From Candidatus Saccharibacteria bacterium QS_5_54_17 (GTDB taxonomy: Bacteria; Patescibacteriota; Saccharimonadia; QS-5-54-17): a stretch of DNA of 32,067 bases. Below are positions 1 through 32,067 of the stretch, one piece after another. The stretch spans positions 139,964 through 172,030 of the forward strand of contig PXOU01000018.1 of assembly GCA_003022365.1 (NCBI GenBank). Direction: 5' to 3'. Position 1 is the first letter of the stretch; the number at the start of each line of letters is the position of its first letter. The notes beneath the pieces are model-generated. The model was not told the DNA's origin, did not search any database, and was given only the letters and a program-made list of their open reading frames with translations. The translations under genes were made by a program, and so were the position numbers.

Positions 1-357
1 TGCTTTGGATAGCACGAATTTGGTCTGAGGCATCGGCCCTTCCTGAGCGTCGACGATCAGCAAACACCCATCCGCCATGTTTAACGTCCGCTCCACTTCG
101 CCGGAAAAATCGGCGTGTCCGGGCGTATCGATGATATTGATTTTCCGTCCCTCGTATTCGATGGCGGTGATTTTGGCGGAAATGGTGATACCGCGCTCCT
201 GCTCCAGGTCCCCGGTGTCCATGATTAGGCTCTGTTCCATCTCCACCTGGTGGCCGGCGAAGGTGTTGGACTGTTTCAACAACCCATCGACCAGCGTGGT
301 TTTCCCGTGGTCAACGTGGGCGATGACTGCCAGATTGCGTATATTGTCCGCTTCCAT
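1..357 (-). CDS. typA: GTP-binding protein TypA/BipA, N-terminal part (cut by window edge)
   Basis: Ribosome-associated translational GTPase of the EF-G/LepA superfamily; only the first 119 codons are in the window. The reading shows [20 protein letters not shown] near the start, which holds the P-loop AHVDHGKT (G1), then a switch I region ending QERGITI, then DTPGHADF (G3) and [13 protein letters not shown]. The last stretch separates TypA from LepA and EF-G. The ATG at 357 is chosen because the upstream ATG in another frame stops at once and the G-domain starts here. An AGGAGG lies at 373-378, 15 bases upstream, rather far but the only candidate. Family knowledge: TypA acts in ribosome assembly and stress or cold adaptation. 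The C-terminal domains lie outside the window. Confidence 0.93.
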
Positions 358-409
358 TACAAAAACATCCGCCCTCCTGGAGCGGACTCCTGTTTAATTC
401 TAAAAATAA

Positions 410-439
410 ATTGTAAAACACTTACGCGATAGTTGTCAC
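410..439 (-). promoter_or_regulatory. Probable sigma-70-type promoter of typA
   Basis: On the minus strand a GTGACA (-35) at 434-439 and a TACAAT (-10) at 410-415 are separated by 18 bases. Transcription would start near 403, leaving a leader of about 45 bases before the typA ATG. The rest of the 358-502 gap shows no gene. It does hold three direct copies of ATGGCCG or ATGGCCA near 478-512, next to the end of the TM2 gene. Confidence 0.5.
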
Positions 440-502
440 GATGCGGGTTGGTTACCGGTACTTATCTCGTTTTTTCATGGCCGACTTTGCATGGCCGGTT
501 TT

Positions 503-763
503 TTATGGCCGGTTCTTCAGGGGTTTGCCGAATTTATCCTGCATATTACCGGTTAAGATCAAAATCAGGTCGATCAAGTACCAAATGCCGAAACCGCCCC
601 CAGTAATCAGCTTCAGTATGCCGGTCCCGACTTTGGCTAAATAAAACCGGTCGGCTCCCAGCCATCCCAAGACCAAGGATAACAGGAATGTGACCATGAA
701 ATCCTTTTCCGGCGTCGCATCAGCTGTTTGCTCGGTTTGATGATTGGTTTGTTGTTCATCCAT
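503..763 (-). CDS. TM2 domain-containing small membrane protein
   Basis: An 86-residue protein when started at the ATG at 763 (MDEQQTNHQ...). An in-frame TTG at 799 would add 12 residues but is less likely. The first roughly 20 residues are polar and Gln/Thr-rich. They are followed by two hydrophobic helices that match the TM2 family: FLLSLVLGWLGADRFYL, a short turn, and a Gly-rich GGGFGIWYLIDLILIL. The GxxGADRFYLG-like motif between the helices is the TM2 signature. Biochemical function is unknown for bacterial members. It follows tRNA-Gln on the same strand and may be read through from the tRNA promoter. The family call is firm; the role is unknown. Confidence 0.85.
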   Translation of the reverse strand: MDEQQTNHQTEQTADATPEKDFMVTFLLSLVLGWLGADRFYLAKVGTGILKLITGGGFGIWYLIDLILILTGNMQDKFGKPLKNRP

Positions 764-843
764 ACCCGCTACTTTACTTGACGCGTTGCAATGTTTCAAT
801 AGACATTCGTCTGGCCAAAAATTTGATGATCAAGTGATTACTT

Positions 844-917
844 TGGCTGGGGTGGCAGGATTCGAACCTGCGATCACGGAACCAAAATCCGTTGCCTTAC
901 CGCTTGGCTACACCCCA
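844..917 (-). tRNA. tRNA-Gln (anticodon UUG), CCA encoded
   Basis: On the minus strand the acceptor stem TGGGGTG (917-911) pairs with CACCCCA (854-848). The anticodon arm is ACGGA, loop TTTTGGT, TCCGT, which puts TTG at positions 34-36. The T arm carries GGTTCGAATCC. The discriminator is G (847) and CCA (846-844) is encoded in the DNA. Length is 74 bases including CCA. Confidence 0.95.
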
Positions 918-981
918 TCGGCAAAGCAGCATCCGTTTTGCCCCGGGTAGGAATTCGCACCCATGCCAGTGGGCAACGAGG

Positions 982-1010
982 ATTGTAGCAAATCCCCTGT
1001 TAGGTGCCAA
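982..1010 (-). promoter_or_regulatory. Promoter of tRNA-Gln
   Basis: TTGGCA (-35) at 1005-1010 and TACAAT (-10) at 982-987 on the minus strand are separated by exactly 17 bases. The predicted start near 975 gives a precursor with a 5' leader of about 57 bases before the mature tRNA at 917. Confidence 0.65.
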
Positions 1011-1116
1011 TCGATTCCGGAATGGTTCCTATATACCTTTTGCCATTTCCTCCTTTTTTGTTTGCCCATTTTGTCGAGTAATCGCTGCCGCGGGCAGGCG
1101 TAATGGGGCGTTGCGG

Positions 1117-1145
1117 TTGACCCCCGCTCGATTTCACCACATACT
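1117..1145 (+). promoter_or_regulatory. Possible promoter of the AI-2E transporter pair
   Basis: TTGACC at 1117-1122 and CATACT at 1140-1145 are 17 bases apart on the plus strand. The predicted start is near 1152. That is compatible with translation from the ATG at 1174, or with leaderless translation from the ATG at 1153. No other convincing signal is seen between the tRNA (917) and the gene. Confidence 0.4.
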
Positions 1146-1173
1146 GATGGTAATGAAAAAAATCGGCGATTTG

Positions 1174-2220
1174 ATGACCGTTAAGGTGGATGTCAGCAAC
1201 CGGACCGTGTTCCGGGTGCTCGGCATCGGGTTACTGTTTGCCGTGGGTGTCCAACTGGTGATCATGGCGTCGCCGGCCTTGCTGCTAATATTCATCGCTT
1301 TCTTCCTCGCCATCGCCTTGAATCCGCCCGTCGATTATCTGTCCCGGAAAATGCCGTTGGAGAGCCGCGGGTTGGCGACCGCCTTGGTATTTATCGTAGT
1401 TATCGCACTTTTGACCATACTGATATCGACTTTCCTGCCGCCGCTCATCACCCAAACCAACCTACTTATTGAACAGATCCCGGTCTATGTGGAAACGCTG
1501 AAACAAAACGAAGGATTCATCACTTCGGCCATCGAACAGTATAACCTGCAAAGCCGGACGCAACAGATCCAAGAAGGTATCCTCAACCGCATATCGGGAG
1601 CCGGTGAACCGATTGTCAATTTCCTGGGACGGGTCAGTTCAAGCATCATCTCCATGTTAACCGTACTGGTGGTGACGTTCTTTATGCTGATTGAAGGACC
1701 ACACTGGGTAAAAAGTTTTTGGCGGGTACAATCCCGGGAGCACCGCAAACACCGCAAACGGTTAGCCCGCCGGATGTACCGGGTCATAACCGGATTTGTC
1801 AACGGGCAATTATTGATAGCGGGCATCAACGCCGTGGCGACCGCGGTCATTTTACTGATTCTGGGCGTGCCGTTCGCCCTCCCCTTGGCGGCGACCGTGG
1901 GTATACTGGGGTTGATTCCGGTCATTGGGGCCACCATCGGGGCAGTGGTGATAATCGTGGTCGGGCTATTCCAATCGGTAACCACCGGCATTATATTGGC
2001 CATCTATTACGTAGTTTACCAACAACTGGAAAACAACGTCATCCAGCCGGCCATCCAATCCAAATCCTTAGGCATGTCTCCGCTGTTGATTCTGGTTTCG
2101 GTCATCATCGGCATTAGTCTGGCCGGGATTCTGGGCGGACTGTTGGCTATCCCGATCGCCGGCTGCATCAAGGTGTTGATCGAGGATTATACTGCCCGCC
2201 ACGATTTAAACCGGGATTAA
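1174..2220 (+). CDS. AI-2E family (PerM/TqsA-type) membrane transporter, first paralogue
   Basis: A 348-residue polytopic membrane protein of the AI-2 exporter superfamily. It has hydrophobic segments at the N-terminus (VLGIGLLFAVGVQLVIMASP and following). A soluble stretch carries LIEQIPVYVETLKQNEGF, and the family's conserved C-terminal half has GFVNGQLLIAGINA, PFALPLAATVGILGLIPVIG and YQQLENNVIQPAI. The start is uncertain: ATGs at 1147, 1153 and 1174 share the frame and none has a clear Shine-Dalgarno sequence. The start at 1174 is preferred because MTVKVDVSNRTVFRVLG then aligns without gaps to the start of the next gene (MQWFIDVPTRRVIRVLG). Substrate is not predictable; members export AI-2 or act as Na+/H+ antiporters. 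It lies 4 bases upstream of its paralogue, so the two probably form one transcript. Confidence 0.85.
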   Translation: MTVKVDVSNRTVFRVLGIGLLFAVGVQLVIMASPALLLIFIAFFLAIALNPPVDYLSRKMPLESRGLATALVFIVVIALLTILISTFLPPLITQTNLLIEQIPVYVETLKQNEGFITSAIEQYNLQSRTQQIQEGILNRISGAGEPIVNFLGRVSSSIISMLTVLVVTFFMLIEGPHWVKSFWRVQSREHRKHRKRLARRMYRVITGFVNGQLLIAGINAVATAVILLILGVPFALPLAATVGILGLIPVIGATIGAVVIIVVGLFQSVTTGIILAIYYVVYQQLENNVIQPAIQSKSLGMSPLLILVSVIIGISLAGILGGLLAIPIAGCIKVLIEDYTARHDLNRD

Positions 2221-2224
2221 CCCC

Positions 2225-3292
2225 ATGCAATGGTTTATCGACGTCCCCACCCGGCGCGTAATACGCGTATTGGGGTTCGCGCTCGGCGTGGTGATATTAA
2301 CCGTACTTGCCTGGGCAGCGCGTGATGCATTGAGTGTGTTGGTTATCGCCGGCTTCATCGCCATGGCCACCCATCGGCCGGTTTCATTCCTGGCCTCCTC
2401 CCTGCCGCTGGGTGGGCGGAAACTGGCCGCGGCGCTCGTTTTCCTCGGTCTTGGAGCAGTCGCCACTTTAATTATTTACCTAATCATCCCCCTCATCATC
2501 ACCCAAGGACAGGAACTTATCGCCCGAATCCCGGCTTATATCGAATCGCTGCGGAGCGGGGATAGTATCGTCAGCCAGTGGTTGTTGCGGTTCGACGCCT
2601 TTACCCGGGCGGAATCATTACTGGTCAACGTCTTCCAAACCATCGTGGATTCGGCGGAAATTACCATATCGATTCTGGGCGCGCTCATCAGGAACGCCAT
2701 CGGTATGTTATTCGTGGTCTTAATCGGATTCGCCCTGGTAGTAGAGGGGCCAGGGCGGATTTATTCGGCCGAACGCCTCCTCCCTATTCAGCCCCGGCGC
2801 CACTTCCGGGAGCTTCGGGACCGGGTATTCCGCGCGGTCACCGGATTCGTCAACGGCCGGCTTATCATCACCACCATTGCCGCAGTGCTGACTTACATCT
2901 TGCTGGCCGGGTTGCATATGCCGGCGCCGTTGTCATTAGCGGCTGTCATCTGGCTGACGGGACTTATCCCGTTGATCGGCAATACGTTGGGCGCGGCTAT
3001 CGTGCTGTTGGTGGCGCTTTCCCAAGGCTTATTTATTACCGTCATCTTGCTGGTGTATTATGTATGCTACCAACAGATCGAAAACAACGTGTTCGACCCC
3101 ATCATCCAATCCCGCACCGTGCATCTGACGCCATTAACCGTTTTGGTTTCGGGATTGGTGGGGCTTATGATATCCGGGTTTTTGGGCGCGCTGCTGGCGG
3201 TTCCGGTGGGTGCCAGCATCCGGGCCACGGGCGACTATTATTTCCAGCACCGCCGCAGCCGATCACCTATGGGTTCCTCAGCGCCGGGTTAG
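2225..3292 (+). CDS. AI-2E family membrane transporter, second paralogue
   Basis: A 355-residue paralogue of the preceding gene with the same order of segments: an N-terminal hydrophobic pair, LIARIPAYIESLRSGD, GFVNGRLIITTIAAVLTY, LSLAAVIWLTGLIPLIGN and YQQIENNVFDPII. The ATG at 2225 is fixed by the stop of the first gene at 2220 and by N-terminal alignment with it. Sequence divergence is high outside the core, so the duplication is old. Two adjacent copies suggest either a heteromeric complex or two substrates (inference). Its last 15 bases overlap the 3' end of cysS on the other strand, leaving no room for a conventional terminator. Confidence 0.86.
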   Translation: MQWFIDVPTRRVIRVLGFALGVVILTVLAWAARDALSVLVIAGFIAMATHRPVSFLASSLPLGGRKLAAALVFLGLGAVATLIIYLIIPLIITQGQELIARIPAYIESLRSGDSIVSQWLLRFDAFTRAESLLVNVFQTIVDSAEITISILGALIRNAIGMLFVVLIGFALVVEGPGRIYSAERLLPIQPRRHFRELRDRVFRAVTGFVNGRLIITTIAAVLTYILLAGLHMPAPLSLAAVIWLTGLIPLIGNTLGAAIVLLVALSQGLFITVILLVYYVCYQQIENNVFDPIIQSRTVHLTPLTVLVSGLVGLMISGFLGALLAVPVGASIRATGDYYFQHRRSRSPMGSSAPG

Positions 3293-4711
3293 ACGGTGCC
3301 ACATCACTCCACGGGGGGTATCACGGAGGTGTATACCTTGTCCGGCAAGTTCGTCGCGTATGGCATCGGCGGTGTCGTAATCCTGTTGCGCCCGGGCTTC
3401 TTGGCGCCGCTGGATCTGGGTTTTTTGTTTATCCGTAATATCCCCGCGAAGTCCGAGGTCCAACCCCAAAGCCCCGTCCAAAAAGGTAATGAACTGCTGA
3501 AATTCCCTCACTTGGCCGGGCGGTATGGCGGCAGTAGCATCCACCACTTGGCTGAGTGCGGCGATGGCCGCGGGGGTATCCATATCATCAGCCAACGCCG
3601 TTTTAATCTGCTCGGCGGGCGTTTGCACGTCAATAACCCCCGCACCGGCAACCGGCTGGAACTGCATGTCAGCAAATCGGCGGATATCGGAGAGAAACCG
3701 TTGAGCGGCGTCCAAACTGTCCCAGGTAAAATTGATTTGAGAGCGGTAATGGGCCTGGAGCACCAGTAAACGGAACGCCAGCGGGTCAACCCCGCGGTTT
3801 TCGATGTCTGGTAAGGTGACGAAATTATCTTTCGACTTGGCCATTTTCTGATTTTCGACCAGTAAGTGCTCGTTATGCATGAAGTAACGGGCGTATTCCC
3901 CAGATTGCCCGACAGATTGCCCGGCCGTACTCTGGGCGATTTCGTTCTCGTGATGAGGAAACATCAGATCGACACCACCGGTGTGAATGTCGAATGGCTG
4001 CCCCAGCTGAGCAGTGCTCATGGCTGAGCACTCGATATGCCAGCCCGGCCGGCCGGTCATATCCCGGTTCCCGAGCCGAAATTCCCAAGCTGGTTCCCCT
4101 TCCTGACCTATTTTCCACAAGGCGAAGTCACAGGCGGTATTCTTATCGTATTCGTCATGGGCGATCCGGGCTTGGCCGGTATTGGCGGCATCGACTGTTA
4201 CTAACCGGCCATAGGTCTTACCGCTATTTTGGTATGCGTGGATGGAAAAGTATATCCCATCATCGGCCAGATAAGCGAAACCTGCTTCATACAGGCTGGT
4301 TATCAAGTCCTGTATGCTCGCCAAGGAATCGGTGGCGTTGACGAAGGAAAGCGCCTCCGTCGCGTTGCCGATGGCCTCCATCTCGGCAAGGAAAATGTCA
4401 CTATATTCAGAAGTGAGACGTTTCAGGGCGCGCAACGGTTCCTGGTCGGGATGCATCTGGCGGGCGCGCCCGATGGTCTTATCGTCCACGTCGGTAAAAT
4501 TCATCACCTGCTCGACCTGGTAGCCGTTGACCGTCAACGCCCGCCGCAGCATATCGGCGGCGATGAATCCGCGTAAATTACCGATGTGAATGTGATCATA
4601 GACGGTCGGCCCGCACGAATATACCCGTACCGCCTCACTGAGTGGTTGGAAGTCTTCTTTTTGATTCTTAAGACTATTGTGCAGCCGCAACGTCCGCCCT
4701 GTCTTGTTCAT
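3278..4711 (-). CDS. cysS: Cysteinyl-tRNA synthetase
   Basis: Class I aminoacyl-tRNA synthetase of 477 residues that charges tRNA-Cys. The HIGH-type signature is HIGN at residues 42-45. The zinc site is complete by position: Cys33, Cys228, His253 and Glu257. The KMSKS loop reads KMAKS at 289-293, with Ser replaced by Ala in the middle; this is a known tolerated variation in class I enzymes. The C-terminal helical anticodon-binding region ends with AQQDYDTADAIRDELAGQGI and a DTPRGVMW tail typical of CysS. The ATG at 4711 lies within the upstream phosphoesterase gene (38-base overlap), suggesting translational coupling. Its 3' end overlaps the convergent transporter by 15 bases. Length is normal for the family. 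Confidence 0.96.
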   Translation of the reverse strand: MNKTGRTLRLHNSLKNQKEDFQPLSEAVRVYSCGPTVYDHIHIGNLRGFIAADMLRRALTVNGYQVEQVMNFTDVDDKTIGRARQMHPDQEPLRALKRLTSEYSDIFLAEMEAIGNATEALSFVNATDSLASIQDLITSLYEAGFAYLADDGIYFSIHAYQNSGKTYGRLVTVDAANTGQARIAHDEYDKNTACDFALWKIGQEGEPAWEFRLGNRDMTGRPGWHIECSAMSTAQLGQPFDIHTGGVDLMFPHHENEIAQSTAGQSVGQSGEYARYFMHNEHLLVENQKMAKSKDNFVTLPDIENRGVDPLAFRLLVLQAHYRSQINFTWDSLDAAQRFLSDIRRFADMQFQPVAGAGVIDVQTPAEQIKTALADDMDTPAAIAALSQVVDATAAIPPGQVREFQQFITFLDGALGLDLGLRGDITDKQKTQIQRRQEARAQQDYDTADAIRDELAGQGIHLRDTPRGVMWHRLTRR

Positions 4712-5699
4712 CGATATACCCGCTTATAACCGGCACGATCTCTTCTATCACCTCTTCATGGCCAACGTCAGGAAAACGGCAACTGGCAGCTCTATCGTGG
4801 CCTCCCCCGCCGAAATGATCGGCCGTTTTGCCGGCCACGTCGAGATTAGCTCGCATAGAGGCATTGCTGTATCCGTTCCGCTCAGTAATGGTAACCGATA
4901 TATCCACCCCGCTGAGCGCCCGCAAGTCATGTTTCATGCGCTCTATCACCAATTGATCATCACCCAGGGAATTATACTCTTCCCGGGTGAAATAGGTAAT
5001 CGCGATCCGGTTATCCTTAAAAAACCGGGTTCGTTGCAAGGCAGTGGCTTTCAGCGGTAGGCTTTCGGGATCAAGGCTGTTGGACTGCTCAATATTATAT
5101 CGCAGCAACTCCAGATCAGCTCCCCGGTCAACCAAATACCCCATGGCGGAGAAGGTGCGCGAGGTGGTCTTTTTGGTACTTAAATTCACCGTGTCCGCTT
5201 TGATGCCGGCCGCTAGACTATAGGCGGCCTCCGCGTCAATATACCAATCGAACTCCCGGGCCAGCTCGACGATTTGTTGGGCGCTGGCACCCGCTTCCTC
5301 GTCGACCAGGAGGCCGACATTATCACCCTCCAGTTGTCCGGCAGTCGACCTATGGTGATCGATACAATACAGGGGTCGGTTCATGATGGTCCCCTTATAC
5401 TGTGCCCATGTTTTCTCCAGTTGACTCAAGGTGGCACTGTCCACCACGATCGCCATGTCGTAGGTGCCCGGCAATTGGTTGGTAACCCGGTCCCACCCCG
5501 GCAAATGCTGCAGGTAGGGTGGGACATCATCATAGCAAAACATGGTGACCGTTTTATTCAGATCGGTCAGCGCCGATTCCAGCCCCAGACTGGACCCCAG
5601 ACTATCGGCATCGATACGCTCGGGCTGGACCAGAGCCACGTGTTCGGCTTCATCAACACCTCGCTTGAAATCGTCCAATTGCGCCCGGGTATACCTCAT
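4674..5699 (-). CDS. DHH/DHHA1 family phosphoesterase (NrnA-like)
   Basis: A 341-residue cytoplasmic phosphoesterase of the DHH superfamily, related to nanoRNase/pAp phosphatase NrnA or cyclic dinucleotide-type phosphodiesterases. Visible metal motifs: D30-A-D32 in ERIDADSLGS, Asp87 in IVVDSATL, DHH at 114-116 in YCIDHHRS, and the DHHA1 signature GGGGHDRAA at 297-305. The usual motif I is HxxPDxD; here the His position is Pro (PERIDAD), so one expected Mn ligand is absent. The start ATG overlaps the recR stop as ATGA, and the 3' end runs 38 bases into cysS. Substrate cannot be read from sequence; short RNA oligonucleotides or pAp are the family's usual ones. Confidence 0.85.
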   Translation of the reverse strand: MRYTRAQLDDFKRGVDEAEHVALVQPERIDADSLGSSLGLESALTDLNKTVTMFCYDDVPPYLQHLPGWDRVTNQLPGTYDMAIVVDSATLSQLEKTWAQYKGTIMNRPLYCIDHHRSTAGQLEGDNVGLLVDEEAGASAQQIVELAREFDWYIDAEAAYSLAAGIKADTVNLSTKKTTSRTFSAMGYLVDRGADLELLRYNIEQSNSLDPESLPLKATALQRTRFFKDNRIAITYFTREEYNSLGDDQLVIERMKHDLRALSGVDISVTITERNGYSNASMRANLDVAGKTADHFGGGGHDRAASCRFPDVGHEEVIEEIVPVISGYIDEQDRADVAAAQ

Positions 5700-6280
5700 A
5701 GCGATTGCCGTCCTTCCAGCGCCCGAGTCAGCGTCGTTTCGTCGGCGTATTCCAAGTCGCTGCCCATAGGGAGGCCGCGGGCCAAACGGGTAATGGACAC
5801 ATCGGGGAGCATCCGGCGGATGTAATGCGCGGTAGCCTCCCCCTCCACGCTGGGGTTGGTAGCCAGGATGAGTTCCGTTACCGGCGAGCCTTCCACGCGT
5901 TTTTTAAGCGTTTGCAGATTGATTTGCTCCGGCCCGACGCCGTCAACCGGGGATATAATGCCGCCCAGTACGTGGTACCTACCCGTGAATGAACTGGTGC
6001 GCTCCAGGGCGATCACGTCCAGGGCGTCCTCCACGATAGCCAGGACGGATTCGTCGCGGCTTTGGTCATCACACACCCCGCACGTCTCTTCAGCGGTTAA
6101 ATTATGGCACACCTGGCACTCGCGTACGCCTTCATGGAGACTGAGTAAGGCGTTGGCTAGATCACTGGCGGACTGCTCCCCCTGCCGGAGTATGTACATG
6201 GCCAGCCGTTCCGCGGTGCGCGGACCGATGCCGGGAAGCTTGGTCAACTCGTCGATCAGATCCGAGAGTGCTTGCGGCAT
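5696..6280 (-). CDS. recR: Recombination protein RecR
   Basis: A 194-residue RecFOR-pathway protein that with RecO loads RecA on gapped DNA. The N-terminal helix-hairpin-helix shows TKLPGIGPRTAERLA (about 13-27). The zinc finger has Cys55, Cys58, Cys67 and Cys70. The Toprim domain follows (SVLAIVEDALDVIALE to GEATAHYI), and the C-terminal signature ITRLARGLPMGSDLEYAD is intact. The gene lies 2 bases after ybaB and overlaps the next gene by ATGA, so translation is probably coupled. Length and motifs are standard. Confidence 0.97.
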   Translation of the reverse strand: MPQALSDLIDELTKLPGIGPRTAERLAMYILRQGEQSASDLANALLSLHEGVRECQVCHNLTAEETCGVCDDQSRDESVLAIVEDALDVIALERTSSFTGRYHVLGGIISPVDGVGPEQINLQTLKKRVEGSPVTELILATNPSVEGEATAHYIRRMLPDVSITRLARGLPMGSDLEYADETTLTRALEGRQSL

Positions 6281-6282
6281 GA

Positions 6283-6570
6283 CTACATTCCCAGATCCAG
6301 GTCTCCGCCCATACTCTTCATTTTATCGGCCGCGATTTGCTGGGATTTGCTGATGGCCTGGGTAATGGCGGATTCCAACCATTTCTCCAGCTTTTCCTGA
6401 TCCTGCGTTCGCTCGGGGTCCAAGGTGACATCTTTGACTTTTTGCTCACCGTTAATCTGGATCTTGACCGCTCCGTCACCGGCCTCGACTTCGGCAACCT
6501 CTTTGGCGAGCTCTTTTTGCATCTTGCGCATCTGCATAGCTTGTTTGGGATTCATACCGCTCGGCTGCAT
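6283..6570 (-). CDS. YbaB/EbfC family nucleoid-associated protein
   Basis: A 95-residue small DNA-binding protein. The N-terminal helix (MNPKQAMQMRKMQKELAKEV) is followed by a beta sheet with VKIQINGEQKVKDVTLDP and a C-terminal helix IAADKMKSMGGDLDLGM, as in YbaB/EbfC. The family forms dimers and is commonly encoded between dnaX and recR; here recR follows directly but dnaX is about 5.7 kb upstream. The ATG at 6570 has GAGAGG at a suitable distance. A second in-frame ATG lies at 6555. Confidence 0.93.
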   Translation of the reverse strand: MQPSGMNPKQAMQMRKMQKELAKEVAEVEAGDGAVKIQINGEQKVKDVTLDPERTQDQEKLEKWLESAITQAISKSQQIAADKMKSMGGDLDLGM

Positions 6571-6630
6571 ATCTTGCTACCTCTCATTATATTACCCGCC
6601 TATTGTAACATCTTTGCTCCGGCGGGCGGG

Positions 6631-8169
6631 TTAGCCGCGCCCTCGAACCCGGAACTTCTGCAGAATCGCTTTGTTAAAGGTAAACTCCCGGCTGGCCGGC
6701 TGCCAGTAGTCGGGTACATCCGGCTGATCCTCGCGCGGGGCGATCAGCCAGACGGTTTCCCCGGCTTGGTAGTCGGATAGTTGGCGCAACAAACGGTCTT
6801 CCCTGCCGCTAATGATGCTGGCATTCCCATGGTCGTAACCGGGATCCGCCACCCGCACCGTGGCTCCGGTTTGGTTGTAGTGGGTGGCGTCGAAGAACAT
6901 ATACAAACGCCCGCTGGCCACATGTATCTTTTCGCCGGGCTGGTGCCGCCCGTTCAACACTCCCATGGTAGCTTTCATGTCATGGGCGGGACTGCGGTCC
7001 CAGGCGTAATTGCCCGGGTGGTAGAACATGTATATACCGATAGCCAATTGCACGGCGATAATCCCTGCCAAAGCCACGCGGTAAATGGGCCTATTCCCCA
7101 TAAGCCAGAGCGTCACTCCCAGCAGGCCATACCAAAACAACCCGAAAAACACGAAATACCGATCAACGTAAATGGCGCTGCTGGAAAAGGCGGTAGAAGC
7201 AACCAGAATCACCAAAAGCGGCATAATCGCCCCTCCCAACAACAGCCATATATACGGCCGATGTTGGGGGTTCGCCCGGTGCGCCGCATATACCATGCCC
7301 CCCATAAAAAGAAATGTTACCCCGAAGAGAACCTGCTGCCACCACGTCAGTAAGCTGGCGCCGATATTACTCTGGAAAAAGATGAGCGTATGCAACGGGT
7401 CGAGTATGCTTTCCTCGGATATCCAGAAGCCGCCGCTGACAGTGACGGTCTGATGCACCGCGATCGGCACCCATGGTGAGAACAGCAAAAGCGCTCCGCC
7501 CAAGACAACCAACCACCACCGCTGGTATTTCAAGCAGGCCCGGATCCGCTCCCATGCGGGGACGAAGCTTCCCGTTTGCCATCGGTAGATAAACAATCCG
7601 TGCACGAGGATGACGGGAAAGACGAAATAGTGGGTATATAGCGCCGCTGCCAGGCAGAGCCCGTAGCCCGCCGCCTGTTTCCGCCTCCGTTCGGCCAGAT
7701 ACTTCAATAAAAACCAGGTGCTGCCGATCACCAGCAACGCCCCCAGCGTATACATCCGCGCCTCGATGCCGTACCGCAGCAAGAACGGACCGACCGCGGC
7801 AATCGCCATACCCCACCGGGCCGCCACCGGATGGATCCACCGTCGTAATATCAGAAAAAGCACCAGCAGGCTCAACAGTAAAAACAGGATGCTCAAACCG
7901 CGGATGGCCAAATCGCTTTGCCCGACTACCGACATCCACCCGTGCAGGAGCAGATAGTACAACGGCGGGTGTACATCGCCGGCCGTGGTGGCGATGATGT
8001 CGAACACATCCCGCGTAGCCAACACCACGCTGAAACTCTCGTCATGCCAGAAGCTGAACCGGGTAGCATTGCTCAGTTGCAGTCCGGCCGAGACAGCCAG
8101 CACTGCCACCACCCAACACATGTCCCTAGACTTTGAGCTAGTGAGTCGGGTAAGTTTTGGTTTATTCAT
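6631..8169 (-). CDS. GT39/ArnT-like polytopic membrane glycosyltransferase
   Basis: A 512-residue GT-C fold glycosyltransferase that should use a polyprenyl-phosphate sugar donor at the outer face of the membrane. After the first membrane helix comes the acidic loop FSFWHDESFSVVL with Asp43-Glu44, the expected catalytic pair, then HPPLYYLLLHGWM at 67-79 and RYGIEARMYTLG, all signatures of the PMT/ArnT-like group. About ten further hydrophobic segments follow, then a soluble C-terminal region of about 100 residues. It overlaps the upstream GT2 gene by 8 bases. That neighbour probably makes the lipid-linked sugar donor and this enzyme transfers it (inference). Acceptor unknown. Confidence 0.82.
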   Translation of the reverse strand: MNKPKLTRLTSSKSRDMCWVVAVLAVSAGLQLSNATRFSFWHDESFSVVLATRDVFDIIATTAGDVHPPLYYLLLHGWMSVVGQSDLAIRGLSILFLLLSLLVLFLILRRWIHPVAARWGMAIAAVGPFLLRYGIEARMYTLGALLVIGSTWFLLKYLAERRRKQAAGYGLCLAAALYTHYFVFPVILVHGLFIYRWQTGSFVPAWERIRACLKYQRWWLVVLGGALLLFSPWVPIAVHQTVTVSGGFWISEESILDPLHTLIFFQSNIGASLLTWWQQVLFGVTFLFMGGMVYAAHRANPQHRPYIWLLLGGAIMPLLVILVASTAFSSSAIYVDRYFVFFGLFWYGLLGVTLWLMGNRPIYRVALAGIIAVQLAIGIYMFYHPGNYAWDRSPAHDMKATMGVLNGRHQPGEKIHVASGRLYMFFDATHYNQTGATVRVADPGYDHGNASIISGREDRLLRQLSDYQAGETVWLIAPREDQPDVPDYWQPASREFTFNKAILQKFRVRGRG

Positions 8170-8887
8170 ACCGACGCGTCCACATACGCCATTTGATCAT
8201 AACCAGATCCCGGAGCGTGGAAAACGCGGCCGCTATCGGGGTATTTCCCAGCGCGCTGCCGCCGACATCCTGCCAATCCGGCACGGGGATAGTGGTAATG
8301 GCGTAGCCGTGCTGTTTGGTGATCGCCAGCAGTTCAATATCAAACCCCCAGCCGCCTATGGTCTGCCGCGGGAAAATGGTTTCGGCAACGTCGCTTCTAA
8401 ACGCCTTGAACCCGCATTGGGTATCCGGCACCGACTCGCCCAATACCCAGCGGATTACGGCATTTCCCAAACTGGATATCATTTTGCGCAGCCCTTGGTG
8501 TGATCGGGCGAGATCACGGACGGCGATAATGGCATCCGCGTCTGAGCCCATTTGCTCCTTGAGCGTGTATAAGTAATGCAGCGGCGTTGCCAAATCGGCA
8601 TCCATAAACATCCGGTATCGTCCCCTCCCGCGTTCCATACCATAGGCAACATCAGCCCCTTTTCCCCGCCCGCGGGATAACTCGAATACCCGGAGCTCCG
8701 GGAACATGCTCCGTTTGCTCCGGGCAATATCGGCAGTGCCGTCCCGGCTATCGGCTGCCACCACGATAACTTCCACACTTTCAAACAGATCACTGTTTAC
8801 ATAGGCAGCCAGGACATCCAGAGATCCCCCGATCCGGTCGGCTTCATGAAAGGCCGGTATCACGATGCTTAATTCCGGGGTCTTCAT
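8162..8887 (-). CDS. GT2 family glycosyltransferase, dolichyl/polyprenyl-phosphate hexose synthase-like
   Basis: A 241-residue GT-A fold enzyme resembling DPM1/ALG5-type polyprenyl-phosphate glucosyl- or mannosyltransferases. It starts with the family's LSIVIPAFHEADRIGGSL, carries the DxD motif at Asp96-Ala-Asp98 (FMDADLATP), and has the PDTQCGFKAFR signature at about 154-164 followed by GWGFDIELL. There is no C-terminal membrane segment, as in the short DPM1 class. Its start overlaps the GtrA fusion gene by ATGA, and its end overlaps the GT39-like gene by 8 bases. It is therefore likely to supply a polyprenyl-phosphate sugar to its two GT-C neighbours (inference). Confidence 0.88.
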   Translation of the reverse strand: MKTPELSIVIPAFHEADRIGGSLDVLAAYVNSDLFESVEVIVVAADSRDGTADIARSKRSMFPELRVFELSRGRGKGADVAYGMERGRGRYRMFMDADLATPLHYLYTLKEQMGSDADAIIAVRDLARSHQGLRKMISSLGNAVIRWVLGESVPDTQCGFKAFRSDVAETIFPRQTIGGWGFDIELLAITKQHGYAITTIPVPDWQDVGGSALGNTPIAAAFSTLRDLVMIKWRMWTRRYE

Positions 8888-10902
8888 GGTGTATATACGG
8901 TGAATAGTATGGTGTCAGGCCGTTTTTGGGAATAGACGTGTTCGGCTTGGTAGCCGGGGAAGCGCACCTGCCCGGTGGTTTCACTTCGAGGCACGATGAT
9001 AGGCGCATCCGAGTTGTTGGCAGCCCGCTGGGAGGCGCCCGGCGGAACAAACCGGTAATCGTCCCGGGTGAGATAGCGGACAATTGGTTTCCCCCGTCTG
9101 TCAACCACCACGACCGTTCCCGCCGGCAATTCCCGGTCGCGGACATATCGGGCAGCCCGGACATGGCGCTCATGGTAAGCGGTGAATACTTCCGGGGTAT
9201 TGGCCCAGGCCACAAAATAGTGTTGCCAATTATAGAACGTCGATACCCCCAGCGTGAGCAGAATCATCCCCACGGCCAACTGCAAGGCCAAAACGTTCCG
9301 CGGGAACACCCCGCGCCACCGGGCAAATAACTCACTCAACCCCACGGCAGCCAGGATGCAGGCAATCGGCAACATGGCAACATTCCGGGCGGCAGCGGGC
9401 TGGCCGGCCCCGAAAAGGTTGACCAGGAATAGGCTCGCCAGCATTATCACCAAAGCCCCGTACCGGATGTCCCGGAAACGTCGGAGCGCTAATAACACCC
9501 CCAACACGAACAGGACCCCCACCACACCGCCCAAAAGCGGCATGCCTGGTAAATTATGCAACAGGGATTGATCGCCCCGGATGTGGAACAACCCCAGTCC
9601 GGCAATCCCGTTTAACAAAAGCTCCCGACCGGTTAAAACCGGGGTTTGCGCTGCAAGCACCACCGCTTCACCTACCTCCCGTAACCGTTCGACCCCGCCA
9701 CCCAATGCAGCGAATACGATACGTGGCGCTCCGGCAATCGCCATACTCAAAAGCACGATCAAAATCGGTTGTCCGGAGTATTTCATGCGGTCCCGGTAGT
9801 ATCGCCGAGCGAATATACCCAGGAGCAGCAACAACACGATCCACGTATAATACGGCACACCACCATACCACAGCCCACCCAGGGTGAGGCCGGCTGCGAC
9901 ATACCATAATGCTTTATTGCTGCGGAGCGCCCGGGCGACCGCCCACATGCCCAGCGGCACCAGCACCGGAACGAGGGCCGTATAATCGCTGAGTCTACTG
10001 ATATGCAGCGCCCATGGGGCGCTTGCCATCAAAAAAGCGGCTACCAAGGCCGTCCGCCGGCTAAACCATGCCTGGGCCGCCAGATAGGTCAGCAGTACCG
10101 CCAGGATGCCGAGTATAGCCGAAACTATCCGCAGCGCTAAAACCGTTTTCCCCAGCAGAAATACGCTGGCCGTCTGCAACAACAGGTAGGGTGCTCCCAC
10201 CAGAGCCGTAGTCTGATTCAGCGTGCCCGGATTGCCGCCGGCAACCCGGGCGGCAATCAGTCCATCAGTCGCCTCTCCCGGATGGAGGCCGGGCGGCAAG
10301 GTGTCCAGTTGCCATAGTCTGAATACCCCCGCCAGCGCCAGCACGCCGGCCAATAGCAGATAGTGCCGGTAATCGGCGAACCAATCTCCGATGGCGTCGA
10401 AAATGTGGCTGCGGCGGTCATTGAATACCACGTTCCGGTATAACAGGTAATTCCACACCATACTGAAAACGGTGGCGACTATTTTGGCGGCGTTGTTAAA
10501 GACGAAATCCTGGCTCAATAGGCCGTCCAACCCGAGAACGGTGACCCCGGTATACGCCAGTGCCAGCGGCGCTTCCCACACAAACAACAAAAAGGTGAGG
10601 ACACCGGTCTGGATGAGGTACAAACCGGCCGCCGTCACCAACACGAACAGGGCGGCCTGGACCAGAACCTGCCGGGAGCGGGAGCCGAACACGTAGGTCT
10701 TGTTGGCGATGAAACTGAACATCATGGCCAGCGTGGTCGAGAGCAAGTGGGCCGGAATGGCCGCCCAGCCGAGCACCCCAAAAGCGAGGTTAAATACGGC
10801 GAAGTCGATCAGGGTATTGATGATGCCGGTAATTCCGAATTTGCCGACCTGTTTGCCTTCTTCCTGCAACGGCGCGTAACTATCCTTTGTTTTTTGCATC
10901 AT
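8884..10902 (-). CDS. GtrA-domain / GT-C glycosyltransferase fusion membrane protein
   Basis: A 672-residue membrane protein with two parts. Residues about 18-165 form a GtrA-like four-helix domain (KFGITGIINTLIDFAVFNL, then FSFIANKTYVF), a family thought to flip polyprenyl-phosphate sugars across the membrane. Residues about 180-672 form a PMT/ArnT-like GT-C enzyme with many membrane helices and a soluble tail. In the first external loop, where relatives usually have an Asp-Glu pair, this protein has LPPGLHPGEATDG. Glu210 is kept but the preceding residue is Gly209, so catalytic competence is uncertain. AGGAAA precedes the ATG at 10902, and the start overlaps the dnaB end by 23 bases. A flippase-like domain fused to a transferase fits the adjacent GT2 enzyme. 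Confidence 0.82.
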   Translation of the reverse strand: MMQKTKDSYAPLQEEGKQVGKFGITGIINTLIDFAVFNLAFGVLGWAAIPAHLLSTTLAMMFSFIANKTYVFGSRSRQVLVQAALFVLVTAAGLYLIQTGVLTFLLFVWEAPLALAYTGVTVLGLDGLLSQDFVFNNAAKIVATVFSMVWNYLLYRNVVFNDRRSHIFDAIGDWFADYRHYLLLAGVLALAGVFRLWQLDTLPPGLHPGEATDGLIAARVAGGNPGTLNQTTALVGAPYLLLQTASVFLLGKTVLALRIVSAILGILAVLLTYLAAQAWFSRRTALVAAFLMASAPWALHISRLSDYTALVPVLVPLGMWAVARALRSNKALWYVAAGLTLGGLWYGGVPYYTWIVLLLLLGIFARRYYRDRMKYSGQPILIVLLSMAIAGAPRIVFAALGGGVERLREVGEAVVLAAQTPVLTGRELLLNGIAGLGLFHIRGDQSLLHNLPGMPLLGGVVGVLFVLGVLLALRRFRDIRYGALVIMLASLFLVNLFGAGQPAAARNVAMLPIACILAAVGLSELFARWRGVFPRNVLALQLAVGMILLTLGVSTFYNWQHYFVAWANTPEVFTAYHERHVRAARYVRDRELPAGTVVVVDRRGKPIVRYLTRDDYRFVPPGASQRAANNSDAPIIVPRSETTGQVRFPGYQAEHVYSQKRPDTILFTVYTP

Positions 10903-12238
10903 CGTGTTTCCTGTCTACTTGCCGGAATAACTGCATTTCTCCGTGGAAGTACAGTTCTACCTGCCCGGTCGGCCCGTTACGGTGCTTTTTGACAAATAAA
11001 TCGGTTAAGTGCTCGCGGTCGGTCTCCGGATTGTAATAATCTTCCCGGTACAAAAATAGTACGACATCGGCGTCCTGCTCGATGGAACCTGATTCACGCA
11101 GATCGGCCAACTGCGGGATTTGCGGATTTCGCTGTTCCACCGTCCGGGATAGCTGGCTCAGCGCCACCACCGGCACATTTAATTCCCGTGCCAGGCCTTT
11201 GAGTCCCCGGGAAATTTCGGAAACCTCCTGCACCCGGTTATCGCCGTATTTCCCCTGGCTACTCATCAGCTGTAGGTAGTCTATGATGATCATGCCCAAC
11301 CCGTGTTCGTTCTGGATGCGCCGGGCTTTGGTGCGGATTTCCATGACATTGAGCATCGGCGTATCGTCAATAAAAACGGGCGCTTCGGACAAACTGCCGT
11401 AGGCAATCCCGATCTGGGCGAAATCATCGTCACTGAGATTCCCCGTCCGGAGCTTCCAGGAGTCCACGCCCGATTCAGCACTCAGCATGCGATCTACCAG
11501 TTGCTCCTGGCTCATTTCCAGACTGAAGATACCCACCGGCACGCCGTCGGTTGCCGCCACGTGATGGGCCAGGTTCAGCGCGAAGGTAGATTTGCCCATG
11601 GCCGGTCGGGCGGCCAGCACCAACAGATCAGAATTCTGAAAACCGGCCAAAATATTATCCAGACTGGAAAATCCGCTGGCCACACCCCGGAGTTTGCCGT
11701 CGCTTTTATTCAACTCTTCTATCCGGTCGAAACTTTCGCTGAGCACGTCACTGATGGCCCGAAACCCTTTACCGGTTTTGTGTTCGGAGACGTTGTAGAG
11801 GAGCTGCTCGGCCTTATCCAGCAGTTCATCGGTGTCGTCGCTGCCACTGTAGCCCAGCTGGGTAATTTCTCCCGCCGCGGTGATCAGCCGCCTGAGCGTC
11901 GCTTTCTTGCTGACGATATCCCCGTAGTAGTGCACGTGGGCGGCGCTGGGAACCGAGTTGGATAGCTCGGTTATGTAGCCGGCGCCGCCGACATCGTCGA
12001 TGACGCCGCTGCTCTCGAGTTTGTCGGTCAGCGTTAAGACATCGATTGGCTGCCGCTTTTCATACAGTTCCAACATAGCGCGGAATATCACCCCGTGCCG
12101 CTGTTCATAAAAATCATCCGATCCGACGGTATCGGCGATTTTGGTTATGGCATCCGCCTCCAGCAGGATACTGCCCAGCAAACTGCTTTCGGCCTGGATA
12201 TTCTGCGGTGGTAGGGTGGGCGTTTCTTCCTCAGCCAC
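10880..12238 (-). CDS. dnaB: Replicative DNA helicase DnaB
   Basis: A 452-residue hexameric 5'-3' helicase of the replication fork. The N-terminal primase-interacting domain begins LPPQNIQAESSLLGSILL. The RecA-like C-terminal domain has Walker A ARPAMGKST at about 210-218, Walker B MIIIDYLQLM at 316-325, the arginine-containing loop QLSRTVEQR and the DLRESGSIEQDAD motif. The start codon is GTG at 12238 with AAGGGA about 8 bases upstream. An ATG that overlaps the dnaX stop opens a different, 9-codon frame. No intein is present, and length is normal for the family. Confidence 0.96.
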   Translation of the reverse strand: MAEEETPTLPPQNIQAESSLLGSILLEADAITKIADTVGSDDFYEQRHGVIFRAMLELYEKRQPIDVLTLTDKLESSGVIDDVGGAGYITELSNSVPSAAHVHYYGDIVSKKATLRRLITAAGEITQLGYSGSDDTDELLDKAEQLLYNVSEHKTGKGFRAISDVLSESFDRIEELNKSDGKLRGVASGFSSLDNILAGFQNSDLLVLAARPAMGKSTFALNLAHHVAATDGVPVGIFSLEMSQEQLVDRMLSAESGVDSWKLRTGNLSDDDFAQIGIAYGSLSEAPVFIDDTPMLNVMEIRTKARRIQNEHGLGMIIIDYLQLMSSQGKYGDNRVQEVSEISRGLKGLARELNVPVVALSQLSRTVEQRNPQIPQLADLRESGSIEQDADVVLFLYREDYYNPETDREHLTDLFVKKHRNGPTGQVELYFHGEMQLFRQVDRKHDDAKNKG

Positions 12239-12256
12239 GACGCTTCCCTTTGCTGC

Positions 12257-13750
12257 TCATACGATCTCCCCGCCCAGAATATCAAATACCTGTTTGATGC
12301 TCTCATCATCTTCGCCGTTCGCCCGGCTACTTCCGGCCGCTTGCTGGCTCGAGGAGGCGAGTACGATATCAAGCGGCACCGCCCCGCCGTGAGCCTGCTC
12401 CAAGGCGTCTTTGATGGTCGTAAAATTGTGGTGTTCGCGTAAACGCCGGTGATGGAACCTAAATCGGGCCGTCATGGTGCATCCTTCCGGGCTGAAATCC
12501 ACCTGCGTGTTCCGGACTAACCCATACAGCGAGGTGTTTTGTTGCTTGATCAAACTTAAAGCTTTCACCCATACCGAGTCGGTCGGGGCCGCCGGTTGCC
12601 CGGCGCCTTTCGACCCGGCATCCGTTGACTGTCCGTGGTGAGTCGATGGCTGTTGGCTCGCCTTTTGGGGAGCCGACGATGATCCTCGCCGTTTCTTAGG
12701 CGATTTTTGCCGGGTTTGCTTCGGGGTGGAAGCCGCCTGTTGCCGGAAATCATCGGTTGCTTGGGTTTTGGAGTCGGGTGCTCCCGCCTGGTAGCTGATG
12801 CGCAGCAACGCCGACTCTATGGAAACTCCCAAATCGGCGACATTATGGGGGATACTGCTCAACTCGGACAGCAGCTGCCGGGCGTTATATAACCGCATAT
12901 CGCTGTCTTTTAGGTGTTGGCGTATGTAGCGGCGCGTCGCCTCCTGCAGTTGTTTTAAAACATTTCCCGTTGCGGCGCCGCTATCCAGCATTTCATCCAA
13001 TAAGCGGATCATTTCTTCCGGTTTCTGGTCGATGGCGGCTTCCATCAGTTGGCGGATGTGCTCATGCTGGGCGATACCGACTACTGAATAGACGTGATCG
13101 GTAGTAATGCGTTCATCAGTGCCCGCTAATTGATCCAATAGACTGATGCTATCCCGTACGCTCCCCTCCCCCAGCTCAGCCAAAAGCCGGAGCGCTTGAT
13201 CGTCAATGGCGATATCCTCGGCTTCAGCAATGGTGTGCAAATGCTGCCCCAGCACCTGGGTAGAAACCGGATAAAACGGAAAGTGCTGGGTGCGCGAGGT
13301 AATGGTTTGGGGCAGTTTGTGCGGTTCGGTGGTGGCTAAAATGAAAATAGCGTGGGCTGGCGGCTCTTCCAGCGTTTTCAGCAAGGCGTTGAAAGCGGCA
13401 CCGCTGAGCATATGCACTTCGTCGATGATATAGACTTTGTAATCCAGGTAATTGGGCGCCACGTGCACCTTTTCCCGGAGCTCGCGGATTTCATCGATGC
13501 CGTTATTGCTGGCGGCATCGATCTCAATGATGTCCACCTCATGGCTGGTGTCTTCCAGCCGGTTCAGCCGGCGGGCGAAAATCCGGGCCGCGCTGGTTTT
13601 GCCGGTTCCCCGGGGACCGGTAAATACATAGGCGTGCGAAACCCGGCCCTTGGTCAAGGCATTTTCCAGCGTGGTCGCCACGTGCTCCTGCCCGATCAAT
13701 TGATCAAAATTTTGGCTGCGGTACTTCCGGTACAGAGCGAGAGAATCCAC
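12257..13750 (-). CDS. dnaX: DNA polymerase III subunit gamma/tau, zinc module missing
   Basis: A 497-residue clamp-loader ATPase. The AAA+ core shows Walker A GPRGTGKTS at 45-53, Walker B VYIIDEVHML with Asp110-Glu111, LKTLEEPPAHAIFILATTE, and the sensor/arginine-finger region ITSRTQHF. In most DnaX proteins a four-cysteine zinc module follows the Walker A helix. Here the chain goes straight from ARRLNRLEDTSHEVD to IIEIDAASNNG and all four cysteines are absent. A low-complexity linker at about 335-390, rich in Gln, Ser, Lys and Pro, precedes a C-terminal domain resembling domain V. The GTG start has GAGG 11 bases upstream. No obvious frameshift site for a gamma product was found. Confidence 0.94.
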   Translation of the reverse strand: MDSLALYRKYRSQNFDQLIGQEHVATTLENALTKGRVSHAYVFTGPRGTGKTSAARIFARRLNRLEDTSHEVDIIEIDAASNNGIDEIRELREKVHVAPNYLDYKVYIIDEVHMLSGAAFNALLKTLEEPPAHAIFILATTEPHKLPQTITSRTQHFPFYPVSTQVLGQHLHTIAEAEDIAIDDQALRLLAELGEGSVRDSISLLDQLAGTDERITTDHVYSVVGIAQHEHIRQLMEAAIDQKPEEMIRLLDEMLDSGAATGNVLKQLQEATRRYIRQHLKDSDMRLYNARQLLSELSSIPHNVADLGVSIESALLRISYQAGAPDSKTQATDDFRQQAASTPKQTRQKSPKKRRGSSSAPQKASQQPSTHHGQSTDAGSKGAGQPAAPTDSVWVKALSLIKQQNTSLYGLVRNTQVDFSPEGCTMTARFRFHHRRLREHHNFTTIKDALEQAHGGAVPLDIVLASSSQQAAGSSRANGEDDESIKQVFDILGGEIV

Positions 13751-13813
13751 CGTTTATATTACCTCTTACACTGATACCAGTATGCCGTAATTGGGCCTGT
13801 TTTTCCAGCCAAT

Positions 13814-14160
13814 CGTATAGTCTCCCGGCAGCGAGAATAGGAAGCAAGCAGTAAGAAGTAAGAAGCAAGTGGAAATAAAAGTGTGTTATTCCTGCCTCCT
13901 CTCTTTGTCATTCCGAACTTGGTTCGGAATGACATTCTGCAACAGGGAAACGATCCCGGACCCCGATCCGAGATCAATTTTCGGAGGTCACTGCCAATTT
14001 AGTTCGGAACCAGCTCTGAAACGGATCCTGAAACAAGTTCAGGATGACAGTTTCAGAGCCTATTGCTTCTCACTCCCTGTCTACCGTCTACCCCTCTACT
14101 GACTACCTCCTCCACAGTAAACAGCAAGGAGCTGTTCAATACGTTTCTGTTACACTAAGG
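13814..14160 (+). repeat. Composite intergenic repeat, copy 1
   Basis: This fills most of the 489-base gap between dnaX and the next gene. The left unit CGTATAGTCTCCCGGC (13814-13829) and the right unit, CAAGGAGCTGTTCAATACG at 14125 running on to ACACTAAGG at 14160, recur at both ends of copies 2 and 3. The interior holds purine-rich GTAAGAAGTAAGAAGCAAG, a perfect 13-bp hairpin with a 3-base loop at 13906-13934, a GATCCCGGACCCCGATCC unit near 13953, and the palindrome ATCCTGAA-ACAAG-TTCAGGAT at 14025-14045. No reading frame is convincing. The remaining bases at 13751-13813 carry the dnaX ribosome-binding site and perhaps its promoter. Confidence 0.75.
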
Positions 14161-14239
14161 CCGATTAAGTAGGCACACACCTCGCCTGCTTTTTGGTTTG
14201 CTTTCAGTCTTTTTTGCCCCGGTGGTCCGGTCGCCTATA

Positions 14240-14749
14240 TCAGCCGGTTATGGCGGCTTCGATGGCGGCCCACTCGGCATTTTCTTCTTCGGGGATGACC
14301 GCGGTAACTTGATCGCCCGGTTGGGCTTTGAAGTAGGTTACGCTGGCCATGAGCACCCGGTATTCGCTGTCGTCAACGTTGATGAAGTATTGCCCGCCCT
14401 TTTGTTCGACCGTGCCGATCACTTTTTGGCGCGGCACCGGCCCGATTTGCTTATATATGAAGGTGCCGTCTTCGGCTATGGTGAGTTTCAAAATGTCACC
14501 CTGAACAAGTTTTGATTTCGACGCATAGTTGGCCGGCACCGGGAAGGTTTTTCCGTCCGGGCCGATCATGTTCTGTCCATCGAAGACACCTTCGATAACC
14601 TTGCCGGCTTGTTCGGTCGCTGGGGTGGTTTCGGCTTCCTCCTCGCCGACCAGGCTGATAAGCAGTTCTTTGGCTGCCGCCACGTTGGTCTCGGCTTCGT
14701 GCAACAGGCTCCGAAGCCGCTTAATCTGTTTATCCGCTATTTCCGCCAT
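14240..14749 (-). CDS. Conserved hypothetical protein: helical N-terminus plus small beta-rich domain
   Basis: A 169-residue cytoplasmic protein without membrane segments. Residues 1-35 (ADKQIKRLRSLLHEAETNVAA...) look like a single amphipathic helix or coiled coil. An acidic linker (VGEEEAETTPATE) follows, then a beta-rich domain beginning KVIEGVFDGQNMIGPDGKTF and VPANYASKSKLVQGDILKL. The chain ends in a Trp/Ala-containing helix after EEENAEWA. I recall similar sequences from CPR genomes but cannot name a characterised family. KVIGTV and GDxL patterns suggest an OB- or SH3-like barrel (inference). The start has AAAGGA 9 bases upstream of the ATG. It lies downstream of rplL but is separated from it by repeats, so a ribosome- or RNA-related role is only a guess. 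Confidence 0.8.
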   Translation of the reverse strand: MAEIADKQIKRLRSLLHEAETNVAAAKELLISLVGEEEAETTPATEQAGKVIEGVFDGQNMIGPDGKTFPVPANYASKSKLVQGDILKLTIAEDGTFIYKQIGPVPRQKVIGTVEQKGGQYFINVDDSEYRVLMASVTYFKAQPGDQVTAVIPEEENAEWAAIEAAITG

Positions 14750-14856
14750 GTTTGTGTCCTTTTTAAATCAAAAACGTAGAATAAAGCTCCCGACGCCTTA
14801 TCTCCTCACACCTTACCAGCTCTATTATGCATGAGTCAAAATATTTATACAAGCCG

Positions 14857-14887
14857 AGCACACGTGCCGGCCTCGCATACGTGTGCT
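14857..14887. repeat. Intergenic hairpin
   Basis: AGCACACGT (14857-14865) and ACGTGTGCT (14879-14887) form a perfect 9-bp stem with a 13-base loop GCCGGCCTCGCAT. It lies upstream of the conserved hypothetical gene and has no T-run on either strand, so it is not a standard terminator. A run of nine G follows at 14920-14928. Confidence 0.6.
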
Positions 14888-14939
14888 ATGCAGACTATCT
14901 ACAGGGCGTCGGTTTGGTTGGGGGGGGGTCCGCTCACCC

Positions 14940-15200
14940 GGCAATTAACATCCGGAACCCCGATCCGGTAATTGTCATTCCTGAAACAAGTTCAGGACAG
15001 GCTCTGAATTTATTTCAGGATCTATTTCAGAGCCGATTCCGAAACAAGCCTGCCTACCGGCAAGGCAGGTTCGCAGTGACGAATGACGGAGGAGGTTCGC
15101 AGTGACAAAGAGGCTTTGTACTTTTTCACTTGCTTCTTACTTCTTGCTGCTTACTACCTGTTCCCTTCATCCCGGACCTCGATCCGGGAATGGACCATTT
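14940..15200 (-). repeat. Intergenic palindromic repeat cluster, partial composite element in reverse orientation
   Basis: This holds the same building blocks as the three composite repeats but without their end units. CCTGAAACAAGTTCAGG is at 14980-14996. CCTGCC...GGCAGG lies at about 15049-15069. Two copies of GGTTCGCAGTGAC occur. The reverse complement of the GTAAGAAG block is at about 15124-15155 (CTTGCTTCTTACTTCTTGC), and CCCGGACCTCGATCCGGG lies at about 15173-15190. The whole 14750-15205 stretch contains no credible gene. Its last hairpin lies just 3' of rplL and might serve as a transcript end. Confidence 0.65.
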
Positions 15201-15205
15201 TCTGG

Positions 15206-15766
15206 TTAGGAAAGTTCGACAGTGGCGCCGGCATCCTCGAGTTTCTGCTTGGCGTCCTCGGCCTCATCCTTGGAGGCGTTTTCCTTCAACGCCTTGGGAA
15301 CGCCTTCCACCATAGCCTTGCTTTCGGCCAACCCTTCGCCGGTTATCTCACGGACAACCTTGATCACGTTGATCTTATCAGATCCCGGATCCTGCAAGGT
15401 AATGGTGAATTCGCTCTGTTCTTCACCACCGCCTTCTTCACCGCCTTCGGCAGCTCCCGCTGCTGCGGGCGCCGCGGCTACCGGTGCTGAGGCGGATACC
15501 CCGAAACGGTCTTCCAGTACCTTGACCAACTCGCTTAAGTCCAGAGCCGAAAGTGACTCGATTTGCCCCACCAGCTCTTGGAATTTCTCCGGAACTTCTG
15601 TCTCGGTGTTCTCTCCGGCCGAGGTTTCATCCGGGGTAGCGGTTTGCTCTTGGAATTCTTCGGCCTGCTCGGCCTGCCCCTCGTCCTGTTTATTCTCGTC
15701 TTGTGTGTCGTCTTGTTTTTGGTCTTGTTTCTTTTTGCTTGCTTGTGATTTGCTCTGTTCAGCCAT
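15206..15766 (-). CDS. rplL: Ribosomal protein bL12 (L7/L12) with a 60-residue acidic N-terminal extension
   Basis: The L7/L12 stalk protein that recruits translation GTPases. The core is typical: dimerisation domain from about residue 61 ([20 protein letters not shown]), Ala/Pro/Gly hinge at 91-115, and C-terminal domain from 118 with [20 protein letters not shown] and the ending [10 protein letters not shown]. The protein is 186 residues against about 120-130 usually. The excess is an N-terminal stretch rich in Gln, Glu, Asp and Lys and predicted disordered. The extension is translated, since the ATG at 15766 has AAAGGAG six bases upstream and no internal Met exists before the core. It is co-transcribed with rplJ (30-base gap). 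Confidence 0.96.
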
Positions 15767-15796
15767 AGTATACTCCTTTATAGTTTATTAGATTTA

Positions 15797-16333
15797 TCAG
15801 CCAGCTGACTGCTCTTGGGCCCCGGAAATACTATCCAAAGCCGTTACCAGGCCCCGCAAATTGCCGCCCAGTGTCGTGACTACCCCGCTCAGCGGCGCCG
15901 CCAAAGTACCGACCAACTGGCCCTGTAGCTCCTGGCGTGATGGCAGCGAAGCCAGTCGTTTGATCTCATCCGCGCTCAAGCGTTGACCAAACCCGTTCAC
16001 GCCGGCAATCGGTTCCAGAATCTGGTACTCCCGGGCATAATTAACCGCGGTTTTGGCCGGCATGACTTGATCGTCGTAGCCGGTAATGACCGCTACGGGT
16101 CCGGTGATGTCGGCGATATCCAATTGGCTGTAGACACGGGAGGCTGCCAGTTTGAACATGGCGTTTTTGACCACCCGGAAATTGCCGTTGTTGTTTTTGG
16201 CTTCTGCGCGTAATTCTTCAGCCTGCTTAACCGACATACCCGAATAGGCGACCACCACCGTCATGGCGGATCGGGTGAGTTCCTGGGTGAGTACCTCGAC
16301 CTGGGCTTGTTTTTGTTGGCGTGTTTTGGCCAT
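15797..16333 (-). CDS. rplJ: Ribosomal protein uL10
   Basis: Stalk base protein L10, 178 residues, which anchors L7/L12 dimers to the 23S rRNA. The start MAKTRQQKQAQVEVLTQEL, then TVVVAYSGMSVKQAEELRAEA, FRVVKNAMFKLA and ITGPVAVITGYDD all match the family. A C-terminal helix for L12 binding follows after LAAPLSGVVTTLGGNLRGL. An upstream GAAGGGG precedes the ATG. The gene follows a leader with an L10-binding motif and an intrinsic attenuator, so autoregulation by the L10-L12 complex is expected. Confidence 0.97.
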   Translation of the reverse strand: MAKTRQQKQAQVEVLTQELTRSAMTVVVAYSGMSVKQAEELRAEAKNNNGNFRVVKNAMFKLAASRVYSQLDIADITGPVAVITGYDDQVMPAKTAVNYAREYQILEPIAGVNGFGQRLSADEIKRLASLPSRQELQGQLVGTLAAPLSGVVTTLGGNLRGLVTALDSISGAQEQSAG

Positions 16334-16352
16334 CTAGACACCCCTTCAGATT

Positions 16353-16379
16353 AAAAAACTTTGGCCTCGACCGCCAAAG
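16353..16379 (-). terminator. Attenuator hairpin upstream of rplJ
   Basis: On the minus strand CTTTGGC (16379-16373) pairs with GCCAAAG (16365-16359), followed directly by six T (16358-16353). It lies only 19 bases before the rplJ start codon and inside its transcript. It therefore acts as an attenuator rather than the end of another gene. Confidence 0.8.
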
Positions 16380-16443
16380 ACATACACGAAACTTGCGCTT
16401 TCCTGCGTTGGTTTCTGGCAACCAACACCTAAAAATGTTTGCA

Positions 16444-16500
16444 AACCTCGGCAGCCTATTAAGCCCTATATCAGAGCAGCTGCTGTCTTTGGTGTAACCA
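16444..16500 (-). ncRNA. L10 leader (ribosomal protein autoregulatory RNA)
   Basis: The minus-strand leader starts near 16500 and reads ACCAAAGACAGCAGC, then after about 20 bases GCTGCCGAGGT. These are the two conserved halves of the L10 leader known from many bacteria. GCAGC and GCTGC pair across an internal segment. A second hairpin (GTTGGTT...AACCAAC) lies between this and the attenuator at 16353. Known mechanism: L10-L12 binding favours the terminator and lowers rplJL expression. Confidence 0.8.
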
Positions 16501-16506
16501 TAGCCT

Positions 16507-16535
16507 ATCCTACGCGGTTGCGCCGGATATGTCAA
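16507..16535 (-). promoter_or_regulatory. rplJL promoter
   Basis: A consensus TTGACA (16535-16530) and TAGGAT (16512-16507) are spaced by exactly 17 bases. The predicted start near 16500 puts the L10 leader motif at the very 5' end of the RNA. Confidence 0.8.
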
Positions 16536-16559
16536 TCGCAAGGTGGGTGAGGGGCGGTA

Positions 16560-16589
16560 TTGACAATCCGGGGACGGGACAACTAGCTT
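16560..16589 (+). promoter_or_regulatory. Divergent promoter for the structured leader and the 425-residue gene
   Basis: TTGACA at 16560-16565 on the plus strand and TAGCTT at 16584-16589 are spaced 18 bases apart. A start near 16596 would begin the RNA about 9 bases before the first stem of the leader. The two TTGACA boxes of the divergent promoters are only 24 bases apart. Confidence 0.5.
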
Positions 16590-16604
16590 CTAGTCCATGA
16601 GGAA

Positions 16605-16750
16605 TCAACCCATCATATTACCCGTCCACGGCAGCCAGGTCCGGAACTTCGGACTGTTGCTTATTGTGGATAAGGTGATGGGTTGAAGCCTGAGCAAAAG
16701 TTAATAAATTACTCCTCCGGGCTTCAACCAAAACGAAGTCCGGATTTTTT
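16605..16750 (+). promoter_or_regulatory. Riboswitch-like structured leader with mutually exclusive antiterminator and terminator
   Basis: Three pairings can be read directly. P1: TCAACCCATCA (16605-16615) with TGATGGGTTGA (16676-16686), 11 perfect pairs. Antiterminator: GGTTGAAGCC (16681-16690) with GGCTTCAACC (16720-16729), 10 perfect pairs. Terminator: TCCGGGCTTC (16716-16725) with GAAGTCCGGA (16735-16744), 10 pairs with one G-U, then six T. P1 and the antiterminator share 16681-16686; antiterminator and terminator share 16720-16725. Formation of P1 would therefore release the terminator. P1 closes a 60-base domain with inner helices TCCAC/GTGGA (16625-16629/16666-16670) and GTCCG/CGGAC (16639-16643/16650-16654). 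I do not recognise the class; it lacks T-box, TPP, SAM or purine signatures. Confidence 0.75.
16716..16750 (+). terminator. Intrinsic terminator in the 5' leader
   Basis: TCCGGGCTTC, loop AACCAAAAC, GAAGTCCGGA, then TTTTTT. It ends 21 bases before the start codon of the downstream gene, with the ribosome-binding site GGAGGAGG just beyond it. Termination here would remove the whole message. Confidence 0.85.
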
Positions 16751-16771
16751 ATGTGAGCGGAGGAGGACAAT

Positions 16772-18049
16772 ATGAGTGCCAATCAAGAAGCGCCTCACTC
16801 AAGTGGAGCAAACCCACTTATGGATTTCGAAGCGCAATCCTACGAGCAACCGCCCAGCAATTACGCCTTTGAGATCACCGTCGATGAAGACATCTCCTTG
16901 AACGAGCTGGCTGAAAAAACCGCCCAAGCTTCGGTGCTGCGGTCAGCTCATGTCGGCAACCAATATAGCTCTAATGTCGCCGTTTTCGAGCATGGACTCC
17001 CCACGGTGCTCTACGACCGCACCATCGCTCCCAGCAACGGACCCGGAACCGACCGGAACTATCGGCCCGAGGTTCTCATCCGGGCCCGCGAGTCCCACCC
17101 GCTCCTGGAGCGGGAAGAGCACCCCTACCGGATGGCCACGCATCTGGAAATCGAACAGATGCCCGAAAATTTGGACGAACGGGTGCGGCAACAGGCAGGC
17201 AAGTATGCGGTCGACTTACACCTTAATTCGCTGCGGGAGGTATTCCCCCACACTCCCAGCCAAACGCACAGCCATTACCTACAACGCCACCAGGCGGTGA
17301 CCGCTGAAATGCTTGACATATTAGGAGGCGATGAGGACTTTTTAAATTCCCTTAATAGAAGAGTATCGCCCCAAGGAACCGTCAGTAAATTGCCCGAACA
17401 CGCTGATCCCGCTCGATGCGTGGAAAACTACGGCTGGTTCGGTATAGACTCCGATGAATCCGGTGTGATTATCCCCAACCAATTCAACGTATTACAATAC
17501 GGCGTTGTTGAGGCCCTGGAAACCCAGGCGGCGGACGTCTACCATCTATCCGGTCCGGATATGATCAAGTACGCCCAGCAGCAAGAATTACAACATACGC
17601 TGCAACAATTCTACGCACGTATCAAACAGCAAGCTTCTTTCGCCGACCAATTACCCGAAACGCTTCGCTTCCACGTGGTGCCGACCGCCCATTTTAAATT
17701 TGTGGTGCCCGGGAGCCAGCAGCCGGAACTGGATGAACTGATGCAGGTCTGTGCTTGGATGGAACAAAGCAGACAACGGCTGCAGCAAACCCGGGATTCC
17801 GGGGAAAAGACCGGGCTCAAATCTGATTTGGAACATATGCATCAACAACGGGATAAACTACTGGAGAACTTAGGCGAATTATTCACTGATGTCACCGACA
17901 AAAATCGCCTTTCCCATTACGACTCGACTGCCTTGGGCGGAGAGGGCGTCTATATTCACCCGGACACGGGACATATGAGCGCTCGCCAGGCAGCGCAATT
18001 GTACAAAGAGTTGCATAAAAGGTATAAAAAAATCACCAAGGATTCATAA
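16772..18049 (+). CDS. Hypothetical protein, 425 residues, no family recognised
   Basis: A soluble, acidic-looking protein with no signal peptide or membrane segment. The start is secure: GGAGGAGG lies seven bases before the ATG. Residues 1-30 look disordered. The next region (YAFEITVDEDISLNELAEKT, SSNVAVFEHGLPTVLYDRTI, YRPEVLIRARESHP) looks like an alpha/beta fold. The middle contains YGWFGIDSDESGVIIPNQFN. A helical stretch, probably a coiled coil, covers about 325-375 (MEQSRQRLQQTRDSG, LEHMHQQRDKLLENL). The tail HPDTGHMSARQAAQLYKEL is helical and basic at its end. The gene is followed after 16 bases by a VanX-like dipeptidase, which points to a cell-wall peptide or amino-acid role (inference). 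No catalytic motif is recognised. Confidence 0.85.
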   Translation: MSANQEAPHSSGANPLMDFEAQSYEQPPSNYAFEITVDEDISLNELAEKTAQASVLRSAHVGNQYSSNVAVFEHGLPTVLYDRTIAPSNGPGTDRNYRPEVLIRARESHPLLEREEHPYRMATHLEIEQMPENLDERVRQQAGKYAVDLHLNSLREVFPHTPSQTHSHYLQRHQAVTAEMLDILGGDEDFLNSLNRRVSPQGTVSKLPEHADPARCVENYGWFGIDSDESGVIIPNQFNVLQYGVVEALETQAADVYHLSGPDMIKYAQQQELQHTLQQFYARIKQQASFADQLPETLRFHVVPTAHFKFVVPGSQQPELDELMQVCAWMEQSRQRLQQTRDSGEKTGLKSDLEHMHQQRDKLLENLGELFTDVTDKNRLSHYDSTALGGEGVYIHPDTGHMSARQAAQLYKELHKRYKKITKDS

Positions 18050-18065
18050 CAAGGAAAGGTTTTCT

Positions 18066-18833
18066 ATGCCCGGGTTCCAAAAACGTTTTATCCACAGCTT
18101 CGATGAATTGGCACAAATTCCGATCTCCCAGCGGCACCACTATTACCTGGCACGGCCGTTGTTGGCATCTAAGACAGACTTTACCCATCAGGACGAACCG
18201 CTGGTTATGCGCGGTGAGATCGAATCCGCCGGCATTGTCTGTCAACCATTTTGGGAGGAGGACCAACTTGATGCTGAAGGGGAAGAAACGCGCCGCTACC
18301 AAGAGCACCACCCCGAATTTGACCTGGCGTTACGGAAAACGGCCTTTCAGCGTTTATTGGCAGCCCGGGACAACTTGCCCGAGGCTTATCGAATCATATT
18401 AAAGGCTTCGGTCCGTCCCGTGGAGGTACAGAAAAACCTGTTTCAGAAAGAATTGGAAAACATCCATGCCCAGAACCCTGACATGACGAAAACCCAAGTC
18501 TACGAATACACCCTGCAATTCGTGACCGACCCTGAGGTAAATACACCGCCGCATAGTAGCGGCGGCACCATAGATATCACCTTGCTTGAGACCACCTCAA
18601 ACCAACAAATTGACATGGGAAGCCCCATCAACATGGCCGGGGACGCCTCATGGACGGACTGCACGGACGGCTTAACGGATGAGCAAGCGGCGAACCGGCA
18701 ACTCCTCACCCGTACTATGCTGGAAGCCGGATTTGCCAACTTGCCGTCCGAGTGGTGGCATTATAGCTACGGCGATCAACGCTGGGCAGTCTTCTATGAC
18801 CAGGATCCGCTCTATGAGCGAGCCGAATTATAA
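18066..18833 (+). CDS. D-alanyl-D-alanine dipeptidase (VanX/DdpX-like, peptidase M15 family)
   Basis: A 255-residue cytoplasmic zinc dipeptidase candidate. The M15/VanX zinc site is complete: His163 and Asp170 in PPHSSGGTIDIT (HxxGxxxD), then the catalytic Glu229 and zinc ligand His232 in SEWWHYSYG. Arg117 in SVRPVEVQ sits where VanX has the substrate- and transition-state-binding Arg. No signal peptide is visible, so it would act inside the cell on free D-Ala-D-Ala. AAGGAAAGG precedes the ATG by a normal distance. It is probably co-transcribed with the upstream unknown gene under the structured leader. No vanA-type ligase or vanH is adjacent, so a resistance role is not supported; D-Ala recycling is more likely. 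Confidence 0.85.
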   Translation: MPGFQKRFIHSFDELAQIPISQRHHYYLARPLLASKTDFTHQDEPLVMRGEIESAGIVCQPFWEEDQLDAEGEETRRYQEHHPEFDLALRKTAFQRLLAARDNLPEAYRIILKASVRPVEVQKNLFQKELENIHAQNPDMTKTQVYEYTLQFVTDPEVNTPPHSSGGTIDITLLETTSNQQIDMGSPINMAGDASWTDCTDGLTDEQAANRQLLTRTMLEAGFANLPSEWWHYSYGDQRWAVFYDQDPLYERAEL

Positions 18834-18843
18834 CCGCCCAATC

Positions 18844-20649
18844 CTATTCCTCGATTAATATATCTTCCTCACTCAACCCCAGCTGCCGGGCTTTTGCTTG
18901 GATGCGCCGGAGTTGTTGCTCCCGGCTGATGGCCGGATCGTCATCAGTTTGATTAACGAAAATCATCAGTTCCCCGATCTTGGGGTGCACGGAGCTGATT
19001 TTCTCATGCATGGCATTGGCGATGCGCCGATAACTGGGGTGTCCGGCCGGTTGTGTGCGGAGTTCGATCAGATGGAAGGCCGCCCGGGCGTTGACTTCCA
19101 TTTTCCAGCGCATTTTATCACCCATAAGCGTGGCGTACTGGGCTTCCTGCTCATATCCGGCGTCCATCAATTGCCCGTAGAGTTCCCGGCGGGCGTCCAA
19201 TGCCGCTTGATAGGTTTCCGCCATCCCGGCGGCTTGAATGTCTTCGGGGATGTCATGGCCGAGCATGGGAGATAAATTTTGCCACTCCATACCGTCCACC
19301 ATGCGATGGCGATGGAGATCACGGAAGGCGCCGTAATCACACACCACATCGAACACATAACCGGCATGCTCGAAGGCGCGCCCGGGCTTATGCCGGCGAT
19401 TGCCACGTTCTCCGGCATACACGTCCAGGACCGCGGCTTGTTCTTCCTCGCTCCATTCGGATACTTGTCGGGCGATATCTTCCAGTGACAATCCAGCGGG
19501 AGCATGGGTGTAGAGTAAATAGGGCACCATGTCGTGCTCATTGGCGGGATAATAGTCCACCATATCAACTGTATTGGCGGTTTCTTGCTGTTCATATGAT
19601 CGTAAAGCCGCCCGGCCCAGCTGCCGCATGGCCTGCCGGCTGTGGCGGCGATGGTCGGTTATCGCCTCGCCCCGGTTTTCCATATCGGTCCGCTCAAAGA
19701 ATATGGCCGAGGTCTTGCGTACTTCCTCCAGTATTTGATCGCCGGCTTCCTGCATCTCAGGCAGATCGTGCGAGCGCAACTGCATAATCAAATTATCGAT
19801 CGACTGGGCCGGCGAGGAAATGCCGACCGTGGCAGTGGTGGCGACCGGCAATAGGCTCCGCGCCGCGTCACAAGCCTTACCGCGTATGGCCATCCACCAG
19901 GCGTTGTCGCGTTCCGCCTCCGGCGTGTCGCTTTGGGCGGCATAATAATCGTACATGGCTCTGACGATGTCCGAATAGGAGTCAAACAAATCGTCCATGG
20001 TCTCCTCATAGCTGTCACGTAATTCTTCCGGTAGATGATCGGGGGTATGGTAACGATATTTCCCGTCCACTTTCTGGTCGAAATAGATATACCGGGTGGA
20101 CTGCTCAAGATAGGCGCCGATACGCGGCCATTCCAACTGTTTGGTCAACAGATTGGAGGCATTTTCTACCACCACCGGTAACCCACCGTGTAGTTGAGCT
20201 ACCGAGTCATCGCCGTATTGGGTCACCACCCGGCGGAGTACATCTTCTTCTTTGCCTTCTTGGAGGCTAAACTCTTTCAGAATCAGGTTCCGCATATCAT
20301 GAGGACAGCGGCTCAAACGTGCCATCGCCGCCGCCACAATAACCGGGTTAATATTTTCGGGATAAAAGGTATATACATCCCCCTGCGTATCCGTCACCAC
20401 TTGCTGTAAATAGTGTTCGCCTTCCGGGGTACGGATAAGTTCGCCGGTTTCGCTGTCCCGGCCGATATAATCATTCAGCGATTCGAAGACGCCGCGGTTT
20501 TCCGCCTCTTGATAACGCTGGGTTACCGCTTCTAATGCTCGGGGGTCATTGACTTCTTGGCGGTCTTGAATTTCTTCGGGGTCGTTGACTTCGTTAGTAG
20601 CGACTTCGTTGGTCGCGACTTCATTGATAGCCAGATGTTCTCCACGCAT
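18844..20649 (-). CDS. ThyX-like (FAD-dependent thymidylate synthase family) protein with two ThyX repeats
   Basis: A 601-residue protein in which the ThyX fold occurs twice. The first half has YGDDSVAQLHGG (145-156), WPRIGAYLEQSTRY (174-187) and AARSLLPVATTATVG (262-276). The second has LHRHRM (445-450), NARAAFHLIELRTQ (520-533) and HEKISSVHPKIGELM. The ThyX motif RHRxxSxNxxSxR is incomplete in both: the first keeps the last Ser and Arg but has WPR for RHR; the second keeps RHR but lacks the Ser/Asn pattern. Single-domain ThyX has about 220-250 residues. The N-terminus carries a NEVATNEVATNEV tandem repeat, translated since AAGGAGG precedes the ATG. It lies after tmk and dcd on the same strand, supporting a dTMP role, though activity is unproven. 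Confidence 0.85.
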   Translation of the reverse strand: MRGEHLAINEVATNEVATNEVNDPEEIQDRQEVNDPRALEAVTQRYQEAENRGVFESLNDYIGRDSETGELIRTPEGEHYLQQVVTDTQGDVYTFYPENINPVIVAAAMARLSRCPHDMRNLILKEFSLQEGKEEDVLRRVVTQYGDDSVAQLHGGLPVVVENASNLLTKQLEWPRIGAYLEQSTRYIYFDQKVDGKYRYHTPDHLPEELRDSYEETMDDLFDSYSDIVRAMYDYYAAQSDTPEAERDNAWWMAIRGKACDAARSLLPVATTATVGISSPAQSIDNLIMQLRSHDLPEMQEAGDQILEEVRKTSAIFFERTDMENRGEAITDHRRHSRQAMRQLGRAALRSYEQQETANTVDMVDYYPANEHDMVPYLLYTHAPAGLSLEDIARQVSEWSEEEQAAVLDVYAGERGNRRHKPGRAFEHAGYVFDVVCDYGAFRDLHRHRMVDGMEWQNLSPMLGHDIPEDIQAAGMAETYQAALDARRELYGQLMDAGYEQEAQYATLMGDKMRWKMEVNARAAFHLIELRTQPAGHPSYRRIANAMHEKISSVHPKIGELMIFVNQTDDDPAISREQQLRRIQAKARQLGLSEEDILIEE

Positions 20650-20706
20650 ATACGCCTCCTTATCTTGCCAATATCTCGAACGTCTCCCACAACATATTAT
20701 ATCCCA

Positions 20707-21474
20707 TCAGGTTGCCCCGAAACTACCGGGTGCCGGGTTATACTTTCGCCTAGCTTGGGCGTGTATTGCTTGGGCAGTCTCTTGGTATGTCTCGGCGACA
20801 TAATCGCCCCGGCCACCTATAATCCCGGAGATGAAAGCTTGCACCCGCTGATGAACTTCCTCCCGAGTCCCTTCCCCATCGATTAACCCGGCCCGTCCCT
20901 CTGCTGCCTCGAGATACCCCGCTCGTACCCGGGCGTGGAAATGGCTATCTTGACTTTGGAAGTAGTCGTCATCCCCGCGTTCTTGGAGGCGTTCCTGCTG
21001 CTTCTCCCGGGAAGTCATCAAGAAGACGGTCATATCGGGTTCTAATTTGTGTTTTAAGGGAGCAGTGATCTGCTCGAAAACATCGGCGTCGACGCCTTCA
21101 CCCCATACCTGGTAGGCGTATGACGACCAATGATTGCGATCAGATACCACCCATTTGCCCTGCTTTAGTTCTGCTTCGATAACCTCCAGCGTCTGGGTCC
21201 GGGCGGCATTGAAGAGATATAAATTGGCAAGCGGGCTCCGCGGCAGATTATCATCTTTTAAAATACCGCGAATCTGTTCTCCGATCGGGCTGCCGCCGGG
21301 TTCGCGGATGTCCGAACGGGCCACGATGTTCCGGGCGGCCAAGGCGTCGACCAGCCAATCCACTTGGGTACTTTTGCCGACCGCTTCTGGCCCTTCGATC
21401 ACAATGTATTTGCCTCGGCCGACTTCCGCCTCCGATTCAGGAGCAGCGGGCGGGGGATGTTCATTATCAGCCAT
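20707..21474 (-). CDS. tmk: Thymidylate kinase
   Basis: A 255-residue P-loop kinase that converts dTMP to dTDP. The P-loop is GPEAVGKST at 28-36. The TMP-kinase signature REPGGSPIGEQIR lies at 57-69, and the DR(Y/H)xxSxxAYQ motif reads SDRNHWSSYAYQ at 111-122. The LID region contains REKQQERLQERG. It is somewhat longer than the usual 205-215 residues, through an N-terminal Pro/Glu-rich stretch of about 18 residues and a C-terminal tail. It overlaps dcd by 8 bases, with the ribosome-binding site GAGG inside dcd, so translation is coupled. Another candidate promoter with TATAAT (20696-20701) lies just downstream, before the ThyX-like gene. Confidence 0.93.
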   Translation of the reverse strand: MADNEHPPPAAPESEAEVGRGKYIVIEGPEAVGKSTQVDWLVDALAARNIVARSDIREPGGSPIGEQIRGILKDDNLPRSPLANLYLFNAARTQTLEVIEAELKQGKWVVSDRNHWSSYAYQVWGEGVDADVFEQITAPLKHKLEPDMTVFLMTSREKQQERLQERGDDDYFQSQDSHFHARVRAGYLEAAEGRAGLIDGEGTREEVHQRVQAFISGIIGGRGDYVAETYQETAQAIHAQARRKYNPAPGSFGAT

Positions 21475-22258
21475 TGTTTTCCTCTTCTTGAGGAATCAAT
21501 GGGGGGAGTGGTCGTATTTCATCCGTATAGGCACGGGGCAGCATCATATCCGGAGTCCACTTCTGCACTTCGTCGGCTAAGGTGCTGCTTTGATAATATT
21601 TCCCCTCCTGCCCGTAATCGGCTTGGGTTTGCCCGCTACGCAAGAAAACGATCTGGGCGATGCGAACACCGACCGGCAAGGGGGTCATTTCGTGATTGTC
21701 GTTCTGGATCTCCATGGTCCATCTGCCCTTGTAACCGGGGTCACCCCAGCCTGCATCCTTGCAGACGACGATGCCGTTGCGGCCGGTCGTGGAACGAGCC
21801 AGCATTTGGGTGGTGCCGGGCGGATTTATGCCGATAAACTCATAGGTATGGGCCAATATACGCTCGTGGGGTTGCAACAAAATAACCGGATGCTCAGGGG
21901 GAATATTGGCAAACGGCTCCAGGCCGCGTTTCTGGCAGATCTCTTGGTGCGGCTCGGCACGCTTGGCTTGGTATTCGAAATAACGCGCCACGTCATCAGG
22001 ATCATAGGGATTGTATACCGGCTTGTTCTGCAACCGATCGGTAGTGAAAAAATATTCTCCCAGGCGAACATCATAGCTGGTGCCGCTGAGATTTGCTTCC
22101 TCAAAGGGGTAGATCCGGATATGACCCTGCCCTAGCGCTTCTTTGATCTGCCGATCGCTATATACACCATTCCCCGCCAACTGTACCGGGTCATAGTCAG
22201 CACCCTCTTCTACCCGTAAGGAAATATCGGAATCTATATGTTGGGAGTCCTCATCCAT
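21467..22258 (-). CDS. dcd: dCTP deaminase / dUTPase-family protein
   Basis: A 263-residue trimeric dUTPase-fold enzyme expected to deaminate dCTP to dUTP. The signature SYDVRLGEYFF is at about 61-71, ARSTTGRNGI at 154-163 and AGWGDPGYKGRWTMEI at 169-184, with Glu183 at the position of the catalytic Glu. The C-terminus YGQEGKYYQSS resembles the flexible lid. It is longer than E. coli Dcd (193 residues) through an N-terminal region of about 30 residues and an insertion near 75-125 (NPYDPDDVARYFEYQ...). No separate dUTPase is seen in the window, so a bifunctional dCTP deaminase/dUTPase is possible but not shown. AAGGAC precedes the ATG. Confidence 0.9.
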   Translation of the reverse strand: MDEDSQHIDSDISLRVEEGADYDPVQLAGNGVYSDRQIKEALGQGHIRIYPFEEANLSGTSYDVRLGEYFFTTDRLQNKPVYNPYDPDDVARYFEYQAKRAEPHQEICQKRGLEPFANIPPEHPVILLQPHERILAHTYEFIGINPPGTTQMLARSTTGRNGIVVCKDAGWGDPGYKGRWTMEIQNDNHEMTPLPVGVRIAQIVFLRSGQTQADYGQEGKYYQSSTLADEVQKWTPDMMLPRAYTDEIRPLPPLIPQEEENNG

Positions 22259-22289
22259 GCCACGTCCTTATACTGCGTCCTTGGATTTT

Positions 22290-22318
22290 AGTATCTCAAC
22301 TCAACTATAGCCAGGCAA
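22290..22318 (-). promoter_or_regulatory. Possible promoter of dcd-tmk-thyX-like operon
   Basis: TTGCCT (22318-22313) and GATACT (22295-22290) are spaced by 17 bases on the minus strand. The predicted start near 22283 leaves a leader of about 25 bases with the ribosome-binding site. It lies immediately outside composite repeat copy 2. Confidence 0.4.
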
Positions 22319-22324
22319 GTATCC

Positions 22325-22637
22325 CGTATAGTCTCCCGGCTTATTGAACACCTCAGATGCAGTAAACAACAAGGAGGTGTTCACGGGCGTAGAACCCGGA
22401 ATCATTATCAAAACCCTGCAATTAAAACCGGACGAAATGTCATTTCTGAATATGTCATCCTGAACTTGTTTCAGGATCTGTTTTAGAGCCGATTCCGAAC
22501 CAAGTTCGCAGTGACATCCGAAACTGATCCCGGATCGGGGTCCGGGATGACAATTGGATCGGGATCCGGGCTTATTGAATACCTCCCCCGTGAGTAAACA
22601 GCCAGGAGGTGTTCAATAAGTTTTTGTTACATTAAGG
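22325..22637 (+). repeat. Composite intergenic repeat, copy 2
   Basis: It occupies the gap between dcd and rplA. The left unit CGTATAGTCTCCCGGC is at 22325-22340, and the right unit, AGGAGGTGTTCAATAAG running on to ACATTAAGG, ends at 22637. The interior has CTTATTGAACACCTC...GAGGTGTTCA (22340 to about 22384) and the palindrome ATCCTGAA-CTTGT-TTCAGGAT at 22457-22477, then GATCCCGGATCGGGGTCC units near 22526. A long hairpin, CTTATTGAATACCTCC (22571-22586) with GGAGGTGTTCAATAAG (22605-22620), has 16 pairs with one G-U in plus-strand RNA. The remainder at 22638-22689 contains no gene. Confidence 0.75.
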
Positions 22638-22689
22638 CAACCCGTGAGCTAGCTAGTGGCGCTACACGTACGTCTTTAACTGGCTAAAT

Positions 22690-23685
22690 TCAAGTAATTG
22701 TCGCCGTGTCCAGTTTGATACTCGGTCCCATGGTGGTGGTCAAGTAGGCTTTCCGGAGATAGGTACCCTTCAGAGAACTGGGGCGGGCCTGGAGGATGGA
22801 CTGCATTAGCGCCAGGACGTTTTCCTGGAGCTGTTGCGGCGAAAAACTAACCCGGCCGACAACCTGATGTATACTTCCATACCGGTCAACTCGGTATTCC
22901 ACCCGGCCGCTTTTCAGTTCTTGGACGGTCTCTGCCACGTTGTCACTGACCGTACCGGCCTTGGGGTTGGGCATCAGCCCCTGCGGGCCGAGCGTTTTGG
23001 CGTGCGAACTCAGCTCCTTCATGACGTCCGGGTGCGCCACTAACACGTCGAAGTCGATGTCGCCTTTGGCGATCTTATCCAGCATGCTCTGGTAGCCGGC
23101 CGCGTCCGCGCCGGCTTGTGTGACCTCTTTTTCTTTTCCTTCGGGGACTACGGCGGCGACGGTTTTGGTCTTACCGCTGCCATGGGGCAACACGACCGTA
23201 CCGCGCACCAGTTGGTCCGCCTGTTTGGTGTCAACGCCGAGTTTGACGTGCAGTTCGGCGGCGGCATCGAAATTGACGATCGAAGTATCCGGCAAAAGCT
23301 TGGCGGCGTCCTCGAGCCCGTAGAAGGCGTCTTTGTCTATCTTCTTGTGGGCCTCGCGGTATTTTTTACCGCGCCGCTGGATCCGTAACCGGGGCGGATT
23401 GGGCTTGGGACCGGCCGTTTGCTCCTCGGCCGCTTCAGTTGCAGTTGCCTGCTCTTTGGCCGCCGCTTCCGGTTCCTCATCCGGTTGTTGCCGGCTTTGG
23501 AGGTATTCAAAGATGGCGCTGCGGAGTTGGTCGGCGCGAGCATAGTCGTCCGGGTTAAGTCCGTACTGGGCGGCCAGCTCATTTAACTCGCCGCGCTTCA
23601 TTTTCTTGATAGCCGACTCGGTTACTTCCGGGGAAACCTCTTCTCCGGTGACGTCTCTTGTTTCATCGGTGGCTTCCGCTGCCAT
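22690..23685 (-). CDS. rplA: Ribosomal protein uL1 with an N-terminal Rho_N/SAP-like extension
   Basis: L1 stalk protein, 331 residues against about 230 usually. The L1 core starts near residue 105 (RRGKKYREAHKKID) and includes KLGVDTKQADQLVRGTVVLPHG, HPDVMKELSSHAKTLGPQGLMPNPKAGTV and the C-terminal AYLTTTMGPSIKLD. The first about 100 residues are extra: an acidic start, then VTESAIKKMKRGELNELAAQ and YGLNPDDYARADQLRSAIFEY (about 21-61). That resembles the helix-extended-loop-helix of Rho N-terminal or SAP domains. A Glu/Ala/Gln-rich linker and a basic PRLRIQRRGKKYR stretch follow. AAAGGAG precedes the ATG, so the extension is translated. A small hairpin (GCTCGA...TCGAGC) lies in the leader at 23709-23727, a possible L1-binding or regulatory site. 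Confidence 0.95.
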   Translation of the reverse strand: MAAEATDETRDVTGEEVSPEVTESAIKKMKRGELNELAAQYGLNPDDYARADQLRSAIFEYLQSRQQPDEEPEAAAKEQATATEAAEEQTAGPKPNPPRLRIQRRGKKYREAHKKIDKDAFYGLEDAAKLLPDTSIVNFDAAAELHVKLGVDTKQADQLVRGTVVLPHGSGKTKTVAAVVPEGKEKEVTQAGADAAGYQSMLDKIAKGDIDFDVLVAHPDVMKELSSHAKTLGPQGLMPNPKAGTVSDNVAETVQELKSGRVEYRVDRYGSIHQVVGRVSFSPQQLQENVLALMQSILQARPSSLKGTYLRKAYLTTTMGPSIKLDTATIT

Positions 23686-23829
23686 AGGCGCTCACTCCTT
23701 TCTCCCTTGCTCGATTTCGCCTCGAGCAGGATCGTGGTCCAAACGGTGCCGCGTGCCGGCGACACCTTCCACACCCGTTTATCAAAAATCTCGGGGGAAA
23801 TTGTAAATGGTTGGCCGATAATTGTCGAA

Positions 23830-24258
23830 CTAGGACTCGACTTCCACCCCCATACTCCGGGCCGACCCGGCCACGATTTTCTTGGCCGTATCCGGATCGT
23901 TGGTATTCAGATCCGGCAGTTTGGTGCCCGCAATATCTTCCAACTGTTGCTGGCTCAGCGTCCCGACCTTGTTGCGATGGGGTTCCCCGGAAGCCCCATC
24001 CAGCCCCAACTTCTCCATGATCAGTTCATCAGTCGGCCGCCCTTTGACGATGAAGTCGAAACTGCGGTCTTCGTAGACGGTGACGTACACCGGAAGATTA
24101 CCCGTTTGCCCCTGGGTTTGTTCGTTAAAGGGGTTGATGAAGTCCATCATATTGACTCCATACTGGCCCAGGATGGAACCCACCGGCGGTGCCGGCGTAG
24201 CGTTGCCGGCGGGAACCTTCATCTTGATGTTGGCGATGACCTTTTTTTGTTTAGCCAC
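23830..24258 (-). CDS. rplK: Ribosomal protein uL11
   Basis: A 142-residue GTPase-centre protein that binds 23S rRNA helices 43-44. The start AKQKKVIANIKMKVPAGNAT is followed by PAPPVGSILGQYGVNMMDF, the L11 signature with SILGQY in place of the common PALGQ form. The C-terminal RNA-binding domain has NKVGTLSQQQLEDIAGTKLP and ends IVAGSARSMGVEV. The start codon is GTG at 24258 with GGAGG upstream. A possible extra promoter in the 144-base rplK-rplA gap (TTCGAC 23829-23824, TACAAT 23805-23800, spacing 18) would allow separate rplA expression. Confidence 0.96.
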   Translation of the reverse strand: MAKQKKVIANIKMKVPAGNATPAPPVGSILGQYGVNMMDFINPFNEQTQGQTGNLPVYVTVYEDRSFDFIVKGRPTDELIMEKLGLDGASGEPHRNKVGTLSQQQLEDIAGTKLPDLNTNDPDTAKKIVAGSARSMGVEVES

Positions 24259-24351
24259 AGCTAACCTCCGATCGCCGCAGCCGGGAGCAGCGGAGTACGC
24301 CTCCCAAGAATATTGCCTGTGTCTCAGATTTTGCCGGTTGCATATTGCCTC

Positions 24352-24891
24352 CTACACTTTCTCCACTTGCAGACTATCCAGCTCGACTGGGGTTTCACGT
24401 CCGAATATATTCACCAGGACTTTGATCTTGCCTTTTTCTTCATCAATTTCGGAAATGTTGCCGTCGAAGCCTTTGAAGGGACCGTCGGTTATGTTGACGA
24501 CTTCGCCTTGGGAAAAGTTGATTTTATGCTTGGGTTCTTCCACGCCCATCCGCTTCTTTATGGAACGAATCTCCTCTTCGCCCACCGGTACCGGATCGCC
24601 GCCACTGCCTACGAAGCCGGTCACGTTGGGGGTGTTCCGCACCATGTACCAGGAATCTTCGGCCAGAATCATTTCTACCAGTACGTAGCCCTGGAATATT
24701 TTCTTTTCCACCACTTTCCGTTTGCCGTTCTTGATCTGGATCTGTTTTTCCTTAGGGACGATGACATCATAAATCTTGTCGGTGAGATCAAGCGCCTGAC
24801 TGCGTTGGTGGATGTTTTCAGCCACTTTATCCTCATACCCGGAATAGGTGTGAATGGCGTACCACTGCCTTTGACTGTCTGACTGGCTCAT
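24352..24891 (-). CDS. nusG: Transcription termination/antitermination factor NusG
   Basis: A 179-residue RNA polymerase elongation factor. The NGN domain starts QWYAIHTYSGYEDKVAENI and includes VVEKKIFQGYVLVEM and WYMVRNTPNVTGFVG. The KOW domain is INFSQGEVVNITDGPFKGF with the sheet through VLVNIFGRETPVELD. AGGAG lies six bases before the ATG at 24891 and overlaps the end of secE, so the two are translationally linked. Length and domains are standard. Confidence 0.97.
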   Translation of the reverse strand: MSQSDSQRQWYAIHTYSGYEDKVAENIHQRSQALDLTDKIYDVIVPKEKQIQIKNGKRKVVEKKIFQGYVLVEMILAEDSWYMVRNTPNVTGFVGSGGDPVPVGEEEIRSIKKRMGVEEPKHKINFSQGEVVNITDGPFKGFDGNISEIDEEKGKIKVLVNIFGRETPVELDSLQVEKV

Positions 24892-24900
24892 GTTTGGCTC

Positions 24901-25089
24901 CTATGAGCTTAAGATTACGCGATCAAGCAATTCGACCAGGATGAAATCCGCCGCGGCTATGTAAATGCCGACAATGGCCGAGAGCACGATAACCGCGCCG
25001 GTCAACCGCATAGCCGTGTTCCGATCCGGCCAGGAAACCTTTTCCAGTTCCTGCCAGGATTCCTTGAAATACTTAAGTAGCGCGTGCAT
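24901..25089 (-). CDS. secE: Preprotein translocase subunit SecE
   Basis: A 62-residue single-span SecYEG subunit. The amphipathic N-terminal helix YFKESWQELEKVSWPDRNTA holds the family's conserved KVSWP motif. One membrane helix (TGAVIVLSAIVGIYIAAADFI) and a short tail follow. The ATG at 25089 with GGGAG seven bases upstream is preferred over a TTG directly before it. Its place upstream of nusG-rplK-rplA is the classical arrangement. Confidence 0.95.
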   Translation of the reverse strand: MHALLKYFKESWQELEKVSWPDRNTAMRLTGAVIVLSAIVGIYIAAADFILVELLDRVILSS

Positions 25090-25103
25090 CAATAACTCCC
25101 AAT

Positions 25104-25129
25104 AAAAAAAGCCTCACGGCGGGGCTTTT
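25104..25129 (-). terminator. Intrinsic terminator between the histidine kinase and secE
   Basis: On the minus strand AAAAGCC (25129-25123) pairs with GGCTTTT within GGCTTTTTTT (25113-25104), with loop CCGCCGTGA and a run of seven T. It ends the histidine kinase transcript. The secE promoter lies just upstream of it, so the same hairpin would also form at the extreme 5' end of the secE transcript. Confidence 0.75.
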
Positions 25130-25134
25130 GTCTA

Positions 25135-25163
25135 ATACTACCCTCCAACCCCTGTATTGTCAA
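25135..25163 (-). promoter_or_regulatory. Promoter of the secE-nusG-rplK-rplA cluster
   Basis: A consensus TTGACA (25163-25158) and TAGTAT (25140-25135) are separated by 17 bases. The predicted start near 25128 falls on the 5' arm of the terminator-like hairpin. Confidence 0.75.
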
Positions 25164-25193
25164 TACAACCCGCGGGGCGCTGATATAGCCTGT

Positions 25194-26846
25194 TTACCTA
25201 TCTCCATCTGCTTCATCCGCCTCAGCGTCATCTGATGTGGACGGCCGGCTCGGGAGGGCGCAGTAAAATGTTGACCCTTTGTTGAGCTTGCTTTCAAACC
25301 AGATCCGGCCATTCAGCCGCTCGGCCAGACGTTTCATGATGTAGAGCCCCAGGCCGGTTCCGCCACTCCGGCGCGTCCGGTAATCTTCGGACCGGAAAAA
25401 CTTTTCGAAAACGTGCTTTTGGTCGGTTTTCGACATGCCGATGCCGGTGTCTGCTACCGCGAACACTACTTCCTGGGTATCCGATTTCCAATATACGCGC
25501 AACGTGATGGTCCCTTCTGGGGTGTATTTGATGGCATTGGTAATGAAATTCTGGAGTATTTCCCGGAGCGCGTCGCGGTTGGTCCGGATGTTTGGTATGT
25601 CATCCCCGATTTCGGTTTCCAGCGTCAACTCCTGCTTGTCAATTTGCTTTTGGTGATTTTTGGCCATGCGCCGGACAAAATCGGCCGGGCTAATCTGCTG
25701 GGAGTCGAGCGTGATCCGATCCTGCTCGGCCTTGGCCAGCATATTCAAATCATTGACCAGATTGCTCAGAAACAGTATGTTTTCATGAGCCTGATTAAGC
25801 AATTCCTTGCCTTTGTTGGTTAATGGAGCGGAAAAATCAGGCATCAAGGCGGTCGATATGTTGGCTTCGGCGACCGCGATCGGCGTCCGCAACTCATGCG
25901 ATGTCACCGATATGAATTCGTCCCGTTGTTCATCCAGTGTTTTCTGTTTGGTAATGTCGCGCATAACGATGATGAAGCCGGTGTGTTCGCGGCTGCTGCC
26001 CGCCGCGGAGACCGGTGAAACGCTGGTGTAGACATTGATGGTTGAACCGTCTTCATCCCGCCAGCGGAGGTCATCACGCACCACCGGTGCCCGTTTGCGC
26101 GCCGCCTCATCCAATACGTCGACATTGCGGCCATCTTCGTCCTGCAGGTGCACCAGTTCTTTGAACGGCTTACCCTGGAGCGTTTGATTGGTATTGAACA
26201 GATCCAACACGGCTCCGTTGTAGAGCGAAATTTCACCACTTTTGGTCACGGCCACCACCGCGTCGGCCATACTATTAATCAGACTTAGGAGCCGAGTCCG
26301 CTCAAAATCATAATCTTCATGCAATTGCCGGGCCTGGGTGGTTTCCCGCCGGTATCGGGCAGTAACACGCTCAAACAATACAGCTAAGATGGTGAGTCCC
26401 AAGACGTACAGTCCGATAAGGGAGAGCGAATATGAAGCACCGCCCGCGGTCTCCCACCACAAGGCAGCGATAATGATTGCATATCCGGCCAGCAGTCCAT
26501 ACACCATACCCCGGACTTGAAACCACACCACTGAGGCGAACACCAGCAGGATCAAAAACTGGAAATAGGGGCCAAAGATACCGGTCAGCGTGATCAGAAG
26601 TATGCCCGCCACGCCGTAATGGAGGAGGCTCAAGATCACTTTGGTACGGGGCGACGTGTCTTCAGAGACGGGGATGGCCAGCGCCACCGCGATAATACTA
26701 CCCGGCAGTATATAAAACCAGACCCCGCCCGTTTGGCTGATGGTTTCCGAAACCGAATAGTCAATAATGACCGCCGAGGCGACAGCAATCTGGACCACCT
26801 GGGCGGTTTTTTCCTGGGAGACACCCAGCTTACGCAGCACCTGCAT
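25194..26846 (-). CDS. Orphan sensor histidine kinase (membrane, PAS, HisKA, HATPase)
   Basis: A 550-residue membrane kinase. Five or six hydrophobic segments occupy about 18-160, followed by a short helical linker and a PAS domain at about 185-300 (INSMADAVVAVTKSGEISLYN ... GFIIVMRDITKQK). The phosphoacceptor helix is FISVTSHELRTP with His317. The ATPase domain has the N box QNFITNAIKYTPEG (Asn433, Asn437), G1 ADTGIGMS, F box FEKFFRSED and G2 GGTGLGLYI. All catalytic motifs are intact. No response regulator is encoded next to it. The membrane part has no large external loop, so it may sense a membrane or intramembrane signal (inference). The ATG at 26846 has no Shine-Dalgarno sequence; a TACAAT box seven bases upstream suggests a leaderless message. 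Confidence 0.92.
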   Translation of the reverse strand: MQVLRKLGVSQEKTAQVVQIAVASAVIIDYSVSETISQTGGVWFYILPGSIIAVALAIPVSEDTSPRTKVILSLLHYGVAGILLITLTGIFGPYFQFLILLVFASVVWFQVRGMVYGLLAGYAIIIAALWWETAGGASYSLSLIGLYVLGLTILAVLFERVTARYRRETTQARQLHEDYDFERTRLLSLINSMADAVVAVTKSGEISLYNGAVLDLFNTNQTLQGKPFKELVHLQDEDGRNVDVLDEAARKRAPVVRDDLRWRDEDGSTINVYTSVSPVSAAGSSREHTGFIIVMRDITKQKTLDEQRDEFISVTSHELRTPIAVAEANISTALMPDFSAPLTNKGKELLNQAHENILFLSNLVNDLNMLAKAEQDRITLDSQQISPADFVRRMAKNHQKQIDKQELTLETEIGDDIPNIRTNRDALREILQNFITNAIKYTPEGTITLRVYWKSDTQEVVFAVADTGIGMSKTDQKHVFEKFFRSEDYRTRRSGGTGLGLYIMKRLAERLNGRIWFESKLNKGSTFYCALPSRPSTSDDAEADEADGDR

Positions 26847-26853
26847 GCCGGGT

Positions 26854-26859
26854 ATTGTA
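26854..26859 (-). promoter_or_regulatory. Probable -10 box for a leaderless histidine kinase transcript
   Basis: TACAAT (26859-26854) lies seven bases before the kinase ATG, so transcription would begin at or beside the start codon. The box is inside the inverted repeat GGTAT-TGT-ATACC (26851-26863), which could be an operator. No good -35 is seen. Confidence 0.4.
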
Positions 26860-26893
26860 TACCATATTGCCTATGCTCAGCGAAAAGCGCCCG

Positions 26894-27703
26894 TTACTGC
26901 TGCTTGGCCTCAGACTCCGTCTGCTCGATTTTTTCCCGTTCATACCAATACAAGCAGTAATCGCATTCCTCGGAAGGTTGGGGCATTTGGTCGCTGTTGA
27001 GGGTATGCTTGATCTGGTAAATCATCGGTTCCACCCACTCATCGTTTCCCTTATGCGGAATGATGTTAATGTCAAAATCTATCCGGGCGTCAAACTTGTC
27101 CTTATCCCGTTGCCCGGTACAGTACACCCAATACCCGGTATCGGACACAATGAGGCCATTCCGCCTGAGTAGCCATTGGTAAATTTCCAACTGCCGCCGG
27201 TATCTATTATGGTGATCGGCGTTTCCCAATTTTTTAACCGGTTCGGATTTGGCGGTCGCCTTGTAGTCTACCACGATGTACTCGCCGTTACTGTTGATCC
27301 ACAGATCGTCGATGGCGCCGGTTATGATGAAATTAGTCGGTTGGTGGTGGAACTGGGCGCCTTTGAAGTTTTCCCGCCACTCATCCAGCATATCGTGGGC
27401 GACCGGGCGGGCATCGATACCGAAATGCTTGATCAAGGGATGCGTACTTTCCTTTTCCCGTAAGGCGTCGAATTCGTTTTTGAGTAAATTATCAACTGCC
27501 GAGTTGAGCGCGAATGGGTACCCCGGCGGCCGATCGACGCCCATCCGCCGGTCGATGTAAAAACACCGCGGACATTCCATAAATAAGTCGATCCGCGACC
27601 GGGACAGTTTGAACGGCTGTCCCTCGTCTGGATCGTACATGTTTTTGCTGCGTTTGCCTCGATAATAATCGCTCATGGCCTCATTGTATAACGAGCCGTC
27701 CAT
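26894..27703 (-). CDS. PD-(D/E)XK superfamily nuclease with two CxxC pairs
   Basis: A 269-residue RecB/Cas4-type nuclease candidate. Core motifs are visible: LSRSRIDLFMECPRCFY near the N-terminus, GAIDDLW with Asp132, EYIVVDYKAT with Asp146 and Lys148, and a QxxxY helix QLEIYQWLLR (171-180). Two CxxC pairs (Cys44/Cys47 and Cys247/Cys250) bracket the domain and could hold an Fe-S cluster or zinc, as in AddB and Cas4. The spacing is not that of Cas4, and no cas genes or arrays are present, so a repair or general DNA-processing role is more likely. Start is uncertain: ATG at 27703 or at 27676. The histidine kinase begins 47 bases downstream. Confidence 0.85.
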   Translation of the reverse strand: MDGSLYNEAMSDYYRGKRSKNMYDPDEGQPFKLSRSRIDLFMECPRCFYIDRRMGVDRPPGYPFALNSAVDNLLKNEFDALREKESTHPLIKHFGIDARPVAHDMLDEWRENFKGAQFHHQPTNFIITGAIDDLWINSNGEYIVVDYKATAKSEPVKKLGNADHHNRYRRQLEIYQWLLRRNGLIVSDTGYWVYCTGQRDKDKFDARIDFDINIIPHKGNDEWVEPMIYQIKHTLNSDQMPQPSEECDYCLYWYEREKIEQTESEAKQQ

Positions 27704-27716
27704 GACTCAAGCGGGC

Positions 27717-28037
27717 CGTATAGTCTCCCGGCAGCGGGAATAGGAAGTAAGCAGCAGGGAGTAAGAAGTAAGCGGGAGACGGTGAGTAGACGGGAGACAG
27801 CAGACAGTAGAGGGGAGACAGAAAACAGGGAGTGAGAAGCAACAGACTCTAAACCTGTCATCCTGAACTTGTTTCAGGATCTATTTCAGGCTCAGAGGCA
27901 ATTCCGAGACCGATCCCGGATCGGGGTCCGGGATGACAATCGGTCGGGGTTAAAGCCTGTTTTGAATTTATTTCAACAGTGACGTCTTGGCAGTGACAGT
28001 GACAAGGAGCTGTTCAATAAGTTTCTGTCACATTAAG
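27717..28037 (+). repeat. Composite intergenic repeat, copy 3
   Basis: It lies between the nuclease and the endonuclease III-like gene. The left unit CGTATAGTCTCCCGGC is at 27717-27732, followed by AGCGGGAATAGGAAGTAAG as in copy 1. The interior is purine-rich (repeats of GGGAGACAG type, 27775-27840), then the palindrome ATCCTGAA-CTTGT-TTCAGGAT (27860-27880) and GATCCCGGATCGGGGTCC near 27913. The right unit, AAGGAGCTGTTCAATAAG running on to TCACATTAAG, ends at 28037. The following 28038-28122 is A+T-rich and holds no gene. Confidence 0.75.
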
Positions 28038-28122
28038 ATACCCATAGTTACTATGCATTATTGAGCGTAAAACGAGATTTTTTGACATAACTATCAATCG
28101 TCTGGCCAGTAGGTAATATGGG

Positions 28123-28836
28123 TCATATATATCGTTCTATACACAGCGGGCACTCTTCGCACGCATTCCTGGAGCCACAAAGCCGCTGACCCAAACCAAG
28201 CAATAACGCGTGCGCTTCCGCGCAGGCCTCGTTGGTCTGCTCCAGTTGCGACTGCAAAAATATTTGCAACTCGGTATCGTTTAATCTGGTATGCCGATAT
28301 CCGAGCACATCCGCCAATTGGCGGATGTTGGTTTCGATCGGCAGCACCGTACGTCCGAGCCCTAGCTCCAGCATACAATCGGCGGTTTTCTTACCAACGC
28401 GCGGTAACTGCATCAAATATTCCCGAGCTCGCACATCATCCATGATAGTCACCACAGATTCTACGTCATCAGGCGCCTCACCCCATGCCTCAGTCACCGC
28501 CCTTGGAGACATTGCCTTGCTTCGTTGTAATCCGGCAGGCCGTATCTTCTCAGCTATATTCTCGACTGAAGCAGTCCGTATATCCGCCGGGTGCGGATAC
28601 TCTTTAAATAGCGACTCGGCCGCCCGTATTTCGTTATCGAGTGTCGCCCGTTGCGAAATGATGATCTGGGCCAGTAACTGGAAAAGCGTTCCCCGGCGTT
28701 CAGGATCGGGGTGTGTCGGACGCCGATAACTCTGCAAACCCGCAACATCGATGTGTTTACGGGCGATAGTTATCACTTCCTTGAGCGGCACCCGGTCCAC
28801 CACGTCAGTATCTGTCCGGCAGAAACATGCTTGCAC
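28123..28836 (-). CDS. Endonuclease III-like HhH-GPD DNA glycosylase with variant active site
   Basis: A 237-residue base-excision repair protein of the Nth/MutY superfamily. The six-helix barrel starts LFQLLAQIIISQRATLDNEI. The helix-hairpin-helix is LPRVGKKTADCMLE with Lys150 in the place of the catalytic Lys of EndoIII. Eighteen residues later, where the family has the catalytic Asp (normally in VDTHV), this protein has Glu168 in LPIETNIRQL. The iron-sulphur loop is present but compressed: Cys220, Cys226, Cys229, Cys232 (C-x5-C-x2-C-x2-C instead of C-x6-C-x2-C-x5-C). The GTG at 28836 is the longest start; other GTG codons lie downstream in frame. A promoter with CATAAT may sit inside the truncated toxin gene. 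The fold is certain; base specificity is not. Confidence 0.82.
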   Translation of the reverse strand: MQACFCRTDTDVVDRVPLKEVITIARKHIDVAGLQSYRRPTHPDPERRGTLFQLLAQIIISQRATLDNEIRAAESLFKEYPHPADIRTASVENIAEKIRPAGLQRSKAMSPRAVTEAWGEAPDDVESVVTIMDDVRAREYLMQLPRVGKKTADCMLELGLGRTVLPIETNIRQLADVLGYRHTRLNDTELQIFLQSQLEQTNEACAEAHALLLGLGQRLCGSRNACEECPLCIERYI

Positions 28837-28868
28837 TATTATTGCCTTGATTCACAATAGGTTTTACA

Positions 28869-29048
28869 TTATGTTTGCATAATATATTGTATTACAAACA
28901 CTCGCGAAGCTAAGGTGGATAAAGCGGTCTTGGGCCTTTCACAAATCGAGGCAAGCAGTTTTTTGTCACGTATGCCATAATCACCACCGGTCGCATCGAT
29001 TATGCGATCATGGATATACACGATATCCGGTTCACTCAGATGGCGCAT
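28869..29048 (-). pseudogene. Truncated Doc-type toxin (death-on-curing, Fic fold)
   Basis: An ATG directly follows the antitoxin stop (TAAATG), and the frame runs only 59 codons. Residues 1-42 match the N-terminal region of Doc/Fic proteins of phd-doc modules: LSEPDIVYIHDRIIDATGG, then DYGIRDKKLLASICERPKT, comparable to the family pattern IHD...GG..GIRD..LLESAL.RP. After that the sequence loses similarity (ALSTLASRVFVIQYIMQT). The Fic core HPFxxGNKR is absent, and no continuation is found before the next gene at 28836. The toxin should be inactive. An inverted repeat ATTATG-TTTG-CATAAT (28869-28884) lies at its end. Confidence 0.72.
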
Positions 29049-29315
29049 TTAGCGTTCAGCCAGGTTTTCCAAAGCCGGACGGTACTGTTCAATGAACGCT
29101 CTGGTCCACTCATCTAACTCACTATTATCCGAGGCCTGCTCCACTTGCTGGCGCCGGTCCTCGTCTATTAACTTCTTGAGTAATTCTAAATCAATAACAG
29201 CCTTATCCCCTTTGCCGCGTTTGGTGATGATCAGAATGTCATCTTTGGTGAGGGATTGTAATTCCTTGCCGAAATGATTGCGAAGTTCGCTCGCTTTAAT
29301 GGTCTTGGTGCTCAT
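29049..29315 (-). CDS. Phd/YefM-type antitoxin
   Basis: An 88-residue antitoxin when started at the ATG at 29315, which has AAGGAGG five bases upstream; an in-frame extension to 29336 is unlikely. The N-terminal DNA-binding domain reads STKTIKASELRNHFGKELQS and DILIITKRGKGDKAVIDLELL, the Phd/YefM pattern. The C-terminal half (EDRRQQVEQ, LDEWTRAFIEQYRPALENLAE) is helical and would wrap the toxin. The gene is intact and still has its promoter and a palindromic operator, although the adjacent toxin is truncated. Confidence 0.85.
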   Translation of the reverse strand: MSTKTIKASELRNHFGKELQSLTKDDILIITKRGKGDKAVIDLELLKKLIDEDRRQQVEQASDNSELDEWTRAFIEQYRPALENLAER

Positions 29316-29328
29316 GGGTGCCTCCTTC

Positions 29329-29362
29329 GTGTACAATTGAAGTGTACATTACAATTGTACAC
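29329..29362. promoter_or_regulatory. Palindromic operator of the antitoxin gene
   Basis: GTGTACAATTG (29329-29339) and CAATTGTACAC (29352-29362) are perfect inverted repeats, with a further half-site GTGTAC (29342-29347) between them. The array overlaps the -10 box and the start of transcription, the usual place for Phd autorepression. Confidence 0.75.
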
Positions 29363-29382
29363 TACAAAGGATAACCGTTCAA
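29354..29382 (-). promoter_or_regulatory. Promoter of the antitoxin gene
   Basis: TTGAAC (29382-29377) and TACAAT (29359-29354) on the minus strand are 17 bases apart. The -10 box is part of the right arm of the operator palindrome. Confidence 0.7.
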
Positions 29383-29515
29383 TAACTACAGGATGTCGAG
29401 GATATTCTTAACAATCGTTCCCGGAAACGGTATGGTTGGAACAGTCCGCTCGAGCAACGGGAGCTCGTGCTGGCGAAAGCCTAGCTGGAAACTTTGGGGA
29501 GAGAATCGAGGGTAG

Positions 29516-30274
29516 CTGGAGAGTAATGAACGGTTGTGGGATTACGTTCGCGCCAGGCTGCACCAGCTGTGGTCACCCCAACAGATTGCCATGCGTATCC
29601 GCAGGGAGTATCCTCTGGACATCGATATGCGTATCTCACCGGAAGCCATATACCAGTATCTGTACGTCCAGCCGTCCAAGGAACTCCGGCGGCTCTTGCG
29701 GCACGGCCATCTGCACCCGGCTCGCCGGGGACGCCCCAAAAAGGGCGAGACGCGCGGCCAGATCCCGGATATGACCATGATCGACGAGCGCCCCGAGGAA
29801 GTGATCCCGCGCTTGGTTCCCGGCCACTGGGAAGGCGACATCATCAAGGGCGCCTACAACAAGTCCGCCCTCGGTACCCTGGTGGAACGCCGGACCCGCT
29901 ACACCATCCTGGTCCCGCTGACCGCCTTTGACGCCGAGAGTGTACGGAAAGCGTTCGCCGAAGCACTCACCACTCTCCCCGACGACATCCGGAAGACCCT
30001 CACCTACGACCAGGGCAAGGAAATGGCCGACCATATCCAGCTCGCCCTCGACACTCCCGTGCAGGTATACTTCTCCCACGAGGGATCGCCCTGGGAACGC
30101 GGCGCAGGCGAGAATACCAACGGCCTCGTCCGGCAGTTCTTCCCCAAGGGTACTGACTTCACCCGGGTGTCCCACGAGGAGGTCAAGCGGGTCCAAGCGC
30201 TTTTGAATGACCGGCCCCGCAAGGTGCTTGGTTTCCAGAAGCCGGATGAGATATTATCAATGGTGTTGCGCTAG
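29516..30274 (+). pseudogene. IS30 family transposase, N-terminally truncated remnant
   Basis: The frame from 29516 to the TAG at 30274 encodes about 252 residues of an IS30 transposase lacking the helix-turn-helix part. It begins LESNERLWDYVRARL and HQLWSPQQIAMRIRREYP, and the DDE catalytic domain is complete: VPGHWEGDIIKGAYNKSALG (first Asp), TYDQGKEMADH (second Asp), PWERGAGENTNGLVRQFFPK (Glu) and the end DRPRKVLGFQKPDEI. It is preceded in frame by a TAG at 29513-29515. The 29365-29515 stretch contains only a weak trace of the missing part in another frame (NNRSRKRYGWN...). No terminal inverted repeats or target duplication could be identified. Intact IS30 enzymes have over 300 residues, so it is probably inactive. 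Confidence 0.85.
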
Positions 30275-30293
30275 ATTTTTGAAACCAAGTAAT

Positions 30294-30731
30294 TTAACTA
30301 GTCTCATATGGTTTTTTCATAAATAAAACAACTTTTCCATAATTATTACCTTCAAGACTCCATAGAGACTCGTGTTCTATATCTTCAAAACCACCCAATT
30401 TACTACTCCATTTTCCATTTTGTAGTTGTTTTGCCGCATGTGTTGGTATGCCATGGCTATCAGCATAAATGGCAATCTTTTCATATCCATCCTCTAAACT
30501 GGAGTCTTCACAAACTTCATAGTCCAGTAGTCTATAGACTTCTTCGAAAGCCTCTATAGTACATTCAAGTGCTGCTTCCTCCGGCCAATAAGAAAACTGA
30601 CTTGGCCACCACCACCTATTGGTCGAGCCAGCAGCCCATGCAATACAATTGTATCTATCATCTTGAGGACTTGTTACCTTGTAACAACCTCTCAAAGCAG
30701 GGAAGATTTTTTCGATGTGCTCATCGTACAT
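30294..30731 (-). CDS. Uncharacterised Cys/His protein with NCIAWAAG motif (DUF7689-like)
   Basis: A 145-residue soluble protein from the ATG at 30731; a TTG at 30755 is an alternative. It holds YNCIAWAAGSTNRWWWP near the N-terminal third and, later, HGIPTHAAKQLQNGKWSSKL and FEDIEHESLWSL. A Cys at the head of a helix followed by a conserved His in the C-terminal half recalls papain/NlpC-like folds (inference). I recall similar proteins under an uncharacterised family (DUF7689), but this is memory and not a search. It overlaps the previous gene by 11 bases, so expression is coupled. It is A+T-rich relative to the chromosome and is the last gene of the cassette. Confidence 0.75.
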   Translation of the reverse strand: MYDEHIEKIFPALRGCYKVTSPQDDRYNCIAWAAGSTNRWWWPSQFSYWPEEAALECTIEAFEEVYRLLDYEVCEDSSLEDGYEKIAIYADSHGIPTHAAKQLQNGKWSSKLGGFEDIEHESLWSLEGNNYGKVVLFMKKPYETS

Positions 30732-31170
30732 AACCGTGTGTTCTTCCCCACTCAAGCCAAATCCGCGCCATAGCTTCCTTGTCTCCTCTTACATCTTTAG
30801 GAATTGGGTCAATTCCGGTTATTGCATTTAACGCCCAGAACCAATCTCGTGTAGCTTTTTTAAATTCTTCAAAAATAAAAGGTAATGCATCTTCGCCCAT
30901 CCCAATAATTTCCTGATAAGCCGGGTGTAGAGACTTCTTATGAATATCTGAAAGATGCATTGTTTCATGCTCCCAAGTGGCGGCCAAATTATAAAATCTG
31001 GTTCTTAATGTTGTTCGCGTAATCGGTTTTTCGTAATGAGCTTCTGTAGTATCGAATTCCTCTTTTAGATTACGGGCTGTTTCGCTGATACCTGTTTCAA
31101 CTTTATTATCTCTAATTCCTTTATCAAGCACGTCATCGTAATTTAAGTGTGGAGAAAGCGCCAACGCCAT
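30721..31170 (-). CDS. Uncharacterised helical protein of the TIGR04255-linked cassette
   Basis: A 149-residue soluble protein. The ATG at 31170 is chosen because GGAAAG precedes it at a normal distance and the upstream gene ends 4 bases before. The frame is open to 31284, but that extension overlaps the neighbour. The first 60 residues (MALALSPHLNYDDVLDKG...) are followed by a conserved-looking block: ATWEHETMHLSDIHKK, HPAYQEIIGMGEDALPFIF, DWFWALNAITGIDPIP and ARIWLEWGRTHGYVR. The pattern of short helices with GMGEDALP and WFWALNAITG looks HEAT-like (inference). I have a general memory of such proteins next to TIGR04255 genes but cannot name a function. Confidence 0.78.
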   Translation of the reverse strand: MALALSPHLNYDDVLDKGIRDNKVETGISETARNLKEEFDTTEAHYEKPITRTTLRTRFYNLAATWEHETMHLSDIHKKSLHPAYQEIIGMGEDALPFIFEEFKKATRDWFWALNAITGIDPIPKDVRGDKEAMARIWLEWGRTHGYVR

Positions 31171-31174
31171 CGTA

Positions 31175-31927
31175 TTACTTTCCTTTTTCTTTAAATTTTC
31201 CAATTGCTTCGTCCGTGATGCTGCTGAAGAATATTTGGTTTTTATATGTCCTAAGTTCCTCAAGCTTACTAGACATAGCGTCATAATCTATCGAAAAGAT
31301 TTCTTCACAAAACACATCTACATCCATAATGAAAGGAATGCTTTTCTCTGTTACCTCTTTCGGGTTGATTGCCTCTGTTAATATGCCTATATTGTTCTCA
31401 TTGTTTTTGTCAGGGAATACTAACCTCATAAACATTTCCCTTAAGACGAAGGATTTATCATCTTTAGTTCTTGGTAAAGTAACGATGTAATCATCCAACG
31501 TCTTGCTTCTTGGAATATCAATTTTATTTATAAACCTCACCCCTATTCTACTGATTGAATCCGGTTGCATAGTATCAACATAGTCTTCCCACAGTGGCTT
31601 GAATAAATTAATAAATTTAGACCATCCCTCGTAGTCGCCCACGAAACTAAATGTGAAACCATCATTATCTACCTGAACAAATTCACTACCATCTAAGGAT
31701 TTGAAAGCATAACCCTTAACAGCCTCTTCTTGGCTTAAATCATGTTTCTCCTCTTCGCTTTTTTTGCTAAGACTTACGCTAAGTTCTCTCTTGATCTGTT
31801 TTTCAGGGAAATTGTCGATAATTTTTTCATGAAATGTTTCTACATACTCATGAACATCTTCTTGAGAAGTTCGAATATCTATTAACGCTTCTTTAATAGG
31901 GGGGTCTAAAAGGTTTTCATCAGCCAT
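31175..31927 (-). CDS. TIGR04255 family protein
   Basis: A 250-residue soluble protein of an uncharacterised family. Matching features are PPIKEALIDIRTS at the N-terminus, GYAFKSLDGSEFVQVDNDGF followed by TFSFVGDYEGWSKFINLFKP, LWEDYVDTMQPDSISRIGVR and RFINKIDIP, then a C-terminal half with VDVFCEEIFS and a helical end. No enzyme motif is visible. It is the first gene of a three-gene minus-strand cassette with gaps of 4 and -11 bases. The start ATG at 31927 lacks a clear ribosome-binding site. A near-palindrome CATAACATGTTACTATG lies just upstream (31930-31946) and may be an operator. Base composition is markedly A+T-rich, suggesting acquisition by transfer. Confidence 0.8.
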   Translation of the reverse strand: MADENLLDPPIKEALIDIRTSQEDVHEYVETFHEKIIDNFPEKQIKRELSVSLSKKSEEEKHDLSQEEAVKGYAFKSLDGSEFVQVDNDGFTFSFVGDYEGWSKFINLFKPLWEDYVDTMQPDSISRIGVRFINKIDIPRSKTLDDYIVTLPRTKDDKSFVLREMFMRLVFPDKNNENNIGILTEAINPKEVTEKSIPFIMDVDVFCEEIFSIDYDAMSSKLEELRTYKNQIFFSSITDEAIGKFKEKGK

Positions 31928-31992
31928 CTCATAACATGTTACTATGTCTTAAGTCTTGTTACAAAACTCGCAAAGTCTCACCGCAAATGCGA

Positions 31993-32067
31993 CTACCCGT
32001 ACACTTTCTCTAAGGCTACTCTAGCATGTTCGGGGTCTCGGTCGTACCATTCTTGGAACTGAGCCGG
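31993..32067 (-). CDS. C-terminal end of an unidentified gene (cut by window edge)
   Basis: The minus-strand frame entering from the right edge reads PAQFQEWYDRDPEHARVALE, then KVYG and a TAG stop at 31993-31995. The composition is protein-like (charged, helical, Arg/Glu/Asp). Only 24 residues are visible, so the product cannot be named. The 65 bases between its stop and the TIGR04255 gene hold the start region of that gene; no terminator was seen. Confidence 0.55.
   Translation of the reverse strand, partial: PAQFQEWYDRDPEHARVALEKVYG

Follow-up and report, generated by a model that had tools for sequence, protein, structure and literature searches.

Leader-peptide attenuation is known in the trp operons of Proteobacteria and Actinobacteria (Corynebacterium, Streptomyces), where classical trp leaders carry tandem Trp codons (PMC1262725). 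The locus described here lies in a 32,067-nt stretch of a Saccharibacteria genome (the window, meaning the whole stretch analysed) and belongs to a family of leaders found in other Patescibacteria. It resembles the trp attenuators in having an upstream open reading frame (uORF), mutually exclusive hairpins between regions 1:2, 2:3 and 3:4, the last with a T-run, and a uORF whose end or stop codon lies in or beside region 2; in most family members a Trp codon stands upstream of region 2. In contrast to trp leaders, there is usually one Trp codon rather than two or three, the uORF begins about one turn behind the -10 element and is thus near-leaderless, and the operon serves neither Trp biosynthesis nor trpS, consisting in the window of a gene for a 425-aa protein and an M15 peptidase gene. 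Moreover, the window's own leader lacks Trp and is not detected by Rfam.

The ilvB-II motif of Corynebacterium is a structured leader that was first sought as a non-coding RNA and was then recognised as a uORF attenuator (PMC10272879). The present leader is likewise a candidate structured RNA that turns out, here judged from sequence, to look like a uORF attenuator. Unlike it, ilvB-II encodes peptides rich in branched-chain amino acids, controls ilv biosynthesis and is confined to one genus (PMC10272879). The layout of P1, antiterminator and terminator in the window is also that of transcriptional riboswitches, but a conserved aptamer is missing and the apparent aptamer is translated-looking sequence. 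A further comparison is TnaC. This leader peptide of the tryptophanase operon has one key Trp, senses free Trp and acts through Rho. Most family leaders similarly encode a short putative peptide with one presumed key Trp, but have an intrinsic terminator and an alternative antiterminator hairpin instead of Rho.

Taken together, our analysis indicates that the window leader is very likely a ribosome-mediated transcription attenuator of the leader-peptide (trp/his) type, placed before the 425-aa gene and the dipeptidase gene. The first-pass annotation had proposed a riboswitch-like attenuator with three competing helices, and all three are present where it had placed them, on the forward strand. 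The 5' arm of P1 (region 1, uORF codons 3-7; 16605..16615, TCAACCCATCA) pairs perfectly over 11 bp with the 3' arm (16676..16686, TGATGGGTTGA), which overlaps both the uORF stop codon and the 5' arm of the antiterminator. The latter arm, region 2 (16681..16692), pairs over 12 bp with region 3 (16718..16729; GGTTGAAGCCTG with CGGGCTTCAACC), so that 16681-16686 are common to P1 and the antiterminator. Region 3 in turn shares 16718-16726 with the intrinsic terminator hairpin (16716..16744; arms 16716-16726 and 16734-16744, 11 bp, -15.4 kcal/mol), which runs into TTTTTT at 16745..16750. The leader folds at -63.2 kcal/mol, whereas 200 dinucleotide shuffles average -41.7 +/- 4.1 kcal/mol and none of them reaches its stability (z = -5.3; 0/200). 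The energy of the antiterminator alone is ordinary relative to shuffles of this GC-rich leader (p=0.26), and support for this helix therefore comes from the family. The mutually exclusive helices of a transcription attenuator (11, 12 and 11 bp, plus six T) are thus borne out, and the leader also falls, as had been suggested, outside the known Rfam classes: Rfam 15 gave no match at the gathering threshold, and the two matches at E<=10 were at chance level, far below their thresholds. A search for a second copy of the leader across the 0.8-Mb genome of the window found none.

What the first-pass annotation overlooked is a uORF that runs across P1 and its "60-base domain". This unbroken frame of 29 codons (16597..16686, forward strand; ATG at 16597, TGA at 16684-16686) encodes the putative leader peptide MRNQPIILPVHGSQVRNFGLLLIVDKVMG*. 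Its stop codon falls within the six bases common to P1 and the antiterminator, the terminator hairpin starts 29 nt past the stop, and the supposed domain is coding sequence of the uORF. The ATG lies 37 nt downstream of the start of a -35-like TTGACA (16560..16565), which is followed at a spacing of 18 by a weak -10-like TAGCTT (16584..16589); the RNA is therefore predicted to start only a few nucleotides upstream of the uORF. Behind the terminator, a Shine-Dalgarno-like AGGAGG (16761..16766) precedes the 425-aa gene. The peptide is devoid of Trp and of extended runs of any one amino acid. On the other strand, an L10_leader (RF00557, 49.1 bits) occupies window positions 16343-16510 upstream of rplJ, which is divergent from the attenuated gene both here and at the homologous locus L012.

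A uORF with a comparable stop position arises in 15% of shuffles of the window leader. Since such a frame is not rare by chance in one leader, the test has to rest on homologues. They were found by a profile search of genome contigs, where a single-protein search had returned nothing, and those available for the window's gene share at most about 37% protein identity with it. The family is sparse, occurring in ~1-14% of genomes in the Patescibacteria groups searched, with hosts among Saccharibacteria, Uhrbacteria, Campbellbacteria, Parcubacteria and others.

Every homologue leader examined has, ahead of the terminator, a short ATG frame (once GTG) that in most cases closely follows a promoter-like element. 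A -35-like TTGAC, TTGCA or TTGAT stands 35-49 nt ahead of the uORF in 22/24 leaders, being absent from L022b, which carries an inserted element, and present only at -18 in L025; -10-like hexamers lie ~10-16 nt ahead of the uORF in most homologues. The distance from uORF stop to terminator is 17-40 nt in the readable leaders (median 24.5, sd 4.9 nt). Under a definition that calls for an ATG frame of 19 or more codons and a stop codon 15-42 nt ahead of the terminator, 24/24 leaders have a uORF, whereas dinucleotide shuffles would lead one to expect 3.1; the nominal joint p (1e-21) overstates the case, because this definition was fixed after inspection and the set includes related leaders (L022, L047, L048). 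Three uORFs from Uhrbacteria are near-identical to one another. All ten leaders added later have the uORF as well, and an automatic scan of 14 loci, which also demanded complementarity, detected the pattern in 13/15 family genes but in only 2/55 other genes with long upstream regions. With these counts, it is very improbable that the uORF arose by chance and that the structure is either a mere terminator separating the gene from the divergent rplJ promoter region or a constitutive attenuator, even though 15% of the shuffles of the window leader yield such a frame.

The competing helices recur to differing degrees. Region 2, usually located at the uORF's end, pairs with the 5' arm of the terminator in nearly all of the 24 leaders (Fisher chi-square 197, 48 df) and in 10/10 later leaders (z -2.6 to -8.7). 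The protecting 1:2 pairing is weak in the family overall (median z -0.9) and strong in the window, with its 11 bp. A DNA alignment of 15 homologous leaders, searched for a common aptamer-like sequence, yielded no conserved block, and its only invariant letters are the ATG and one T. This lack of common sequence speaks for a translated element rather than a shared aptamer.

The same observations bear on the idea that a cell-wall or D-amino-acid ligand binds the domain closed by P1 and thereby decides between P1 and the antiterminator. We regard such a metabolite riboswitch as improbable. The strong P1 of the window, with a stable internal hairpin inside the region that it closes, would suit it, as would partner genes that act on D-Ala-D-Ala or dipeptides; however, the domain codes for a uORF that is found in every readable homologue, invariance among the 15 leaders is limited to the letters given above, and Rfam provides no match. 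Of the first-pass reading, the attenuator logic therefore stands, whereas the metabolite-binding aptamer finds no support, since what recurs instead is the translated-looking uORF with its fixed stop-to-terminator spacing and, in most leaders, a Trp codon at a set distance from the antiterminator arm. Riboswitch-like leaders should accordingly be checked for a uORF before any ligand is proposed.

The uORF, the alternative helices and their spacing, together with the position of Trp in the family, can be read directly in the DNA. If the uORF of the window is translated, a ribosome that reaches the stop of its 29 codons would cover region 2, allowing the terminator (3:4) to form and ending transcription. 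Without a ribosome, P1 (1:2) would sequester region 2, and the terminator would form again. A ribosome stalled within the uORF, presumably for want of charged tRNA, would break P1 and free region 2 to pair with region 3, and the resulting antiterminator would let the genes be transcribed. In the family, the stall codon would most likely be Trp, ~9-11 (less often 3-8) codons ahead of region 2. We modelled folding with a 31-nt ribosome mask at equilibrium, ignoring the order of transcription, and for illustration only. In the window, the predicted probability of the terminator is 0.88 both when the leader is free of ribosomes and when one sits at the uORF stop, while that of the antiterminator is 0.90 with the A site on codons 3-12; modelled in this way, the three ribosome states suggest classical attenuator logic. 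For L018, L022, L023 and L025, it predicts that the terminator prevails wherever the ribosome stalls.

The family points to Trp as the probable signal in most of its members. A Trp codon lies -11 to -3 codons before region 2 in 13/22 non-redundant uORFs, compared with 5.8 expected when residues are permuted within each peptide (p=2.5e-4), and other limits of this interval give a similar result. Among the uORFs scored later, 10/10 have Trp in the same interval (3.3 expected, p=2e-4), in eight cases at positions -9 to -11, and no other residue is comparable; four of these ten were read right after the first Trp test and six after the pattern had been recorded. The uORFs of L060 and L074, beyond the ten scored, carry Trp too. 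In most homologues the Trp codon is single, not tandem. Tyr is weakly enriched by position (p 0.034 in the first set, p 0.019 in the later set). His was considered as the control amino acid and rejected: it occurs in 21/22 uORFs, yet without positional enrichment.

A single Trp recalls TnaC, which makes nascent-chain arrest a serious, if rather unlikely, rival for the way in which the ribosome would stall. In that case the leader peptide together with free Trp, a drug or another ligand would jam the ribosome, instead of uncharged tRNA, and induction would increase with the ligand. The Trp is usually flanked by His, Tyr or Lys (YKHWN in L021 and L022/L047; elsewhere WHY, HYYLW and YWHF) rather than by another Trp codon, TnaC likewise has a single essential Trp, and the Trp-less leaders carry hydrophobic F(G)L/I stretches at the place of Trp. 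However, arrest peptides usually conserve several residues, and here none but Trp is clearly enriched by position, Tyr being weak; moreover, the operon resembles one for scavenging and not for Trp breakdown or drug resistance.

We retain stalling at a scarce charged tRNA as the preferred reading, for which the amino acid sensed in the window has to be considered separately. Six leaders are without Trp: the window, L011, L012, L016, L023 and L025. A tree built for the 425-aa family joins the window to L011 and L012 (91/79) and L016 to L023 (100/100), so that three Trp changes are required and Trp was probably lost in whole clades. At the Trp position of the Trp-less leaders, Phe is enriched (9 vs 4.1 expected, p 0.001). 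The window has F18 at the equivalent position, and its clade has Phe, Leu or Ile codons there. The evidence for F18 as the single control codon is thin, and we take it as a positional lead only. A stall at F18 was tried in the equilibrium model and antitermination was not predicted; a ribosome near this Trp-aligned codon 18 gives none, and only codons 3-12 do, which encode Asn, Gln, Pro, Ile, Leu, Val, His and Gly. Candidate signals for the window are thus Phe or one of the amino acids of codons 3-12.

The 425-aa protein (16772..18049, forward strand) belongs to a Patescibacteria family, and sequence searches of Pfam, NCBIfam and PDB with it returned no match. Two blocks are conserved in the family, "(T/S)xHVGN" and "HLSGPDM". 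AlphaFold2 models the homologue L016 with confidence (pLDDT 95.9); a Foldseek search of PDB with this model gave no significant match (best E 0.08), and the top matches (E 0.08-1) were mostly to the HIGH superfamily, namely pantothenate synthetases, GluRS and ArgRS. The conserved "HVGN" sits between a preceding beta strand and a following helix, a placement that the HIGH signature shares. The 425-aa protein is therefore possibly a distant HIGH-superfamily enzyme, similar to class I aminoacyl-tRNA synthetases or pantothenate synthetase, and an ATP-dependent amino-acid ligase would be a reasonable guess rather than a result.

The second gene of the unit (18066..18833, forward strand) encodes an M15 D-Ala-D-Ala dipeptidase-like protein (PF01427, E=4.6e-19), and the two genes stand in the same order in L011 and L012. 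In many other homologues the downstream gene is of the M19 membrane-dipeptidase type, and in another arrangement a racemase comes next, with an alpha/beta-hydrolase peptidase behind it. Homologous operons frequently include an Asp/Glu racemase, which the operon in the window lacks. The link to D-amino-acid and dipeptide genes, from which the first-pass annotation had guessed at a ligand, thus extends to the family through the M15 or M19 dipeptidases and the racemase. The best reading of these gene contents is that the operon handles amino acids or dipeptides by means of a ligase-like protein, a dipeptidase and usually a racemase. Convergent behind the M15 gene, the window encodes a 601-aa protein with two ThyX (PF02511) matches (18844-20649, reverse strand), which adjoins a thymidylate kinase and a dCTP-deaminase-like gene; at this site L011 and L012 have a single protein of 758-811 aa with a thymidylate-kinase-like N-terminal start.

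Patescibacteria depend on hosts and are without most amino-acid biosynthetic pathways, and their gene regulation is poorly understood (PMC11665869). In the open-access literature we found no report of leader-peptide attenuation in this group. If our reading is correct, an attenuator conserved across Saccharibacteria, Uhrbacteria and Parcubacteria would report amino-acid starvation directly in these bacteria, and its control codon, Trp, would provide a testable clue to the function of an otherwise uncharacterised protein family. A broader proposal, which we hold only tentatively and consider somewhat less probable than its negation, is that single-Trp leader peptides across Patescibacteria, responding to Trp-tRNA charging or, by arrest, to free Trp, control an undescribed ligase/dipeptidase/racemase operon, and that in at least two clades, including that of the window, the control codon was switched along with the paralogue, the peptide reporting the amino acid that its operon handles. 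The 425-aa gene occurs twice in each of two genomes, the copies having different leader peptides (L008/L012 and L010/L014 in G327; L022), and in G327 the partner genes of the copies differ too.

Several further arrangements were seen among the homologous loci. Two leaders (L030 1176-1470 and L052 1202-1450) each contain two uORF-terminator units in tandem, apparently doubled attenuators. A uORF with terminator and antiterminator also precedes an MFS-transporter-like gene in L017 (4150-4560) and a small acetyltransferase-like gene in L023 (8735-8911), which may be further attenuators or chance patterns. Finally, in L022 (7231-7432) an insert of ~170 nt with long inverted ends (ATAGTCATCACATTATGAAAT...ATTTCATAATGTGATGACTAT) lies between the promoter and the uORF of the second tandem gene copy.

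Follow-up and report, generated by a model that had tools for sequence, protein, structure and literature searches.

A mobile TIGR04255-headed cassette carrying a putative antitoxin-toxin pair with a predicted papain-like enzyme of the DUF7689 family

A compact three-gene cassette and its genomic setting

At one end of a contig from Candidatus Saccharibacteria bacterium QS_5_54_17, three closely packed genes raise the question of whether they form a functional unit and, if so, of what kind. A sequence-only reading of the window, i.e. the whole stretch of 32,067 nucleotides that was analyzed, had described them as a transferred, A+T-rich cassette resembling those of defence systems, with a possible papain-like Cys/His pair in the last gene. 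The coordinates confirm the head-to-tail layout that it gave: all three genes lie on the - strand within 30294-31927 (Table 1), with a gap of 4 bases between the first, coding for a TIGR04255 family protein, and the second, coding for a helical-looking protein that we name HEL, and with an 11-base overlap (gap -11) between HEL and the third, coding for a DUF7689 protein. The DUF7689 frame begins with ATG, and a TTG 24 bases upstream (30755) is also in open frame. The deviating composition is equally apparent: the cassette has a G+C content of 0.376 as against 0.543 in the rest of the window (1-29400), where the lowest value among windows of the same length (1634 bases, step 50) is at least 0.487. 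A scan for promoters and terminators yielded results at chance level.

The cassette (locus L001) is terminal on contig C18 (genome size 816 kb), with only 140 bases of contig remaining upstream of the first gene. At its left edge is the IS30 remnant noted earlier, a transposase ORF without its N-terminal part, which corresponds to positions 100-337 of the 344 positions of phrog_4646. The adjoining broken toxin-antitoxin module is likewise present, comprising a Phd-type antitoxin and a 59-aa Doc/Fic fragment, whose matches lie below the curated cut-offs. A spacerless inverted repeat with 17-base arms that are 88% complementary is found at the start of the Phd module and could be an operator. 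The window also codes for a stand-alone PD-(D/E)XK nuclease (Pfam PDDEXK_1, 8.6e-16; PADLOC Cas4 models, down to 1.4e-11). Because a 99-base stretch at the left of the IS30 piece recurs without a mismatch in contigs C14 and C8 of the same genome, both of which have IS30-like genes containing N gaps, the junction between the cassette and the rest of the window is possibly an assembly join; in other words, the joining of the two through IS30 repeats may be an artefact. The view of the cassette as compact, foreign and mobile is supported.

Table 1. Positions of the cassette genes, their key elements and neighboring features in the window
Feature	Position	Strand	Evidence
Gene 1, TIGR04255 family protein, 250 aa	31175-31927	-	NCBIfam TIGR04255, 119.3 bits (cut-off 30)
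Gene 2, HEL, about 149 aa	30721-31170	-	Pairs and co-evolves with DUF7689
Conserved C-terminal HEL domain, about 92 aa	30727-31002	-	Domain bounds and alignment of relatives
Gene 3, DUF7689, 145 aa	30294-30731	-	Pfam PF24738, 147.7 bits (gathering cut-off 22.6); AlphaFold2 pLDDT 95.1; VIA-align
Cys29 codon, predicted nucleophile, opening short helix 29-33	30645-30647	-	27/29 aligned sequences
His98 codon, predicted catalytic base, on strand 96-102	30438-30440	-	29/29 sequences
His120 codon, candidate third catalytic residue	30372-30374	-	29/29 sequences
Asp117 codon, candidate third catalytic residue	30381-30383	-	29/29 sequences
IS30 transposase ORF lacking its N-terminal part	29534-30274		phrog_4646
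Region of the IS30 piece	29400-30290		
Inverted repeat, operator candidate	29329-29362		
Phd-type antitoxin and Doc/Fic remnant	28869-29336		
Stand-alone PD-(D/E)XK nuclease	26894-27703		Pfam, PADLOC

HEL and DUF7689 form an almost inseparable pair

The implied co-occurrence of the three families holds for HEL and DUF7689, which constitute a nearly obligate, co-evolving pair, and fails for TIGR04255, which accompanies only a few such pairs (see below). Within the phylum, HEL was recovered in 3 of 379 genomes, two of these weakly, and PF24738 in 4 of the 379, three of them at 21.9-23.6 bits; the only strong members of the two families in this set are those of the window. A HEL pattern scan over a genome collection comprising 84,980 species recovered 12 loci from Planctomycetes, Chloroflexi, Cyanobacteria, Spirochaetes and other lineages, and in all 12 DUF7689 is the next gene downstream, in one case split. 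The reverse test, which made no use of HEL and searched 292 cyanobacterial genomes with Pfam PF24738, yielded 24 sites in 17 genomes (25 rows, one gene being in two pieces), with HEL upstream at 22; the exceptions are L044, located at a contig end, and L048, with a divergent protein that appears NlpC-like by eye. One of the genomes (G383) was chosen through its HEL match, and without its three sites the cyanobacterial count is 19 of 21. On viral contigs HEL is directly upstream in nine of nine places, which gives a total of 31 of the 33 DUF7689 places found without the use of HEL. Furthermore, across 25 loci the distances among HEL proteins correlate with those among DUF7689 proteins (r = 0.73), a value attained by none of 5000 permutations, the best of which reached 0.30.

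In a census of 56 non-redundant loci, which mixes loci found through HEL with loci found through DUF7689, 44 have both genes, 11 only HEL and one only DUF7689; same-locus repeats and L047, whose HEL is identical to that of L046, were left out. L048 and L055-L057 lie above the PF24738 cut-off and are unmatched by the narrower profile built here. HEL occurs without a following DUF7689 at 8 of 30 cyanobacterial places (one a contig break and one a fragment), and no remnant of DUF7689 was seen in the cyanobacterial HEL-alone loci; the single locus from a scan of viral contigs with a HEL query likewise lacks DUF7689. As that scan gave one locus and the DUF7689 scan nine more, pattern scans evidently miss many members. 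In two cyanobacteria (L067 and L070) a HEL gene without DUF7689 lies directly before an apparent cytosine DNA methyltransferase gene, recognized by eye.

Of the two partners it is DUF7689 that is more often broken. At 8 of the 44 pair loci (L013, L031, L041, L046, L051, L053, L133 and L134) the HEL domain is complete and DUF7689 is not, being split or truncated; at 2 (L028 and L050) DUF7689 is complete and the HEL frame has no normal start; some of these broken frames, such as frameshifts in metagenome contigs, may be sequencing errors. Plasmids yielded no match to HEL or DUF7689, and phage GenBank records none to two TIGR04255 queries and one DUF7689 query. DUF7689 is also absent from 14 control genomes, and consequently there is no well-studied member to draw on.

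HEL, a proposed antitoxin, and its domain architectures

HEL has no NCBIfam match, and its Pfam and PHROGs rows are at chance level; among PADLOC models it reaches 15.8 bits (E 0.0014) with the Class II Aga_SIR2 model. Its relatives share only the C-terminal ~92 residues and differ in their N-terminal parts; in the window the protein ends directly after the conserved domain, and the variable part is N-terminal. An additional Pfam domain above cut-off was detected in 4 of 21 HEL proteins scanned, each fusion in a single relative: DUF433 (2.6e-22), SocA_Panacea (1.8e-23, in L039), HU/Bac_DNA_binding (1.6e-18, at the C-terminus) and GAF (2.8e-6). Those of L020, L035 and L039 are of DNA-binding or antitoxin type. 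In the window's own HEL Pfam detected no DNA-binding domain, and the RHH- and Phd-like N-termini of some HELs are discernible by eye only, having received no confirmation from Pfam. The HELs of L043 and L062 have large uncharacterized parts, and in those of L005, L007, L033 and L046 the N-terminal part is nearly absent (14-20 aa). By eye HEL looks HEAT-like. A shared HEAT-like origin of HEL and the second genes of the other cassettes described below was not supported by profile comparison with hhalign, which recovered no kinship of HEL with two of those second-gene families.

The variety of partner domains (DUF433, Panacea, GAF, C-terminal HU and the large uncharacterized parts) would also be in keeping with protease-dependent signalling, in which HEL, as adaptor or substrate domain, would couple a DUF7689 peptidase to varied N-terminal domains, to be released or switched by cleavage. 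However, the four HELs with minimal N-termini leave nothing to release, and three of the four recognized partners are antitoxin, DUF433 or DNA-binding domains; we consider such a signalling role quite improbable. Based on the close pairing, the antitoxin-domain fusions, the occurrence of HEL alone and the more frequent breakage of DUF7689, we instead read HEL and DUF7689 as a new toxin-antitoxin pair, with HEL as the antitoxin and DUF7689 as the toxin, an assignment that we regard as likely.

DUF7689 is predicted to be a papain-like enzyme

Fold prediction, which had been suggested as a check, yielded a high-scoring model of DUF7689 (Table 1). Foldseek recovered no match to it at E <= 0.001. 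VIA-align, in contrast, placed the effector AvrPphB first (1ukf; Z 6.2, rmsd 3.5, 117 aligned), along with NlpC/P60 enzymes (Z 5.5), the papain-like toxin/immunity pair 9l5u (Z 5.4), a CdiA-CT domain (Z 5.2), Tse1 (Z 4.6) and Tae3. Most of the VIA matches listed are papain-like, all with Z <= 6.2, and a match with Z below 8 possibly reflects only a common arrangement. The possible papain-like Cys/His pair noted in the last gene would correspond to Cys29 and His98, with an Asn-Cys before the helix and two further conserved candidates for a third catalytic residue (Table 1); the exceptions to the cysteine are L044 and L045, which have serine, and in L045 the HEL frame is also without a normal start. 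At the sequence level DUF7689 has no Pfam or PDB match to papain-like enzymes, and none of the three family profiles retrieved a credible match from PDB, the tau rows obtained with DUF7689 being dismissed as a short chance motif. We regard DUF7689 as quite probably a papain-like cysteine enzyme.

These structural neighbors include several delivered papain-like toxins (the 9l5u pair, Tse1, Tae3 and the CdiA-CT domain), and the part of PMC3482391 consulted describes, in polymorphic toxin systems, papain-like toxin domains, one with the signature NC-H-DxQ, as well as a HEAT-repeat immunity family. This precedent keeps alive an alternative in which DUF7689 is a toxin module delivered into other cells and HEL is the cognate immunity protein, which would agree with the Asn-Cys before the helix and with the HEAT-like appearance of HEL. 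Yet the DUF7689 ORFs are short, mostly 130-190 aa, and no trafficking domain was seen on them; moreover, the HEL profile has no sequence match to any PDB chain and hence none to the partner in 9l5u. Further, the HEL gene precedes that of DUF7689, and some loci have it joined to a DNA-binding or antitoxin domain. Both this order and such fusions are unusual for immunity proteins, and we judge a delivered effector-immunity pair to be quite unlikely, preferring a DUF7689 toxin that would act within the cell that makes it.

TIGR04255 heads three-gene cassettes with exchangeable pairs

TIGR04255 precedes the HEL-DUF7689 pair at 5 of the 44 pair loci (the window, L003, L009, L010 and L127) and was not found at the other 39, in each case as far as the flanks reach. 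The three genes are one instance of a wider class of three-gene cassettes in which the first gene is joined to exchangeable pairs. TIGR04255 itself is present in 4 of 145 genomes of its own phylum (one below cut-off), 22 of 244 in Cyanobacteria, 9 of 126 in Chloroflexota and 5 of 125 in Spirochaetota. In a first set of 37 distinct TIGR04255 loci, two more genes in the same direction follow, with gaps of <= 30 bases, at 36. Among 121 comparison genes of similar size from the loci this holds for 34, simple ORF calling having been used for both; a second set, from Chloroflexota and Spirochaetota, has the three-gene unit at 13 of 14 new loci. Over both sets TIGR04255 heads such a unit in 49 of 51 distinct loci, with the second gene present in all 51. 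These counts leave out L091 (below cut-off), L116/L118 (broken gene), L029, L135 and L148 (which equal loci L010, L001 and L009) and other same-locus repeats. In L116/L118 the TIGR04255 gene is broken into two frames and the downstream ORFs remain open. A co-directional gene within 30 bases upstream was seen at none of 35 informative loci of the first set and at 5 of 13 of the second; hence TIGR04255 is usually, though not always, the first gene.

Particular second and third genes tend to occur as partners. For five of six multi-member groups of third genes, there is a group of second genes from exactly the same loci. Members of the sixth are accompanied by second genes of more than one group, and the third genes that go with one second-gene group (L101 and L111) are unlike each other. 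Among the third genes Pfam detects PIN domains (L109, 6.8e-11; L149, a 55-aa piece, 4.5e-5), HEPN domains (L106, 4.7e-8; L123, 4.2e-6; L140, below cut-off) and a Zeta toxin (L120, 3.1e-12, a general AAA model scoring slightly better). Several third-gene families have no significant Pfam or NCBIfam match, and that of L150 is HicA-like by eye only, with no match in Pfam. Among the second genes, an HTH domain is above the Pfam cut-off in L138 and just under it in L094. A set of third genes with a [TS]-[QSN]-x-C-D-[LI] motif, grouped partly by eye, represents an unnamed, widely exchanged effector candidate (L089, L090, L093-L098, L102, L104, L110, L122, L138, L142 and L147). Another unnamed third-gene family (L092, L105, L114, L141 and L144) has a second gene that mostly ends in a conserved WW-containing domain.

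The presence of PIN, HEPN and Zeta toxins at the same operon position, the sporadic and partly viral distribution of the HEL-DUF7689 pair and its antitoxin-domain fusions all run counter to a role outside biological conflict, whereby a peptide-processing enzyme and its regulator would have spread by chance. With no known phenotype, and with DUF7689 missing from the control genomes, such a role can be entertained, and we hold it to be very unlikely.

The AlphaFold2 model of TIGR04255 (pLDDT 92.1) predicts two similar beta-alpha halves. Its best Foldseek matches are AdoMet decarboxylases (E 2.9e-4, TM-scores about 0.3), and VIA-align gave guanidino kinases (Z 8.6, 181 aligned, rmsd 4.0) and TATA-binding proteins (TBP; Z 6.6, 149 aligned, rmsd 5.0); what these neighbors have in common is a duplicated beta-alpha sheet layout. 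An alignment of 28 TIGR04255 sequences leaves just two invariant residues, Y99 and F233, and on this ground a kinase or decarboxylase role was set aside and the protein is read as a binding protein rather than an enzyme. Neither SecB nor another chaperone fold is among the matches listed, and the TIGR04255 profile has no PDB match. A phage protein family of unassigned function, phrog_5464, matches TIGR04255 weakly (24.7 bits).

Its apparent absence from most HEL-DUF7689 loci might indicate that TIGR04255 is a mere passenger or expression aid placed before ordinary two-gene toxin-antitoxin pairs. The constancy with which a second gene, and nearly always a third, follows TIGR04255 in the distinct loci speaks against this, and we deem it unlikely. 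We favor TIGR04255 as an active third component, which is the more probable interpretation.

Phage and plasmid contexts

The likeness to defence cassettes had been remarked on from the outset, and some neighborhoods do show links to phages. The pair is present on nine viral contigs, some near virion genes: in L127 the complete TIGR04255-HEL-DUF7689 cassette lies between a Mu-F-like gene (below the Pfam cut-off) and a virion morphogenesis gene, and virion morphogenesis, terminase and NlpC/P60 genes are nearby in L128, L129 and L131. TIGR04255 cassettes are also found on a Pantoea plasmid between phage lysis and terminase genes, and on the Thermus plasmid pTB1 (L123), where the HEPN gene is unannotated and VapC and cas6 are close by. 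A scan of viral sequences with the Pantoea TIGR04255 protein found nothing. Among models of known anti-phage defence families, PADLOC 2.0.0 (2023) has no match for the first and third genes or for ten related proteins, and for HEL only the low-scoring one given above. The phage and plasmid neighborhoods suggest that these cassettes serve in phage-phage or phage-host conflict, or in addiction; a use directed against phages is somewhat less likely than not, and we advance it with reserve.

A model for the cassette and its implications

We infer that the cassette is probably a mobile, tripartite toxin-antitoxin-like module. DUF7689 would be a small papain- or NlpC-like cysteine enzyme and the intracellular toxin, its target probably being a protein or peptide bond. 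HEL would be the cognate antitoxin, its C-terminal domain binding DUF7689 and its variable N-terminus carrying the regulation, in some relatives through DNA-binding or other antitoxin domains. TIGR04255 would lack enzymatic activity and would control the pair as a scaffold or sensor, with a role like that of the chaperone in toxin-antitoxin-chaperone (TAC) systems and apparently another fold; in the other cassettes that it heads, PIN, HEPN, Zeta or uncharacterized pairs stand in place of HEL-DUF7689. Disturbance of the complex, for instance by a phage, might then release the enzyme and stop growth.

Since TIGR04255 heads units with varying second and third genes, the window contains one version of a polymorphic tripartite design, which is apparently undescribed. 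The literature searched contained no paper naming TIGR04255 or DUF7689, and the titles and opening lines of abstracts on papain/NlpC toxin-antitoxin systems, tripartite systems and cysteine-protease toxins mention no such system. More tentatively, and with more doubt than belief, we raise the possibility of a large, hitherto undescribed family of immune cassettes, polymorphic and tripartite, with TIGR04255 as their constant hub: a scaffold or sensor of duplicated beta-alpha fold that would hold exchangeable pairs (with DUF7689, PIN, HEPN, Zeta or uncharacterized effectors) and free the toxin on meeting a phage component.

If the model is right, two unnamed families gain a role: DUF7689 would be the protease-like toxin of a toxin-antitoxin pair, and TIGR04255 the part that stays the same in many cassettes while their toxins are exchanged. 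We found no report of a papain-like toxin in such a toxin-antitoxin pair in the literature searched, such toxins being known from delivered systems (PMC3482391, in the part consulted). Were TIGR04255 indeed a sensor, this one family could serve to uncover and set off many as yet undescribed toxins, the third position already showing several of them.

Comparison with known systems

With type II toxin-antitoxin systems, including Panacea (PanAT) and NetFlax (PMC8832971 and PMC10440598, in the parts consulted), HEL-DUF7689 shares two small overlapping genes, partner swapping and antitoxin-domain fusion, and L039 even combines the HEL domain with Panacea itself in one protein. The compact two-gene operon of cognate partners typical of type II systems is seen here in the overlap of the genes, the upstream position of HEL and the co-evolution of the two proteins. 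In contrast to PanAT and NetFlax, HEL corresponds to no family in the libraries and its putative toxin partner is papain-like by prediction; third genes, according to a passage in those sources, occur there in only a small fraction of genomes, and the words NlpC, papain and peptidase are absent from the two main texts.

Papain-like enzymes, namely NlpC/P60, AvrPphB and the papain-like domains of polymorphic toxins (PMC3482391, in part), provide the best fold neighbors and the same Cys-His order, and DUF7689 has the conserved Cys at a helix start, the His and a further polar residue in that order. It differs from them in being a short stand-alone ORF without a recognized extra domain and without sequence similarity detectable by Pfam or PDB searches.

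TAC systems, such as CmdTAC and the M. tuberculosis HigBA1-SecB-TA (PMC11618068 and PMC5105189, in the parts consulted), resemble the TIGR04255 cassettes in combining a third gene with different toxin-antitoxin families. However, the third gene here comes first, codes for about 250 aa, and has listed fold neighbors other than SecB. The chaperone of classical TAC systems attaches to a tail at the C-terminus of the antitoxin (PMC5105189, in part); the window's HEL has no such chaperone-addiction tail, and for this reason the cassette is not filed as a TAC. In CmdTAC the toxin accumulates only in the presence of its antitoxin (PMC11618068). There a phage capsid protein pulls the chaperone off the complex, whereupon the antitoxin is degraded and the toxin freed (PMC11618068, in part), and CmdTAC is the closest functional model for the proposed TIGR04255-HEL-DUF7689 module.
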